Assembly: GCF_964019755.1 (NCBI RefSeq)
Contig: NZ_OZ026469.1
Location: forward strand, 868,001 to 932,000
Source: Spiroplasma endosymbiont of Polydrusus cervinus
GTDB lineage: Bacteria > Bacillota_I > Bacilli_A > Mycoplasmatales > Mycoplasmataceae
Reading direction: 5' to 3'
DNA: 64,000 nucleotides
Part shown: piece by piece, positions 1 through 64,000 of the stretch
How the letters are laid out: every line of letters begins with the position of its first letter
Position numbering within the stretch: position 1 is the stretch's first letter
The notes under the pieces: generated by a model
Told to the model about the DNA's origin: nothing
The model's database searches: none
The model's input: the letters and a program-made list of their open reading frames with translations, nothing else
Position numbers and translations under genes: made by a program

Positions 1-1004
1 AAGGCTGAAAAAATCCAGTAAATAGCAACCCCCGACGCAATTGAGATTGTAACTACAAAGAAGACAACAATCATTACTCCTTGCATAATGAATTGGCGTT
101 TACGAGCTTTTTTCTGCTCTTTTGTAATAACTCTTGTTTTTCGAAGGTTTAAAATAGTTGGTAAAATCATTGATAGAATTTGAATTGGTAAATATACAAA
201 TAATAAAGCTAAATAAACATAATTTCCACTTGTAATCATATCTCATGGCTTTTCAATTAAAAAAAGTTCCCCAATTGTTGCCATTTTTAACTCTCGTGTT
301 GCTCTAACAACAGTATACATCGCAATTAAAAATGGAACTGATAAAAAGGAAGAACCAATTGTTGATAACGGTGAAACTCCTTCTTTCCGGTATAGTTGCA
401 TCATTTCCATTTGTTGTTTTTGTTTTGCAACAGGATCTTTTGAACCCTTATATTTCGCTTGAATTTCTGCTTGTTTAATTTGCATTAACTGCATTTTGTC
501 TTGATTTCGTTGGACTTTTCAACTAAACATTAAAGTAATTAAACGGACAATTAATGAAGTTAAGAATAGCGCTCCAATAATTCCAGCTCCATTGTCTAAG
601 CCACCAAAACCATAAATTAAATTAACTAAAATTCAGGCAACAGGAAATACAAAACATCCATAAAACGGTGATGATGTTTTAACAAAAGCATCAGATCATG
701 TTCTAATTGCTAAATATGGATATTCATATAATTCTCCATTTTCAAAATGAAAAAAGTGTTCTTTTCCGACATTAGCGTATCCTAAAATAATTTCAAAAAA
801 AACTCCTGGTTTATATACTCTTTGGCCAGAAACATCTAAAATTTGCGCTGTTCCATACTTTGGAACCATCATCTCTCCACAACCTCATAACATTGATATA
901 ATTAAAAAAAGATACAAAACTAATTTTGCTCATTTTCAGGTAATTGAATATCAAGGTTTTCGTGTTTTTTTCCCGTCTGAGAAAATATAATCACGATAAT
1001 TCAC
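1..1004 (-). CDS. yidC: Membrane protein insertase YidC (partial, C-terminus outside window)
   Basis: YidC/Oxa1-family insertase, which places proteins into the cytoplasmic membrane alone or with SecYEG. The start is GTG at 1004, 7 nt after an AAAAGGAGG ribosome site. The N-terminus has a membrane segment ending in LWGCGEM, then a soluble stretch and the conserved core with a charged cytoplasmic loop (KMQLMQIKQAEIQAKYKG) typical of the family, followed by several hydrophobic helices. About 335 residues lie in the window and the gene runs off the left edge. Several TGA codons are read as Trp. It follows rnpA by a 15-nt gap, so rpmH-rnpA-yidC is one operon in the standard bacterial order. Identification is secure. 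Confidence 0.93.
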
Positions 1005-1019
1005 TATTACGCCTCCTTT

Positions 1020-1337
1020 TTACATTTTGATTTGCTTTAATAAAATCTCTTTATTAACTAAATAACTATTACTAAAATATGATTTTCTAACAATGATGAT
1101 TTGATCATAACCTTCTGTTACAGCAAAATCAAAAGTTAACATACTTCGAATTTGTCTTTTTACTTTATTTCTAACAACGGCATTTCCTAATTTTTTACCA
1201 ACAGATATTCCAAACCGATGATAATTAAGATCATTTTTTTTTAAATAAATAAAATAAGTGTTAGTTTTAATAAAAGAACGATTACTTATTATTTTCTGAA
1301 ATTCATAATTTTTTTTAACAATAAATTTTTTTCACAT
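1020..1337 (-). CDS. rnpA: Ribonuclease P protein component
   Basis: Protein subunit of RNase P, which binds the catalytic RNA and helps cut tRNA 5' leaders. The 105-residue product has the family length and the RNR-type signature as RFGISVGKKLGNAVVRNKVK near residues 41-60, followed by RQIR. The second codon is TGA, read as Trp (MWKKFIVKK), so the standard code would hide the start. It lies between rpmH and yidC in the usual order. Its RNA partner, rnpB, is also in this window at about 35.9-36.3 kb. Confidence 0.92.
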
Positions 1338-1376
1338 TTCGACACAAATAGAAAAATAAAGTATTTTACCAGCAAA

Positions 1377-1511
1377 TTATGCCGATAATACTTTTCTTCC
1401 TTTCGTTCTTCTTTTACTTAAAACTTTACGTCCTGTCGCTGATTCCATTCTTGCTCGAAATCCATGTGTTCTTTTATGTTTAATTTTACTTGGCTGTCAC
1501 GTTCTTTTCAT
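1377..1511 (-). CDS. rpmH: Ribosomal protein bL34
   Basis: Large-subunit ribosomal protein of 44 residues, beginning [19 protein letters not shown] and ending KGRKVLSA, the canonical L34 pattern; the Trp is TGA. An AAGGAGGTG ribosome site lies 7 nt upstream of the ATG. It is the first gene of rpmH-rnpA-yidC. In most bacteria dnaA and the origin lie directly upstream; here that side is prophage and repeat DNA, so the flank has been rearranged. Confidence 0.96.
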
Positions 1512-1895
1512 GCTAACACCTCCTTATGATATAAATTATTAACATAGCGCTGTGTAGATACAAACGGTAAATTTATATCTTGCTAGATTAATAATAAAAT
1601 ATTTTTAATAAATTGCAACCATTTTTTCAAAAAAAAAAAAATAATAGCTTCATCGTACATGATGCCATAATATACCGCAACCGCTCACCCTCAAAGTGAA
1701 GCGGGCGGCAAAGTAAATAAATAGATAAATACCTTAATTATATAACTAATTCTCGCTTTGGTACTTTCACTTGGGAGTGGGTGCCAGCGAGTTAAAAAAG
1801 AGAATTAAAAAAATTAATAAAATAATTTAACGAAGGGATATATATGAAAAAGAAAAAAGTTAAATAAATACATAATTAATAAATTAAATCAAATA
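1512..1895. other. Intergenic stretch with E3 repeat and strong hairpins
   Basis: No convincing gene. 1546-1611 is a copy of repeat E3, also found at 50743-50805. 1648-1668 matches a short repeat again at 47250-47270. Two GC-rich stem-loops follow: one around 1681-1704 (CCGCT...AGCGG) and a long one at 1753-1792 (CTCGCT...AGCGAG with an inner GGTAC/TGCC pairing). They stand just before the phage early genes and could be a phage leader or terminator. Tiny reading frames such as 1843-1866 cannot be supported as genes. Confidence 0.5.
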
Positions 1896-1970
1896 ATGCT
1901 TAGAAGTTACCCTGTATCACTTGATGATATTACTGATGAACATTGAGCATTAAACAATAAAAATAATTAG
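1896..1970 (+). CDS. Tiny prophage-region ORF
   Basis: A 24-codon frame (starts MLRSYPVSLDDITDEHWA) with one TGA-Trp, 13 nt before the next prophage gene. It has no recognisable domain. Its only support is position at the head of a compact phage-like gene string and lack of internal stops, so it may be a leader peptide or chance. Confidence 0.3.
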
Positions 1971-2078
1971 GAGGAATAAGAAAATGTCATATTGTATTAG
2001 TGATTACTTAAATGAAAAATGAATTAATAATAAAGCATTAAAAATTAGTAATAAAGATATTATTTATGCACAAAAATT

Positions 2079-3308
2079 TAGACTGCACCCCGTTTAGTAA
2101 GTATTAATAAAAAGGTTTACAAACTTTCATTTATTATATATTTTTCTTTTTGGTTTGAATATCATTTATTTCATTTTTTAACATCATTAATATATTCATT
2201 ATGAGATTTATAATTTTTATTATGGATTGTTCCTTTTTTAAGTAATGAATGAAAACTTTCAATAATAATGTTGTCTGCACAATGATAATTTTTACCCATT
2301 GAAATTATAATTTTGTTATCTAAACATTTACTATTATAATCTTTAGATGTATATTGATATCCGTGATCTGAATGAATTATTGTTTTATTTAGATCTTTTT
2401 TTATTTTTTTAATTTTATTAATTGCATCATTTAAATTATCAATTACAAGTTTGTTATTATTAAATTTTGATCATTTTACATCAATAATTTCTTTAGTATA
2501 TCCATCAAGTATTGTTGATTGATAATGTTTTTTACCATTTCAAATTAAATAAGTTACATCAGTAAATAAAATTGAAAATCTTTCTTTAATATCATTAAAA
2601 TTACGATTTACTAAATCAGGATATTTAATTATATTTTTATTTCTATTTTGTTTTATTAATATTTTTCTATGCATACGCTTTACATATTCAGCTTGAATAT
2701 TATTTTCTTTCATAATTCGCAATACTTTCTTAGCATTATAAACAATGCCATAATCTTCTTTTAAATATTTGGTAATTCGACGATAACCAAATTGTTTTAA
2801 ATTTTCTTCATAGACTTTTACAATATTTTTTAATGATTCGCTATCCTTACCATTACTTAAATAATTTTTATATTTATCTCAATAACTACGCTTTAAATCT
2901 GTTATATCAAGTAATAAATTTAGTGGATATTTATTAATGTTTTCTTTGATAAAAGATACAATTTTTCTTTTATTTAATTGTAAAAGTCATGAAGCTTTTT
3001 TAGTAATTCATACCTAACTTTGTAATAGTTTAAATCTCTTTTTTTCAAATGATTCTTTTGGACCTTTATTGGTGTTTAAAATTCCTTTCTTAAAATTTTC
3101 ATACCATGAAGCAACAGTTTTTTTATTAATTTGATATTTTTTTGCAATAAAACTTATACTATTATTTTTAACCTCTTGTACTATAATTTTTCGAAAATAT
3201 GCTGTATATTTATTAAATTTTTGTCCTTTTCTTGCCATATAAAAATGCACCTCCTCTAAAGTTTAGCAAAGACTTTTTTTCTTTACTTACTTTTTTGGGT
3301 GCAGTCTA
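2079..3308 (-). mobile_element. IS3-family element, copy A (full length)
   Basis: Bounded by TAGACTGCACC and GGTGCAGTCTA terminal repeats with a 3-bp ATT duplication (2076-2078 and 3309-3311), so this is a direct insertion into the prophage gene. It carries orfA (HTH) and orfB (DDE integrase) on the minus strand. Confidence 0.9.
2117..3238 (-). pseudogene. IS3-family transposase OrfAB, copy A (orfA frameshifted)
   Basis: OrfA begins MARKGQKFNKYTAYFRK and has an HTH (INKKTVASWYENF). An extra T in the T-run near 3046 shifts it to end KKRFKLLQS, before the A AAA AAG slippery site used by intact copies. OrfB still shows the integrase blocks (TDVTYLIW, IIHSDHGYQYTS, ESFHSLLKKG). The copy is probably inactive in cis. 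Confidence 0.85.
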
Positions 3309-3501
3309 ATTGATAGTGATTATGATATGAGTTGAGAATTAAATTTATATCTTAAATTTGGTAATGAAGAAAGATATGTAGGTAATGTTTTATTGTCAAC
3401 AGATTTTGACTTAAATTTAAAATGATATGAAATTGATGAAGTTAAAGGTTTAATAGATGATTATTTAGAAGATGAAGAAGCAGATTACGAAGTGATAAAT
3501 T

Positions 3502-3648
3502 ATGAATAATATGTGAAAAAATGAAGATGGTTATGTTTATACAGAAGAAGATTTATTTAATATAGCATTAGAAGAATGTCATTCAGAAGAAAGTGCTTAT
3601 GAAGATATTAATAATTTAATTGAAGAAATGCAATTAGAGGAAATTTAA
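3502..3648 (+). CDS. Small acidic prophage protein
   Basis: A 48-residue acidic protein (MNNMWKNEDGYVYTEE...), overlapping the end of the preceding frame. The same protein is encoded at 46389-46535 on the minus strand in the second prophage copy. The two copies agree in length and the Trp is TGA, which supports a real gene. An alternative start is the ATG at 3511. It has no recognised domain; it sits just ahead of the coiled-coil/recT pair. Confidence 0.55.
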
Positions 3649-3650
3649 TA

Positions 3651-4427
3651 ATGGCAGATTTAACATTAAATAATCAAATTAAAAATATTACTTATCCATT
3701 TTATTTAAAAGGTAATGATTTTAAAAAATTAAGTTTAAAAGCATTACCAATTAAAAATTGAATTGATAATCATGGTCAAGAATTAACAGAGTTTATCTAT
3801 CGTCACCTTAATCATTATACATTAAATGGTTATCAAGATATACATTTAAAAGATATACCCAGTGCTATTAGTAAAATTTATTTTGTTTTTAGAGAACCAT
3901 TAGAATTAATAAAAGATTTTAAAGATGAATTAAATCGAATTAGAGTTAATATTATTAATTTAGAAAAAATACTTCAAAATAATAAAATTTAAATTAAAAA
4001 TAGCCTAATACAAGTTCAATATTTAAAACAACAACAGTTTATTCAAACTAAAAAACAAGAACAAGAAAATAGGATTGAATATGCTAATAACTTAACGTCT
4101 GATATGGGGTTAGACATGGACTAAATTGAAGATGAACAAGTTCGTGCTATGGAAGATGTAGCAAAAATAGATAGGGAATTAGAAAAAAATATTGGTAAAT
4201 TTCGTAAAGAAAAAATATTAGTTAAAGATATTGAGATTTTAGGTGTTAATGATGATTTTTTACAAAATACCGATAAGTTAGGACTTATTAATCTTATTAA
4301 AAATTATTTAATTATCGATGAACAAGTTGTTAAAAACGAAATTAAAGAACAATGAGATAGTAATAAAGATATTAATACTATTGGAGTTAATGGAATTAAA
4401 TTCAAAATAAATAAAGGAGAAAAATAA
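3651..4427 (+). pseudogene. Prophage protein upstream of recT (DUF1351-like), two nonsense mutations
   Basis: Corresponds over the same 777 nt to the intact gene at 45610-46386. Two codons that are Glu and Gln there are TAA here: near 3990 (NNKI then stop, where the other copy reads EIKNS) and at about 4122 (GLDMD then stop, where the other copy reads QIEDE). The product would be largely helical and coiled coil. Its place directly before recT resembles phage recombination modules with DUF1351-type proteins; that family call is an inference. Confidence 0.7.
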
Positions 4428-4428
4428 A

Positions 4429-4451
4429 ATGACAAATAAATTACAACAAAA
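4429..4451 (+). pseudogene. recT 5' fragment (prophage copy 1)
   Basis: Only MTNKLQQ remains, matching the first residues of recT at 45608 (minus). The reading frame then runs straight into an E1 arm (TGTATACTG at 4452). The rest of recT is absent from this locus. Confidence 0.7.
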
Positions 4452-4512
4452 TGTATACTGTAAAACTAAATCATAAAAAGTTAATAAAATTATAGCAAAT
4501 TAAAAATAAGTT
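4452..4512. repeat. E1 palindromic element, half arm
   Basis: Left arm of repeat E1 (begins TGTATACTGTAAAAC). It abuts truncated recT on one side and the end of the flippase-like gene on the other. Confidence 0.75.
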
Positions 4513-4529
4513 AGAATATAACTTATTTT

Positions 4530-6395
4530 TTAACCCGTTAATTTATAAATTTCTTTACTTGGTTCATGCTCATCCATTTTTTTCGCATTCTTGTGTAAAG
4601 TTTCTTCTCGTTCCCATATCTTTTGATACGGCATTTCTGGTTCGGTTAAAGTAATAAAATCATTTTCGTATTTTTTACGGCGAATTGTTCGCATTTTATT
4701 TTGTCGTTTTGTTCAAATTTTATAAACAAGGGGTAAGCATAAGAAGAGACCACGGACGGAACCAGGGACTCAAAAGATTGAATTAGCAAAAATAACAAAT
4801 AAAGAAGCAAAGATTAATCCGAAGAAGAAATTTAATAATTTTTGTCATCTTCAAACTGGTTGTAAATCAATATTATAAATTTCATTTGGATTATATGCTT
4901 TTGTTAAGAATAAATAATTCACTAAAATTGCAATAATAATTGGCACTAATAAAATCATTCAATTTTGAAAGACTCCTTTAAAGTTACTATTATAAGTTAA
5001 AAAGATTCAATTATAAAATCATAAGTATAAGAACCGCAGGAAACTAACAAAACAAGTAATGATTAAAATACTATATAATGCTGCGGATAAATCATCTAAA
5101 CCAAAGCGGCAAATTAAAGCACTGAAAAAAGAAAGAACAATATTGATGCAACCAATAATAAAAGTTGGCATCGCTGTTTGTTTATAATTCGCTTTAGCAT
5201 ACACCATTACATTTGACGGCTCCGCTAAAATAATGAAAACAGAACTTAAGGCCACTAATAAGGAGAAAGTTGGTTCGTAAAAAATACTTTTAAAAATTTC
5301 AACTTCTTGTATTATTCATGGGTTTAATGTTGAATTACTATTTCTAATTTGTTCAATAATTTGGGGCGCATATAGCGTTGTGACAAAATATGGCGATAAA
5401 ATAAACTGGTTAATAAATAAGAAACCACCAATCATAAACGCATATGTTTCAAATTTCATATAACTTTTTCAATCAACTCGCCCATTTTTTGCTGTTCAAG
5501 CGGCAAAGAATTCACGGAAGGAATTAATTAAAATCATCATAATGCTTCGTACCCCGACTGTGATCGTCATATATAACAATAAGGTTGAGGATGCCCGTAA
5601 CCCTAATAATAAGGCGGTAATAATAACATCGCCATTAATTAGTAATGTTTCACCAATGTTTTTAAACACAACAATGTTGCTCGCTTTAACTAATTGCATA
5701 TTATCGCGTTGACGAAGGAGGCGTATTCACGGATAATGTAACTTAATAAATAAATAAATTAAGCTTCCTTTCATCACCGAATAAACTAAAAAGATTAGGA
5801 AGACAAAAACCGGATCAACCGCAATTGCAATTAAGTAGAAAATAACTGAATAGGTTATTAAATCACAAATCATTAAAATTAACCGGCGTAAATGATTATT
5901 TTGGTCAGCTTGCATTAAGTTTTCATAAGCCGCTGTTCAAAATAAGGTAATTAAGTTTTTTAAGCCAATAATTAAAACAATTAAAATCATTTTTCATAAG
6001 GGATAACTAATTGTTTCATCATTTCATAAAATACTAAAATTATTTTCAAATAAATAAATATAAGCACTATAGCCAACCGCAATTGCAATTAATAAAATAA
6101 TTCCGACATAACCTGATACTTTATACTGGTGCTTCGCGGTGTTAACCATTTCATTCGCTTTAATTCAATCTTTTTGTAGTAATGGCTTTACTAAAAAAAT
6201 AACAGTAATGGCCCCTAAACCACCCTCTACTGTTCCTAAAAAAGAGACAATCGCCACGCTATTCTTTACAAACCCGTTTAATTGTGATCCATAACTACGA
6301 ATTAATAAATACATTAGCGTAAATTGAAAACATGTTCCAATTAACGAAGTAAAAGCCCCGATTAAAATACTAAAAATTCCTTTTCTTGTTGACAA
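4530..6395 (-). CDS. Polytopic membrane protein, flippase-like (polysaccharide/lipid export type)
   Basis: A 621-residue protein with about 12-14 hydrophobic segments spread over the whole length and a charged C-terminal tail (ENDFITLTEPEMPYQKIWERE). The N-terminal pattern (FSILIGAFTSLIGTCFQFTLMYLLI) and length fit the MATE/MOP flippase superfamily found in spiroplasmas as polysaccharide biosynthesis or oligosaccharide flippase proteins. Many TGA codons encode Trp, so the standard code breaks it into five pieces. The ATG at 6395 is preceded by AACGAGGTGAAG. It has no neighbouring glycosyltransferase that would define a substrate. Membrane nature is certain; the flippase role is inferred. Confidence 0.7.
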
Positions 6396-6420
6396 TTACT
6401 TCACCTCGTTTCTAATATTT

Positions 6421-6745
6421 TTATTTTATAATATTTTCTGAGATTTTAATAACCTTTTCATTTAAATACGCTAAATGATCTGGTAATTTATGGAAACTTA
6501 ATGTTGTTACATATAAGGCAATCATATAAGCTTTTGTTATTTATTTCACCCCATATTTAACATCATTGACAACCGGATGATGGAAATAACTTAACGATGC
6601 TCGAATCTGATGTTTCTGACCAGTTATTAATGTTCCTTCTAATCAAGTCGGATTTGCCAATCGCTCTTGAACGATAAAATGCGTGCTAACTGCCTTTGCT
6701 ATTGGTTGGGCAATTTTAGTAAAACCCATTTTTTGATTAGGCTCA
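6421..6745 (-). pseudogene. RluA-family pseudouridine synthase, C-terminal remnant
   Basis: Reverse translation gives LEGTLITGQKHQIRASL then SYFHHPVVNDVKYG, matching the RluA/RluD C-terminal block (TGRxHQIRxHLxxxxHPixGDxxYG). The catalytic Asp region is missing; the fragment starts beside an IS orfB remnant. An in-frame TAA after KYGVK interrupts the tail. Clearly a relic. Confidence 0.7.
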
Positions 6746-6759
6746 TCTTTATACATGGA

Positions 6760-6885
6760 TTGGCAACCCTTTTTAGGACACTTTTTATATGGACTGTTGT
6801 TTTCTAAATTCAACAGGTGTTAAATAATTTAAACTACCGTGAATTCGAATATTGTTATATCAATGCACAAAGTCAAATAATTTGT
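6760..6885 (-). mobile_element. IS3-family orfB 3' fragment (second IS type)
   Basis: Reverse translation contains DFVHWYNNIRIHGSLNYLTPVEF, the conserved C-terminal IS3 orfB motif. It differs from the abundant IS in this window. The orphan orfA at 50450-50725 may come from the same type. Only the last part of orfB is present. Confidence 0.65.
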
Positions 6886-6942
6886 TATAATTTTATTAAT
6901 TTTTTATGATTTAATTTTACAATATACAGTCAGTTCATCGTA
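6884..6942. repeat. E1 right-arm remnant (degenerate)
   Basis: TTGTTATAATTTTATTAATTTTTTATGATTTAATTTTACAATATACA pattern (key parts: TTATGATTTA and ACAATATACA) equals a mutated E1 right arm. It lies right after the IS3 fragment. Confidence 0.6.
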
Positions 6943-7033
6943 CAGGACGCGTCTTACGAATTATTTAATTTATCACCAATATTTTTAAAACTAAGCTATA
7001 ATATAAATAATGTTATGGTTAAGGAGGAAAACA

Positions 7034-7483
7034 ATGGTAAAAATGAAATATTCAACAATTAAAATTGCTGTAACATTCCAAAAAATAATGCTTTGAATTT
7101 CTGGGTTTTGATTATTTATCTTGGCAATTTTAAATTCTTTTCCAAGCGTTTATGTTAACACAAAACTTTTTGATCTTCATAATACTGGTGGCGATAATGG
7201 CGCAATTATTTTAATTACAGCTTTCTTATTTATTTTTATTGCAACCTTTATTCGACATAAAATCGGTAAACTAGTTGCAGGAATTATTTTTATTACTATT
7301 GCAGTTGTTGGAATGATTGGAGCAATTATTACTTCAACAAAAGAAGTTTCAACATGAGTAATTGTTGTTGGTGAATTAATCGCTATAATTGGTGCATTAA
7401 TTTGATTATTAGAAGGAATTGGGGCAATTCGTGCCAATAAAACTAGTCCTTCAACAAGTACAACACGTAGAAACAAACAGTAA
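7034..7483 (+). CDS. Small four-helix membrane protein, unknown function
   Basis: A 149-residue product with an excellent AAGGAGG site 8 nt before the ATG. It has four hydrophobic segments: ILWISGFWLFILAIL-like near 20-35, IILITAFLFIFIATFI, LVAGIIFITIAVVGMIGAII and VIVVGELIAIIGALIWLL. A short loop carries NTGGDNG, and the tail is polar (SPSTSTTRRNKQ). The Trp codons are TGA. No family recognised; it stands alone between the RluA remnant and repeat DNA. Confidence 0.7.
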
Positions 7484-7835
7484 GTAATTACAAACTGTAA
7501 ATTGTAAATACTAATCCCATTTTAGATAATTTTAATCGTGGAATATCAATCTTCATATCTACTTTTGGTTTACTATTAGCAACAAATATACCCTGAATTC
7601 TGTGTGTATACTGTAAAACTAAATCATAAAAAGTTAATAAAATTATAACAAATTAAAAATTGTAATATCTTGATTTGGATTATCCTCATCGTCATCATCA
7701 ATAATATGTTTGGCTTGTAACGAACAACTAGCAAGCTCAAAACTACTCCCCAAACCTAACACAAAAACATTAGTAATTTTTTTATTAAATTGTCACCTTC
7801 CTTTCCTTTTGCGATGTAAGCATAATTACACTGAA
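7484..7835. other. Intergenic debris: E2 and E1 fragments and broken coding remnants
   Basis: No intact gene. 7494-7512 resembles an E2 end. 7512-7604 reads open on the minus strand (GIFVANSKPKVDMKIDIPRL), an unidentified gene scrap. 7605-7660 is an E1 left arm. About 7662-7790 on minus reads like a lipoprotein N-terminus (VFVLGLGSSFELASCSLQ, with a LASC lipobox) but lacks a clear start and stops soon. Confidence 0.45.
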
Positions 7836-7862
7836 AAAAAGCACCATGGTTGGTGCTTTTAA
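7836..7862 (-). terminator. Rho-independent terminator of the helicase gene
   Basis: AAAGCACCA/TGGTGCTTT stem with a T-run on the minus strand, about 45 nt past the helicase stop. Confidence 0.75.
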
Positions 7863-7906
7863 CAACTTAATTGCTTACAAAGACATTTTGTAGGGAATTA
7901 TTTGTT

Positions 7907-9241
7907 TTAAATTCGGTTAAATGTAAAATTATTTCTCCCAAATTTTTTCTTTTTTTCTTTTCAAGTTTTATTACCTTGCGAACTGAAGTCTCTCTTACCA
8001 TTAGATTGCTTACTTTTATTGCTACATTGTAAATTATCATATTTAAAATTACTATTCTTTTGCTTAAAACTCGTTTGTTTACGATTAGCACCAAAGTTTT
8101 TTATTCCTTGTGGTTTTGGTTTTAAACCATATTCTGAAATATCTAATAATTCAATTCTTTTCTTCTGATATTCACCTAAGTGCTGCATTTCTTTCAATTC
8201 ATTACAATTTGAAACAATTGATATTGCTACTCCAGTTGCGCCAGCTCGTGCTGTTCGCCCAATACGGTGAATATAACTTTCTCGTTCAGTTGGAATATCA
8301 TAATTAATAACATAATCGATATTCTCAATATCAATTCCTCGCGCAGCAACATCAGTTGCAACCATTACCGTTTTTTTACCATCACGGAATAAACGCATTG
8401 CTTGTGTTCGTTCATAACGACTTTTATCACCGTTAATAACACAGCAACTAATACCATTGCTTGCTAACATATCCGCAATTTTATTCGTAAAAGCTTTTGT
8501 GTTAGAAAAAATAATACTTCGTTTTGGTTGTAAATGTTGGTATAAAGCAATTAAAACATCTTCCTTATGATAATTAATTGCATTAACATATTGTTGTGTT
8601 ATATTATTTTGTTCAATGCTGTTTTTTGTAACAACAATTTCAACTGGATTATTTTGATAAGTATTAGCAATTTCTAATACTTGTTTTGGCATTGTTGCAG
8701 AAAACAATAATGTTTGATATTTTTCTGGGGCATTTTCAAACACTTTATCAAGATCATTTTTAAAACCCATTTTTAACATTTCATCAGCTTCATCAAGGAC
8801 AATTGTTTTAATTTTATCTAAGCGTAATGTCTTACGATTAATATGATCAGCAATTCGCCCTGGTGTTCCAACAATAATATTGCTTTTTCGTAAAGCATAA
8901 ATTTGGCGTTGCATATGCGAACCACCACAAATTAATGTTGCATTTACTCCTTCTAAATAAGTTGCAAATTTACGTACTTGACCAATAATTTGGGTTGCTA
9001 GTTCATGTGTTGGACATAAGATAATTGTTTGTGACCGTTTTAAGTTTGTATCTAAGTTTTGCAAGATTGGTAAAATAAATGCTACCGTTTTACCAGTTCC
9101 GGTATGACTTTTACCAATAATATCTTGATTATTTAGGGCAAGTGGAATCGCTTTTTCTTGGATTTCAGTTAGATTAGTATAACCCATTTTAGCAATCATT
9201 CGCTGTAATGCTGGGTATAAATTTAATGTATTAAAATTCAT
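7907..9241 (-). CDS. DEAD-box ATP-dependent RNA helicase
   Basis: A 444-residue helicase of the CshA/DeaD type that unwinds RNA in ribosome assembly and mRNA decay. Visible motifs: Walker A as SHTGTGKT (about residues 45-52), PTHELA, TPGRIAD, DEAD in VLDEADEMLKMGF (about 150), SAT, ATDVAARGID, and HRIGRTARAG. The C-terminal tail is short, Lys/Asn-rich and basic. The real end includes a TGA-Trp followed by 16 more residues (KEKKKKFGRNNFTFNRI), which the standard code would cut off. Monocistronic with its own terminator. Family is certain; cshA versus deaD is not decided. Confidence 0.92.
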
Positions 9242-9513
9242 TTAGTCTCCTTTTATTTTCATATCATAGTTTAGTTGTTTTTTTAACATTACAGCTGTTG
9301 AATTTAGATATTTATATTATTTTAGATAACAGAATAAATTAAAGTTTAACAACTTAATAAGTATATCTCAAAATGAAAAAAAAATAAAGTTTTTTTATGC
9401 TAATTTTTTAAATGTATATGGTACCTTAAATTTAGTTTTACAGTATACAAAAATTTTATTTATTTTTAGTTGTTTTTGATTAAAAAAGGCGTATAATCAT
9501 AAATAGTGACAAG
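9242..9513. other. Intergenic, A+T-rich, with an E1 end
   Basis: Holds the helicase promoter side (minus) and at 9431-9449 the terminal 19 bp of an E1 right arm (TTTAGTTTTACAGTATACA). A possible -10 (GTATAAT, 9490-9496) precedes the regulator remnant. Nothing else recognisable. Confidence 0.45.
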
Positions 9514-10231
9514 ATGTTAAAAGAACTACGGTGAGAAAAATTTTTAACTTTACTTAGATGATCAACATTTAGTGTTAGTTAATGATTTAATTACCCAATT
9601 GCAAGTCTCCCCAACAACATTACACCGTTATTTAAAGGAATGGAACAACAAGGTTTATTAAAAAATCGCGTTCATGGTGGGATTAAGTTGCAAAAGGGCC
9701 GTGAATTTTGGTTAGAGGAACAATTAAATGAAAAGATTCAACTGCATGTTGAAGAAAAGTATTTAATTGCTTGTCAAACAGTTGCAAAAGTTAAACCCAA
9801 AATGTGTCTTTACTTAGACGCTGGGGGTTGTCAACCGTAGCCCTAATTAAATTGTTATAACCAGCAGATGATTGAGTAATTATTACTAATTCAATCGATC
9901 TTCCATGTTGAATTATTAACCTTAACGGGGTTTAATGATGATTCTATTTAGGTGGTAAGTATAACGACCAAACAGGGGCTTTAATCGGGTGAGAAGCAAT
10001 GAGTACCTTGCAAAAATATTACATTGATTGTGCTTTTTAGAAGTGAATGGGATTAGTGGGCAAGATTTATACACTACTGATCCAGAAGAAGTAATGATTA
10101 AAGCGGAAGTTATTAAACGAGAAATCAAGAGTTATATTTTTGCGGATTAATCAAAATTTAACATCAAATCATTAGTAAAATTCGCTTCCCGTTAGGAAGT
10201 TGAAATCATTACAAATTCAAAGAAAGGATAG
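9514..10231 (+). pseudogene. fruR: DeoR-family regulator remnant (fruR position)
   Basis: Translating across frames gives DeoR parts in order: start MLKELRWEKFLTLL; HTH region HLVLVNDLITQLQVSPTTLHRY; EQQGLLKNRVHGGIKL; sugar-phosphate-binding part LIACQTVAKVKPKMCLYLDAGG; and the C-terminal block NGISGQDLYTTDPEEVMIKAEVIKREIKSYIFAD..SKFNIKS. At least three frameshifts (near 9557, 9640 and 9825) and in-frame stops destroy it. It sits directly before fruA and fruK, the usual place of the fructose operon regulator. The intact operon beside a dead regulator implies altered control. Confidence 0.8.
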
Positions 10232-10244
10232 AAGAATAAAAATT

Positions 10245-12308
10245 ATGAAAATAATTGATTATTTTACTGAAACGACAACCATCTTAAAAACTTCTGCGAC
10301 AGATAAAACTGAAGTTTTTGCCACACTAGCAGCAGCATTAGTTAATAATGAAACAGTTACTGATCAAGCGGCATTAATTAAGGCTTTAGAAAATCGAGAA
10401 AAAGAAGGCCCAACGGGAGTTGGTGATGGTTTAGCAATTCCCCATTGTTCAAGTAGCAGTGTTACAAAACTAGCAATTTCGATTATGACATTAGAAAAAG
10501 CCGTTGATTGACAGAGTTTAGATAATAAACCAGTTGATATTATTTTTATGATTACAGTTCCAGCCGAAGGAGGCGAACAACATTTAAATGCCTTGGCAAA
10601 ATTAGCTGGTTTTTTAGGGAAAGGTGAAGTTGTGAAGCAAGTTCGAGCAGCAAAAAATTTTGCTGATATTATTACTGCTTTTGCCGAACCAATTAATGAG
10701 CATGAGACAGTTAAGACTGATGGTCATTATGATATTATTGGGATTACAGCTTGTCCAACCGGAATTGCCCATACTTATATGGCTAAGGAAAAAATGGAAG
10801 AAGCTGCTAAAACAAAGGGCTTAACAATTAAAGTTGAAACCCAAGGGCGGAGTGGCAATGAAAATGTGTTAACAGCCAAGGATATCGCCAATGCGAAAGC
10901 AATTATTCTTGGAATTGATAAAAAAATTGCGGGAATGGATCGTTTGCAAGGAGTTTCTTATTTAGAAACAAGTACAAAAGATGTCATCTACCATGGCCCA
11001 AGTGTAATCCAAGACGCTTTAAACGGAAAACGTTTAACAGTTGGTAAAGCTAGCAAAGGTGGCAGTGAAGAAGTTGGAGAATTAAGTTTAAAAAACTTTA
11101 AAGATGTTACCAAAAACCTTCTTGGTGGAGTTTCACGAATGCTGCCATTTGTGGTTGCTGGGGGAATTATTTTAGGAATTGGATTCTTATTAGACTCTGG
11201 TAATTCTGGTGGTAACTTTGGGGTAACCCGTGATGTTGCTGCTTGATTTTCAGGATTAGGAAAAGTAATCTTTGGAATGATGGTCCCAATTTTAGGAGCC
11301 TATGTTTGTTACTCAATTGTTGGACCCCAAGGATTATTACCAGGGATGACAACAGGGTTAATTGCGAATGCGCCGGGAATGTTATATGATGCTTCAACCA
11401 AAACAGGATGAGCAAACACATGAGGGCGTTTATTCCCAGACTCAATTTCAACCTTTAACTCAGGGTTCTTTGGTGCCTTGATTGGTGGTTATCTGGTGGC
11501 CTTTGTTGTCTATGGATGTCAAAAAGGATTTTCCCGTTTCCATCCATCATTAAGAGGAGTACGAGATATTGTCTTAATTCCTATTTTAACAGCCTTAGCA
11601 GCCGGAGTCTTAATGTTTGGTTTAAATATTCCATTAGGATATTTAAACTGAGGTTTAATTGAAGGATTAAAAGCCATTGCTGATTATAATTTAAATGCTT
11701 TAATTGGAATTATTATTGGGTTAATGATGGCAGCCGATATGGGTGGGCCAATTAATAAAGCCGCCTATGTTTTTGGAACCTTAACGATTGATGCAACGCA
11801 AACAGCTTATGCAGGAATTCGTGCAACTAATGGGGGAACAGTCTTTATGGCTGTTGCGATGTTAGCTGGGATGGTGCCACCATTAGCTTTAGCCGTATGT
11901 ACTAGAATGTTTAAAAAATATTGAACAAAAAAAGATGTTGAACAAGGTAATACAAACTATTTCTTAGCAGTCTGCTTTATTACAGAAGGGGCAATTCCAT
12001 TTGCCGCTGCTGATCCAAAACGAACAATTCCTTCAATTATGGCCGGAAGTGCTATTACCGGAGTGATTATGAGTGGCTTTGGGGTAACCTTAGTAGTACC
12101 ACATGGTGGAATCTTTGTCTTCCCATTATTACAAATTCAAGATAATGGTAAAAATTGATTTACGATTGCTAATCATGGCGCTTCAATTGGGGTTGCTGTC
12201 TTAATTTCAGTTATTGCCTTAATTATCGGAAGTTTTGTTAGTGCCTTAATTCTTGGTTTTTGAAGAATGCACGATGTTAAAAACAATAAAATTACTTTAG
12301 CAGTTTAA
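10245..12308 (+). CDS. fruA: PTS fructose transporter subunit IIABC
   Basis: A 687-residue fused enzyme II that imports fructose and phosphorylates it to fructose 1-phosphate with phosphate from HPr. IIA at residues 1-145 has the phospho-His in GLAIPHCSSS (about 67). IIB at about 160-260 has the active Cys in ACPTGIAHTYMA (about 169). IIC from about 275 to the end carries the membrane helices and MLPFVVAGGII, GLIANAPG and AEGAIPFAAADP-like motifs (here TEGAIPFAAADP). The ATG at 10245 matches the IIA N-terminus; an upstream TTG at 10200 is in frame but unlikely. Followed by a terminator and fruK. Trp codons are TGA. Confidence 0.93.
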
Positions 12309-12318
12309 TTTAATTTAA

Positions 12319-12349
12319 AACATAAAAACCCAATCATTTGGGTTTTTAT
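12319..12349 (+). terminator. Terminator between fruA and fruK
   Basis: AAAAACCCA/TGGGTTTTT stem followed by T/A, directly after fruA. It may lower fruK expression relative to fruA. Confidence 0.7.
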
Positions 12350-12382
12350 AATACTAAAATAAGAACGAAAGGAGTAAAAAAG

Positions 12383-13318
12383 ATGATTTATACATTAACA
12401 TTAAATCCCGCAATTGATCAAGTAATTCAAGTTCCTAATTTTCAGTTAGGAGAAATAAATAAAGCTGTTAGCGAATATGAGGTTATTGGGGGCAAAGGAA
12501 TTAATGTTGCAGTGATGCTACAATATTTAGGATATCCAACTACTGCCTTAGGCTTTTTGGGTCACGATAATAAAGAAATGTTTGAACATTATTTAGCAAA
12601 GCAAGGTGTTGTTGCTTGTTTTCATGAGGTTGCGGGTAAAACGCGAATTAATATGAAAATTAAGAGTTTAGAAATAAAGCAAGAAACCGAATTAAACGGA
12701 ATTGCTTTTGCAATTAGTGACAATGATATTGCCGCAATATTAACAATTATTAAAACAGAAGTAACAAAGAATGATTGTTTAATTATGTCTGGTTCGTTAC
12801 CGCAAAATTGTCCATTTGATTTATATCAAAAGATTAGTACTTATTGTTATGAAAATCAAATTCTATTTGTTGTTGATGCAACAAAAGATGTATTATTATC
12901 AACTTTAGGGGCAAAACCGCTCTTAGTTAAACCAAATTTAGATGAATTAAATGAATTATTTGGAACCGATTATAAATTTACCCAAAAAGCTGAAATTGTT
13001 GATTTAGGTCAAAAACTACAAGCACAAGGGGCCCAAAATGTTTTAATTAGTAGTGGTAAAGATGGCAGCATCTTAATTACGCCAACAGATGTGTATTTTG
13101 GTAATGCAGCAACGGGTCAATTAATTAATTCAGTTGGAGCTGGTGATTCTATGGTTGCTGGTTTTGTTGGAACTTATTTAGCAACTAAGGATTATCAAAA
13201 AGCTTTGTTAACTGGAATTTGTGCTGGTTCAGCAACTGCTTTTAGTCCAGGAATTGCTGAACCAGCAGTAGTGGAAAGTTTAAAAAAACAAATTAAGATT
13301 ACTGTTTTTAAATTGTAA
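12383..13318 (+). CDS. fruK: 1-phosphofructokinase
   Basis: PfkB-family kinase, 311 residues, converting fructose 1-phosphate to fructose 1,6-bisphosphate, so it completes the pathway begun by fruA. It starts MIYTLTLNPAIDQVIQVPNF, with GGKGINVAV (substrate loop) and the catalytic GAGDSMVAGF (about 251-260) near the C-terminus. AAAGGAG lies 8 nt before the ATG at 12383; an upstream in-frame ATG at 12338 lies inside the terminator and is rejected. An E2 hairpin follows the stop. Confidence 0.92.
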   Translation: MIYTLTLNPAIDQVIQVPNFQLGEINKAVSEYEVIGGKGINVAVMLQYLGYPTTALGFLGHDNKEMFEHYLAKQGVVACFHEVAGKTRINMKIKSLEIKQETELNGIAFAISDNDIAAILTIIKTEVTKNDCLIMSGSLPQNCPFDLYQKISTYCYENQILFVVDATKDVLLSTLGAKPLLVKPNLDELNELFGTDYKFTQKAEIVDLGQKLQAQGAQNVLISSGKDGSILITPTDVYFGNAATGQLINSVGAGDSMVAGFVGTYLATKDYQKALLTGICAGSATAFSPGIAEPAVVESLKKQIKITVFKL

Positions 13319-13331
13319 AACTAAATCATAA

Positions 13332-13421
13332 AATTTTGTAAATTGTAAATGCCAAATCATAAAAAGTTAACTATTAATTTAGTTAACTTTTTATGATTTG
13401 GCATTTACAATTTACAAAATT
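13332..13421. repeat. E2 palindromic element, likely two-way terminator
   Basis: Near-perfect 90-bp palindrome (arms start AATTTTGTAAATTGTAAATG). It lies between the convergent fruK and formate/nitrite channel genes and ends inside the latter's stop codon, so it can end transcription from both sides. Related copies: 17933-18012 and 46716-46772. Confidence 0.8.
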
Positions 13422-14283
13422 AAAGCGCTAATTTTTCTTTTACATCTTTCCGATAAATAAAGTAATATAAGAACGGTAAGAAAATTCCACCACTTAAGCA
13501 ATTACCAATTAAAGTTGGTAATTGCACACTATAAGCAAATTTCCCAAATTCTGATCAATCACCACTTGTTCCAAAAATTTTTAAAAATGGTTGTAAAAAT
13601 CATAAATATGAATTAGCAACAACATGTGAAAAACCTGAAATTGCAAAAGCCATAATAATTAAATTTACCATAAAGAATTTTGCAATTGATGATTTAGTTG
13701 TATGTGCAGCATAAATTGAACCTGCAACTAAGAAGTTACATAAAATTGCACTTCCAAAGTTTTCTCATCATGCATGTTCTAACTTTCCATCAATTAAATT
13801 AACTGTATTATAATAAAAATCAGTTATTGAATCAGGTGTATGATTTAAAAAACCACCTCAGACTGTTAAACCTGCCATAATTAAACACCCAATGAAATTT
13901 CCACTTAAGACAATAAATAAATTACTAATAAATCTAACAATATTTAATTGTTTTTTAATAACAACAATTAATGCTAACAAATTTGAGGTAAACATTTCTC
14001 CCCCTAGAAAAACAATCATTGTAATTGCAACAGTAAAGACAAGACCAAATACTAAACTTTTTAGTCCAATTGGAATATTATTTCAATCCCCTTTTGTTGC
14101 AGTAATCGCCGCAATATAACCAAATCCAATAAATAATCCCGCTGCAAGTCCCATTAAAAATGTTTTATAAAATGGACTGCTCCCCTTTTTTAAAGCATAC
14201 TTATAAATATTTATAAAACTATCTTCATTACTATAACTATCGGAATTATCTATTTTCTCTTCTTTTTTAATTTCGTCACTCAT
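13420..14283 (-). CDS. Formate/nitrite transporter family protein
   Basis: A 287-residue FNT-family channel for small monovalent anions such as formate, nitrite or lactate. After a polar N-terminus (SDEIKKEEKIDNSDSYS) come six hydrophobic helices with family motifs: FLMGLAAGLFIGFGYIAA, VFLGGEMFTSNLLAL, LSGNFIGCLIMAG, CNFLVAGSIYAA and SGFSHVVANSYLW. The loop GGEMFTSN and NxxVxxxxW-type segments match the FNT fold. The stop overlaps the E2 hairpin. In a fermenting mollicute, an acid export role is plausible but inferred. Confidence 0.85.
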
Positions 14284-14312
14284 TCTTTTCCTCTATTTTA
14301 CATTCTATTTAT

Positions 14313-14498
14313 TGTATACTGTAAATACCAAATCATAAAAAGTTAATAAAATTATAACAAATTAAAAATAAAAAACAATAATCACAATAAATATTAAAAA
14401 CAATATTTTTAATTTAATATTTATTGTGATTATTGTTTTTTATTTTTAATTTGTTATAATTTTATTAACTTTTTATGATTTGGTATTTACAGTATACA
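14313..14498. repeat. E1 palindromic element, complete (186 bp)
   Basis: Two arms of about 85-90 bp that mirror each other, starting TGTATACTGTAAATACC and ending GGTATTTACAGTATACA. One side is the start of the FNT gene, the other abuts a nifU remnant with no spacer. Confidence 0.85.
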
Positions 14499-14578
14499 GA
14501 TCAACAATTAAAGATGGCGTAGAACAAATTGTTAAACAAGAAATGCCTGATATTAAAGCTGTTGAAGTTATTATGTAA
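14499..14578 (+). pseudogene. NifU/NfuA-type Fe-S scaffold, 3' remnant
   Basis: Open from the E1 border: STIKDGVEQIVKQEMPDIKA then VEVIM and TAA, the C-terminal end of the NifU-like domain (TLKxGIExxLKxxxPxVxxV). The CxxC cluster-binding part is missing. The gene was cut exactly at the E1 end. Confidence 0.6.
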
Positions 14579-14608
14579 CTTCTTTTTTTGTATTGTAAAA
14601 TATTACTT

Positions 14609-14636
14609 AAAAAAATAATGAGGCATAGAACCTCAT
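14609..14636 (-). terminator. Terminator of rpiB
   Basis: ATGAGG/CCTCAT stem followed on the minus strand by a run of T, just past the rpiB stop. Confidence 0.7.
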
Positions 14637-14637
14637 C

Positions 14638-15069
14638 CTAAAGTTTATTAAGTTTATCAACACGAAGATTATGATGCCCAGAATCAAATGCAGTATTTAA
14701 AAACATTTCAACAATTCAAATCGCATTTTGATTGGCAATAACTCTAGCCCCCAATGCTAAAACATTAACATTATTGTGTTCGCGAGCTAATTTTGCTAAC
14801 ACTGTTTCATTACATAATGCTGCTCGAATCCCCTTTACTTTATTTGCTGCAATTGAAATTCCAATGCCTGTTCCACAAATCACAATTCCAATACTATTTT
14901 GCTCTTGGATTACTCTTTCCCCAACAGCTTGACCAATATCAGGATAGTCAACTGCCGTAACACTATCTGTTCCCAAGTTAATAATTTGATGCTTTTGTTC
15001 GGTTAAATATTTAACAATTGCGTTTTTCATTTCAGTTCCCGTATGGTCGTTCCCAATTACAATTTTCAT
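14638..15069 (-). CDS. rpiB: Ribose-5-phosphate isomerase B
   Basis: RpiB/LacA-LacB family isomerase, 143 residues, interconverting ribose 5-phosphate and ribulose 5-phosphate in the pentose phosphate pathway. It starts MKIVIGNDHTGTEMKNAIVKYL and has the active Cys loop IVICGTGIGISIAANK (about 65-80) and the VLALGARVI block. The C-terminus runs through a TGA-Trp (NQNAIWIVEMF) and ends VDKLNKL. It has its own terminator. Confidence 0.92.
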
Positions 15070-15135
15070 TTTTTAGTACTCCTTTATTTCTGATTTAACT
15101 ATAATATATTGCTTTCTTAAATAAAAAATCAAAAA

Positions 15136-15423
15136 TTAATTTCTTGCAATAATATCTAATAACTTGCCAGGACTCATTGGCGTCACTGTTACAATTAAGC
15201 GGGATTTTTTTTCAACAACAACATATAAATCCCCTTTTAAATCATCTAACTTAATATATAAATTCTGGGTTGTTTCAACTCGGTCAGAAGAATTATCAAT
15301 CATTTTAATAATTTTTTCTTTAATAATTCAATCATTTTCATTTTTAAAAATTGGAATTCGTTGCCGAATTCGTTGTAAACAATGAAAAGAAAAATTTAAA
15401 TGATGTTGATAATAATAACCCAC
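15136..15423 (-). CDS. Small conserved-looking protein, unknown function
   Basis: A 95-residue frame with a GTG start (MGYYYQHHLNFSFHCLQRIRQR...) 8 nt after AGGTGG. Mostly mixed helix and strand, with alternating strands LYIKLDDLKGDLYVVVE and RLIVTVTPMSPG. It has no signal peptide and no membrane segment. The start could be moved; the frame is free of TAA/TAG and uses one TGA-Trp. I do not recognise the family; HxxxR near the start recalls small toxin or nuclease-like folds, but this is too weak to call. Confidence 0.6.
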
Positions 15424-15500
15424 TACGATCCACCTACTTTGTAATTATTATACATAATATTTAATAAAATATTATAAAATATTAAGAAAAAAGCATTCTC

Positions 15501-16729
15501 TAGACTGCACCCTGTTTAGTAAGTATTAATAAAAAGGTTTACAAACTTTCATTTATTATATATTTTTCTTTTTGGTTTGAATATCATTTATTTCATTTTT
15601 TAACATCATTAATATATTCATTATGAGATTTATAATTTTTATTATGGATTGTTCCTTTTTTAAGTAATGAATGAAAACTTTCAATAATAATGTTGTCTGC
15701 ACAATGATAATTTTTACCCATTGAAATTATAATTTTGTTATCTAAACATTTACTATTGTAATCTTTAGATGTATATTGATATCCGTGATCTGAATGAATT
15801 ATTGTTTTATTTAAATCTTTTTTTATTTTTTTAATTTTATTAATTGCATCATTTAAATTATCAATTACAAGTTTGTTATTATTAAATTTTGATCATTTTA
15901 CATCAATAATTTCTTTAGTATATCCATCAAGTATTGTTGATTGATAATGTTTTTTACCATTTCAAATTAAATAAGTTACATCAGTAAATAAAATTGAAAA
16001 TCTTTCTTTAATATCATTAAAATTACGATTTACTAAATCAGGATATTTAATTATATTTTTATTTCTATTTTGTTTTATTAATATTTTTCTACGCATACGC
16101 TTTACATATTCAGCTTGAATATTATTTTCTTTCATAATTCGCAATACTTTCTTAGCATTATAAACAATACCATAATCTTCTTTTAAATATTTGGTAATTC
16201 GACGATAACCAAATTGTTTTAAATTTTCTTCATAGACTTTTACAATATTTTTTAATGATTCGCTATCCTTACCATTACTTGAATAATTTTTATATTTATC
16301 TCAATAACTACGCTTTAAATCTGTTATATCAAGTAATAAATTTAGTGGATATTTATTAATGTTTTCTTTGATAAAAGATACAATTTTTCTTTTATTTAAT
16401 TGTAAAAGTCATGAAGCTTTTTTAGTAATTCATACCTAACTTTGTAATAGTTTAAATCTCTTTTTTCAAATGATTCTTTTGGACCTTTATTGGTGTTTAA
16501 AATTCCTTTCTTAAAATTTTCATACCATGAAGCAACAGTTTTTTTATTAATTTGATATTTTTTTGCAATAAAACTTATACTATTATTTTTAACCTCTTGT
16601 ACTATCATTTTTCGAAAATATGCTGTATATTTATTAAATTTTTGTCCTTTTCTTGCCATATAAAAATGCACCTCCTTTAAAGTTTAGCAAAGACTTTTTT
16701 TCTTTACTTACTTTTTTGGGTGCAGTCTA
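15501..16729 (-). mobile_element. IS3-family element, copy B (full length, coding intact)
   Basis: Complete from TAGACTGCACC to GGTGCAGTCTA. Flanks (CTC and GAA) do not match, and a 5'-truncated copy in the other direction follows immediately at 16730, so its surroundings were rearranged after insertion. This is the only full copy in which I found no frameshift or stop in either frame. Confidence 0.9.
15539..16659 (-). CDS. IS3-family transposase OrfAB (made by -1 frameshift)
   Basis: OrfA (16396-16659; 87 residues, MARKGQKFNKYTAYFRK..., HTH INKKTVASWYENF) and orfB (DDE integrase core) overlap in frames 0 and -1. The slippery heptamer A AAA AAG lies in orfA at the codons CTA AAA AAG just before CTTCATGAC. 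After slipping, the frame continues KKASWLLQLNKRKIVSFIKEN into orfB, which has TDVTYLIW (first Asp), IIHSDHGYQYTS (second Asp) and ESFHSLLKKG (Glu). Two TGA-Trp codons are needed. The ribosome site AAAGGAGG precedes the MARK start; MHFYMARK is an alternative. Confidence 0.85.
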
Positions 16730-17490
16730 GAATCATTAAAAAATATTGTAAAAGTCTATGAAGAAAATTTAAAATAATTTGGTTATCGTCGAATTACCAA
16801 ATATTTAAAAGAAGATTATGGCATTGTTTATAATGCTAAGAAAGTATTGCGAATTATGAAAGAAAATAATATTCAAGCTGAATATGTAAAGCGTATGCGT
16901 AGAAAAATATTAATAAAACAAAATAGAAATAAAAATATAATTAAATATCCTGATTTAGTAAATCGTAATTTTAATGATATTAAAGAAAGATTTTCAATTT
17001 TATTTACTGATGTAACTTATTTAATTTGAAATGGTAAAAAACATTATCAATCAACAATACTTGATGGATATACTAAAGAAATTATTGATGTAAAATGATC
17101 AAAATTTAATAATAACAAACTTGTAATTGATAATTTAAATGATGCAATTAATAAAATTAAAAAAATAAAAAAAGATTTAAATAAAATAATAATTCATTCA
17201 GATCACGGATATCAATATACATCTAAAGATTACAATAGTAAATGTTTAGATAACAAAATTATAATTTCAATGGGTAAAAATTATCATTGTGCAGACAACA
17301 TTATTATTGAAAGTTTTCATTCATTACTTAAAAAAGGAACAATCCATAATAAAAATTATAAATCTCATAATGAATATATTAATGATGTTAAAAAATGAAA
17401 TAAATGATATTCAAACCAAAAAGAAAAATATATAATAAATGAAAGTTTGTAAACCTTTTTATTAATACTTACTAAACGGGGTGCAGTCTA
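16730..17490 (+). mobile_element. IS3-family element, copy C (5'-truncated)
   Basis: Starts inside orfB (ESLKNIVKVYEENL) and runs to the right end GGTGCAGTCTA. A CAA-to-TAA change soon after its start (AAAATAATTTGG) adds a stop. It lies head to head against copy B. Confidence 0.85.
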
Positions 17491-17582
17491 GTATACTGTA
17501 AAACTAAATCATAAAAAGTTAATAAAATTATAGCAAATTAAAAATAAAAAACAATAATCACAAAAAATATTAAATTAAAAAT
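17491..17582. repeat. E1 left arm
   Basis: GTATACTGTAAAACTAAATC... through AATAATCACAAAAAATATT; the arm leads into an IS30 fragment instead of its mirror arm. Confidence 0.75.
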
Positions 17583-17930
17583 ATTTTTTTAAATTATTGT
17601 CTTGATGTAAAATTTTCCAAGCAAGATCTAGTTGTGGTATTTAATATATCTAAAATAGATTTTAATCTACTACGAATATTAATTAATGGCTCATTTTAAG
17701 CCAATCAACGCCTTATATCTCTATTTATTCTTTCTACTAATGCTTTCTGGCGAGGTTTACCAGGATCACAAAAATAAACTCTTACTTTAAAATGTTTTTC
17801 TATTGATTTTCATCTATAAAATTCTTTTCCTCTATCGGTTAAAATACAACTAAATTTACTAATACCAATTTGTTTAATCATTTTCATTAAAATTGTTAAT
17901 ACACAACACTTACCTTTTTATTAAATAAAA
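17583..17930 (-). pseudogene. IS30-family transposase, C-terminal fragment
   Basis: Reverse translation gives FSCILTDRGKEFYRWKSIEK, VYFCDPGKPRQKALVERINR and DIRRWL, the IS30 DDE core (second Asp in LTDRGKEF, Glu in ALVERINR). A TAA stands after RRWLA. Similar transposases occur in Spiroplasma plectroviruses. The N-terminal half is absent here; an N-terminal piece lies at 39136-39824. Confidence 0.75.
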
Positions 17931-17932
17931 TA

Positions 17933-18012
17933 TGTAAATTGTAAATACCAAATCATAAAAAGCTAACTATTAATTTAGTTAGCTTTTTATGATTTGGTAT
18001 TTACAATTTACA
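17933..18012. repeat. E2 palindromic element, complete (80 bp)
   Basis: Perfect mirror arms: starts TGTAAATTGTAAATACC and ends GGTATTTACAATTTACA, with an AGCTAAC/GTTAGCT core. It lies beside the IS30 fragment. Confidence 0.85.
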
Positions 18013-18024
18013 CTTATTTGCACG

Positions 18025-18487
18025 CTAAGCTGTTACTTCACTTAATTTTCATGAAGATATGTTACGCAAAGATTCATGTAACATCACAGTCATTTGATAA
18101 GCAATATAAATAAAATCAATTTTCATCAACTTATTACCATATCTTGTTTCTAAAATTTTAACAAAATCAATATATAAATCATCATGATATTCTTTAATAA
18201 ATATCTAATTTTTCTTTAAAATAACTAAAAGCTAGTGTTTTAGCATTTTGTAACAATGCGTCAATTCGTAATGATAAGGTTTTATAGGTATCAGCTAAAA
18301 CTAATTCCAACCGATATGTGAAATCTTCATCAGTAATCAATCACGCGACCATTATTGTGAATTAAAATAACATTATCATATAGTAATTGAATTGGATTTG
18401 TTGAATCATGAATTTTTTCAGTATTTAAAACTAGGCGTAATTGATCACAAATATTACTAAAATGTTTTTCTAAAATAATATTCTTCA
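18025..18487 (-). pseudogene. Decayed protein gene, unknown family
   Basis: Starts cleanly at 18487 (GGAGAATATAAA then MKNIILEKHFSNICDQLRL...) but needs at least two frame changes: after NGRVIDYW, and again near 18205. Pieces in order are LVLADTYKTLSLRIDALLQNAKTLAFSYFKEKLDIY and DFVKILETRYGNKLMKIDFIYIAYQ. The original was about 150 residues, soluble and helical. Function unknown. Confidence 0.6.
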
Positions 18488-18657
18488 TTTTATATTCTCC
18501 TTAATTATTTCAATTGTGTCCATTATCAATAGTAAATAAACTAAAGGATAGCAATGATAGTTTTTTTAAATTATTTTTATAAGATTTCAGTCTTATATAT
18601 CAATACCATAACATAATAAGTATTTTTTTCTGAAAAAACCCTTCTTTTTTCCATGCG

Positions 18658-18688
18658 ACAAAAAAACACTAAAATTTTTTAGTGTTTT
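18658..18688 (-). terminator. Terminator of gap
   Basis: AACACTAAAA/TTTTAGTGTT stem with a minus-strand T-run, directly past the gap stop. Confidence 0.75.
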
Positions 18689-18698
18689 CGTATTTTGA

Positions 18699-19697
<999 letters not shown>

Positions 19698-19885
19698 CTA
19701 CTTTTTCTCCTCTACATACATTTAATAACTTAGTCTGCAATAAAATACTGCATACTTATTATAATTTTACAACCTCTAGTCTTAATTTGCAAGAAAATTA
19801 ACAAATATCCAGATATACAATGGTTTTATAGTCTTTTAATTCAATATATTTAGATTACTTTAAATTCTATTATTTGTAAAAATTA

Positions 19886-19966
19886 ATATTTTTTGTAATT
19901 ATTGTTTTTTATTTTTAATTTGCTATAATTTTATTAACTTTTTATGATTTAGTTTTACAGTATACA
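19886..19966. repeat. E1 right arm
   Basis: TTTTTGTAATTATTGTTTTT... ending TTTTACAGTATACA, 20 bp before the adhesin-like start codon. The region that should hold that gene's promoter is therefore E1. Confidence 0.75.
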
Positions 19967-19985
19967 TCATAAAGGAAATACAGAT

Positions 19986-21680
19986 ATGAAGAAATTACTC
20001 AGCTTATTAACATTAACAACCTTAGCAATGAGTGTTCCTGCACCGTTGCTGGCCAACACACCGTTAACTCGCGACAAACGCGATGTTGGGACAAGTGAAA
20101 AAGATATTACTGATGGATTGCAAATAAATATTAAGGACAGTGATAAATTATGAATTAAAATTTCAAATCCATTAACTGAAATAAACCCCGATGAAAAATA
20201 TTGATATTTCATTATAGTAAAAGGGATAAATATAGATTGAGGTAAAAATATTTATGATAGTAGTGAATTAAAATGAGATTTTACAAATCAAAGACTTGAT
20301 TTTCCCAAGTTAAAACCAATAGGAGAAGGAACTATTGGCATTTCTCTTGAAAAAAACAGAACACCATATTTTATATATAAGTGGTCTAGTAATTGAGGTG
20401 ACTCATATATACCAAAACAACCAATAATAGATAAAAATGCAAACATTATTGATTGAAATATTGATGTATCACCGTTTCAAAAAGGAATAACTTTTTCTAT
20501 TGATAATGATAATAATGGTTATTGACTAAAACCTTATCAATTAGTAACAAAAGGACAAGTTAAAGTTAAAATAGCAAATACTAATATTAAGATTGTTAAA
20601 GTCAATGGAAAAGAAATGCCACAAACAAATAAAGTATGGGAATTTGACTTGCCAACAGATAGTACCACCGTTGAAAATAAAGACTATAAAATTGAGATTG
20701 CTTTTACCCTTGATAAAAAAAGTTATGTGGGGCAAATTCTCGTATCATTATTGTTGTCGCAACCAAGTATTAATGTTAAAAAAAATACTTCGGTAATTGG
20801 CAATGTTGATAGTTATGTTTATCAAGCACCAACTAATGGTAAAGTGGGGGATATTACTTTAACTAGTGATTTGTATTATTCTGATACCAAAGTTAAAGTC
20901 AGTTTAAGCAAACCAACTGGTAGTACAACCATTACAGCACAAATATTTGGGTTAGATGAAAAATGAGAAAAAAATAAAAAAGTTTTTCAAATATTTGATA
21001 ACCAAACACACAATTTAGATGGTAGTCAATTAGAAACATATCAAGGCCACTATTTAATAGAAACAGAAGATAATGCAAAAAACAAAAGTAGTTACCATGT
21101 TATTATTAACAAAAATAATTCAACGCTTAATTTTTGAGATACTGAACAAGGAAAAACTTTTTATCAGTGAGCAAATTCAAATGGCTATAATAAAAACATT
21201 AAAAAACTTAACGCAACAGAACTAAACAAAATAATCAAAGATAGTACAAACTGGCAAAAGTTAGCTAGTGATAGTCAATTTTCCAATGCGGTTGCCGAGT
21301 GGTTTAAAACAAATGGTAAACTTGCTTCCAAAGAATCGTTGATAGCTGAGCAAGTAATCGAACAGTTAAAAACCGAAATTCCAAGTAGTATCATCATTCA
21401 TGGGGTAAATACTAGCAATTATGATGTAAACAAAGTGAGGTTTGAAGTAAACAAAAGTGAATCTAAACCAAACGACAAAGTCAATATTGTTATTAAATAT
21501 GGTTCAGAAAAATCAAATAGTTTCACATTACAAATTCAAAGTAAGAACCCACCCGACAGCAACAAAAAGGGACTAACTGGTTGGGCGATTATTGGGATTG
21601 TTGTTGGTTCACTGTTGGGGTTACTTATTCTTGGCTGGTTGTTTAAAAAGTTTGTGGTTAGACTGCATCCAAAAAAGTAA
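19986..21680 (+). CDS. Adhesin-like surface protein with signal peptide and C-terminal anchor
   Basis: A 564-residue protein. A cleavable signal (MKKLLSLLTLTTLAMSVPAPLLA, then NTPLTRDKRDVG) is typical of exported spiroplasma proteins. A long extracellular domain follows, ending with SKNPPDSNKKG, one membrane helix (WAIIGIVVGSLLGLLILGWLF, about 533-553) and KKFVV. This layout resembles the P58/ScARP adhesins of S. citri; the sequence match was not tested. The last residues (RLHPKK) and the stop codon come from the left end of an IS copy, so the original cytoplasmic tail is lost. An AAAGGAAA site precedes the ATG. About 15 TGA-Trp codons. Confidence 0.7.
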
Positions 21681-22013
21681 GTAAAGAAAAAAAGTCTTTG
21701 CTAAACTTTAAAGGAGGTGCATTTTTATATGGCAAGAAAAGGACAAAAATTTAATAAATATACAGCATATTTTCGAAAAATGATAGTACAAGAGGTTAAA
21801 AATAATAGTATAAGTTTTATTGCAAAAAAATATCAAATTAATAAAAAACTGTTGCTTCATGGTATGAAAATTTTAAGAAAGGAATTTTAAACACCAATAA
21901 AGGTCCAAAAGAATCATTTGAAAAAAGAGATTTAAACTATTACAAAGTTAGGTATGAATTACTAAAAAAGCTTCATGACTTTTACAATTAAATAAAAGAA
22001 AAATTGTATCTTA
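21659..22013 (+). mobile_element. IS3-family element, copy D (left part, interrupted)
   Basis: Left end TAGACTGCATCC, with orfA missing one A (near 21848, frameshift). It stops at GTATCTTA where copy E begins and appears to continue as copy G at 23584. Confidence 0.85.
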
Positions 22014-23241
22014 TAGACTGCACCCCGTTTAGTAAGTATTAATAACAAGGTTTACAAACTTTCATTTATTATAATTTTTCTTTTTGGTTTGAATATCATT
22101 TATTTCATTTTTTAACATCATTAATATATTCATTATAAGATTTATAATTTTTATTATGGATTGTTCCTTTTTTAAGTAATGAATGAAAACTATCAATAAT
22201 AATGTTGTCTGCACAATGATAATTTTTACCCATTGAAATTATAATTTTGTTATCTAAACACGTACTATTGTAATCTTTAGATGTATATTGATATCCGTGA
22301 TCTGAATGAATTATTATTTTATTTAAATCTTTTTTTATTTTTTTAATTTTATTAATTGCATCATTTAAATTATCAAGTACAAGTTTGTTATTATTAAATT
22401 TTGATCATTTTACATCAATAATTTCTTTAGTATATCCATCAATTATTGTTGATTGATAATGTTTTTTACCATTTCAAATTAAATAAGTTACATCAGTAAA
22501 TAAAATTGAAAATCTTTCTTTAATATCATTAAAATTACGATTTACTAAATCAGGATATTTAATTATATTTTTATTTCTATTTTGTTTTATTAATATTTTT
22601 CTACGCATACGCTTTACATATTCAGCTTGAATATTATTTTCTTTCATAATTCGCAATACTTTCTTAGCATTATAAACAATGCCATAATCTTCTTTTAAAT
22701 ATTTGGTAATTCGACGATAACCAAATTGTTTTAAATTTTCTTCATAGACTTTTACAATATTTTTTAATGATTCGCTATCCTTACCATTACTTGAATAATT
22801 TTTATATTTATCTCAATAACTACGCTTTAAATCTGTTATATCAAGTAATAAATTTAGTGGATATTTATTAATGTTTTCTTTGATAAAAGATACAATTTTT
22901 CTTTTATTTAATTGTAAAAGTCATGAAGATTTTTTAGTAATTCATACCTAACTTTGTAATAGTTTAAATCTCTTTTTTCAAATGATTCTTTTGGACCTTT
23001 ATTGGTGTTTAAAATTCCTTTCTTAAAATTTTCATACCATGAAGCAACATTTTTTTTATTAATTTGATATTTTTTTGCAATAAAACTTATACTATTATTT
23101 TTAACCTCGTGTACTATCATTTTTCGAAAATATGCTGTATATTTATTAAATTTTTGTCCTTTTCTTGCCATATAAAAATACACCTCCTTTAAAGTTTAGC
23201 AAAGACTTTTTTTCTTTACTTACTTTTTTGGATGCAGTCTA
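22014..23241 (-). mobile_element. IS3-family element, copy E (full length)
   Basis: Both ends present; its left end carries the GGATGC variant also seen in D and F. It is nested inside D/G. Confidence 0.88.
22069..23171 (-). CDS. IS3-family transposase OrfAB, copy E (C-terminus slightly shortened)
   Basis: OrfA is open (variant INKKNVASW, ENLHDFYN). In orfB a 2-nt deletion near 22070 replaces the last residues (KEKYIINESL) by KEKL and an early stop. The catalytic region is intact, so activity is possible but unproven. In this copy the slippery region reads CTA AAA AAT, so the normal A AAA AAG heptamer has lost its final G. Confidence 0.65.
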
Positions 23242-23583
23242 TCTTTTATTTAATTGTAAAAGTCATGAAGCTTTTTTAGTAATTCATACCTAACTTTGTA
23301 ATAGTTTAAATCTCTTTTTTCAAATGATTCTTTTGGACCTTTATTGGTGTTTAAAATTCCTTTCTTAAAATTTTCATACCATGAAGCAACAGTTTTTTTA
23401 TTAATTTGATATTTTTTTGCAATAAAACTTATACTATTATTTTTAACCTCTTGTACTATCATTTTTCGAAAATATGCTGTATATTTATTAAATTTTTGTC
23501 CTTTTCTTGCCATATAAAAATGCACCTCCTTTAAAGTTTAGCAAATATTTTTTTTCTTTACTTACTTTTTTGGATGCAGTCTA
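23242..23583 (-). mobile_element. IS3-family element, copy F (left end with orfA only)
   Basis: Contains the left terminus and an open orfA (23250-23513, MARKGQK...HDFYN). It ends just past the orfA stop (TTTAATTG), with orfB missing. Confidence 0.85.
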
Positions 23584-24358
23584 TCTTTTATCAAAGAAAA
23601 CATTAATAAATATCCACTAAATTTATTACTTGATATAACAGATTTAAAGCGTAGTTATTGAGATAAATATAAAAATTATTCAAGTAATGGTAAGGATAGC
23701 GAATCATTAAAAAATATTGTAAAAGTCTATGAAGAAAATTTAAAACAATTTGGTTATCGTCGAATTACCAAATATTTAAAAGAAGATTATGGCATTATTT
23801 ATAATGCTAAGAAAGTATTGCGAATTATGAAAGAAAATAATATTCAAGCTGAATATGTAAAGCGTATGCGTAGAAAAATATTAATAAAACAAAATAGAAA
23901 TAAAAATATAATTAAATATCCTGATTTAGTAAATCGTAATTTTAATGATATTAAAGAAAGATTTTCAATTTTATTTACTGATGTAACTTATTTAATTTGA
24001 AATGGTAAAAAACATTATCAATCAACAATAATTGATGGATATACTAAAGAAATTATTGATGTAAAATGATCAAAATTTAATAATAACAAACTTGTACTTG
24101 ATAATTTAAATGATGCAATTAATAAAATTAAAAAAATAAAAAAAGATTTAAATAAAATAATAATTCATTCAGATCACGGATATCAATATACATCTAAAGA
24201 TTACAATAGTACGTGTTTAGATAACAAAATTATAATTTCAATGGGTAAAAATTATCATTGTGCAGACAACATTATTATTGAAAGTTTTCATTCATTACTT
24301 AAAAAAGGAACAATCCATAATAAAAATTATAAATCTCATAATGAATATATTAATGATG
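23584..24358 (+). mobile_element. IS3-family element, copy G (orfB part, cut by E1)
   Basis: Runs from TCTTTTATCAAAG through orfB (TDVTYLIW, SDHGYQYTS, ESFHSLLKKG) to NEYINDV, where E1 begins at 24359. The right terminus is missing. Together with D it formed one plus-strand copy before E and F arrived. Confidence 0.82.
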
Positions 24359-24547
24359 TGTATACTGTAAAACTAAATCATAAAAAGTTAATAAAATTAT
24401 AGCAAATTAAAAATAAAAAACAATAATCACAAAAAATATTAAATTAAAAACAATATTTTTAATTTAATATTTTTTGTGATTATTGTTTTTTATTTTTAAT
24501 TTGCTATAATTTTATTAACTTTTTATGATTTAGTTTTACAGTATACA
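24359..24547. repeat. E1 palindromic element, complete (189 bp)
   Basis: Mirror-image arms from TGTATACTGTAAAAC to GTTTTACAGTATACA; it replaces the right end of IS copy G and lies 108 bp before trpS. Confidence 0.88.
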
Positions 24548-24577
24548 CAAATAATGTTATTATCAATTTAATTTAAC

Positions 24578-24615
24578 AAGAGATACAAACGGCAAATTTG
24601 TATCTACACAATGCC
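24578..24615. repeat. E3 hairpin repeat
   Basis: AGATACAAACGGCAAATTTGTATCT hairpin core plus flanks; related copies at 1546-1611, 50743-50805 and 55970-56020. It sits in the trpS leader. Confidence 0.6.
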
Positions 24616-24654
24616 ATAAATATATTATTAAATTTATGCAGGAAAGGAAAGCAT

Positions 24655-25677
24655 ATGGAACAAAAAAAACCAACAATTGTTTCAGGCATTACTGCTACTG
24701 GACAATTAACATTAGGGAATTATATTGGTGCAATAAAAAATTTTATTGAATTACAAGAAGATAATAATTTAATTATTTTTGTGGCAAATTTACATGCTAT
24801 TACAATTCCAATTAGTAAAGAAGAATTACGAAATAATATTAAAAATATGATTGCATTATATTATGCCTGTGGTCTGGACCCTAAAAAAGCAATTATTTTT
24901 GTACAATCAGATATTTTAGAAGTTACTTTATTAGCCCATATTTTATTATGTAATACAACTGTTGGGGAGTTATCCCGAATGACCCAATTTAAAGACAAGT
25001 CAATTAAAATGAAAGCAGAAAATGGCACGGAATTTATTCCAACCGGTTTATTAACTTATCCAACCTTAATGGCCGCCGATATTTTATTATACGATGCTGA
25101 CTTAGTTCCGGTTGGAAAAGACCAAAAACAACATATTGAATTAACCCGAAATATTGCCGGACGAATGAATAATCGTTACCAACAAGATCTTTTTAAAATT
25201 CCAGCTGATTTTATTCCACCAATTGGTGGTAAAATTATGGATTTACAAAATCCAACCAAAAAAATGAGTAAATCTTCCAAAGATATTAAATCATTTATTA
25301 GTTTATTAGATCCCTCCGATGTAATTCGAAAAAAAATTCGTAGTGCAGTAACTGATTCAGAAGGCAAAATTACTTATAACCTGGAGAAAAAACCAGGGGT
25401 AAGTAACCTGCTAACAATCTATGCTGTTTTAAAAAAAGTTTCAATTGAAACCGCTGTTAAGGAATTTGCTCAACAAGATTATGGTCAATTAAAAGAGCAA
25501 GTCGCCACAGCAATTATTGACACTTTAGAACCAATTCAAATAAAATACCAAAAATTAATGCAATATCAAATAATTGATGAATTAATTGAGGCAGGGGCAA
25601 TAAAAGCACGAGCAATTACGAATAAAAAAATAACAAAAGTTAAAAATACCATTGGTTTAAATTATAAGAAAAAGTAA
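24655..25677 (+). CDS. trpS: Tryptophanyl-tRNA synthetase
   Basis: Class I synthetase, 340 residues, charging tRNA-Trp; essential and doubly important here because UGA is a Trp codon. It starts MEQKKPTIVSGITATGQLTLGNYIGA, where TLGN is the HIGH-equivalent, and has KMSKSSKD (about 196-203) and GKDQKQHIELTR. The AGGAAAGG ribosome site fits the ATG at 24655; a longer frame from 24598 overlaps the E3 hairpin and lacks family similarity. A terminator follows directly. Confidence 0.95.
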   Translation: MEQKKPTIVSGITATGQLTLGNYIGAIKNFIELQEDNNLIIFVANLHAITIPISKEELRNNIKNMIALYYACGLDPKKAIIFVQSDILEVTLLAHILLCNTTVGELSRMTQFKDKSIKMKAENGTEFIPTGLLTYPTLMAADILLYDADLVPVGKDQKQHIELTRNIAGRMNNRYQQDLFKIPADFIPPIGGKIMDLQNPTKKMSKSSKDIKSFISLLDPSDVIRKKIRSAVTDSEGKITYNLEKKPGVSNLLTIYAVLKKVSIETAVKEFAQQDYGQLKEQVATAIIDTLEPIQIKYQKLMQYQIIDELIEAGAIKARAITNKKITKVKNTIGLNYKKK

Positions 25678-25697
25678 TGCAAAGCATTACTTTTTTA
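25673..25697 (+). terminator. Terminator of trpS
   Basis: GTAATGC/GCATTAC stem followed by TTTTTT. Confidence 0.8.
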
Positions 25698-25741
25698 GTT
25701 CCCCTATTGTTAAAAGATTAACTTTCAATTCGATATTTTAA

Positions 25742-25870
25742 TGTTTGTAAATTGTAAATACCAATTTGTTTAATCATTTTCATTAAAATTGTTAATACAA
25801 TACTTGCCTTTTTACTAAATAATATGTATATTGTAAAAAGTGTTGCATTTAATTTACAATATACAATTTA
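25742..25870. repeat. Mosaic of E2, IS30 and E1-like scraps
   Basis: 25745-25765 is an E2 end (TTGTAAATTGTAAATACC), 25766-25825 repeats the N-side of the IS30 C-terminal fragment (ACCAATTTGTTTAATC...), and 25830-25868 has E1-like ends (TGTATATTGTAAA / TTTACAATATACA). No gene. Confidence 0.6.
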
Positions 25871-25899
25871 ACTTAAAATTAATTAATTTTAAGTTATAA
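25871..25899 (+). promoter_or_regulatory. Promoter of the metK riboswitch transcript
   Basis: TATAAT at 25894-25899 with a weak CTTAAA 17 bp upstream; the SAM-type leader starts about 25 bp downstream. Confidence 0.55.
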
Positions 25900-25928
25900 T
25901 ATAAATGTTGTCAAGTAACAACATAAAA

Positions 25929-26030
25929 CTTATTCAGAAGTGGTTAGTACGCTAAGCGATGATCCACTAGCAACCCTATATTTAACTAGAAGGTGCTTTT
26001 AGCAGGGCAAAATAATATGCTACTAATAAG
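25929..26030 (+). ncRNA. SAM-I-like (S-box) riboswitch upstream of metK
   Basis: Closed by a P1 stem CTTATT...AATAAG. Inside are the S-box landmarks: AGTGG...CCAC (P2), GATGATCCACTAGCAACC (compare GAUGAAACCCGGCAACC), AAGGTGCT and a following stem (AGGGTGC/GCAGGG-type pairing; here CCCT...AGGG). A terminator hairpin at 26093-26117 ends just before the metK ribosome site. Binding S-adenosylmethionine should favour the terminator and lower metK expression. The call rests on motif order and the metK context; covariance scoring was not possible. Confidence 0.75.
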
Positions 26031-26092
26031 ATTTATTAGTTATTGAAAAGAAGTTAACTATTAATTTATATGTAACAATATTGTTATTAATG

Positions 26093-26117
26093 CCACATTA
26101 TTCTGATGTGGTTTTAT
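26093..26117 (+). terminator. Riboswitch expression-platform terminator
   Basis: CCACAT/ATGTGG stem followed by TTTTATTT, 15 nt before the metK AAGGAG site. Confidence 0.65.
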
Positions 26118-26139
26118 TTATGATTAAGGAGAATAGAAA

Positions 26140-27291
26140 ATGGAAAAAGAACGCATTTTATTTACATCAGAGTCAGTATCGGAAGGTCATCCGGATAAGA
26201 TTTGTGATCAAATTTCAGATGCTGTTTTAGACGCATGTTTAAAAGAAGACCCATTAGCTCGTGTTGCTTGTGAATGCTTTATTACAACGAACCGTGTTAT
26301 TATTGGTGGTGAAATTACCACAAAAGCCAAGGTGGATTATGCTGCGGTAGCTCGCAAAGTTTTAAAAGAAATAGGCTATAATAATGCCGAATGAGGCATT
26401 GATTGAGAAACTTGTGAAATTGAAGTTTTAATTAAAACCCAATCACCTGATATTTCAATAGGGGTTGATAAAGCGGGAGCAGGGGACCAAGGAATTATGT
26501 TTGGTTATGCAACAAACGAATCAGATAATTATATACCATTGGCAATTTCAATTGCCCATGCTTTAGTAAAGCGCGCAACGATGTTACGGAAAAAAGGAGT
26601 CTTTATTGGGGCCCGACCAGATATGAAATCACAAGTAACATTAGATTTAACTAATATGAAACATCTTTATATTGATACAATTTTAATGTCAATTCAACAT
26701 GATGAAGATATTGATGAAACAAAATTTAAACAATTTGTCATTACCGAAATTATGGAATCAGTTGCCCATGAGTTTAAATTAAATTTAGATTTTAAAGTTT
26801 TAATTAATTCAACTGGTCGTTTTGTTATTGGCGGACCAAAAGGTGATGCTGGCTTAACGGGACGAAAAATTATTGTTGATACTTATGGTGGTTATGCTCG
26901 ACATGGTGGTGGAGCGTTCTCAGGAAAAGATGGGACAAAAGTTGATCGCTCAGCGGCATATATGGCACGATATGTTGCAAAAAATATTGTCGCAGCAGGC
27001 TTAACAGAACGATGCGAGATTCAATTATCTTATGCAATTGGCGTTGCGGAACCAATTTCCATTTTTGTTGAAACATTTGGCACTAATTTTGTTCCGAATG
27101 ATGTTATTTTAAAAGCAATCAAAGAAAATTTTGATTTTCGGCCACAAGCAATGATTGAAACACTAGAATTACAAAAGCCAATTTATCAACAAACAGCAAT
27201 TTATGGTCATTTTGGGCGTTATCATACAGAGTTACCATGGGAGAAATTGGATAAAATTCAAAGTTTAATAAAATATTTACCAGTTGTTTAA
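26140..27291 (+). CDS. metK: S-adenosylmethionine synthetase
   Basis: Makes S-adenosylmethionine from methionine and ATP. 383 residues. Motifs: [18 protein letters not shown] at the N-terminus, [12 protein letters not shown], and [19 protein letters not shown] near 260. Three TGA-Trp codons at about 26392-26407 (EWGIDWETCE) would split the gene under the standard code. The TAAGGAGA site lies 7 nt before the ATG. It is controlled by the SAM-I-like leader directly upstream, giving product feedback. Confidence 0.96.
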
Positions 27292-27336
27292 TTTTTAGAT
27301 ATAATTAATCTACAAGAAACAAAAGGAGAAAAACTA

Positions 27337-28158
27337 ATGGAATATAAGTTAATCGCTCTTGATTTAGATGGCACAACAGCAAGGAGAAATCGAATTTCAA
27401 AACAAAATATAACGGCAATTAAGTGAGCAATGGCCAAGGGGGTTAAAGTAATTATTGCGACTGGTCGTAGTACTGGTGCAATTCGCAAAGTTGCCAAAAA
27501 AATAGGTGTTATTGAAAAAAAGATGCCCATAATCGCTTTCAATGGAAGCGTAATTTATGATTTTGCAAAAGAGAAAATTCTGCAACAAACTATTTTTTTA
27601 AATGTCGAATTAATTAATGTTTTTAATATGGCTAATGAATGTAAAGTGCAATTATGAGCTTATTCGGTGGATAATGAACATTTAGCTTATGTTAATACAA
27701 AACATAGTTTAATGGTTAAATGAATGAGTTTTCACACGAAACGAAAAATAAAATTAATTCATAATCCAGGTACTTTGCAAGATCGGGCTTATAAATTTGT
27801 TGTTAGTGGTAAAAAAGAAAATGTTTTAAAGTTTAAAACAAAAATTTTAGTAAAATATGAATTTAATATTTTTGATTGGTCGTACTTACCAAATCAAAGT
27901 TTAAACTTAGAAATTAGTCCAAAAGGAAGTGACAAAAAAGATGCTTTAGAGTATCTGGTTCAAATTTATAATATTCAACCATCAGAAGTTATTGCCCTGG
28001 GAGATGGCTCAAATGATTATGAAATGTTAAAATGAGCTGGTGTTGGTATTGCAATGAAAAATGCAAAAGACCATCTTAAAAACATTTCAGATGATACAAC
28101 CGCCTATTATCGTCATTCGGGAGTAGCAAAAGCAATTAATAAATATTTTAAAAAATAA
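27337..28158 (+). CDS. HAD-superfamily Cof-type phosphatase
   Basis: A 273-residue sugar-phosphate-type phosphatase (Cof subfamily IIB). Motif I is IALDLDGTT (about 6-14), motif II IATGRST, motif III a Lys region (SPKGSDKKDALEYL), and motif IV LGDGSNDYEML. It lies 45 bp after metK and could be cotranscribed. AAAGGAG precedes the ATG. The substrate cannot be told from sequence. A second member of the family is at 50905-51738. Confidence 0.9.
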
Positions 28159-28190
28159 AAAATATCATCAAAACTATTGATATTTTTTTT
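28158..28190 (+). terminator. Terminator after the HAD phosphatase
   Basis: AAAATATCA/TGATATTTT stem and a run of T. Confidence 0.65.
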
Positions 28191-28273
28191 GTTTTTTTTA
28201 TAATTAATGTGGTCGTAATTTAAAAACAAAAAGTTTAGTATAATTAAACAAAATTACGAAGGGAGGGATACCA

Positions 28274-28807
28274 ATGTTACTAGGAGAAAAAATCAAATTA
28301 TTACGTCAGAAAAACAATTTAACAATTGAAGAATTAGCAAACCGTTGTGAATTAACGAAAGGTTTTATTAGTCAGCTTGAACGCGATATTTCTTCTCCAA
28401 GTATTGAAACGCTAGAAAGTATTTTAGAAGTTTTAGGCACCAACTTAGCAGATTTTTTTAAACAAGAAAAAAATAAGAAATTTGTTTATGCCGCAGAAGA
28501 ACACTATGAGGTTAAACAAGATAATTATCGGATTGAATGATTAGTTCCTAATGCCCAAGTAAATAAATTAGAACCAATTTTAATTCAAATTAAGTCCCAC
28601 GGCGAATCGAAACGGATATTACCTTTTGAAGGTCAGATTTTTGGTTATGTCTTAAAAGGGCCGGTCGTAGTTTATTCGGGGCAAAAAGGACAAGAAGCCC
28701 ATACCCGGGATAGTTTTTATTTATATGGTAATAACCAACATTATTTAAAAAATGAAACAAGTGAAATAGTTGAAATATTATGAATATCAACCCCGCCAAT
28801 ATTTTAA
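28274..28807 (+). CDS. XRE-family regulator with cupin domain
   Basis: A 177-residue transcription factor. The N-terminal HTH is EKIKLLRQKNNLTIEELANRCELTKGFISQLERD (about 4-37), of the PuuR/SutR type. The C-terminal half is a cupin-2 fold (about 110-170: PFEGQIFGYVLKGPVVVYSGQ... DSFYLYGNNQHYLKN). GAAGGGAGG is the ribosome site. It is 24 bp before potA and reads the same way, so it is probably the first gene of the polyamine operon and a polyamine-responsive regulator; the ligand is inferred from context. Confidence 0.88.
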
Positions 28808-28831
28808 AAGATTAGAAAAGGAGTAGGAGCA

Positions 28832-29884
28832 TTGAAAACAAATATTTTAGAGTTACGGAATATTTCAAAACAATATGAAGGAAAGGTTATTTTGAAAGGA
28901 ATTAACTTAAACATTAAAGAGGGAGAATTTGTCACATTACTGGGGCCATCAGGATGTGGTAAAACAACAATATTAAGAATTATTGCTGGATTTGAACAGC
29001 CAAATAGTGGTGAATTATTATTTTTAGAAAAAGATTACTTAAAAACGCCGGTTCATAAGCGCGAAGTTAATACTGTTTTTCAAAACTATGCCTTATTTCC
29101 TCATTTAACTGTTTTTGATAATATTGCTTATGGTTTAAAAATTAAACGAAATAAATATAATATTATTGAAACGGAAGTTAAAAAATTTCTACAGTTAGTG
29201 GGATTAGAAGGCTTTGAAGATAAATCAGTTGAGCAGTTGTCGGGAGGACAATGCCAACGGGTTGCGTTAGCCCGTGCTTTGATTAATAAACCAAAGGTTT
29301 TATTATTAGACGAGCCAATGGCGGCCTTAGATGTTAAGTTACGAAAAAAAATGCAAACAGAATTAAAAGCTTTGCAGGGGGAAATTGGGATTACTTTTAT
29401 TTTAGTAACCCATGATCAAGAAGAAGCATTGACAATGTCTGATCGGATTATTGTGATGAATGATGGGGCAATTCAACAAGTTGGAACGCCAGCGGAAATT
29501 TACAATGAGCCAGAGAACTTATGAACGGCCCAATTTATTGGTGATTCAAATATTATTTCAAATGCCATTTTTATTAAAGACAATTTAGTTGAAATTGATG
29601 GGAAAAAATTTATTTGTGCTGACCGTGGTTTTGGAGAAAATGAAAATCGCATTGATATTATTATTCGTCCCGAAGATATTGATATTGTTCCAGTGGGGAA
29701 AGGGTTTTTTACAGGAACAGTTATAAGAGTTAACTTCAAAGGGGTTCATTGAGAAATTATTATTAAATATAAGGAAAGGAAATATTTAATTCATTCAACA
29801 GATAAAGTTGAAGAAGGTGATCAAGTTGATATTTCATGAAATGTTGAAGATATTCATGTGATGTGAAAAGAAATTGATGATTAA
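28832..29884 (+). CDS. potA: Spermidine/putrescine ABC transporter ATPase
   Basis: A 350-residue ATPase energising polyamine uptake. Walker [10 protein letters not shown] (about 38-46), Q-loop FQNYALFP, signature [15 protein letters not shown], Walker [13 protein letters not shown] and H-loop VTHDQEEA, then a C-terminal TOBE-like domain ([14 protein letters not shown]). The start is TTG at 28832, placed by GGAGTAGGAG; no ATG fits. Three TGA-Trp codons in the C-terminal half. It is followed 12 bp on by potB. Confidence 0.94.
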
Positions 29885-29896
29885 AGAGTAAGCGTG

Positions 29897-30865
29897 ATGG
29901 AAAACAAAGGGAAACCACTGGGAAAAGTTAAAGGGTGATTTAAAAAACACGGTAGTAGGGTTAAATCAAATAGCCAGCAATTTTCTGCTTGATGCCGCAC
30001 AAAATATTTAAAAATTTCTTATCACACAAAACAAAGTAAATGGTTTAAAAGAGGTTTAAATCCAATTTTATGACCATACCTTCTTATTATGATTTTATTA
30101 ATTGTTTTACCGTTATTAATTATTTTGCTATATTCATTTATTCAACCAACAGGAAATAGTTTGGTATTTGAAATTAATTTTAAAAACTTTGTAACATTTT
30201 TTTCAGAACAGAATTTTGTTATTGCCTTATTTTTAGCATTGGGGTATTCATTAATTGCGGCCATAATTGCGATTGTGATTGCTTATCCAGTTGTATATGT
30301 GATGGCATTTTGTAAATCAAAATTGTTATCAAGAAATATTTGAATTTTAGTAACACTACCAATTTGAATTAATATGTTATTAAAAATTATTGGGTTGCAA
30401 ACATTGTTTAATATTATTGCCCCAGGGTTGCTAGGAACGCCAATTTCAGTTGTTATTGGGATGGTTTATGCTTTTTTGCCATTTGTAATTTTACCAATTT
30501 ATAATAGTTTAGATAGAATTGATACTTCATTAATTGAAGCTTCAAAAGATTTGGGAGCAAATGGTTTTAAAACATTTTGAAAAGTTATTTTTCGTCAATC
30601 AATTCCAGGCATTATTGCGGGAGGAACATTACTATTAGTTCAAGCCACAACGTCTTTAATCATTGTAAAATTTATGGGGAATGGTCGCATCAATCTAATT
30701 GTTGATGTCATTGAAGCGTATTTCTTTAAAGGGGAAAATTTTGGAATTGGCGCAGCGATATCAGTTGTTTTAGCGCTTATTGTCTTTTTAATTATTGTCC
30801 TATCAAATTGATTATCGAAATATTTTGAAACAAGAAAGGGGCGTCGAAATGAGAAAGTTTTTTAA
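29897..30865 (+). CDS. potB: Spermidine/putrescine ABC transporter permease PotB
   Basis: A 322-residue membrane permease. A basic N-terminal extension (about 60 residues) precedes the first helix ([20 protein letters not shown]). Six helices, with the EAA loop [21 protein letters not shown] about 60 residues before the end of the helical part. The stop overlaps the next start by 17 nt, indicating translational coupling. Several TGA-Trp codons. Confidence 0.92.
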
Positions 30866-33398
30866 GTCATCTTATATGGCATTAATTATGCTATTTATTT
30901 ATATTCCAATTATGATTTTAATTTTATTTTCCTTCAATAGTGGGGAAAGTATGAGCATTTTTAATGGTTTTTCTGATCGTTGATATAAACAACTTGCCAG
31001 TGAACAACCTTTTTTGAAAAGTATTATTGTGTCAGTTTTTACCGCGGTAATTTCGACCATTGTTTCAGTTATCATTGGGACGTTAGCGGCGATTGGTTTA
31101 AGTCGAGCACGCCGAGTTACCGAAAAAATGACCTTATCAATTACAAACATTCCGTTAATTAATGCTGATATTATTACAGCCGTATCGTTAATGATGTTAT
31201 TTATTGCCTTAGGAGCAAATTTTGGAATGTTAACATTAGTTTTAGCGCATATTTCATTTGATGTTCCGTATGTTATTTTAACGGTATTCCCACGATTACG
31301 AAAAGTGGATCCAAAATTAATTGAAGCATCATTAGACTTGGGGGCAAAGCCATCACAAACATTACGGAAAATTATTTTGCCAATTTTAAAACCAGCTATT
31401 ATTGCGGCGGCGGCAATTGCCTTTGTGATGAGTTTTGATGATTTTATCATTTCTTATTTTACGGGTGGTGATGATGTTAACGTTGCAACATTCATTTATA
31501 CGATGAAACGCATTAAACCATTTATTAATGCTTTTGGAACAATTTGTATTACAATTATTGGAATTGTTATTATTGGTTGAAATGGTTGAAATATTTATAA
31601 AATTAATTATAATAAGTTTCGCCGGGAAATGTTAAAAGGAACTTATAAAGACAAAGATATTATGCATTATGAAAAGAAATTAGCCTTTCTTTATCATCAA
31701 TTAAATAGTAAGCAATTTGATAATGAAAAACAAAAAGAACGTTTACGTTGAAAAATTATTAGACTAGAAAAAAAATACGATAAAAGTGTTTTATGAATCG
31801 AAAATAAGAAACAAAGTTTTGTTGAACAACAAGAAATCAAAGAAAATATTAATAAAATGTCTCGGAAAAAATTCCGTTGATTGGCAAAAAGTTGAAAACT
31901 AGTTTCGTTGACAATTATTGCTGTTGGCTCAATAGCCTTATTAACGGGGGGTTATATTAATAATAATATTTATGATTTAGCCGTCGCGAACTGAGGGGGG
32001 TATATTACTGTTGATTTAATTAGTAATTTTGAAAAGAAATATAATGTAAAAGTTAAGTATAGTGTTTATGATAGCAATGAAACATTATACAACAAACTAT
32101 ATACAACACATTATGACATTATGGTACCAAGTGATTATATGGTTAATAAGTTAGCACAAGAAAATCGTTTAGAAGAAATTGATTATCAAAAACTAAATGA
32201 AGTTGATAAAAGCTTTAACATTATTAAACCAAATGTAAATTATCATGGTGAACAGGTGACAGAACGAAAAATTGGAAATGAATATTTTAATGATTTAAAT
32301 GTTGATATTGCAACAGTGCAAAAAACAAATCCAGAATTTTACCAAAATTGTATTGTGCCAGCTAATTTAGACCCAACAACATCAAAATGTTTTGATAAAA
32401 ATCATACCGCATCATTAGCCAATGGTTTATTAAATGTTTTAAATAAAAATAAAATAAGTGGCGAAAAAACAATTGTAAATTATAGTTTACCTTATTTTTG
32501 AGGCGAAGTTTCGTTAGTAGTTAATCCAACAGCAAGTAATTTAGAATTCTTAAAATATTTTTTTGCAAAGGCAAATCAAACTTTACCATCATCAGCGAAA
32601 GGGCAATTTGGTTATGAACGAGCAGAGTGAGATACTGATGCTGGCCGTGATCAAATTAAACTTATTGATGTGGTAAATAATAGTGTTGAATCAAATGGAA
32701 TTTCATGAGATATTTTATGACGAGCAGCAGCAGCAAATAAGCGCGTTTTAATTAATAATGATCCGCGAAACTTATTTATGTTGACTACTGAAAAAAAATA
32801 TTTTAAACCAGTGCCAACAACAAAAAGCGAAATTGATTATGGTTATCATGAATTAGCAATATTGTTAAAACATAATAATGTTGCCTTAATGAATGATGAA
32901 TTAATAAACGCTGTTGGGGATGGAAACTTTGATTTTGCCTTTATATATAATGGTGATGCAATTTATGCTGATACATTATTTGCTAAGAGTCGTAGAGAAG
33001 CTAGTGCTACCAAATTAATTATTACCCGACCACGAGCAACAACTGAATGAACACCAGCAACAATCGAGGGAACTAATATTTGAAGTGATAATATGGTTTT
33101 AGCAAAGAATGCGAAGTATCCTGATTTAGCTTATAAGTTTATGAATTTTATTATTCAAAACGGAACCGCTTTAACTGAAGAAGCAAATTATATTTCTCCT
33201 TACCAACAAGTAATGGATTATGAAAATAATTATAATTATTATCGTAATGAACATGGCCCAATATCAGGAGCTATGGTTAATTATCGTCGTGACTATGTGC
33301 CGGTGGCGAAACTTGATGATAATGATATGTATATTTCCCAACCAGAAATGGCAGATGGACCATTTACAATTTACAATATATTAAACACAAAAAAATAA
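30849..33398 (+). CDS. potCD: Fused permease PotC and substrate-binding protein PotD
   Basis: An 849-residue fusion known from mollicutes. Residues 1-250 are the PotC permease, with six helices and the EAA loop LIEASLDLGAKPSQTLRKIILP. A basic linker of about 90 residues follows, then another membrane helix (about 350-370) that tethers PotD outside the cell. PotD runs from about 375: YDLAVANWGGYITVDLISNFEKKYNVKVKY, HYDIMVPSDYMV, GTNIWSDNMVLAKNAKYPDLAYKFMNFI. It overlaps potB. The last codons (NTKK) and stop coincide with a repeated IS30-side sequence (compare 37230-37270), so the natural C-terminus may have been replaced. Confidence 0.93.
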
Positions 33399-33665
33399 AT
33401 TTTACTAATCTTAACAAACACTAATTTAATTTAAAAAAATTTTTTTAAAATATTGTCTTGATGTAAAATTTTCCAAGCAAGGTCTAATTATGGTATTTAA
33501 TATATCTAAAATAGATTTTAATCTACTACGAATATTAATTAATGGCTCATTTTAACCCAAATCAACGCCTTATATCTCTATTTATTCTTTCTACTAATGC
33601 TTTCTGGCGAAGTTTACCAGGATCACAAAAATAAACTCTTATTTGAAAATGTTTTTCTATTGATT
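33395..33665 (-). pseudogene. IS30-family transposase, C-terminal fragment
   Basis: Same sequence block as 17583-17930 (DPGKLRQKALVERINRDIRR...), with extra substitutions, and shortened. It starts inside the potCD stop region and ends at an E2 scrap (33664-33683). Confidence 0.7.
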
Positions 33666-33685
33666 TGGTATTTACAATTTACATT

Positions 33686-34501
33686 TTAGGCATATATTCC
33701 ATAGCGATCAACCAACTGTCTTGTTCGTCTTTCTAATAATAAAAATAAAGTAGCATTGACAATATATTTTCCTGTAAAAATTCCAAATAAAATTCCGATA
33801 AAAATTAAAGTATGCTGTCATGATTCAAAAATCGAAGCCATTCCGTGAATATCATGGTCATGATCATGACCAACATCAGTATGACGGATATTTACTAAAA
33901 TTTTGGCAACAATTAGAAATAAAATTGCTTCAATTAAAGCACATATTGGAATAATAATAACAAATGCTAAAATTTTCTTTACGCAATTAATATTGCTAAT
34001 TTTATGATGATGATTATGAGCTTTTTTAACATGATGATACTCATGAATATTATGGTCGGTCACATTTTCTGGCACCCTAGTTTTTGCACAAGCATTGAAT
34101 AAAATATAATAAACAAATCATGTTATAAACACAACTAAAATATTAGAAATCATAAAAAACGCCATTTCAATTCAGGTATGATACCCATCAATTAAGTTAT
34201 GAATTCATGGTAAGGCTATTCCCTCTAATAAACCAAATCCTAACCCAACAATTGAAATTGAATAAATAATTACTAAAGTATCAAAAAAACGCAATCCAAA
34301 AGTTGCTCCCCAAGGAGTTGGCACATTAAAAACTTCTAATAAGCTTAACTCAACCACCATTGCTAAAAAAATAGCAGAAGTCGCAATTTTAAAAGTAATT
34401 GACCTTTGATTATATAATTCTTTATGAAAAACTGATTTTTTAATTCGTGCTCAAATCTTATCATTTTGTAATATTAAATTACTGTTATTATTTTTTCTCA
34501 T
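33686..34501 (-). CDS. ECF-transporter S-component-like membrane protein with His-rich loop
   Basis: A 271-residue membrane protein with about six helices. The N-terminal half (TFKIATSAIFLAMVVELSLLEVF, TPWGATFGLRFFDTLVII, LGFGLLEGIALPWIHNLIDGY) resembles substrate-binding S components of ECF vitamin/metal importers. Unusual are two His-rich hydrophilic loops, HEYHHVKKAHNHHHK (about 160-175) and HTDVGHDHDHDIHG (about 220-233), which suggest binding of Zn, Ni or Co. The C-terminus ends RRTRQLVDRYGIYA. No ATPase or T component is adjacent. S-component identity is inferred; membrane and His-rich character are seen directly. Confidence 0.65.
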
Positions 34502-34640
34502 TATTTTTTCCTTTATTATTTATAAAAAATATAATTTTTTTAAAAAAGTCAAGTTAAACAATTTATTTTTATAAAAAAAATTATAACTAATTTAAATAAA
34601 AAAAATTATGAATATGTAAAGAAAAGTTTACATAAAAAAT
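34502..34640. other. A+T-rich spacer
   Basis: Contains the upstream region of the ECF-S-like gene; no frame, hairpin or repeat recognised. Confidence 0.4.
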
Positions 34641-35890
34641 AAAATTTATTTAGGATTGAGTTATTCTGTATTCAACAGGACTTAATCCTTTTAATTTTCT
34701 TTGTGGTCTAATTTCATTATAAAATTTAATATATTGTGGAATCATTTTATATATATATTCTTTGTTTCTAAAAATACGTTTTAATGTTTCAAAAAATTAA
34801 GTTTTAAAAGTTCCAAATCAAGATTCAGTATGACCATTATCTGATGAAGATCCTCTTCGTGACATTGAAATTATTATTCCTAATTTTTTACATAAATTTG
34901 TAAATATAAAATTTGTATAGTGAAATCCTTGATCAGTTTGTAAAGTTCATGTTTTAGGTTTCCCCGCTTTTATTCAAGCATTAATTATATTTTTTACCAC
35001 AAAAGGCATATCTAGAGTTTTGTTAATTTGGTAATCTAAAATTTCATTAGCATGAAAATCTTTTACTATAGATAAATAATATTTTTTATTATTAGTAGTT
35101 AAATATGTAATATCTATTCCATTTTTTGGTTAATTCCAGTTGTAGAAAAATTTCTATTTAGAATATTTTCATATCTTAATTGACCAGAAAGTTTTTTATA
35201 ATTGAATCTTTTTTTCTAATTATAGCTTTTAATTTCATTTCTTTCATATATCTATATACTACTCATGGATTAATATTTAAATCATATAATTTTTTTAATC
35301 ATAATGTAATCATATTATAACCATAGATTCTTTTAAAATTATGATATGTTGATTGAATAATATCCGCAATTAAATTATTTCATTTATTATATTTTGGTTT
35401 CCCCAAACATAATAATTTATGATAACCAGCTCTGGAAACTTTAAATATTTTACACAAAGATACAATTGTATAAATATTAGATAATTCATAAATTTTTTTA
35501 TATTTATTTTTTACGCTTAAGGATACGTACTTTGATAATTCTTCAAATTGTTTTGCATATTCATATATTTCTTTCTTTGTCAGTAACTCTAATGGTTTAT
35601 TGGCAACGCCATGCTTTCTGGTTCTGCTTTTTATTTGTGTTCCATGACCTCATTCTAAACTTTCTTCACCTTTTGCATTATATGTTTTAATTCATAAATA
35701 AATAGTATGTCATGAAACATTATATTCCTTTGAAAGTAATTTTACGGGTTTTCCATTTTTGTATAAATTAATAATATTTATTTTAAATTCTTTATTGTTT
35801 TTTTCATATAAAAGAACATCTCCTTAATAAATTAATAAAGTTTTAACATAATTTTCTATTTTTTATGTCTACTTTATTTTAGATGTTCAT
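34640..35890 (-). mobile_element. Decayed IS3-family element, second type
   Basis: One edge carries a repeat-like end TGTCTACTTTATTTTAGATG at 35866-35885. The reverse strand reads HTH orfA (KEFKINIINLYKNGKPVKLLSKEYNVSWHTIYLWIKTY) then orfB (FKVSRAGYHKLLC, TDQGFHYTN, SMSRRGSSSDNGHTESWFGTFKT, NEIRPQRKLKGLSPVEYR). Different from the abundant IS of this window. Confidence 0.75.
34660..35825 (-). pseudogene. IS3-family transposase (frameshifted, several stops)
   Basis: The DDE region is recognisable (WTLQTDQGFHYTN for the second Asp, DNGHTESWFGTFK for the Glu region), but the part around 35110-35200 changes frame more than once and TAA interrupts at about 34797. Not functional as it stands. Confidence 0.75.
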
Positions 35891-35911
35891 TAATATCTAT
35901 TTTTATTAACA

Positions 35912-36297
35912 AAGTTACAACATCATAACCCACGTTCTGTTTTTATTTTCTTAAAATAAAATACTAGTTATTTATCTATCAATCATTAAATTGATCCTCT
36001 TGTTTCTTCTGTTTAAAAACAAGAAGTTCCCTTACCAAAATTTAGGTTTCTCGCTTGTGGGGTTTACCCGTTCCATTTTTTAAATTTCTTTAAAAACTCG
36101 TTTCTGTGGCACTTTTATAGGAAAAACTCCATATTATTTAATAATAACGTAGGAGTTTTTTCAGCCGTCATAAGTTACCCTTATGCCTAATTTTATGAAT
36201 TAAATTAGCACAAACACTACAATCATCACAGACTGTGCGAGCGTGGAGTTTCCTCTATTAACAAAATGTTAATAGCAACTAGCTCTGTTATAACTCA
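35912..36297 (-). ncRNA. rnpB: RNase P RNA (class B)
   Basis: Catalytic RNA of RNase P. On the minus strand: GAGGAAACTCCACGCTCGCACA near the 5' end, CTTATGACGGCTGAAAAAACTCC, AAACGGGTAAACCCCACAAGCGAGAAACC, and 3' AGAACGTGGGTTATGATG pairing back to the start. These are the conserved CRI-CRV elements; the layout fits the Firmicutes-type (B) RNA. TATAAT at 36309-36304 places the start near 36297. Ends are estimates within about 10 nt. The protein partner is rnpA at 1020-1337. Confidence 0.92.
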
Positions 36298-36303
36298 TAA
36301 TTA

Positions 36304-36332
36304 TTATACTATATCTTTATTCTTAATTAAAC
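36304..36332 (-). promoter_or_regulatory. rnpB promoter
   Basis: TATAAT (minus, 36309-36304) with TTTAAT 17 bp upstream, about 7 nt before the RNA 5' end. Confidence 0.6.
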
Positions 36333-36336
36333 AAAT

Positions 36337-36663
36337 CTAATCATTATTTATTTTACCCTCTAAATTATGAATTCGTTTAATTAAATCCGCTTTTGAATAT
36401 CCTTCTTCTTCTAAGCGCGCTTTTTGTGCTTTTGTTTCATCAAGTTGAGCACGTAACACATCATTTTTATCTTGCAACTCACTTAATTGTTGACGCAAAT
36501 ACTTGATTTCTTTATTAAAATCATTTGTAATGTACTCAAAAATTTGATAATCAGTGGCAATCATATCCAAAAACATATCAACATCATTTGGATCATACCC
36601 CTGATAATCAACTTGAAATTCTTTATTAATAATATCAGTTACTCGTAATTTAATTGCTTTCAT
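36337..36663 (-). CDS. gpsB: DivIVA/GpsB-family cell-division protein
   Basis: A 108-residue protein. The N-terminal DivIVA domain is KLRVTDIINKEFQVDYQGYDPNDVDMFLDMIATDY (membrane- and division-associated), then a long coiled coil (EIKYLRQQLSELQDKNDVLRAQLDETKAQKARLEE). Size fits GpsB rather than DivIVA. In spiroplasma, which lacks a cell wall, its partner cannot be PBP1 in the usual sense. It is divergent from recU (remnant) and adjacent to rnpB, a neighbourhood common in Firmicutes. Confidence 0.88.
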   Translation of the reverse strand: MKAIKLRVTDIINKEFQVDYQGYDPNDVDMFLDMIATDYQIFEYITNDFNKEIKYLRQQLSELQDKNDVLRAQLDETKAQKARLEEEGYSKADLIKRIHNLEGKINND

Positions 36664-36733
36664 TTTTACACCTCATTTGTAATGAACAAATTCCCCTTTT
36701 TGATAATTATATTAGGGAAGGAGAAAAACAACA

Positions 36734-37111
36734 ATGCCCCTACTCAATAATCGTGGAATGTTTTTAGAATCTTTACTTAATTATACTATTCAAAAATATT
36801 ATGATAATAATATTCGTCTCTTTTTTAAACAACCAGTAACTATTATCCCGCTGGAAAAACAGCAACATTTAATCACAAAAAGTTATTTTAAATCAAAAAC
36901 TGGTTGTGATTATTATGAACTTTATTAAGACCATTATATTGAATTTGAAGCAAAAGAAACCAACCAAAAAAATTTAATTTAAAAAATATTAAGACTCATT
37001 AATTACAACAATTAGCTTTGGTTCATAACCATCATGGCATTAGCTCTATTATTATTTATTTTCATATCTATAATCGTTATTTTATTTTATCATATCAGAA
37101 ATTAATAGAAT
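36734..37111 (+). pseudogene. recU: Holliday junction resolvase RecU, decayed and truncated
   Basis: Begins like RecU: NNRGMFLESLLNYTIQKYY (NRGxxxE), then ITKSYFKSKTGCDYYELY, IEFEAKETNQKN and, one frame over, HQLQQLALVHNHHGISSIII-like text. In-frame TAA follows YYELY, a single-base deletion follows TNQKN, and another CAA-to-TAA occurs. At 37112 E1 cuts it off and the C-terminus is missing. An AAGGAGAAA site is still in place. Confidence 0.85.
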
Positions 37112-37245
37112 TGTATACTGTAAAACTAAATCATAAAAAGTTAATAAAATTATAACAAATTAAAAATAAAAAACAATAATCACAAAAAATATTAAATTAA
37201 AAACATTGTTTTTAATATTTATTTTTAAAATTATAAAATTAAACA
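37112..37245. repeat. E1 left arm (large inverted structure)
   Basis: Begins TGTATACTGTAAAAC. With the following IS30 piece it mirrors 38862-39134, giving an inverted repeat with arms of about 270 bp around IS copy H. Confidence 0.8.
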
Positions 37246-37622
37246 CAACAAAAAATAAATTTTACTAATCTTAATAAATACTAATTTAATTTAAAAAAAT
37301 TTTTTTAAAATATTGTCTTGATGTAAAATTTTCCAAGCAAGGTCTAATTGTGGTATTTAATATTTCTAAAATAGATGTTAATCTACTACAAATATTAATT
37401 AATGGCTCATTTTAACCCAAATCAACGCCTTATATCTCTATTTATTCTTTCTACTAATGCTTTCTGACAAGGTTTACCAGAATCACAAAAATAAACTCTT
37501 ATTTGAAAATGTTTTTCTATTGATTTTTATCTATAAAATTATTTTCCTCTATCGGTTAAAATACAACTAAATTTACTAATACCAATTTGTTTAATCATTT
37601 TTATTAAAATTGTTAATACACA
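37246..37622 (-). pseudogene. IS30-family transposase, C-terminal fragment
   Basis: Same block as 17583-17930; reverse strand shows LTDRGK and ALVERINRDI with several substitutions. It ends at IS copy H. Confidence 0.72.
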
Positions 37623-38851
37623 TAGACTGCACCCAAAAGAGTAAGTAAAGAAAAAAAGTCTTTGCTAAACTTTAAAGGAGGTGTATTTTTATATGGCAAG
37701 AAAAGGACAAAAATTTAATAAATATACAGCATATTTTCGAAAAATGATAGTACACGAGGTTAAAAATAATAGTATAAGTTTTATTGCAAAAAAATATCAA
37801 ATTAATAAAAAAACTGTTGCTTCATGGTATGAAAATTTTAAGAAAGGAATTTTAAACACCAATAAAGGTCCAAAAAAATCATTTGAAAAAAGAGATTTAA
37901 ACTATTACAAAGTTAGGTATGAATTACTAAAAAAGCTTCATGACTTTTACAATTAAATAAAAGAAAAATTGTATCTTTTATCAAAGAAAACATTAATAAA
38001 TATCCACTAAATTTATTACTTGATATAACAGATTTAAAGCGTAGTTATTGAAATAAATATAAAAATTATTCAAGTAATGGTAAGGATAGCGAATCATTAA
38101 AAAATATTGTAAAAGTCTATGAAGAAAATTTAAAACAATTTGGTTATCGTCGAATTACCAAATATTTAAAAGAAGATTATGGCATTGTTTATAATGCTAA
38201 GAAAGTATTGCGAATTATGAAAGAAAATAATATTCAAGCTGAATATGTAAAGCGTATGCGTAGAAAAATATTAATAAAACAAAATAGAAATAAAAATATA
38301 ATTAAATATCCTGATTTAGTAAATCGTAATTTTAATGATATTAAAGAAAGATTTTCAATTTTATTTACTGATGTAACTTATTTAATTTAAAATGGTAAAA
38401 AACATTATCAATCAACAATACTTGATGGATATACTAAAGAAATTATTGATGTAAAATGATCAAAATTTAATAATAACAAACTTGTAATTGATAATTTAAA
38501 TGATGCAATTAATAAAATTAAAAAAATAAAAAAAGATTTAAATAAAATAATAATTCATTCAGATCACGGATATCAATATACATCTAAAAATTATAATAGT
38601 AAATGTTTAGATAACAAAATTATAATTTCAATGGGTAAAAATTATCATTGTGCAGACAACATTATTATTGAGAGTTTTCATTCATTACTTAAAAAAGGAA
38701 CAATCCATAATAAAAATTATAAATCTCATAATAAATATATTAATGATGTTAAAAAATGAAATAAATGATATTCAAACCAAAAAGAAAAATATATAATAAA
38801 TGAAAGTTTGTAAACCTTTTTATTAATACTTACTAAACAGGGTGCAGTCTA
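37623..38851 (+). mobile_element. IS3-family element, copy H (full length)
   Basis: Complete ends. Flanks (ACA and GTA) do not match, and the sequence beyond each side is IS30 debris in opposite orientations, so recombination followed insertion. Confidence 0.9.
37693..38813 (+). pseudogene. IS3-family transposase OrfAB, copy H (nonsense in orfB)
   Basis: OrfA is open to the usual end. In orfB the Trp TGA of TYLIW is TAA (38388-38390), right after the first catalytic Asp block, so the integrase domain is cut. Confidence 0.85.
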
Positions 38852-38861
38852 GTAAGTAATA

Positions 38862-39000
38862 GATTAAAACCTATTTTAGATATATTAAATACCACAATTA
38901 GACCTTGCTTGGAAAATTTTACATCAAGACAATATTTTAAAAAAATTTTTTTTAAATTAAATTAGTGTTTGTTAAGATTAGTAAAATTTATTTTTTGTTG
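38862..39000 (+). pseudogene. IS30-family transposase 3' fragment (inverted copy)
   Basis: Reads KPILDILNTTIRPCLENFTS, the same C-terminal tail as 37300-37390 but on the plus strand; part of the large inverted structure. Confidence 0.65.
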
Positions 39001-39134
39001 TGTTTAATTTTATAATTTTAAAAATAAATATTAAAAACAATATTTTTAATTTAATATTTTTTGTAATTATTGTTTTTTATTTTTAATTTGTTATAATTTT
39101 ATTAACTTTTTATAATTTAGTTTTACAGTATACA
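39001..39134. repeat. E1 right arm
   Basis: Ends TTTTACAGTATACA; cuts the IS30 transposase N-terminal piece on its right side. Confidence 0.8.
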
Positions 39135-39824
39135 TCCCAATTAAATTATTATTTATAACAATATCTTTAAATTTTGTTACAATTTCGCTAGCACTATGAT
39201 TTTTTAATTTCACTGCAAAGTAATTGTTACTTGACTGTTCAACTAATACCAAACAACTAGATTGGTAGTGTTTTCCCACAACAGTATCCATTTCAAATCA
39301 ACCAACACTAGAAACTTTATTTTCAATATCTCAAATTGATTTAAAATTAATTAATTTTCCACGATTATCATTTTGTTTTGTTTTATATTTTTTACCACGA
39401 TGAGGAAAATTTTCTTTTCTTAACCCTAATTTTCCTAAACGAATTAATTTATATAAAGCTTTAACACAAATAGAAAATTTAACACCAAATTTTATAAAAT
39501 AACGATAAATCAATTATTGGGGTGTATCACGGTATTTATTAAATCTTGTTTTAATAAAATCTAACTGATCTTTTGTAAATTCAGGTATTTTTTTAATACA
39601 TTTTTACGCTTTTGTTTATAATCTTTGTGAGCATCTGATGGCTTATAATCTTGTATATTTTTAAATCGCTTAATTTCTCTTTTAACAGTATTAATCCCAC
39701 GACCCATTTGTCTTGCTATTTCAGATAAATTAATCGTGCCATTTTTCTTTTTACAAGTATCAGATAATAATAAATCCTTAAAAAAATCTCGTTCATCAAA
39801 TATTAAATGTTTAAATTTTTTCAT
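39135..39824 (-). pseudogene. IS30-family transposase, N-terminal part
   Basis: Starts MKKFKHLIFDERDFFKDLLL with the HTH SEIARQMGRGINTVKREIKRF, followed by IPEFTKDQLDFIKTRFNKYR, GVKFSICVKALYKLIRLGKL and the first DDE Asp in VGWFEMDTVVGKH. A frameshift near 39590 and a TAA near 39513 break it. At 39134 the frame runs into E1 (LIGM then YTVKLN). It lies divergent from plectrovirus-like genes, as expected for a virus-borne transposase. Confidence 0.8.
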
Positions 39825-39890
39825 TTTTATACAAATTACCTTTATTTTTTCTTATAATGTATTATATATAAAATAAAGAGGTTAATAAAT

Positions 39891-40559
39891 ATGCAAGAAT
39901 TTAGTAAATTTAACAACAAAAAACGAATTATTAGTTATGAACATTTAAATAAAAAATATGATTTAAATTTTAGTGACTATAATTTTGGTTTTGATTGAGA
40001 AATATTTAAAAATTTTGTTGGTGATAGTTATGCTCGATATTTTACTTCGCCAAGTTACTGCCTTACCTTTAAACTATACACAAAAGTTAGTATTTAATCC
40101 TTTTACGATACCGGGTGGAGTTGGTAAATTCTTAAACTTTATTTCTTTTGGTATTCCTTGGGGATAAGTAATTAACGAAGATGAAAATACATGACCTAAT
40201 TTTTAATGATTAAATGGTTTTATGAGTGCTAATGTTTATAGTTTTTATAATGATGCTTTTTGAAGTGGTGATGCAAAAGGTAATAGTTATTTACCATTTG
40301 AAATATTTAGAGAACAAGGTAATGATAAAGTTGGTGCTATTTTTGGTGCAAATGCTACTAGTTTTGGTTTTACTACTTTATTAACTGATAAATTAGTAGG
40401 TACTGTTTTAACTAAGGATGGTAAACCAACAAATAATATAGTTTATTCAACATATAATCTAAAACAATTAAACGAAAAAACTAATCGAGTTTATTTAATT
40501 AATGAACTTACAACAGCAGTAGATGCTCAAACACCAGTTAGTGATAAGTGAAGAAGATA
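39891..40559 (+). pseudogene. Plectrovirus-like structural protein, N-terminal part (degraded)
   Basis: Starts with AAAGAGGTTAATAAAT then MQEFSKFNNKKRIISYEHLN. It stops at about 40097, and continues in other frames: PLNYTQKLVFNPFTIPGGVGKF, then FGANATSFGFTTLLTDKLVGTVL and STYNLKQLNEKTNRVYLINE. In-frame stops at 40167 and 40205. The pairing with an IS30-type transposase suggests the large ORF of an SpV1-type filamentous virus; the match was not tested. Confidence 0.55.
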
Positions 40560-41083
40560 ATGATTGTGAATTCTTACAAACACCCGATGGGATAAATTGT
40601 AGTTATATAATTCATATGTTTTCAATCCAAGCATTATATAAAGGTAATTTTGAAATTATCTTTTATGCTGATAACCCATATACAAATAATGAAGAAGATT
40701 ATTTACGTTTATCAGTATGGAGTTTTCGTGGTAAAACAAAAAGTGTATTAAATAACTATTTACGCGATATTACAACTAATTATAAAGCTAGTTTTTTATT
40801 ATCCCATGACTATGAAATACCAACATTTAATTACCCACAACAATATGTATTGCCACCAGCTCCTTATAATTATCGAGAGTATACAAAAGATATTATTTCT
40901 GCTGGTGCAGTACAACCATTAAAAACTAAAATTACCGCACCAGCACAATGTAAAAGAACAGGTACATATATTAACTTATTTTTTGATGAATTTAATTATG
41001 CTCATTATGAAACTGAAATTGATTTAAGACAAATTGACCAACAATTCAAAGTATTGATAAATTTATTAGTTCTTATAAAATAA
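40523..41083 (+). pseudogene. Plectrovirus-like structural protein, middle part
   Basis: Open frame of 186 codons continuing the previous gene after a shift (QTPVSDKW / LVISEEDNDCEFLQTPDGIN). Beta-rich text with many Tyr and Asn. A one-base change near 41050 (QQFK then VLINLL versus SIDKFISSYK) moves the frame again. Probably one long ancestral gene with the pieces around it. Confidence 0.5.
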
Positions 41084-41690
41084 TAGAAATAAGTAATCTA
41101 GGTAATTTACAAATTGAATGTGGGCCACCTGATATCGAAAATTTTATTCCTAATAGAAATATTAATATAATAAGTGGGAGTGAAGAATGTAGTAATAATT
41201 TATTTTCATTGAAAAATATAACTTTACAACAGAAGGGTTATTCGCAAACTGATAAAGTTAATTTTGATAATACAATAACTTTATATACTGATAATATAAC
41301 TAATGAAATTAAAACATTTGCTACTGGTTATACTAATAGATTATTAAAAAAAACTATAATCCATATGATTCAAAAAATGGTGATAGAATAAAATTTTTAC
41401 TACAAATAGTCTGATTAGACAGACTAGATAATCCTAAAATTAAAGAAACATATTTACAAGAATATTATACTAATGATATGAAATTAAAAATTAGATTTTC
41501 AAAAACATTACTATCTAAATTATTATTCACTTTTAAAGAAATACTTACTCTTTTTTTCGGTAATGATAAAAATGTTGTATTAGATGTTAATAATCCAAAT
41601 ACACTGGGAATTAGAAATAATAGTACTAGTCCTGTTAAAATTACAATGAAACCATGGTGAATAGAAGAAAGAGATTTAATATCTCTTTCT
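41050..41690 (+). pseudogene. Plectrovirus-like structural protein, C-terminal part
   Basis: Pieces FISSYKIIEISNLGNLQIECG, then ATGYTNRLLKKTIIHMIQKM, shift, then FLLQIVWLDRLDNPKIKETYL, FSKTLLSKLLFTFKEILTLFF (possible membrane helix) and NNSTSPVKITMKPWWIEERDL. It ends in a GAAGAAAGAGAT/ATCTCTTTCTTC hairpin (41665-41693) shared with the converging lipoprotein gene. Confidence 0.5.
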
Positions 41691-41691
41691 T

Positions 41692-42156
41692 CTATTCACC
41701 ATTAACTTTTACATCACCATTTTTATCAACAATTACGTTAGGTAAATCTTGTTCTTTACCATTTCAACGATAAACTGCTTTAAAATAATTACCATTGTCA
41801 CTTTCTTCACGAGTAGGATTGGGCCAATTCATAATAGTATACTTAATTCCTATTTTATCGTTAAATAAATATATTTTTCTACCTTCTTCATTATTTGATA
41901 CTTTTTTAATTTTTCAACCATCTGAATAAAAAGTTATAAAATATCATTTATTATTAGGATTAAAAAATGGTTTTTCTTGTGGTGATATTCATTCTAAATT
42001 GTCTCTGATTTCTTGATTAGCAGTATCTATTTTATGATTTTCTTTTTCTTTTTTTAATTCATCTTCAGTATATTGTGGTTTATTACAAGCAACTAAACTG
42101 GTTGTACTTATTCCAATTAAAGTGATTGTTATTAAGGAGACTAATATTTTTTTCAT
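41692..42156 (-). CDS. Lipoprotein, unknown function
   Basis: A 154-residue precursor with a lipoprotein signal MKKILVSLITITLIGISTTSLVAC (lipobox SLVAC, Cys about 24), so it is lipid-anchored outside the cell. The mature part is hydrophilic, Trp- and Tyr-rich, with a charged start (NKPQYTEDELKKEKENHK) and an aromatic pattern (WYFITFYSDGWKIKKVSN). The Trp codons are mostly TGA. No family recognised. Followed by the shared hairpin terminator; upstream lies another exported protein in the same direction. Confidence 0.8.
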
Positions 42157-42171
42157 TTAAGTATTTTTTTA

Positions 42172-43260
42172 TTATCAATTAAGTGAATCTATTGAAATAG
42201 AATAATTAACATCTATATTTCCAATATAAACAGTTAAATCAGAAGAATTAATAGTTGCTTTGTTATTATTAATATTTTCAACTTTTATTTTATCAATATC
42301 TACCCGTGGATTTAATCCTTTTACTTTATTTTTGATTTGTTGCGCTGTTGGGTTAGATAAATTATTAGTTTTAAATTCGTCTAAAGTATTATTATTAATA
42401 ACTGTACTTAGTAATACAGATTTATCAACTGTAAAATTGATATCTAATATATCAGAAACAGTATCATTATTTGGTCTACAACTAATTTTTGCATTTGTAG
42501 AATTTATAATATTAATGTTCAAAAAATTTAAAAAACTACTTTTTAACATTATAGGGTATAATTCTTTTATTTTATCTTTAATTTGATTATCTGTTGGTAT
42601 ACTTAGACCATTGGTTTTTATTACACCCAAATTATTATTTTTTATATAAAAACCTAGTGGTAAGGTATATTTAACATCTGTTTCACCAATATAAACATTT
42701 ATATCATTTGAAGTAATTTTAGAAGAATGTGTACTAAGTAGTTTAATATTAATTTTTGAAATGTTTAATGACGGAAATAATTTTTTTAATTTATCTTTAA
42801 TTTGTATTTCACTTATATTTACAATATTTTGTTTACCCTCCTCATTATCAATTATTTGACCTAAACTAGTATTATTTGGAATTATAGTATTTAAATCAAC
42901 AGATTTATCAATTATAAAATTAATTGTTTTCGTATTACTAAAACCAGTTAGAGTGATTACCGCGCTATTTTCAGTAATTTTTGTAACATTAATGTTATTA
43001 ACATTTAATTGAGGATTTAATTCTTTTACTTTATTTTTGATTTGTTTTTCAGTTGGTCTGTCAGCTCCATTAGTTTTAAATATATGTTTAGTTTGATTGT
43101 TTTTTGTGTCTCTTTTATTTTTATTTATATTTAAACCTGTTCAATTTAATTCAGATAAATCTTTAATAGTATTTTTTTGATAAGGAATATCAGCAATCAT
43201 TATTCGTACACCAGTTCCACTAATTGTTAATATGCTTAATAAACTTAGTAATTTTTTCAT
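42172..43260 (-). CDS. Repeat-containing exported surface protein
   Basis: A 362-residue protein with the common spiroplasma signal MKKLLSLLSILTISGTGVRIM. The body holds about three or four diverged repeats of about 90-110 residues, each with a block like PTxxQIKxKVKxLNPxxxxxxIxV and a strand-rich tail (VYIGxxDVxYxxxxxxLN). It ends ISIDSLNW. Repeated extracellular domains of this kind in mollicutes are often adhesins or antigens; function here is inferred only. Ribosome site GGGAGAAATATAAGT. Five or more TGA/Trp-free stretches; the final codon is TGA-Trp before TAA. Confidence 0.72.
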
Positions 43261-43296
43261 ACTTATATTTCTCCCTTTTTCAATTTCTATTGACAG

Positions 43297-43348
43297 TGTA
43301 TATATCTATATATCTATATATATATATATATATATATAGATATATACA
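43297..43348. repeat. (TA)n-rich palindrome
   Basis: GTGTATATATCTATA... TATAGATATATACAC: a 52-bp self-complementary, almost pure TA/TC tract upstream of the surface-protein gene. A TTGACA (43290-43295) touches it. Such tracts vary in length by slippage and may switch expression. Confidence 0.7.
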
Positions 43349-43581
43349 CAAGCAAAATTATGAATTATTTTAAAAATTTTATCTTGTTAAATAACTACTA
43401 TCACGCGTTTTAAGACCTAAAATGGTAATAAAATATATTAAGTTTAGTATTTATGTATAAAAAGTATTGTATTGGTAAAATAATAGTATATAATTAATTC
43501 ATAGGTTTAATCTTTTTCCGTAAAAAAGAGTTATGCTGACTTGTTAATCGAACAAGAATAAAAAAAGAGGAGTTTATAAAA

Positions 43582-43712
43582 ATGGCACTTACAAAAGAAC
43601 AATTAATCGAACAAGGTTTAAATGAAGAAATTGCGGAAAATATCTTAAATCAGTTTAATAATGAAGCAAAACAAATTAGAGAAAGTGTGCAAAAACGCGA
43701 AGATGTTATATC
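43582..43712 (+). pseudogene. Phage GP20-like scaffold protein, 5' fragment
   Basis: MALTKEQLIEQGLNEEIAENILNQFNNEAKQIRESVQKREDVIS, then IS copy I. The start resembles GP20-type minor structural (scaffold) proteins, which begin with a short helix-turn-helix and a coiled coil. An AAAAGAGGAG site is in place. The rest of the gene is absent. Confidence 0.45.
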
Positions 43713-44941
43713 TAGACTGCACCCCGTTTAGTAAGTATTAATAACAAGGTTTACAAACTTTCATTTATTATATATTTTTCTTTTTGGTTTGAATATCATT
43801 TATTTCATTTTTTAATATCATTAATATATTCATTATGAGATTTATAATTTTTATTACGGATTGTTCCTTTTTTAAGTAATGAATGAAAACTCTCAATAAT
43901 AATGTTGTCTGCACAATGATAATTTTTACCCATTGAAATTATAATTTTGTTATCTAAACAATTTACTATTGTAATCTTTAGATGTATATTGATATCCGTG
44001 ATCTGAATGAATTATTATTTTATTTAAATCTTTTTTTATTTTTTTAATTTTATTAATTGCATCATTTAAATTATCAATTACAAGTTTGTTATTATTAAAT
44101 TTTGATCATTTTACATCAATAATTTCTTTAGTATATCCATCAAGTATTGTTGATTGATAATGTTTTTTACCATTTAAAATTAAATAAGTTACATCAGTAA
44201 ATAAAATTGAAAATCTTTCTTTAATATCATTAAAATTACGATTTACTAAATCAGGATATTTAATTATATTTTTATTTCTATTTTGTTTTATTAATATTTT
44301 TCTACGCATACGCTTTACATATTCATCTTGAATATTATTTTCTTTCATAATTCGCAATACTTTCTTAGCATTATAAACAATGCCATAATCTTCTTTTAAA
44401 TATTTGGTAATTCGACGATAACCAAATTGTTTTAAATTTTCTTCATAGACTTTTACAATATTTTTTAATGATTCGCTATCCTTACCATTACTTAAATAAT
44501 TTTTATATTTATCTCAATAACTACGCTTTAAATCTGTTATATCAAGTAATAAATTTAGTGGATATTTATTAATGTTTTCTTTGATAAAAGATACAATTTT
44601 TCTTTTATTTAATTGTAAAAGTCATGAAGCTTTTTTAGTAATTCATACCTAACTTTGTAATAGTTTAAATCTCTTTTTTCAAATGATTCTTTTGGACCTT
44701 TATTGGTGTTTAAAATTCCTTTCTTAAAATTTTCATACCATGAAGCAACAGTTTTTTTATTAATTTGATATTTTTTTGCAATAAAACTTATACTATTATT
44801 TTTAACCTCTTGTACTATCATTTTTCGAAAATATGCTGTATATTTATTAAATTTTTGTCCTTTTCTTGCCATATAAAAATGCACCTCCTTTAAGTTTAGC
44901 AAAGACTTTTTTTCTTTACTTACTTTTTTGGGTGCAGTCTA
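43713..44941 (-). mobile_element. IS3-family element, copy I (full length)
   Basis: Complete. Left flank is the GP20-like gene (plus), right flank is recT (minus), with no matching target duplication (ATC and TAA): the two phage pieces were joined by recombination between IS copies. Confidence 0.88.
43751..44872 (-). pseudogene. IS3-family transposase OrfAB, copy I (frameshifted orfB)
   Basis: OrfA open. Trp of TYLIW is Leu here, and an extra A near 43961 (AAACAATTTAC instead of AAACATTTAC) shifts orfB between the second Asp and the Glu motif. Confidence 0.82.
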
Positions 44942-45608
44942 TAACAAAATTACCATCTTCTTTAATTTCTTTTTCATCTAAATTAATGTCAGTAATATCT
45001 ATACTTAATTCTTGTGCTAATTTACGATATAATTTTGCTTCAACCATTTCTTTTGGTCATTTATTTCAAGGCGAATATTCACTATTTCCACTTGGACTAC
45101 TATTTTTTAAACGGTCAATATCTGCTTTTCTTAATAAAATACCTTGATAATTTCCATTAATATCTTTTGCAAAAGCATAAGCACCAATAATTTCATTATA
45201 ATCACTAGTATTTGCATTAAAATTAATCTCATGAATTTTGGTGCAAGAATTTATAGTATCCCATTCAAATTTTTCATCTTTAAATATAATAGATTTTCGT
45301 GGACTGTATCCTGCTTCTTCAATTCTTTTACAATAAATTTTACTATCAATAATAGTAGTTAATTTATTTTTAAATGGAATAATATTAAAATCTTTTCCAA
45401 AAATTAAACCTTTATTACTTAATTTAATAATTCCTAAGGCTGTAATTTTGGCATTATCTGCATTATTAATTAATTGTAAATAACTTTGTCCATTTTTCAT
45501 TTTTAATTCTTCAAGTGCTAAAATATTTTCTTTTAAATATTTCTCATTAACTTTTAATTCATATTTAATAATTGCACCTTTAATATATTGTTGTAATTTA
45601 TTTGTCAT
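44942..45608 (-). pseudogene. recT: RecT-type single-strand annealing protein, 3'-truncated by IS
   Basis: Starts MTNKLQQYIKGAIIKYELKV after AAAGGAGAAAAATAAA. Continues with LALEELKMKNGQSYLQLINNADNAKI and the typical PWNKWPKEMVEAKLYRKLAQELSID near the end, as in RecT/RedB-like phage proteins. IS copy I cuts the gene after KEDGNFVI, about residue 222, near its natural length, so only the tail is lost. It is partnered by the coiled-coil gene upstream. Confidence 0.8.
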
Positions 45609-45609
45609 T

Positions 45610-46386
45610 TTATTTTTCTCCTTTATTTATTTTGAATTTAATTCCATTAACTCCAATAGTATTAATATCTTTATTACTATCTCATTGTTCTTTAATTTCG
45701 TTTTTAACAACTTGTTCATCGATAATTAAATAATTTTTAATAAGATTAATAAGTCCTAACTTATCGGTATTTTGTAAAAAATCATCATTAACACCTAAAA
45801 TCTCAATATCTTTAACTAATATTTTTTCTTTACGAAATTTACCAATATTTTTTTCTAATTCCCTATCTATTTTTGCTACATCTTCCATAGCACGAACTTG
45901 TTCATCTTCAATTTGGTCCATGTCTAACCCCATATCAGACGTTAAGTTATTAGCATATTCAACCCTATTTTCTTGTTCTTGTTTTTTAGTTTGAATAAAC
46001 TGTTGTTGTTTTAAATATTGAACTTGTATTAGGCTATTTTTAATTTCAATTTTATTATTTTGAAGTATTTTTTCTAAATTAATAATATTAACTCTAATTC
46101 GATTTAATTCATCTTTAAAATCTTTTATTAATTCTAATGGTTCTCTAAAAACAAAATCAATTTTACTAATAGCACTGGGTATATCTTTTAAATGTATATC
46201 TTGATAACCATTTAATGTATAATGATTAAGGTGACGATAGATAAACTCTGTTAATTCTTGACCATGATTATCAATTCAATTTTTAATTGGTAATGTTTTT
46301 AAACTTAATTTTTTAAAATCATTACCTTTTAAATAAAATGGATAAGTAATATTTTTAATTTGATTATTTAATGTTAAATCTGCCAT
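45610..46386 (-). CDS. Prophage coiled-coil protein upstream of recT (DUF1351-like), intact copy
   Basis: A 258-residue soluble, largely helical protein: MADLTLNNQIKNITYPFYLK... DELNRIRVNIINLEKILQNN ...ENRIEYANNLTSDMGLDMD... DVAKIDRELEKNIGKFRKEK. Stops 2 nt before recT, so likely coupled to it. The location and helical make-up agree with DUF1351-type phage recombination accessory proteins, by inference. It is the undamaged version of 3651-4427. Confidence 0.65.
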
Positions 46387-46388
46387 TA

Positions 46389-46535
46389 TTAAATTTCCTC
46401 TAATTGCATTTCTTCAATTAAATTATCAATATCTTCATAAGCACTTTTTTCTGAATGACATTCTTCTAATGCTATATTAAATAAATCTTCTTCTGTATAA
46501 ACATAACCATCTTCATTTTTTCACACATTATTCAT
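46389..46535 (-). CDS. Small acidic prophage protein (second copy)
   Basis: 48 residues, same protein as 3502-3648 (MNNMWKNEDGYVYTEE). Ends 2 nt before the coiled-coil gene; overlaps the end of the next upstream frame. Unknown function. Confidence 0.55.
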
Positions 46536-46709
46536 AATTTATCACCTCGCAATCTGCTTCTTCATCTTCTAAATAATCATCTATTAAACCTTTAACTTCA
46601 TCAATTTCATATCATTTTAAATTTAAGTCAAAATCTGTTGACAATAAAACATTACCTACATATCTTTCTTCATTACGAAATTTAAGATATAAATTTAATT
46701 CTCAACTCA
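46528..46709 (-). pseudogene. Prophage early protein, 3' fragment (second copy)
   Basis: Matches 3320-3509 (ELNLYLKFGNEERYVGNVLL...EADYEVINYE) and then breaks at an E2 arm. The 5' part is missing. Confidence 0.65.
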
Positions 46710-46715
46710 AATAAT

Positions 46716-46772
46716 AAAAAGTTAACTAAATTAATAGTTAACTTTTTATGATTTGGTATTTACAATTTACAC
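46716..46772. repeat. E2 palindromic element, partial
   Basis: AAAAAGTTAAC...GTTAACTTTTTATGATTTGG then TATTTACAATTTACA: one complete arm and part of the other. It separates two phage scraps. Confidence 0.75.
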
Positions 46773-46773
46773 A

Positions 46774-46966
46774 TCAAAGATAATTTTTGAATTTTCTAAG
46801 CATTTATAAAACCGCTTTTGTTTTTTATCTTTTGTTCGATTTAATAAATCTTTATGTTTTTCACAAGTTCATAAAACTCTATTTGATACAAATTCTTCGG
46901 TAATGAACGATATTTTTTATAGCAATTATCAATATCGCAAATTTGTTGTTGCTTATTAATTGCCAT
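46774..46966 (-). pseudogene. Prophage Cys/His protein fragment, frameshifted
   Basis: MAINKQQQICDIDNCYKKYR, then after a one-base shift EEFVSNRVLWTCEKHKDLLN and KDKKQKRFYKCLENSK. The CxxxxC...CxxH spacing (ICDIDNC, TCEKH) suggests a small zinc-binding phage protein. The end is cut by E2. AAGAAAGGAG stands before the start. Confidence 0.5.
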
Positions 46967-47282
46967 TACTTACTCCTTTCTTTATTAAGTTTTTTATTTA
47001 TTAGCAAATTAATTAACTAAAGCAGAGAAAGGACAACACCTTAAAATAGGAGAAAAACAGCTACACTTTGTAAAGATTTCTAAGATTTTTAATAAATGTC
47101 TAACACAAATTAAATACGGTAACAAAAATTGTGATAAAAAGTTTCTATTTTAAAATTTAGGATGCTGCCCTTTCTCTGAATCAATTAATAATTTTTGTTT
47201 TATAAATAAAAAACAACTCTTTTTATTTAACAAGAGTTGTTTTTTGGAGCTTCATCGTACATGATGCCTTTTGAACCAATCC
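46967..47282. other. Intergenic stretch, terminator and short repeat
   Basis: No gene. 47206-47242 is a hairpin (AAAACAACTCTT/AAGAGTTGTTTT) with a T-run, a good terminator candidate. 47250-47270 repeats the AGCTTCATCGTACATGATGCC motif seen at 1648-1668. Confidence 0.5.
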
Positions 47283-47843
47283 TTAATCAATTAATCAATT
47301 ATATTTAGTTAATGATTTTGGTTTATTTTTAAGGTAATTATCAATAAATTTCAATAATTCTTTAAAAGTTATTTTTGTTTCTTGATGACTATTAATAATT
47401 AAAGTTAATTGAAAATCAGAAATTTTATTTTCTAAATAAGTATTTAAGGTAGATTTTTCGTGGTCATTAAGCGGTTGTTGTAAAATTTCATTTACTTGGT
47501 CAAATAAATTCTTTTTCTCAACATTTAACTGTAAGTTTTCAAGTGAAATAATAATTTTATTAAAAATTGGTGATAAATCCATTTCCAAAACATCTTTTTT
47601 CATCTTAATATCAATGAAACCATCTTGTTTCAACTGATCTAACATTTGTTTTGCTTGTGCTTCGGTAAAATTAGAATGATTTGCAATCTCTAACGGCGTA
47701 ATAAACCTTTTATCAGAAGAAGAACAGTTCATAATCAACATGATTAACACTAACTGTTCTTCTGACAAATTTATTAATTTATAATGACTTAACAAAAAGC
47801 GTCACTTATTAATACTGCCTTTGTTAAATAAACTATTTAACAT
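47283..47843 (-). CDS. DnaD-like replication protein
   Basis: A 186-residue protein. N-terminal winged-helix part (LINLSEEQLVLIMLIMNCSSSDKRFITPLEIANHSNFTEAQAKQMLDQLKQDGFI), typical of DnaD (primosome loading at the origin). C-terminal DnaD/DnaB-II domain (QQPLNDHEKSTLNTYLENKIS... ETKITFKELLKFIDNYLKNKP). The true start is at 47843, upstream of a TGA-Trp (NKWRF), and the true end passes a second TGA (KYNWLID). Its start lies 28 bp from the hup stop; same direction. Confidence 0.82.
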
Positions 47844-47870
47844 AACAATTAAATCTTTTCTAATTGTTAA

Positions 47871-48146
47871 TTAGTTTAATACATCTTTTAATTGTTTAGC
47901 TGGTTTAAATTTAGCTGCTTTAGAAGCTGGAATCTTGATTGTTTCCCCCGTTGCTGGATTTCTTCCATCTCTTGCTGCTCTTTTATTTACAACAAATTTA
48001 CCAAATCCTGCAATGGATACTTCATCTTCTTTTACTAAAGTTTCTTTAATTTTATCAAAAATAAAATTTGTAATTTCTTCAGCACGTGATTTTGATAAAT
48101 CAGTAAATTGTCCTGCAATTTGTTCTGCTAGTTCTTTTTTTGACAT
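47871..48146 (-). CDS. hup: Histone-like DNA-binding protein HU
   Basis: A 91-residue HU: MSKKELAEQIAGQFTDLSKSR, the arm GKFVVNKRAARDGRNPATGETIKIPASKAAKFKPAKQLKD. Bends and compacts DNA as a dimer. AGAAGAGGTGTAATT precedes the start. Upstream of the dnaD-like gene, likely cotranscribed. Confidence 0.95.
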   Translation of the reverse strand: MSKKELAEQIAGQFTDLSKSRAEEITNFIFDKIKETLVKEDEVSIAGFGKFVVNKRAARDGRNPATGETIKIPASKAAKFKPAKQLKDVLN

Positions 48147-48252
48147 AATTACACCTCTTCTAATAAACCTTTTATAAATTTAGGTTTATATTATCTTACC
48201 CAATTTTCCAGAAAATGTATACCTTTTTAGCCAAAAAATTACTTTTGGCAAG

Positions 48253-48266
48253 TTTTACAGTATACA
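48253..48266. repeat. E1 terminal scrap
   Basis: GTTTTACAGTATACA end only, just before the TATAAT (48272) of the PAP2 gene. Confidence 0.5.
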
Positions 48267-48410
48267 TTATGGTATAATGACTCTATGAAAACGTTGAAAT
48301 TTAAGACAAAAACAAATAAGGAGTTCTATGTTGACGGTTCTTCATTTATTAATAAAAATAATAAATCTAAATTTGTTTTTAAGATATTGAAAATTGTTCT
48401 CTTAATTGTA

Positions 48411-48457
48411 TACTGCACCCAAAAAAGTAAGTAAAGAAAAAAATCTTTGCTAAACTT
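48411..48457 (+). mobile_element. IS3-family left-end scrap, copy J
   Basis: ACTGCACCCAAAAAAGTAAG through GCTAAACTTT; 47 bp, interrupted by copy K. Confidence 0.75.
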
Positions 48458-49687
48458 TAGACTGCACCCTGTTTAGTAAGTATTAATAAAAAGGTTTACA
48501 AACTTTCATTTATTATATATTTTTCTTTTTGGTTTGAATATCATTTATTTCATTTTTTAACATCATTAATATATTCATTATGAGATTTATAATTTTTATT
48601 ATGGATTGTTCCTTTTTTAAGTAATGAATGAAAACTTTCAATAATAATGTTGTCTGCACAATGATAATTTTTACCCATTGAAATTATAATTTTGTTATCT
48701 AAACATTTACTATTGTAATCTTTAGATGTATATTGATATCCGTGATCTGAATGAATTATTATTTTATTTAAATCTTTTTTTATTTTTTTAATTTTATTAA
48801 TTGCATCATTTAAATTATCAAGTACAAGTTTGTTATTATTAAATTTTGATCATTTTACATCAATAATTTCTTTAGTATATCCATCAAGTATTGTTGATTG
48901 ATAATGTTTTTTACCATTTCAAATTAAATAAGTTACATCAGTAAATAAAATTGAAAATCTTTCTTTAATATCATTAAAATTACGATTTACTAAATCAGGA
49001 TATTTAATTATATTTTTATTTCTATTTTGTTTTATTAATATTTTTCTACGCATACGCTTTACATATTCAGCTTGAATATTATTTTCTTTCATAATTCACA
49101 ATACTTTCTTAGCATTATAAACAATGCCATAATCTTCTTTTAAATATTTGGTAATTCGACGATAACCAAATTGTTTTAAATTTTCTTCATAGACTTTTAC
49201 AATATTTTTTAATGATTCGTTATCCTTACCATTACTTGAATAATTTTTATATTTATCTCAATAACTACGCTTTAAATCTGTTATATCAAGTAATAAATTT
49301 AGTGGATATTTATTAATGTTTTCTTTGATAAAAGATACAATTTTTCTTTTATTTAATTGTAAAAGTCATGAAGCTTTTTTAGTAATTCATACCTAACTTT
49401 GTAATAGTTTAAATCTCTTTTTTTCAAATGATTCTTTTGGACCTTTATTGGTGTTTAAAATTCCTTTCTTAAAATTTTCATACCATGAAGCAACAGTTTT
49501 TTTATTAATTTGATATTTTTTTGCAATAAAACTTATACTATTATTTTTAACCTCTTGTACTATCATTTTTCGAAAATATGCTGTATATTTATTAAATTTT
49601 TGTCCTTTTCTTGCCATATAAAAATGCACCTCCTTTAAAGTTTAGCAAAGACTTTTTTTCTTTACTTACTTTTTTGGGTGCAATCTA
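48458..49687 (-). mobile_element. IS3-family element, copy K (full length)
   Basis: TAGACTGCACC on one side; on the other the end is mutated (GGTGCAATCTA). Its insertion broke the PAP2 gene. Confidence 0.88.
48496..49617 (-). pseudogene. IS3-family transposase OrfAB, copy K (orfA frameshifted)
   Basis: Same extra T as copy A, so orfA ends KKRFKLLQS. OrfB is open with integrase motifs; one Arg near LRIMK is changed. Confidence 0.83.
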
Positions 49688-50449
49688 CAACGTAGCAATG
49701 ACTATTCAACTTAGAATTGAACTTATCTTAATATGTGCTATTTCTTGATTTTTAAGAGTTAAATTTTCAAAAAGAGATGATTTGTTAAAGCATAATTATT
49801 GAATTGATGCTTTAAAAATATTTGTCGTATTTGGCCTTTTTTGGTGTTATTTTTGATCCAGTTTTAAAACTTTCTTTGGTAGACCATACTGAGTTCATGT
49901 TGATTATCAATATGTTATTGATCACTTACCAAGTGATTGAATAAACAAACCAACGGATATAATTAATGCCGAATATTTAGATTGATGACAAATTCAAGGG
50001 TTTAAATCTGAATATTGAGATTTCTTATTAGGAAAAGCAGGAGAAGAAACGCATCACTGAAGTGACAAAGCCTTTCCATCTGGTCATATTAATTCATCCT
50101 CAATGCCTGTTTATGGATTCTTATTATATTTTATGAATGAAAAACAAAAAAATATTACTTGATGAAAATGATTAGTATTTGGATTCTTTATCGCAAATGT
50201 TGCAATGATGGCATTTATGCACATTATTTCAAGAACACATTATTTAACAGATTTAATGTTTAGTTTAATCATCTTATTAATTTTCTTTAAAGGGGTAGCT
50301 TCTGTGATTGATCATGTTATTTGTAAAGTTTTATCATTAATTTGAAACAAACAGAATAAAACATATCATGGATAGGTTACAATAAGTTGGACCATATTTA
50401 TATGGACTTTCAAATAAAATATAATTATGAAGAAAGTAGGAATATAAAA

Positions 50450-50725
50450 ATGGGAAGAAATTCATATACCGATGAATTTAAAAAACAAATTGTTTTACTT
50501 TATCAAAATGGTAAAACTATTCTTGAAATTTTTAAGGAATATGGGGTGTCAAAATCAGTCGTATATCAGTGAATTGAAAAATTTAATAATTCTGGATCTT
50601 TTAAAGCAAAAGATAACCGCACTGTTCAAGAAAATGAACTGATTGCCTTGCGGAAAGAATTAATCCAATTACGAATGGAAAACAACATTTTAAAGCAAGC
50701 GACACTGATAATTGGCAAAAAATAG
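50450..50725 (+). CDS. Orphan IS3-family orfA (HTH), second or third IS type
   Basis: A 91-residue protein, MGRNSYTDEFKKQIVLLYQN with an HTH (ILEIFKEYGVSKSVVYQWIEKF), then the leucine-zipper-like LIALRKELIQLRMENNILKQATLIIGKK typical of IS3 orfA. No orfB follows: the next sequence is E3 and E1 repeat. A related orfB tail lies at 6760-6885. Alone it cannot transpose. Confidence 0.8.
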
Positions 50726-50742
50726 AAATTATTAACAATAAA

Positions 50743-50805
50743 GCGCTGTGTAGATACAAACGGCAAATTTATATCTTGCTAGATTAATAATAAAATATTT
50801 TTAAT
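50743..50805. repeat. E3 repeat
   Basis: GCGCTGTGTAGATACAAACGGCAAATTTATATCTTGC..., nearly the same as 1546-1611, joined directly to E1. Confidence 0.65.
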
Positions 50806-50889
50806 TTAATATTTTTTGTAATTATTGTTTTTTATTTTTAATTTGTTATAATTTCATTATCTTTTTATGATTTAGTTTTACAGTATACA
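50806..50889. repeat. E1 right arm
   Basis: Ends TTTTACAGTATACA two bases before AGGAG of the HAD gene; the gene's native promoter region is replaced by repeat. Confidence 0.75.
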
Positions 50890-50904
50890 AGGAGAAAAGT
50901 GATT

Positions 50905-51738
50905 ATGACAGATATTAAATTAATTGCTGTTGATTTGGACGGAACATCTTTGAATTCAACTGGTGAAATGTCTCCGCATACTTTGCGGATTTTAAAAGAA
51001 TTGGCTAGTAAAGATATTAAGTTAGTAATTGCTACTGGCCGACCATTATATCAAAGTAAAGATATTGCAGAAAAATTAGGATTAACTGATGATAATGATT
51101 TTACAGTTAGTTTGAATGGTTCAGTTGTAACAAATAATGCAACAAAAGAACTTTTATTTTGTGATTTTTTGAATCAACAATTATTACGAGAAATTTATTT
51201 GGATGTTATTAACTTTGATTTAGAAACCTTAATTATGTTTGATGCTGATCATTCGTCGTTTAATAAGATGTTATTGCATTGTAAAGGGTTCAAAGATAAA
51301 ATAACCAAAAATTATTTAGCAACTTTTGCTGAAGCTAAAGATGAAGTAACGGCTTGTCTATATTCTACTAATTTTGATATTAATGTTAATAAGATTTATA
51401 TTAGTAGCTATACTTCTGATGTGAATCGTTTTGTGGCGAAATGAGAAGGAAAAATTGAAATTTCACAAGAAATTCGTGGTGATCGCTCGTCGTTAGAAAT
51501 TACTAGTCGCCAAATTAATAAAGCAACGGGAATTACCAAGATTTGTGAAAAATATCAATTAACAGCCAAGAATGTTTTAGCGTTTGGAAATGAACATAAC
51601 GATGTTGCGATGTTACAGTGAGCAGGCATTGGCGTAGCAATGGGAAATGCTCCGGCCGATGTTAAAGCAATTGCTGATTTAGTGACCGATGATAATAACC
51701 ATAATGGAATTACGAATGTAATTGAAAAATTACTTTAA
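50905..51738 (+). CDS. HAD-superfamily Cof-type phosphatase
   Basis: A 277-residue Cof-type enzyme. Motif I IAVDLDGTSLN (about 8-18), motif II IATGRPLYQ, motif III near SRQINKATGITKI, motif IV LAFGNEHNDVAML (Gly-Asp replaced by Gly-Asn in GNEHND). The cap domain is of the C2B type. AAGGAGAAAAG is the ribosome site. Substrate unknown. The Asp-to-Asn change in motif IV also occurs in some family members. Confidence 0.88.
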
Positions 51739-51771
51739 ATTAGGATAGTAATTCAGCAGTGCTAATAAGAG

Positions 51772-53000
51772 TAGACTGTACCCTGTTTAGTAAGTATTAA
51801 TAAAAAGGTTTACAAACTTTCATTTATTATATATTTTTCTTTTTGGTTTGAATATCATTTATTTCATTTTTTAACATCATTAATATATTCATTATGAGAT
51901 TTATAATTTTTATTATGGATTGTTCCTTTTTTAAGTAATGAATAAAAACTCTCAATAATAATGTTGTCTGCACAATGATAATTTTTACCCATTGAAATTA
52001 TAATTTTGTTATCTAAACATTTACTATTATAATCTTTAGATGTATATTAATATCCGTGATCTGAATGAATTATTATTTTATTTAAATCTTTTTTTATTTT
52101 TTTAATTTTATTAATTGCATCATTTAAATTATCAATTACAAGTTTGTTATTATTAAATTTTGATCATTTTACATCAATAATTTCTTTAGTATATCCATCA
52201 AGTATTGTTGATTGATAATGTTTTTTACCATTTCAAATTAAATAAGTTACATCAGTAAATAAAATTGAAAATCTTTCTTTAATATCATTAAAATTACGAT
52301 TTACTAAATCAGGATATTTAATTATATTTTTATTTCTATTTTGTTTTATTAATATTTTTCTACGCATACGCTTTACATATTCAGCTTGAATATTATTTTT
52401 TTTCATAATTCGCAATACTTTCTTAGCATTATAAACAATGCCATAATCTTCTTTTAAATATTTGGTAATTCGACGATAACCAAATTTTTTTAAATTTTCT
52501 TCATAGACTTTTACAATATTTTTTAATGATTCGCTATCCTTACCATTACTTGAATAATTTTTATATTTATCTCAATAACTACGCTTTAAATCTGTTATAT
52601 CAAGTAATAAATTTAGTGGATATTTATTAATGTTTTCTTTGATAAAAGATACAATTTTTCTTTTATTTAATTGTAAAAGTCATGAAGCTTTTTTAATAAT
52701 TCATACCTAACTTTGTAATAGTTTAAATCTCTTTTTTCAAATGATTCTTTTGGACCTTTATTGGTGTTTAAAATTCCTTTCTTAAAATTTTCATACCATG
52801 AAGCAACAGTTTTTTTATTAATTTGATATTTTTTTGCAATAAAACTTATACTATTATTTTTAACCTCTTGTACTATCATTTTTCGAAAATATGCTGTATA
52901 TTTATTAAATTTTTGTCCTTTTCTTGCCATATAAAAATGCACCTCCTCTAAAGTTTAGCAAAGACTTTTTTTCTTTACTTACTTTTTTGGGTGCAGTCTA
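51772..53000 (-). mobile_element. IS3-family element, copy L (full length)
   Basis: Clean insertion with a 3-bp GAG target duplication (51769-51771 and 53001-53003). Right end shows one change (TAGACTGTACC). Confidence 0.9.
51810..52930 (-). pseudogene. IS3-family transposase OrfAB, copy L (nonsense in orfB)
   Basis: OrfA is open, with the slippery A AAA AAG. In orfB the Gln of HGYQYTS is TAA (near 52049), just after the second catalytic Asp. Confidence 0.85.
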
Positions 53001-53179
53001 GAGGTTGCTAAATAATGTAGAAAAATAGTAACCTTTTCTAAAATAATCGTTTTTAAAAAATATTTTAGTGATATAATATTGTTGTTCATATGACAATCTA
53101 ATAAATCTTCCTTTTTTTTCAGTTAAAATTTAAAGTATGATTTAAGTATTCATTTGAATAAGAAAGGAGGGCGGCAAGG

Positions 53180-53506
53180 ATGTATAATAATAGACCACAA
53201 CACAACAAATTTAATAAAAAAGATGAACAGTTTATTAACGATGTAAAATTCTTACTAGCATCAAAACAACCACAATTAAAAACAGTTACTAGTAAAGATG
53301 GACAAACAAGAGATTTATGTGAATTTTGAGTTTTAGATAATGGTGAAGAAGTGCAATGCGTAGTATGAAATGATTTAGCAGAAAGATTAAATGCTGAATT
53401 TGATCTTGAAAAATTTAAAGCAATTACTATTACTTATAAAAATAATTTCAATGATTTCACTGGTAAAACTCGTTATAGTGTTCGTGATTTTGCTTTTACT
53501 AATTAA
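53180..53506 (+). CDS. Small soluble protein, possible OB fold
   Basis: A 108-residue protein with a strong AAAGGAGG and GGCAAGG leader. Start MYNNRPQHNKFNKKDEQFIN; core of alternating strands (LCEFWVLDNGEEVQCVVWNDLAERL, FKAITITYKNNFNDFTGKTRYSVRDFAFTN), which recalls OB-fold/SSB-like proteins. It has two TGA-Trp, its own TATAAT (53073-53078) and its own terminator, so it is an expressed single gene. The fold suggestion is a reading of the pattern only. Confidence 0.72.
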
Positions 53507-53528
53507 TTCATTCTTTAATTTTAAAGTA

Positions 53529-53562
53529 AAATAATAAAAACCCTTTAACAAGGGTTTTTTCT
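53529..53562 (+). terminator. Terminator of the small OB-like gene
   Basis: AAAACCCTT/AAGGGTTTT stem followed by TTTCTTT. Confidence 0.8.
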
Positions 53563-53670
53563 TTGTTTATGGAAAAGGAATTTAATCGTCTTTTATTTTG
53601 TTAACAAGACTTTTTTAATCAAAAATGTTATAATATCGCTAAATAGAAGCAAAAGGATGATAATAAATTT

Positions 53671-53951
53671 ATGGAGAAAACATACTTAATTAAAATATTA
53701 GCAAAAAAGGATGCAACATTAAATTATAAAGCAGCAATGAGTTTGACCCAAAAGCTTTTAACAGAGGAAAATGGTGTTGTTGATCCTAAAATTATTTTAC
53801 GTTTCAAATGATATTGCCCAACACAAGAAATTTTTGAAAGCATTTATTCGACAGCGGAGCGGTATGGGGCACAAAAATTGCTTTTGACCGTTATCAGACG
53901 TTGATTCCAAATATTGCATTAAAAGCTGCTGTTTCTTTTAATGCCCTGTAA
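53671..53951 (+). pseudogene. Short protein gene, frameshifted
   Basis: MEKTYLIKILAKKDATLNYKAAMSLTQKLLTEENGVVDPK... AERYGAQ, then in another frame KIAFDRYQTLIPNIALKAAV. One shift near 53870 restores about 90 residues. GGATGATAATAA precedes the start. Unknown family. Confidence 0.5.
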
Positions 53952-54342
53952 ATTGTCGTTAACCTTGCTTAGTTTAAAAAAATAACAGCAAAACCAACCG
54001 AATAAAACTCTCCTACTTGGAATATCGTAAAACCAAGCAAGCGAGGATAAACAATATAGGGGTGACTGTACCGCTACTACACAATAAAGGCAATTCTTTT
54101 AGGCAATATAAAAGAGTTATCATATCATGGTTTGGGGATAAATCTTTAACTTGCAATAGCTAAAGGGTGAGTACTCCACAATAAAAAAATTTAGAAATCT
54201 TACTATTTATAAGGGTGTTTTCCGAGTGTCTTTAAAAGAACTCTGTTAAAAGGAGTTAAAAATTAAAGTACAAAATAAATCAACGCTAATTAACAAATGT
54301 CAGTGTTATATCAATGAGTGCTTTTTAAAATTAACCAAAAAC
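53952..54342. other. Non-coding, G+C-richer hairpin region
   Basis: No protein gene over 40 codons convinces. The composition is richer in G+C than its neighbours and short stems occur (for example CTTGC...GCAAG and AAAGAACTCTGTTAAAAGGAGTT). It looks structured, like a viral origin or an RNA, but I could not match it to tmRNA, rRNA or a riboswitch. Confidence 0.4.
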
Positions 54343-54480
54343 TGTATACTGTAAAACTAAATCATAATGCTTTTTATGATGAGAAATAAGACAATTAATA
54401 GGTTGACAATTAACTCAATCAAATGATATTGTTATTTCATTTCAAATTTTATTAATATATTTACTTTTATATTCTTTCAT
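54343..54480 (-). pseudogene. Virus-type gene, 5' fragment ending in E1
   Basis: AAAGGAGAAAAATATT then MKEYKSKYINKIWNEITISFDWVNCQ..., with two TGA-Trp, stopping at an E1 scrap (54343-54366). Unknown protein. Confidence 0.45.
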
Positions 54481-55243
54481 AATATTTTTCTCCTTTATTT
54501 TTTTAAATAAAAAGAAAATACCTTTGTTGGTTAATATTTTGATATTTAGTAAGAAATATTTATATTTTTATTTAATTAGCTTACTTCTCCACCCACCTGA
54601 CTTCGGTGGTGAATGGTGGCGATACTAAAACTTTATATTTAGACAGAGTTTACCCCCCCAAAAACAGTTTACCCAGTTATTAATTACGCTTCATCCATTC
54701 CTACACAACTTTATATAAAGAAAATAACCTTTTGGAGTTCGAACCCTATTGTTTTTTTCGGTTTAACAGCAATCTTATTATGAAAACAAGCAAAAAACAC
54801 GCACTCTGACATTTCATAAGGGATTAATCTTGCCGAGAATTAAAGAAATAAATAGGAGTAAAATCCAATCGCTTTCATACTTTCTTTAAGGCTTCGCGCC
54901 ATAGATGAGTTATTCATCTTTAAGCATCAAAATATCAAAATATTAAGTTTTAAAGATTGAATTTTGAATTAATCGTTAGATAGTATCTTTATTATTTTTT
55001 ATCTCATCATCTTTTTTTAATTATTTGTTTATTAAATGTATTTTTTAGTAATATATTTAACAATTAACTAATAACTAAGTAAAACAACTACTTAAAAATT
55101 TTTAAGAAAAGAAAGGATGGAATTTTTCAGAAAAAACCTATTTTATTAAGTGTGAAAGATACTATCTAACGATTAATTAATTTTATCTCTAATTATGTTA
55201 TTTATAATTTTTATAAAAACTTAACTTTTTTCTTACTATCACT
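54481..55243. other. Non-coding leader-like region with hairpins and a 22-bp inverted repeat
   Basis: Contains a stem (CCACC...GGTGG with inner CACCTGACTTCGGTG, about 54590-54620), a C-run, and a 22-bp inverted repeat at 54969-54990 and 55155-55176 (core ATCGTTAGATAGTATCTT). No gene found on either strand. Confidence 0.5.
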
Positions 55244-55267
55244 TTTTATTTAGTTTTACAGTATACA
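55244..55267. repeat. E1 terminal scrap at guaA break
   Basis: TTTAGTTTTACAGTATACA end, abutting the guaA middle fragment. Confidence 0.6.
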
Positions 55268-55392
55268 ACATCAGGATAAATTGTTCCTTGCCCTAACCAT
55301 TTAACATTTTGTATTTTCCCTACTTCTTCATTAAAAATTTCAATAAATAAACTACCAATAATTTTACGCTTTTGTTCAGGATTAGTAGCCCC
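55268..55392 (-). pseudogene. guaA: GMP synthase, middle fragment
   Basis: Reverse translation: [42 protein letters not shown], the GuaA ATP-pyrophosphatase part. It is bounded by E1 ends on both sides (55267 and 55393). The next residues of the family (IES...) begin the fragment at 58061 on the other strand. Confidence 0.85.
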
Positions 55393-55406
55393 TTTTACAG
55401 TATACA
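55393..55406. repeat. E1 terminal scrap
   Basis: CTTTTACAGTATACAG; the other border of the guaA middle fragment. Confidence 0.55.
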
Positions 55407-55417
55407 GTTGTTTTCAT

Positions 55418-55942
55418 TTACTCACCTCTCCATATATATACATCTGGTAATTGTCGAAACTGATCATCATAATCAAATCCATATCCAACAAGAAACTCAT
55501 TCGGAACTGAAAATAATGCATCATAAGAATGCTTAAATTCTGTATGCATTGCACCCTTATCTGCTAAACAAACTACACGTAAACTATTTGGTTTTTTTGC
55601 TTGAATTTGGTCAATTACAACCGATAAGGTGTTACCAGTATCAATTAAATCTTCAATTAATAACACATCTTGGCAAGTAATATCTTTTGAGATATCTTTA
55701 TGAACCGTAACCTTATTTTTCGACTGTGTTTTTAAATAACTTGAAACACTCATTGTATCAATCACAATTTTCATTTTAAGTTGTTTTAATAAATCACTCA
55801 TAAAAAATAAGGCGCCGTTTAATAAACCAATACAATATAATTTTTTCCCTGCGTATAACTTATTTATTTTTTCTGCATAAATGCTAATTTCTTGTTGAAT
55901 CTTATCCTCTGATAGATATAATTCTAATTTGTCCATTTGCAC
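55418..55942 (-). CDS. hpt: Hypoxanthine phosphoribosyltransferase
   Basis: Purine salvage enzyme joining hypoxanthine or guanine to PRPP. 174 residues; KLYCIGLLNGALFFMSDLL, the PRPP loop VLLIEDLIDTGNTL (about 97-110), and the base-binding C-terminal DVYIWRGE. One Trp is TGG. With guaA broken, guanine salvage through this enzyme would be a key GMP source. The start MQMDK follows AAAGGAG. Confidence 0.93.
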   Translation of the reverse strand: MQMDKLELYLSEDKIQQEISIYAEKINKLYAGKKLYCIGLLNGALFFMSDLLKQLKMKIVIDTMSVSSYLKTQSKNKVTVHKDISKDITCQDVLLIEDLIDTGNTLSVVIDQIQAKKPNSLRVVCLADKGAMHTEFKHSYDALFSVPNEFLVGYGFDYDDQFRQLPDVYIWRGE

Positions 55943-55969
55943 AATTGTTAATCTCCTTTACAAATAAAA

Positions 55970-56020
55970 AGGCATCGTGTAGATACAAGCTCCAAATTTG
56001 TATCTCTTATTAAATTGATA
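55970..56020. repeat. E3 repeat (hairpin, loop reversed)
   Basis: GGCATCGTGTAGATACAAGC then AAATTTGTATCTCTTATTAAATT; same flanks as the reverse complement of 24578-24615. Confidence 0.6.
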
Positions 56021-56051
56021 ATAGCATGATTTAAAATAAATACAACGATTT

Positions 56052-56219
56052 TGTATACTGTAAAACTAAATCATAAAAAGTTAATAAAATTATAACAAAT
56101 TAAAAATAAAAAACAATAATCACAAAAAATATTGCCCAATATTTTTTGTGATTATTGTTTTTTATTTTTAATTTGTTATAATTTTATTAACTTTTTATGA
56201 TTTAGTTTTACAGTATACA
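56052..56219. repeat. E1 palindromic element, complete (168 bp)
   Basis: Mirror arms TGTATACTG...CAGTATACA with a short centre (ATATTGCCCAATAT). It abuts a recR remnant without spacer. Confidence 0.9.
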
Positions 56220-56299
56220 AAATCCCAATTGGTGGTTCCTTAGATTACATTGACGAGGTAACTTTAAAACAAGCACTAGAAGGACGTAAAGATGTTTAA
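56220..56299 (+). pseudogene. recR: RecR, C-terminal remnant
   Basis: Open from the E1 border: IPIGGSLDYIDEVTLKQALEGRKDV and TAA, the end of RecR (P(V/I)GGxLxYxDExTLxxAxxGRr). The zinc finger and Toprim domain are gone. Its place before tmk and holB is the normal recR-tmk-holB order. Confidence 0.82.
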
Positions 56300-56316
56300 G
56301 AATAGGGAGTGTAGTG

Positions 56317-56961
56317 ATGCTATTTATAACATTGGAAGGAGTTGATGGTTCTGGAAAAACAACAATTTCAAAATTATTAAAAGAAAAATTACGGTCAGAA
56401 GGATACCAAGTTGTTTTAACACGCGAGCCGGGAGGCAATGAAATTGCTGAACAAATTAGAAGTGTTATTTTAAGTAAACATAACTTAGGAATGGATCTTT
56501 GGACAGAAGCTTTACTATATATAGCTGCGCGAAGACAACATGTTGTAGAAGATATTTTACCAGCTTTAAAAGAAGGAGCAATTGTCATTTGTGATCGCTT
56601 TATGGATTCAATTTCAGCCTATCAAGGATATGCGCGGGGATTAGGAATTCGCACATTAGATGAAGTTCAATCAATTGTTTTAGGGGCAATAAAACCCGAT
56701 TTAACACTTTTTTTTGATATTGAACCAACAATGGCAAATGAAAGAATGAAGGTTAGAAATGAAGGTGAAATGAATCGCCTTGATTTAGAAAAGAATTCGT
56801 TTCATGAGAAAGTATATGAAGGGTACCAAGTTTTAATTAGTGAAAATGCTGACCGAATTAAAGTTGTTGATGCTCATAAAACGGTAAGTGAAGTATTAGA
56901 ACAAGTATATTATTATGTTGAGGAGATTATTCAAAAAATAAAGGACAAAGCAAATGGATAA
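56317..56961 (+). CDS. tmk: Thymidylate kinase
   Basis: Phosphorylates dTMP to dTDP. 214 residues. P-loop LEGVDGSGKTTISK (about 5-18), REPGG (35-39), DRFMDSISAYQGYARG (about 90-105). AGGGAG is 7 nt before the ATG; GTG three bases earlier is an alternative. It overlaps holB by 8 nt. Confidence 0.94.
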   Translation: MLFITLEGVDGSGKTTISKLLKEKLRSEGYQVVLTREPGGNEIAEQIRSVILSKHNLGMDLWTEALLYIAARRQHVVEDILPALKEGAIVICDRFMDSISAYQGYARGLGIRTLDEVQSIVLGAIKPDLTLFFDIEPTMANERMKVRNEGEMNRLDLEKNSFHEKVYEGYQVLISENADRIKVVDAHKTVSEVLEQVYYYVEEIIQKIKDKANG

Positions 56962-57790
56962 TTTATTTACAAAAAATGATGATGAAAAAGTTACCTTATT
57001 TAAAAATTTAATTTTAAAAAACAATTTATCAAATCAACTTTTAATTTCTTGCAATAATAAGGTTAAATTAGCAACATTTGCAACAGAAATTATTAAATTT
57101 TTATTATGTTCAGAAAAAAAAGTTCAGAATTATCAATGCGATATTTGTCAACGCGTTAATAATCAAACTTATTATGATTTAAAAATTAAAGGTGATTTTG
57201 AAACAACAATCAAAAAAGAAGCAATTCAAGAAATTATTCAAACCTTTAATTATTCAGCTTTAGAAGAAACGGGTATTAAAGTATATGTTATTAAGGGGGT
57301 TGATTTATTAACTTTAGAAGCAGCGAATTCCTTATTAAAATTCTTAGAAGAACCTAGTCAAAATACTTATGCTTTTTTGTTAACAACTAATAAGACAAAA
57401 GTAATTGAGACGATTAAATCCCGCTGTTTAAATATAATTTTAGAGAATAGTACTAATTCCGAAGAAGTTGATGATTTTAAAAATAATTTTATTCAAACTT
57501 TTTTTAAAAATTTTGAAAATAATGCAGCAAATAACTTTATTCATCTTCGCCAGTTAAATAGTTATGATAATGCTGAATGTCGCAAATATTTTTTAGCAAT
57601 TGCTAATGTTCTCAAAAAGAAAGAATGAAATAAATATCAAATTACTGATCAAACTTTAATTGAAAAATTAAATCGTAAAAATAGTAAGTTAATTGAGATT
57701 TGCTATGCTACGGCTAATTTATTATTGGAGAATTTAAATAAGGAATTAATTTTGGAAAAAGGATTGATTGATTGATATAATGAGGTGTAA
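56954..57790 (+). CDS. holB: DNA polymerase III delta prime subunit
   Basis: Clamp-loader subunit, 278 residues. It has a Cys cluster (CSEKKVQNYQCDICQRVNN), and the delta-prime motifs KEAIQEIIQTFNYSALE, IKGVDLLTLEAANSLLKFLEEP and TTNKTKVIETIKSRC. The frame passes a TGA-Trp (KKKEWNKYQ), adding 54 residues beyond the standard-code stop. Overlaps tmk; followed 2 nt later by a trmN6 remnant. Confidence 0.9.
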
Positions 57791-57791
57791 A

Positions 57792-58060
57792 ATGGAAATT
57801 TTAAATGATTTATTAGATTATGATGGGATTAAAATTAAACAACGAACTGATATGTTTAATTTTTCCTTGGATACTGTTTTATTAGCTCGTTTTGCAACCT
57901 TAAATACGCGAGTAAAAATATTTTAGATATTGATACTAAATCTAAATAATGCTACAATTCCATTAATTTTATCAACTTTAACATCAGCAAAAATTATGTG
58001 GGTTGAATTGCAAAACGAGGCGGTACAATTAGCGGAAGAAAATGTTTTATTAAATTGTAA
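57792..58060 (+). pseudogene. trmN6: tRNA1(Val) adenine N6-methyltransferase, 5' remnant
   Basis: MEILNDLLDYDGIKIKQRTDMFNFSLDTVLLARFATL, then a frameshift and NNATIPLILSTLTSAKIMWVELQNEAVQLAEENVLLN: the TrmN6/YabB N-terminal methyltransferase part. The SAM-binding and C-terminal parts are cut off at 58060, the same point where guaA text starts. Usual neighbour of holB. Confidence 0.8.
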
Positions 58061-58547
58061 ATTGAATCACTATCAGTGAAGGGACCTTCTGCAACAATTA
58101 AATCGCATCAGAATGCTGGAGGATTACCAAAATATTTACCATTTCAATTAATTGAACCATTACGTGAATTATTTAAAGACGAAGTACGACGAACTGGTGA
58201 AGCCTTAGGAATTAATCATAAATTTGTTTATAAACATCCTTTCCCAGGACCAGGTTTAGCAGTTCGCATTATTGATTGGCAAAATTACGGCTGAAAAAGT
58301 AGCTTTATTACAAAGTGCTAATCAAATTTTTTCAGTTGGGGTGATGGGGGATGTTCGGACATATGGTTATATGGTGGCTGTTGGTAGTAGTGTTGATAAA
58401 ACTGATTTTATGACAGTCAATTGAAGTCGATTACCATTCAAATTATTAGAAAAAGTATCATCGCGAATTGTCAGTGAGGTGCATGGAATTAATCGGGTTA
58501 CTTATGATATTACATCAAAACCCCCTGGCACAATTGAATGAGAATAG
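58061..58547 (+). pseudogene. guaA: GMP synthase, C-terminal fragment (frameshifted)
   Basis: [60 protein letters not shown], then a shift near 58278 and [53 protein letters not shown]: the GuaA C-terminal dimerisation domain. It continues directly from the fragment at 55268-55392 on the opposite strand. Confidence 0.88.
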
Positions 58548-58565
58548 AAATAAAAAAAGATTATT

Positions 58566-58595
58566 CATTCCTTTACATTAATGTAAAGGAATATT
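58566..58595 (+). terminator. Terminator after guaA remnant
   Basis: ATTCCTTTACAT/ATGTAAAGGAAT stem then TATTATTATT. Confidence 0.65.
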
Positions 58596-58626
58596 ATTAT
58601 TAATGGCAGGAATGTTGAGGTATAAA

Positions 58627-58749
58627 ATGAAAATTATTGATTTGATGAAAGAATTTAAAATTTGTTTACAAAGAAATAAGATTCTTTTTGATATCTTTAA
58701 TATTCTACAAAATAAAACAATAATTAATATTAATAATGCAATTTACTAG
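58627..58749 (+). CDS. 40-codon leader ORF before the uracil permease
   Basis: MKIIDLMKEFKICLQRNKIL...NNAIY, ending 3 bp into a terminator hairpin that precedes the permease gene. TTGAGGTATAAA is a weak ribosome site. It could be a leader peptide of an attenuator; nothing else supports a function. Confidence 0.35.
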   Translation: MKIIDLMKEFKICLQRNKILFDIFNILQNKTIININNAIY

Positions 58750-58777
58750 TTTGTAATATTACCAACTAGTTTTTTTA
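58745..58777 (+). terminator. Hairpin in the uracil permease leader
   Basis: ACTAGTTTG/CAACTAGT stem followed by TTTTTTT, 34 bp before the permease start; either a terminator of the small ORF or an attenuator. Confidence 0.65.
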
Positions 58778-58810
58778 TGCAATTTTAAGAAAAGAGGGAG
58801 GAACAAAATT

Positions 58811-60291
58811 ATGGAAAAAGAACAAACTGGTTTAGTTGACAATAATATTAAATTATTATTAGGGCCACATGATCGGCCAAAAATTTTTTTACAATGATCA
58901 ATCTTATCATTACAGCATGTTTTTGCAATGTTTGGTTCAACAGTATTAGTGCCATTAATTATTAATCAAACGGCTGGCGTTGAAGTTATGAACATTGCAA
59001 TGGCATTATTTTGTTCAGGGGTTGGAACTTTAATTTATATCGCAATTACTGCCGCAAAAGTTCCAATGTATTTAGGGAGTTCTTTTGCATATATGGGAGC
59101 AATGGGTGTATGCTATCCATTATATGGAGATGCTGTTTTTATTGCCGTAACGATGGTTGGAGTTATTTATATTGCCTTTGGTGTATTAGTGTATTTTATT
59201 GGTAATAAATTTTTAGAACGAATTCTTCCAGCAGTAATTGTGGGCCCGTTAATCATTATTATTGGAATGTCTGTTGCCCCAAGTGCAATTAATAATGCCG
59301 GTTTTAATCCAACGGCTTGAAAACAGCCTTATTTTCATTGAATTGGCATTGGTATTGCTGTCTTTACCTTTTTAGTAACAGCAATTATTGCATTAAAATG
59401 TAAAGGTTTTGTAAAAGTCGTACCAGTTATTATTGGTGTTGTCGCGGGATACTTACTGTGTGTAATTCTGCATTTTTCAATTGGATCGGAATATTAAATT
59501 TTAGATACATCAAAAATTACTGATTCAAGTCAATGACAATGATATCCATCTTTTAAAAAGATTTGAGATTTAAAAGGAAGTAATATTGGACCAGCTATTT
59601 TAGCAATTAGTCCCTTAGCAATTATTACAATTGCCGAACATATTGGTGATCATATTAGTATGAGGCAAATGACCAGCAAAAATTTTGTAAAAGATCCAGG
59701 GATGGATAGAACATTAATTGCGGATGGAGTGTCAATTATTTTCGATGGGTTCGTTGGGGGGCTACAACATATGGGGAGAATGCTTCTGTTGTTGGAATGA
59801 CCCGAATTGCTTCGGTCTGAGTAACCGGATTAGCTGCTTTGTTTGCAATTGGCTTATCATTTATTGCTCCAGTTAATCAATTAGTTCAAATGTTGCCTTC
59901 TCCAGTAATGGGTGGCATTAGTATGATTATGTTTGGTTTAATTGCGACAAACGGGATTCGGGTGTTAATTAATAATCAAATTGATTATACTAATATGAAA
60001 AATGTTTTTGTCACAGCGATTATGTTAGTGTTAGGATTAGGAGGCGCAATTTTTAATTTTAATGTCGGCAGTGGTAATTTACAATTTACGGGCGTAGCCT
60101 TAGCGGCTTTTGCCGGGATTTTCTTAAATTTACTATTACCAGATCATCAAAATAATGGTTTTCAATGATGAGAGAAATTAAAATTATTAATTAAAACGCG
60201 AAAAGAAGAAAAACAAAAACGGAAATCAACAAACAATAAAAAAATTAAAAATAATCCTAAAAAGGAAATTAAAAAAAGAAGAAATTCGTAA
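58811..60291 (+). pseudogene. uraA: Uracil-xanthine permease, one nonsense and one frameshift
   Basis: NCS2-family nucleobase importer. FLQWSILSLQHVFAMFGSTVLVP at the start, then VPMYLGSSFAYMGAM, IAEHIGDHISMRQM, a family signature, and MGGISMIMFGLIATNGIRVL. TAA replaces a codon at 59495-59497 (SEY then ILDTSKI), and a base is missing near 59765 (GGLQHMG in frame 0; PATTYGENASVVGMTRIAS in frame +1). Without these it would be about 490 residues. Uracil, not xanthine, is the likelier substrate. Confidence 0.88.
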
Positions 60292-60308
60292 GAAATTTCT
60301 TCTTTTTA
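60272..60308 (+). terminator. Terminator after the permease pseudogene
   Basis: AAGAAGAAATTCG/AGAAATTTCTTCTT stem ending in T. Confidence 0.7.
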
Positions 60309-60409
60309 ATGATTTTGTTGATTTTAGTTGCAAATAATGGACTTTTATAGAATAATTAATAAAGAATAATTTGATTTGTTAATTTGGAAATTTAAGGAAG
60401 TGAAGATTA

Positions 60410-63376
60410 GTGTTATTTTTGAAAAAATTGGAAGCATTTGGATTTAAGTCATTTGCTTATCCACTGATAGTTAATTTTGATCATGAAATGATTGGAATTG
60501 TTGGACCAAATGGAAGTGGAAAATCAAATATTAATGATGCTCTTCGTTGATGTTTAGGTGAACAATCAATTAAATCGCTTCGCGGAAGTAACAGCGAAGA
60601 TGTTATTTTTAATGGTTCGGAAACAAAACCACCATTAAATATGGCGGAGGTTAAATTGATTTTTGATAATACCCAACGAATTTTTGCCATGGATTATGAT
60701 GAAATTGAAATTATACGTCGTGTTTTTCGAGGAACTGGTGAAAATGAATATTTTATTAATAAGCAACGTGTTCGTTTAAAAGATATTCAGGATTTTGCCA
60801 TGGATAGTGGCTTAACAAAATCATCGCTTGCAATTATTTCCCAAGGAAATATTAATGCTTTTGCGGAGGCAAAGCCATTAGATCGTCGTGCCTTATTTGA
60901 AGAAGCAGCGGGCGTAGCAAAGTATAAACTCCGTAAATTAGAAACTTTGAAAAAGTTAGAGCGTTCAAATGAAAATTTAGCACGTTTAAAAGATATTTTA
61001 AATGAAATTGAACGAAAATTACCAAGTTTAAAACGACAAAGTGAGAAAGCATTAAAATATACCACCTTAAAAGATAAATTAAATCAAATTGAATTAGCTG
61101 TCTTAGTGAAAGATATTACTTTTTTTAATGACAAATTATTAGAATTACGTTCACAACAGAAAAAAATTGTTAGTACAAAACAAGAAGCTGATCGAAAATT
61201 AAAGAATCAAGAAATTGAGTATAATGAATTAAACAAAGAAAACTTCAATTTGGATACTAAAATTAATGTTTTGAGTAAAGAGTTTCAAACTTTAATTTCA
61301 GCAATTAGTGATTTAAAAGTTCACAAAATTGAATTAGATAATAAAGAGGCCGCGTTAAAAATGTTGCATAATGATATTACCATTACTAATATGGTTAATG
61401 ACTATAATGAATTGACAGTTAATTTGCAAAATGAACAAGAGAAATTAACAAGTTTAGAAACCCAACAACAAGAGTATCGTATGCAACGCGAAGCTTTTAA
61501 TACCAAACAGGCCGGATTGAATGAACAATTAGGGGCAATTAATAAAATAGTTATTCGCTTAGAAAGTGAATTAGAACGTGCCCAACATAATTTTGAGAAC
61601 CAAGATAATTTACATGAAGGGGTTAAAAATATTGTTAATAATAAAAACGTTTTACCTGGAATTATGGTATTAGTTCAAGATATTATTAATGTTGATGAAA
61701 AATATGAACAAGCAATTGTAACTGCTTTAAGTGGTCGTTTACAAGATATTTTAGTTAAAAATGTTGATAGTGCGAAACGAGCAATTTCATATTTAAAACA
61801 AAACCGGGCTGGCCGGGCAACTTTTATTCCCTTAGATGTAATTACTCCTCGTTATCTTAGCAGTGATGAAGAATTTGTTATTAAATCAGTGCGGGGATAT
61901 TTAGGATTAGGAAATAATTTAGTTAAAGCGAAGAAAGAGTTCCAGGTTGCCATTGATTATCTTTTAAGTCGTTATTTGATTTGTGTTGATTTTGATAGTG
62001 CCCAAGAAATTGGAAAATTAACAAAGTATCGTTATAATATTGTAACGTTAGATGGTGAAATAGTGCGTCCGCAAGGAGCTGTTACGGGGGGGTCACGGCG
62101 AACAAGAATGACAATTATTAATCCAGAAAAAGAACTTAACATTCTTAATGAAAAAATAGCAATGAGAACAGAAGAACAACATCATGTTATAAAACAATCA
62201 AGCCTTCTTTGCCGTCAATTAGATGAGATTAACGAAGTTATTGCCGAAAATCAAGCTTCAATTGGGGCTGGTAAACGCCAAATTGAAATTATCATGCATG
62301 ATCAAATGAAATTACAGAATGAATACCAATTGTTAACATCAAAAAATATTGATGAAACAAAAATTGAAGAAAATGAAGCAGTCCTTAATATTGTGGATCA
62401 AATCAAACAAAAAGAGCTTCTAAAAACTAAAATTGAACAACAATTAAATGTTGCTCGCAGTTTAAAAGATAAACAATCGTTGATGATTAATGATCTTAAT
62501 AATCAGATTGGAGAGAAACATTATTATATCTCTGCTTTACAAGACCAAATTAGTAAAATTAATACTGATTTATCAATTATTAATGTTAAAATTCAACAAA
62601 ATTTAACAAGGTTAACAGAAGAATATCAAATGACATATGACCATGCTAAAACATTAGAGCTGAAGGTTATTGATAATGAAGATTTAATTCGGGATGAAAT
62701 TAAACAGTTACGCAGTGACTTAGCACAAATTGGGAATGTTAATTTAGAGGCAATTGCCGAATATAAAGAAGAAAATGATCGTTTTCAATTTATGAGTAAT
62801 GAATATAATGATGCCAATGATGCCGTTAAAAATTTATTAAAATCAATTGATGAAATGGACCGCATTATGGAAGAGAAATTTGATAAGACAATTAAAGAGG
62901 TTAATGAAAACTTGCCATCAACTTTTGAAGTATTATTTGGTGGTGGAACAGCAAAAATCATTTATACTGAACCAGATAATTTATTAGAAACCGGCGTTGA
63001 TATTAAAGTATCTCCACCCGGGAAGAACATTACTAATTTAAATTTATTATCTGGAGGGGAAAAATCATTAGTTGCCTTATCAGTTTTATTTGCAATTTTA
63101 AAAGTTCGACCAATTCCATTAGTAATTTTAGATGAAGCTGAAGCACCCTTAGATCCAGCGAATGTTGAACGTTTTGCTAAATATATTCAAACTTTTGTTG
63201 AAACAACGCAATTTATTGTTATTACGCATCGAGTGGGAATAATGGAACATTGTGATGTATTATATGGAGCAACAATGCAACAGAAAGGTGTTACAAAAAT
63301 TGTTGGAATTAAATTACAACAGGCAGCGGAAATGATTCAAGAGTTTGAAAATAAACTTGAAGATAAAAAAGCATAA
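60410..63376 (+). CDS. smc: Chromosome partition protein Smc
   Basis: A 988-residue SMC ATPase that folds and segregates the chromosome with ScpA/ScpB. Start GTG at 60410 gives MLFLKKLEAFGFKSFAYP and Walker A GPNGSGKSNI (about 29-38); GGAAG is 8 nt before. Long coiled coil 170-390 and 560-800, hinge about 400-540 (GIMVLVQDIINVDEKYEQAIV, GAVTGGSRR). C-terminal signature LSGGEKSLVALSVLFAI, Walker B LVILDEAEAPLD. A little shorter than the about 1180 residues of B. subtilis Smc. One TGA-Trp (RWCLGEQ) lies early. Confidence 0.95.
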
Positions 63377-63380
63377 GGAC

Positions 63381-63446
63381 TAGACTGCACCCAAAAAAGT
63401 TTAGCAAAGACTTTTTTTCTTTACTTACTTTTTTGGGTGCAGTCTA
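63381..63446. mobile_element. IS3-family scrap M: two left ends head to head
   Basis: TAGACTGCACCCAAAAAAGT joined to the reverse of the same left end (AGTTTAGCAAAG... ACTTTTTTGGGTGCAGTCTA): 66 bp with no coding part. Both halves are left ends, so this is not a simple internal deletion. Confidence 0.8.
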
Positions 63447-63539
63447 AGAATTTATGATTTTTTATCTTTTTTGATACAATTAATGTAAACAAGTTGAATA
63501 GGGTAAAAACATATATTACAATAGGAGGAAACTTAACGA

Positions 63540-64000
63540 ATGAAGCCAAGCGAATCTACTAAAGTTGTTGATGAAAAAAAGAATTTTTTTAAGCGTTTAG
63601 TAGGAGAGATTAGTCACCATAAAATGATTACTTTAATTTGTTTAGTTTTAGTCTTAGTAATATCAATTATTATTTGAACAATTGCGGCTGCGAGTAATGT
63701 AATTGTTGCTGGTGGAAGTACATCAATAGCCCAAGTAATGGCAAGTGTTACGGAACAATATAAACGTGATCATAAAGAAGATATCTTATATAATTCATTA
63801 GGGAGTGCTGCTGCGCGGGTTAGTGTTACAAATCGTAGTTATGCTTTTGGTTTTTTATCAAAAGATATTCCTTCAAGCCCACAACGAGGCGATAATCGGG
63901 GTAATGCTCGACAATTATGAGAAGATGAACGGATTGGACGGTTCGTTATTGCTCGTGATTATATTATTTTGATTTATCATTTACCAGTTGATTGTGAAAT
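63540..64000 (+). CDS. pstS: Phosphate ABC transporter substrate-binding protein (partial)
   Basis: Runs off the right edge; 153 residues seen. AGGAGGAAACTTAACGA precedes the ATG. Cytoplasmic start (KPSESTKVVDEKKNFFKRL), one membrane helix (ITLICLVLVLVISIIIWTIA, about 30-50), then the binding-protein text VIVAGGSTSIAQVMASVTEQYK, with GGSTS binding-loop-like residues, and VTNRSYAFGFLSKDI. PstS-like proteins of mollicutes have this anchored form. The pst permease genes should follow outside the window. Confidence 0.78.

Follow-up and report, generated by a model that had tools for sequence, protein, structure and literature searches.

An MPN160-related ECF S component with two histidine-rich loops in a Spiroplasma endosymbiont, a candidate for divalent metal import

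Among the S components described so far, the group I metal proteins CbiM and NikM begin with an N-terminal Met-His metal-binding start, and RibU, FolT and HmpT carry an AxxxA motif in helix 1; to our knowledge, neither histidine clusters nor a histidine pair in loop L3 have been described for the latter three. According to the accessible part of a study of S-type folds, EcfT is bound by the AxxxA motif, which receptor relatives lack, and the S fold is also found in sensor kinases (PMC11109136). In Mycoplasma genitalium, hrl, of which MPN162 is a homologue, and the EcfAA'T genes MG302-304 are regulated by Fur, and no ecfS was found near the MG302-304 operon, as far as the accessible text of the report goes (PMC6968530). 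The same text describes a fur mutant in which nickel, not zinc, is about 10-fold up, and a lowering of hrl expression by zinc; MG147 is unnamed in the accessible part of its main text (PMC6968530).

Here we describe a gene from the genome of a Spiroplasma endosymbiont (a single 1.12-Mb contig), located in a stretch of 64,000 nucleotides that was analysed as a whole and is called the window below. A reading of this DNA made from its letters alone had taken the gene product for an ECF-S-like membrane protein, possibly a metal importer or sensor. The S fold predicted for the window protein is common to CbiM and NikM (4m5b, 4m58, 5x3x; Z 7.3-9.4), and a metal substrate is proposed for it here; the Met-His start of these proteins is absent from it, and structurally it is closer to RibU than to CbiM/NikM. 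RibU, FolT and HmpT are among its best structural matches and have the helix-1 motif in common with it, whereas the histidine clusters and a conserved L3 histidine pair set the window protein apart from them.

Gene, predicted fold and family relations

The reading frame of the gene (Table 1) is open only under translation table 4 and has five TGA codons that encode Trp, and the protein starts with MRKNNNSN. Histidine accounts for 17 of its 271 residues, and the densest stretch of 15 residues holds seven, a density attained by 8 of 20000 shuffled versions of the protein and by no sequence among 20000 drawn at random from the ORFs of the window (1.73% His); the runner-up among these ORFs (48 non-overlapping ones of at least 100 aa, the S component ORF included) has three His in 15 aa. 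Both histidine-rich peptides named in the sequence-only reading, which gave no strand, were found letter for letter, and the clusters recur in relatives. The two loops are not equivalent, as they are predicted on opposite membrane faces. Cluster 1 (L4) is assigned to the cytosol and cluster 2 (L5) to the outside because of the S-component plan and the distribution of charges (N-terminus +8/-2, L4 +5/-3, L5 +1/-5, C-terminus +4/-2).

Table 1. Features of the S component gene and its product, in window coordinates
Feature	Position	Strand	Residues	Remark
CDS (table 4), MPN160-related ECF S component	33686..34501	minus	271 aa	
AIFLA, AxxxA motif, helix 1	34361..34375	minus	43-47	expected EcfT contact
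RFFD, RxxD, L1/TM2	34280..34291	minus	71-74	possible substrate-site residues
PWIHNLIDGYH, L3 (TM3-TM4)	34178..34210	minus	98-108	proposed metal site
His cluster 1, HEYHHVKKAHNHHHK	34001..34045	minus	153-167	TM4-TM5 loop (L4), predicted cytosolic
His cluster 2, HTDVGHDHDHDIHG	33842..33883	minus	207-220	TM5-TM6 loop (L5), predicted outside

The gene stands apart in the window, after an ABC operon of the opposite strand (28832-33398), which we take to be of the spermidine/putrescine type and in which a PotC-PotD like pair of second permease and substrate-binding part reads as a single 867-aa ORF. Eight near-identical ORFs of at most 201 aa, several of them truncated, lie in the window at 2117-2722, 15539-16144, 16847-17452, 22069-22656, 23818-24402, 43950-44357, 48496-49101 and 52047-52415; they look like transposases and presumably represent an insertion-sequence family spreading in the genome. 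At other loci of the window's genus (L002-L010, L012, L013), an AT-rich dyad overlaps a -10-like element upstream of the gene; its 12-bp arms are perfect in L002 and L003. Most of these loci also have, farther upstream, a conserved stretch which appears to resemble the end of an RNase P RNA; it is absent from the window, where transposase-like ORFs are found in its place.

An AlphaFold2 model of the window protein, built from 8 sequences and of modest confidence (pLDDT 68.8, pTM 0.60), begins with a long helix, followed by a short beta hairpin and the other S component helices, and it aligns best with ECF S components. In the VIA fold comparison, the best 22 rows were all ECF S components (Z 15.2 to 7.3), headed by TmRibU (Z 15.2, 171 residues, 2.8 A) and 3p5n (RibU, Z 15.1) and followed by FolT, PanT, ThiT, BioY and others; the metal S components 4m5b and 5x3x scored Z 9.4 and 7.3, and the first unrelated row shares Z 7.3 with the last S component. 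The entries 4huq, 4hzu, 4m5b and 4m58 bear only general titles in this list, and the subunit names given for them come from outside it. Moreover, the VIA list for the model of a second member, from Mesoplasma photuris, is headed by 21 S components from Z 13.7 downward, and both models thus have the six-helix S-component fold by this comparison. Subunits of AMO/pMMO, which stood just below the S components for the second model (Z ~8), were taken as reflecting a common helical arrangement and set aside. Foldseek returned no match at E<=0.001, its best E values being 0.046 for the window protein and 0.018 for the second model. The AxxxA motif is present in helix 1, and a small-xxx-small pattern at this place was found in 57 of the 58 aligned members (first position A in 19, G in 30 and S in 8), the exception, L011, being a sequence that was shortened at its start by the ATG rule.

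The NCBIfam search gave one match, NF045740 (MPN160, a family of unassigned function), at E=9.9e-37 over profile positions 149-385 of 386. With 127.1 bits against an equivalog cut-off of 550, the window protein, the single match in the host genome, is related to MPN160 and not an equivalog: it is homologous across the whole S domain but is without the first 148 positions of the profile, and it has histidine clusters in L4 and L5, which are missing from the two true MPN160 members that were read, L099 and L103. Pfam yielded DUF1980 only (E=0.82), phmmer against PDB sequences gave 4hzu_S as its best match (E=0.26), and the family profile A1, built from 36 of the 58 aligned family proteins, found no PDB sequence at E<=10. 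A relation to recognised S families was seen in hhalign, where the MPN160-family profile matched a profile of seven 0877-type S components (97.5%, E=6.2e-12), and in the member L096, whose residues 73-297 match the curated S model NF043064 (E=3.1e-8). The MMSYN1_0877 S component (NF043064) is hence a profile-level homologue of the window's family, but it constitutes a separate family, of which the host genome carries its own copy elsewhere.

A match was found in every one of the 60 genomes of the window's family, and the 36-member profile gave matches in 82 of the 298 genomes of the order (E<=1e-3), 60 of these in the family. From the 60 genomes, 61 loci were collected, G030 having two (L042, L043), with S component gene copies whose starts are about 2.6 kb from each other. 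Since three loci were left out (L014, the broken copy of G020, as well as L045 and L055, which were missed by phmmer in genomes that the profile search did find), member counts refer to 58 proteins, the window's included, from 57 genomes. The G020 copy (G020:C1:1401810-1402729) shows in-frame stops and split ORFs, which, provided that no sequencing error lies behind it, argues against the gene being strictly essential.

The predicted fold, the helix-1 motif, the profile comparison and the gene neighbourhood described below uphold the earlier description of the protein as ECF-S-like, and a clear match to an unrelated transporter in which the loops are not conserved was looked for and not found. 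We regard the protein as almost certainly an ECF S component.

Conserved residues and placement of the histidine clusters

A histidine cluster predicted to be cytosolic is present in all 58 aligned members, in one of two places. In the 45 members outside the window's genus it lies at the N-terminus, where all 45 have 5 or more His and 40 a strict DHYHxxHH, and in the window's genus it lies in L4, between TM4 and TM5 (13 of 13 members, the window's own included, and none of the 45 others); all members share the inner cluster, but not its position. The outer cluster has at least 4 His in 50 members and 0-2 His in the other 8.

Residues D74 and H101 are kept in 58 of 58 aligned members, and R71, P98 and H108 in 57. 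The PWxH...H stretch of L3 also occurs in all four distant relatives that were read (L099, L100, L101, L103), of which the f5 member L101 has no histidine cluster; hence, we propose L3 as the substrate site and the clusters as accessory. Within this predicted site, L3 would act together with D74, which is replaced by N and E in L099 and L103. Directly after the His-poor MPN160 relative of L101 lies an ORF of about 193 aa (L101:5568-6149) that is rich in His (7.7%) and has an N-terminal hydrophobic stretch, for which no NCBIfam match was found.

Operon context and distribution of metal transporters

In the mycoplasma genus g38, MPN160 genes belong to an operon with the order EcfA, EcfA', EcfT, MPN160, lipoprotein, in which neighbouring genes are at most 14 bases apart or overlap. 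The operon is complete in L102 and L103, with an EcfA carrying Walker A and LSGGQ, and in the third genome (G193, read from L111 and L115) its first gene, EcfA, is cut by the edge of the stretch. All three operon genomes exceed the MPN160 cut-off (630 bits in L103, 639 bits in L111), and their lipoproteins match MPN162 under the equivalog cut-off (1.3e-10 in L103, 1.6e-12 in L102, 9.4e-5 in L111); additionally, two of these lipoproteins match the lipoprotein of L099 in BLASTP (8e-8 and 3e-8), partly across His-rich stretches. A genome of 580,076 bp (G070), which we take to be M. genitalium G37, has an MPN160 equivalog (607 bits) separated by one gene from an MPN162 equivalog (445 bits, 7.8% His). 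The g38 genes for EcfAA'T, MPN160 and an Hrl-like lipoprotein, which share one operon, resemble MG_302-304 and Hrl (MG_149) of M. genitalium in this association.

The published M. genitalium Fur box has a single match in L099, located before the lipoprotein gene (the MPN162 equivalog), in a search with up to 3 mismatches that also found a match in 8 of 200 shuffles; it was not found before the MPN160 gene of L099, and boxes of the published type with up to 3 mismatches were found neither in the window nor in L103. In five of seven named relatives an 0877-type S gene lies directly upstream of the gene, namely in Mesoplasma seiffertii, Acholeplasma multilocale, M. lactucae, Spiroplasma sp. TIUS-1 (in these four, two over and two below the cut-off) and a Spiroplasma MAG; it is absent from this place in M. 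photuris and M. grammopterae.

An ECF module was recognised in the host genome: one EcfT lies beside an EcfA-type ATPase over the cut-off and a putative second ATPase, an ORF with the ABC signature LSGGQ that is cut by the edge of the stretch. As the search revealed no second EcfT in the host, the S component would share a single module in Spiroplasma. Among 16 genomes hand-picked from the 298, with pieces of one ORF joined, two EcfT genes were counted in each of the four MPN160-bearing genomes outside families f1 and f5, and one in the other 12 (six f1/f5 genomes with MPN160-family genes and six genomes without). An EcfT tree sets the proteins of the three operons, together with the 372-kb EcfT of G070, apart from 16 others (support 92/94, not starred), but since the G070 protein forms a long branch, this grouping is only suggestive.

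Turning to known metal transporters, ZnuA exceeded its cut-off in none of the 298 genomes (2 weak matches), ZIP matched in 131 at E<=1e-3 (83 over the cut-off; inside the window's family two sub-threshold matches only), and the ABC-3 permease was found in 20, including one genome of the family. In the host genome, neither ZnuA nor ZIP is matched at E<=1e-3 and an ABC-3 permease was likewise not found, and the earlier remark that the organism has few metal transporters stands for these three families. A strict MPN160 set (E<=1e-20, a threshold picked after seeing the data) comprised 73 of the 298 genomes and overlapped with ZIP in two, both under the ZIP cut-off. Outside the family, MPN160 was found in 13 of 238 genomes and ZIP in 129, with no overlap, which corresponds to P=2.6e-5 if genomes are independent; the 13 genomes form three lineages and are not independent. 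The 0877 family, used as a control, is present in 58 of the 60 genomes inside the family and in 21 outside it (ZIP overlap 3), and because this distribution is similar, the complementarity of MPN160 and ZIP between families is largely phylogeny. The main weight was placed on the contrast within g38, where MPN160 is present in three of the four genomes and ZIP (below the cut-off) in the fourth; two of the four genomes are near-identical.

Substrate and possible mechanism

Given the above, we propose that the window protein probably serves as the S component in an ABC importer of the ECF type that brings in a divalent transition metal. Zinc is favoured, albeit tentatively, as the substrate in particular, and Ni2+ or Co2+ may be transported instead. 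The idea of a metal importer, already raised by the sequence-only reading, draws its support from the genomic context, i.e., the ECF/lipoprotein operon of true MPN160 genes and the absence of overlap with ZIP outside the family. Against a metal substrate, the closest folds of the predicted structure are vitamin S components and not metal ones. Further points against the proposal are the modest confidence of the model, the negative Fur box searches in the window, in L103 and before the MPN160 gene of L099, the few histidines of the outer cluster in 8 members, the lack of a cluster in L101, the broken gene of G020 and, for zinc, the rise of nickel instead in the M. genitalium fur mutant.

An ordinary vitamin-type S component (for flavin, pyridoxamine or similar), whose His-rich tails would be incidental or metal-buffering, is the strongest alternative, though we consider it unlikely: the proximity of its fold to RibU and FolT fits this explanation, as do the 0877-type S gene preceding the gene in most of the named relatives and the few histidines in the tails of relatives outside the family, while the operon with a His-rich lipoprotein homologue, with its link to the Fur regulon, the retention of the cytosolic cluster in every aligned member despite its changed place, and the recurrence of the L3 histidine pair in the four distant relatives argue against it. 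Very improbable, in our opinion, is a sensor or transceptor, that is, an S-fold protein which senses extracellular or cytosolic metal through its histidine clusters and does not transport it; sensor kinases do have the S fold too, but the window protein keeps the AxxxA motif, which receptors lack according to the accessible text of the same study (PMC11109136). Moreover, the protein ends 4 residues past its last predicted helix, with no output domain, and the relatives' gene belongs to an ECF operon. A metal carrier of the CDF or ZIP type, families that also have His-rich cytosolic loops, in CDF between TM4 and TM5 as in the window protein, is hardly credible, given that S components head the fold lists of both models and that neither ZIP (PF02535) nor CDF (PF01545) is among the Pfam matches at E<=10 (of which HMMER filters drop most above ~0.1); in its favour, besides the loop, is a weak match of one member to DmeF (E=0.018), limited to the histidine loop of that member.

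If the protein is a metal S component, its outer histidine loop could gather metal at the cell surface, and the H101/H108 pair and D74 would then hold the ion near L1 and L3. Helix 1 would dock on the EcfAA'T module, the S component would topple and release the ion inward, and the cytosolic histidine cluster may accept the released ion or sense cytosolic metal. We also put forward, as a possibility somewhat short of probable, that the MPN160 superfamily forms a separate zinc S class replacing ZIP in several Mollicute lineages, and that it includes the missing EcfS of the Fur-regulated M. genitalium importer as well as a fusion of the lipoprotein role in Spiroplasmataceae. In the latter, the S component would have taken over the role of the His-rich lipoprotein by fusion, in the form of a metal-catching loop outside and a cytosolic metal acceptor, and this acceptor would have moved between two cytosolic positions.

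The family name MPN160 already exists; a literature search of main texts found nothing on MPN160 (Mycoplasma pneumoniae) or MG147 (genitalium), and within that scope the functional assignment appears to be new. Neither MG147 nor MG149 is mentioned in the accessible part of the main text of a pooled-AlphaFold3 study of M. genitalium (PMC13047044). As regards zinc uptake by mollicutes without ZIP or ZnuA, a survey of the minimal genome Syn3.0 names, in its accessible text, no more than a Zur-like regulator and one protein that may bind zinc (PMC4993169). The MPN160 family could fill two gaps, that of mollicute zinc uptake and that of the EcfS missing from the Fur-regulated importer of M. genitalium. 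If this is true, the relocating cytosolic histidine cluster would be an unusual aid for an S component that has to release a tightly held metal.
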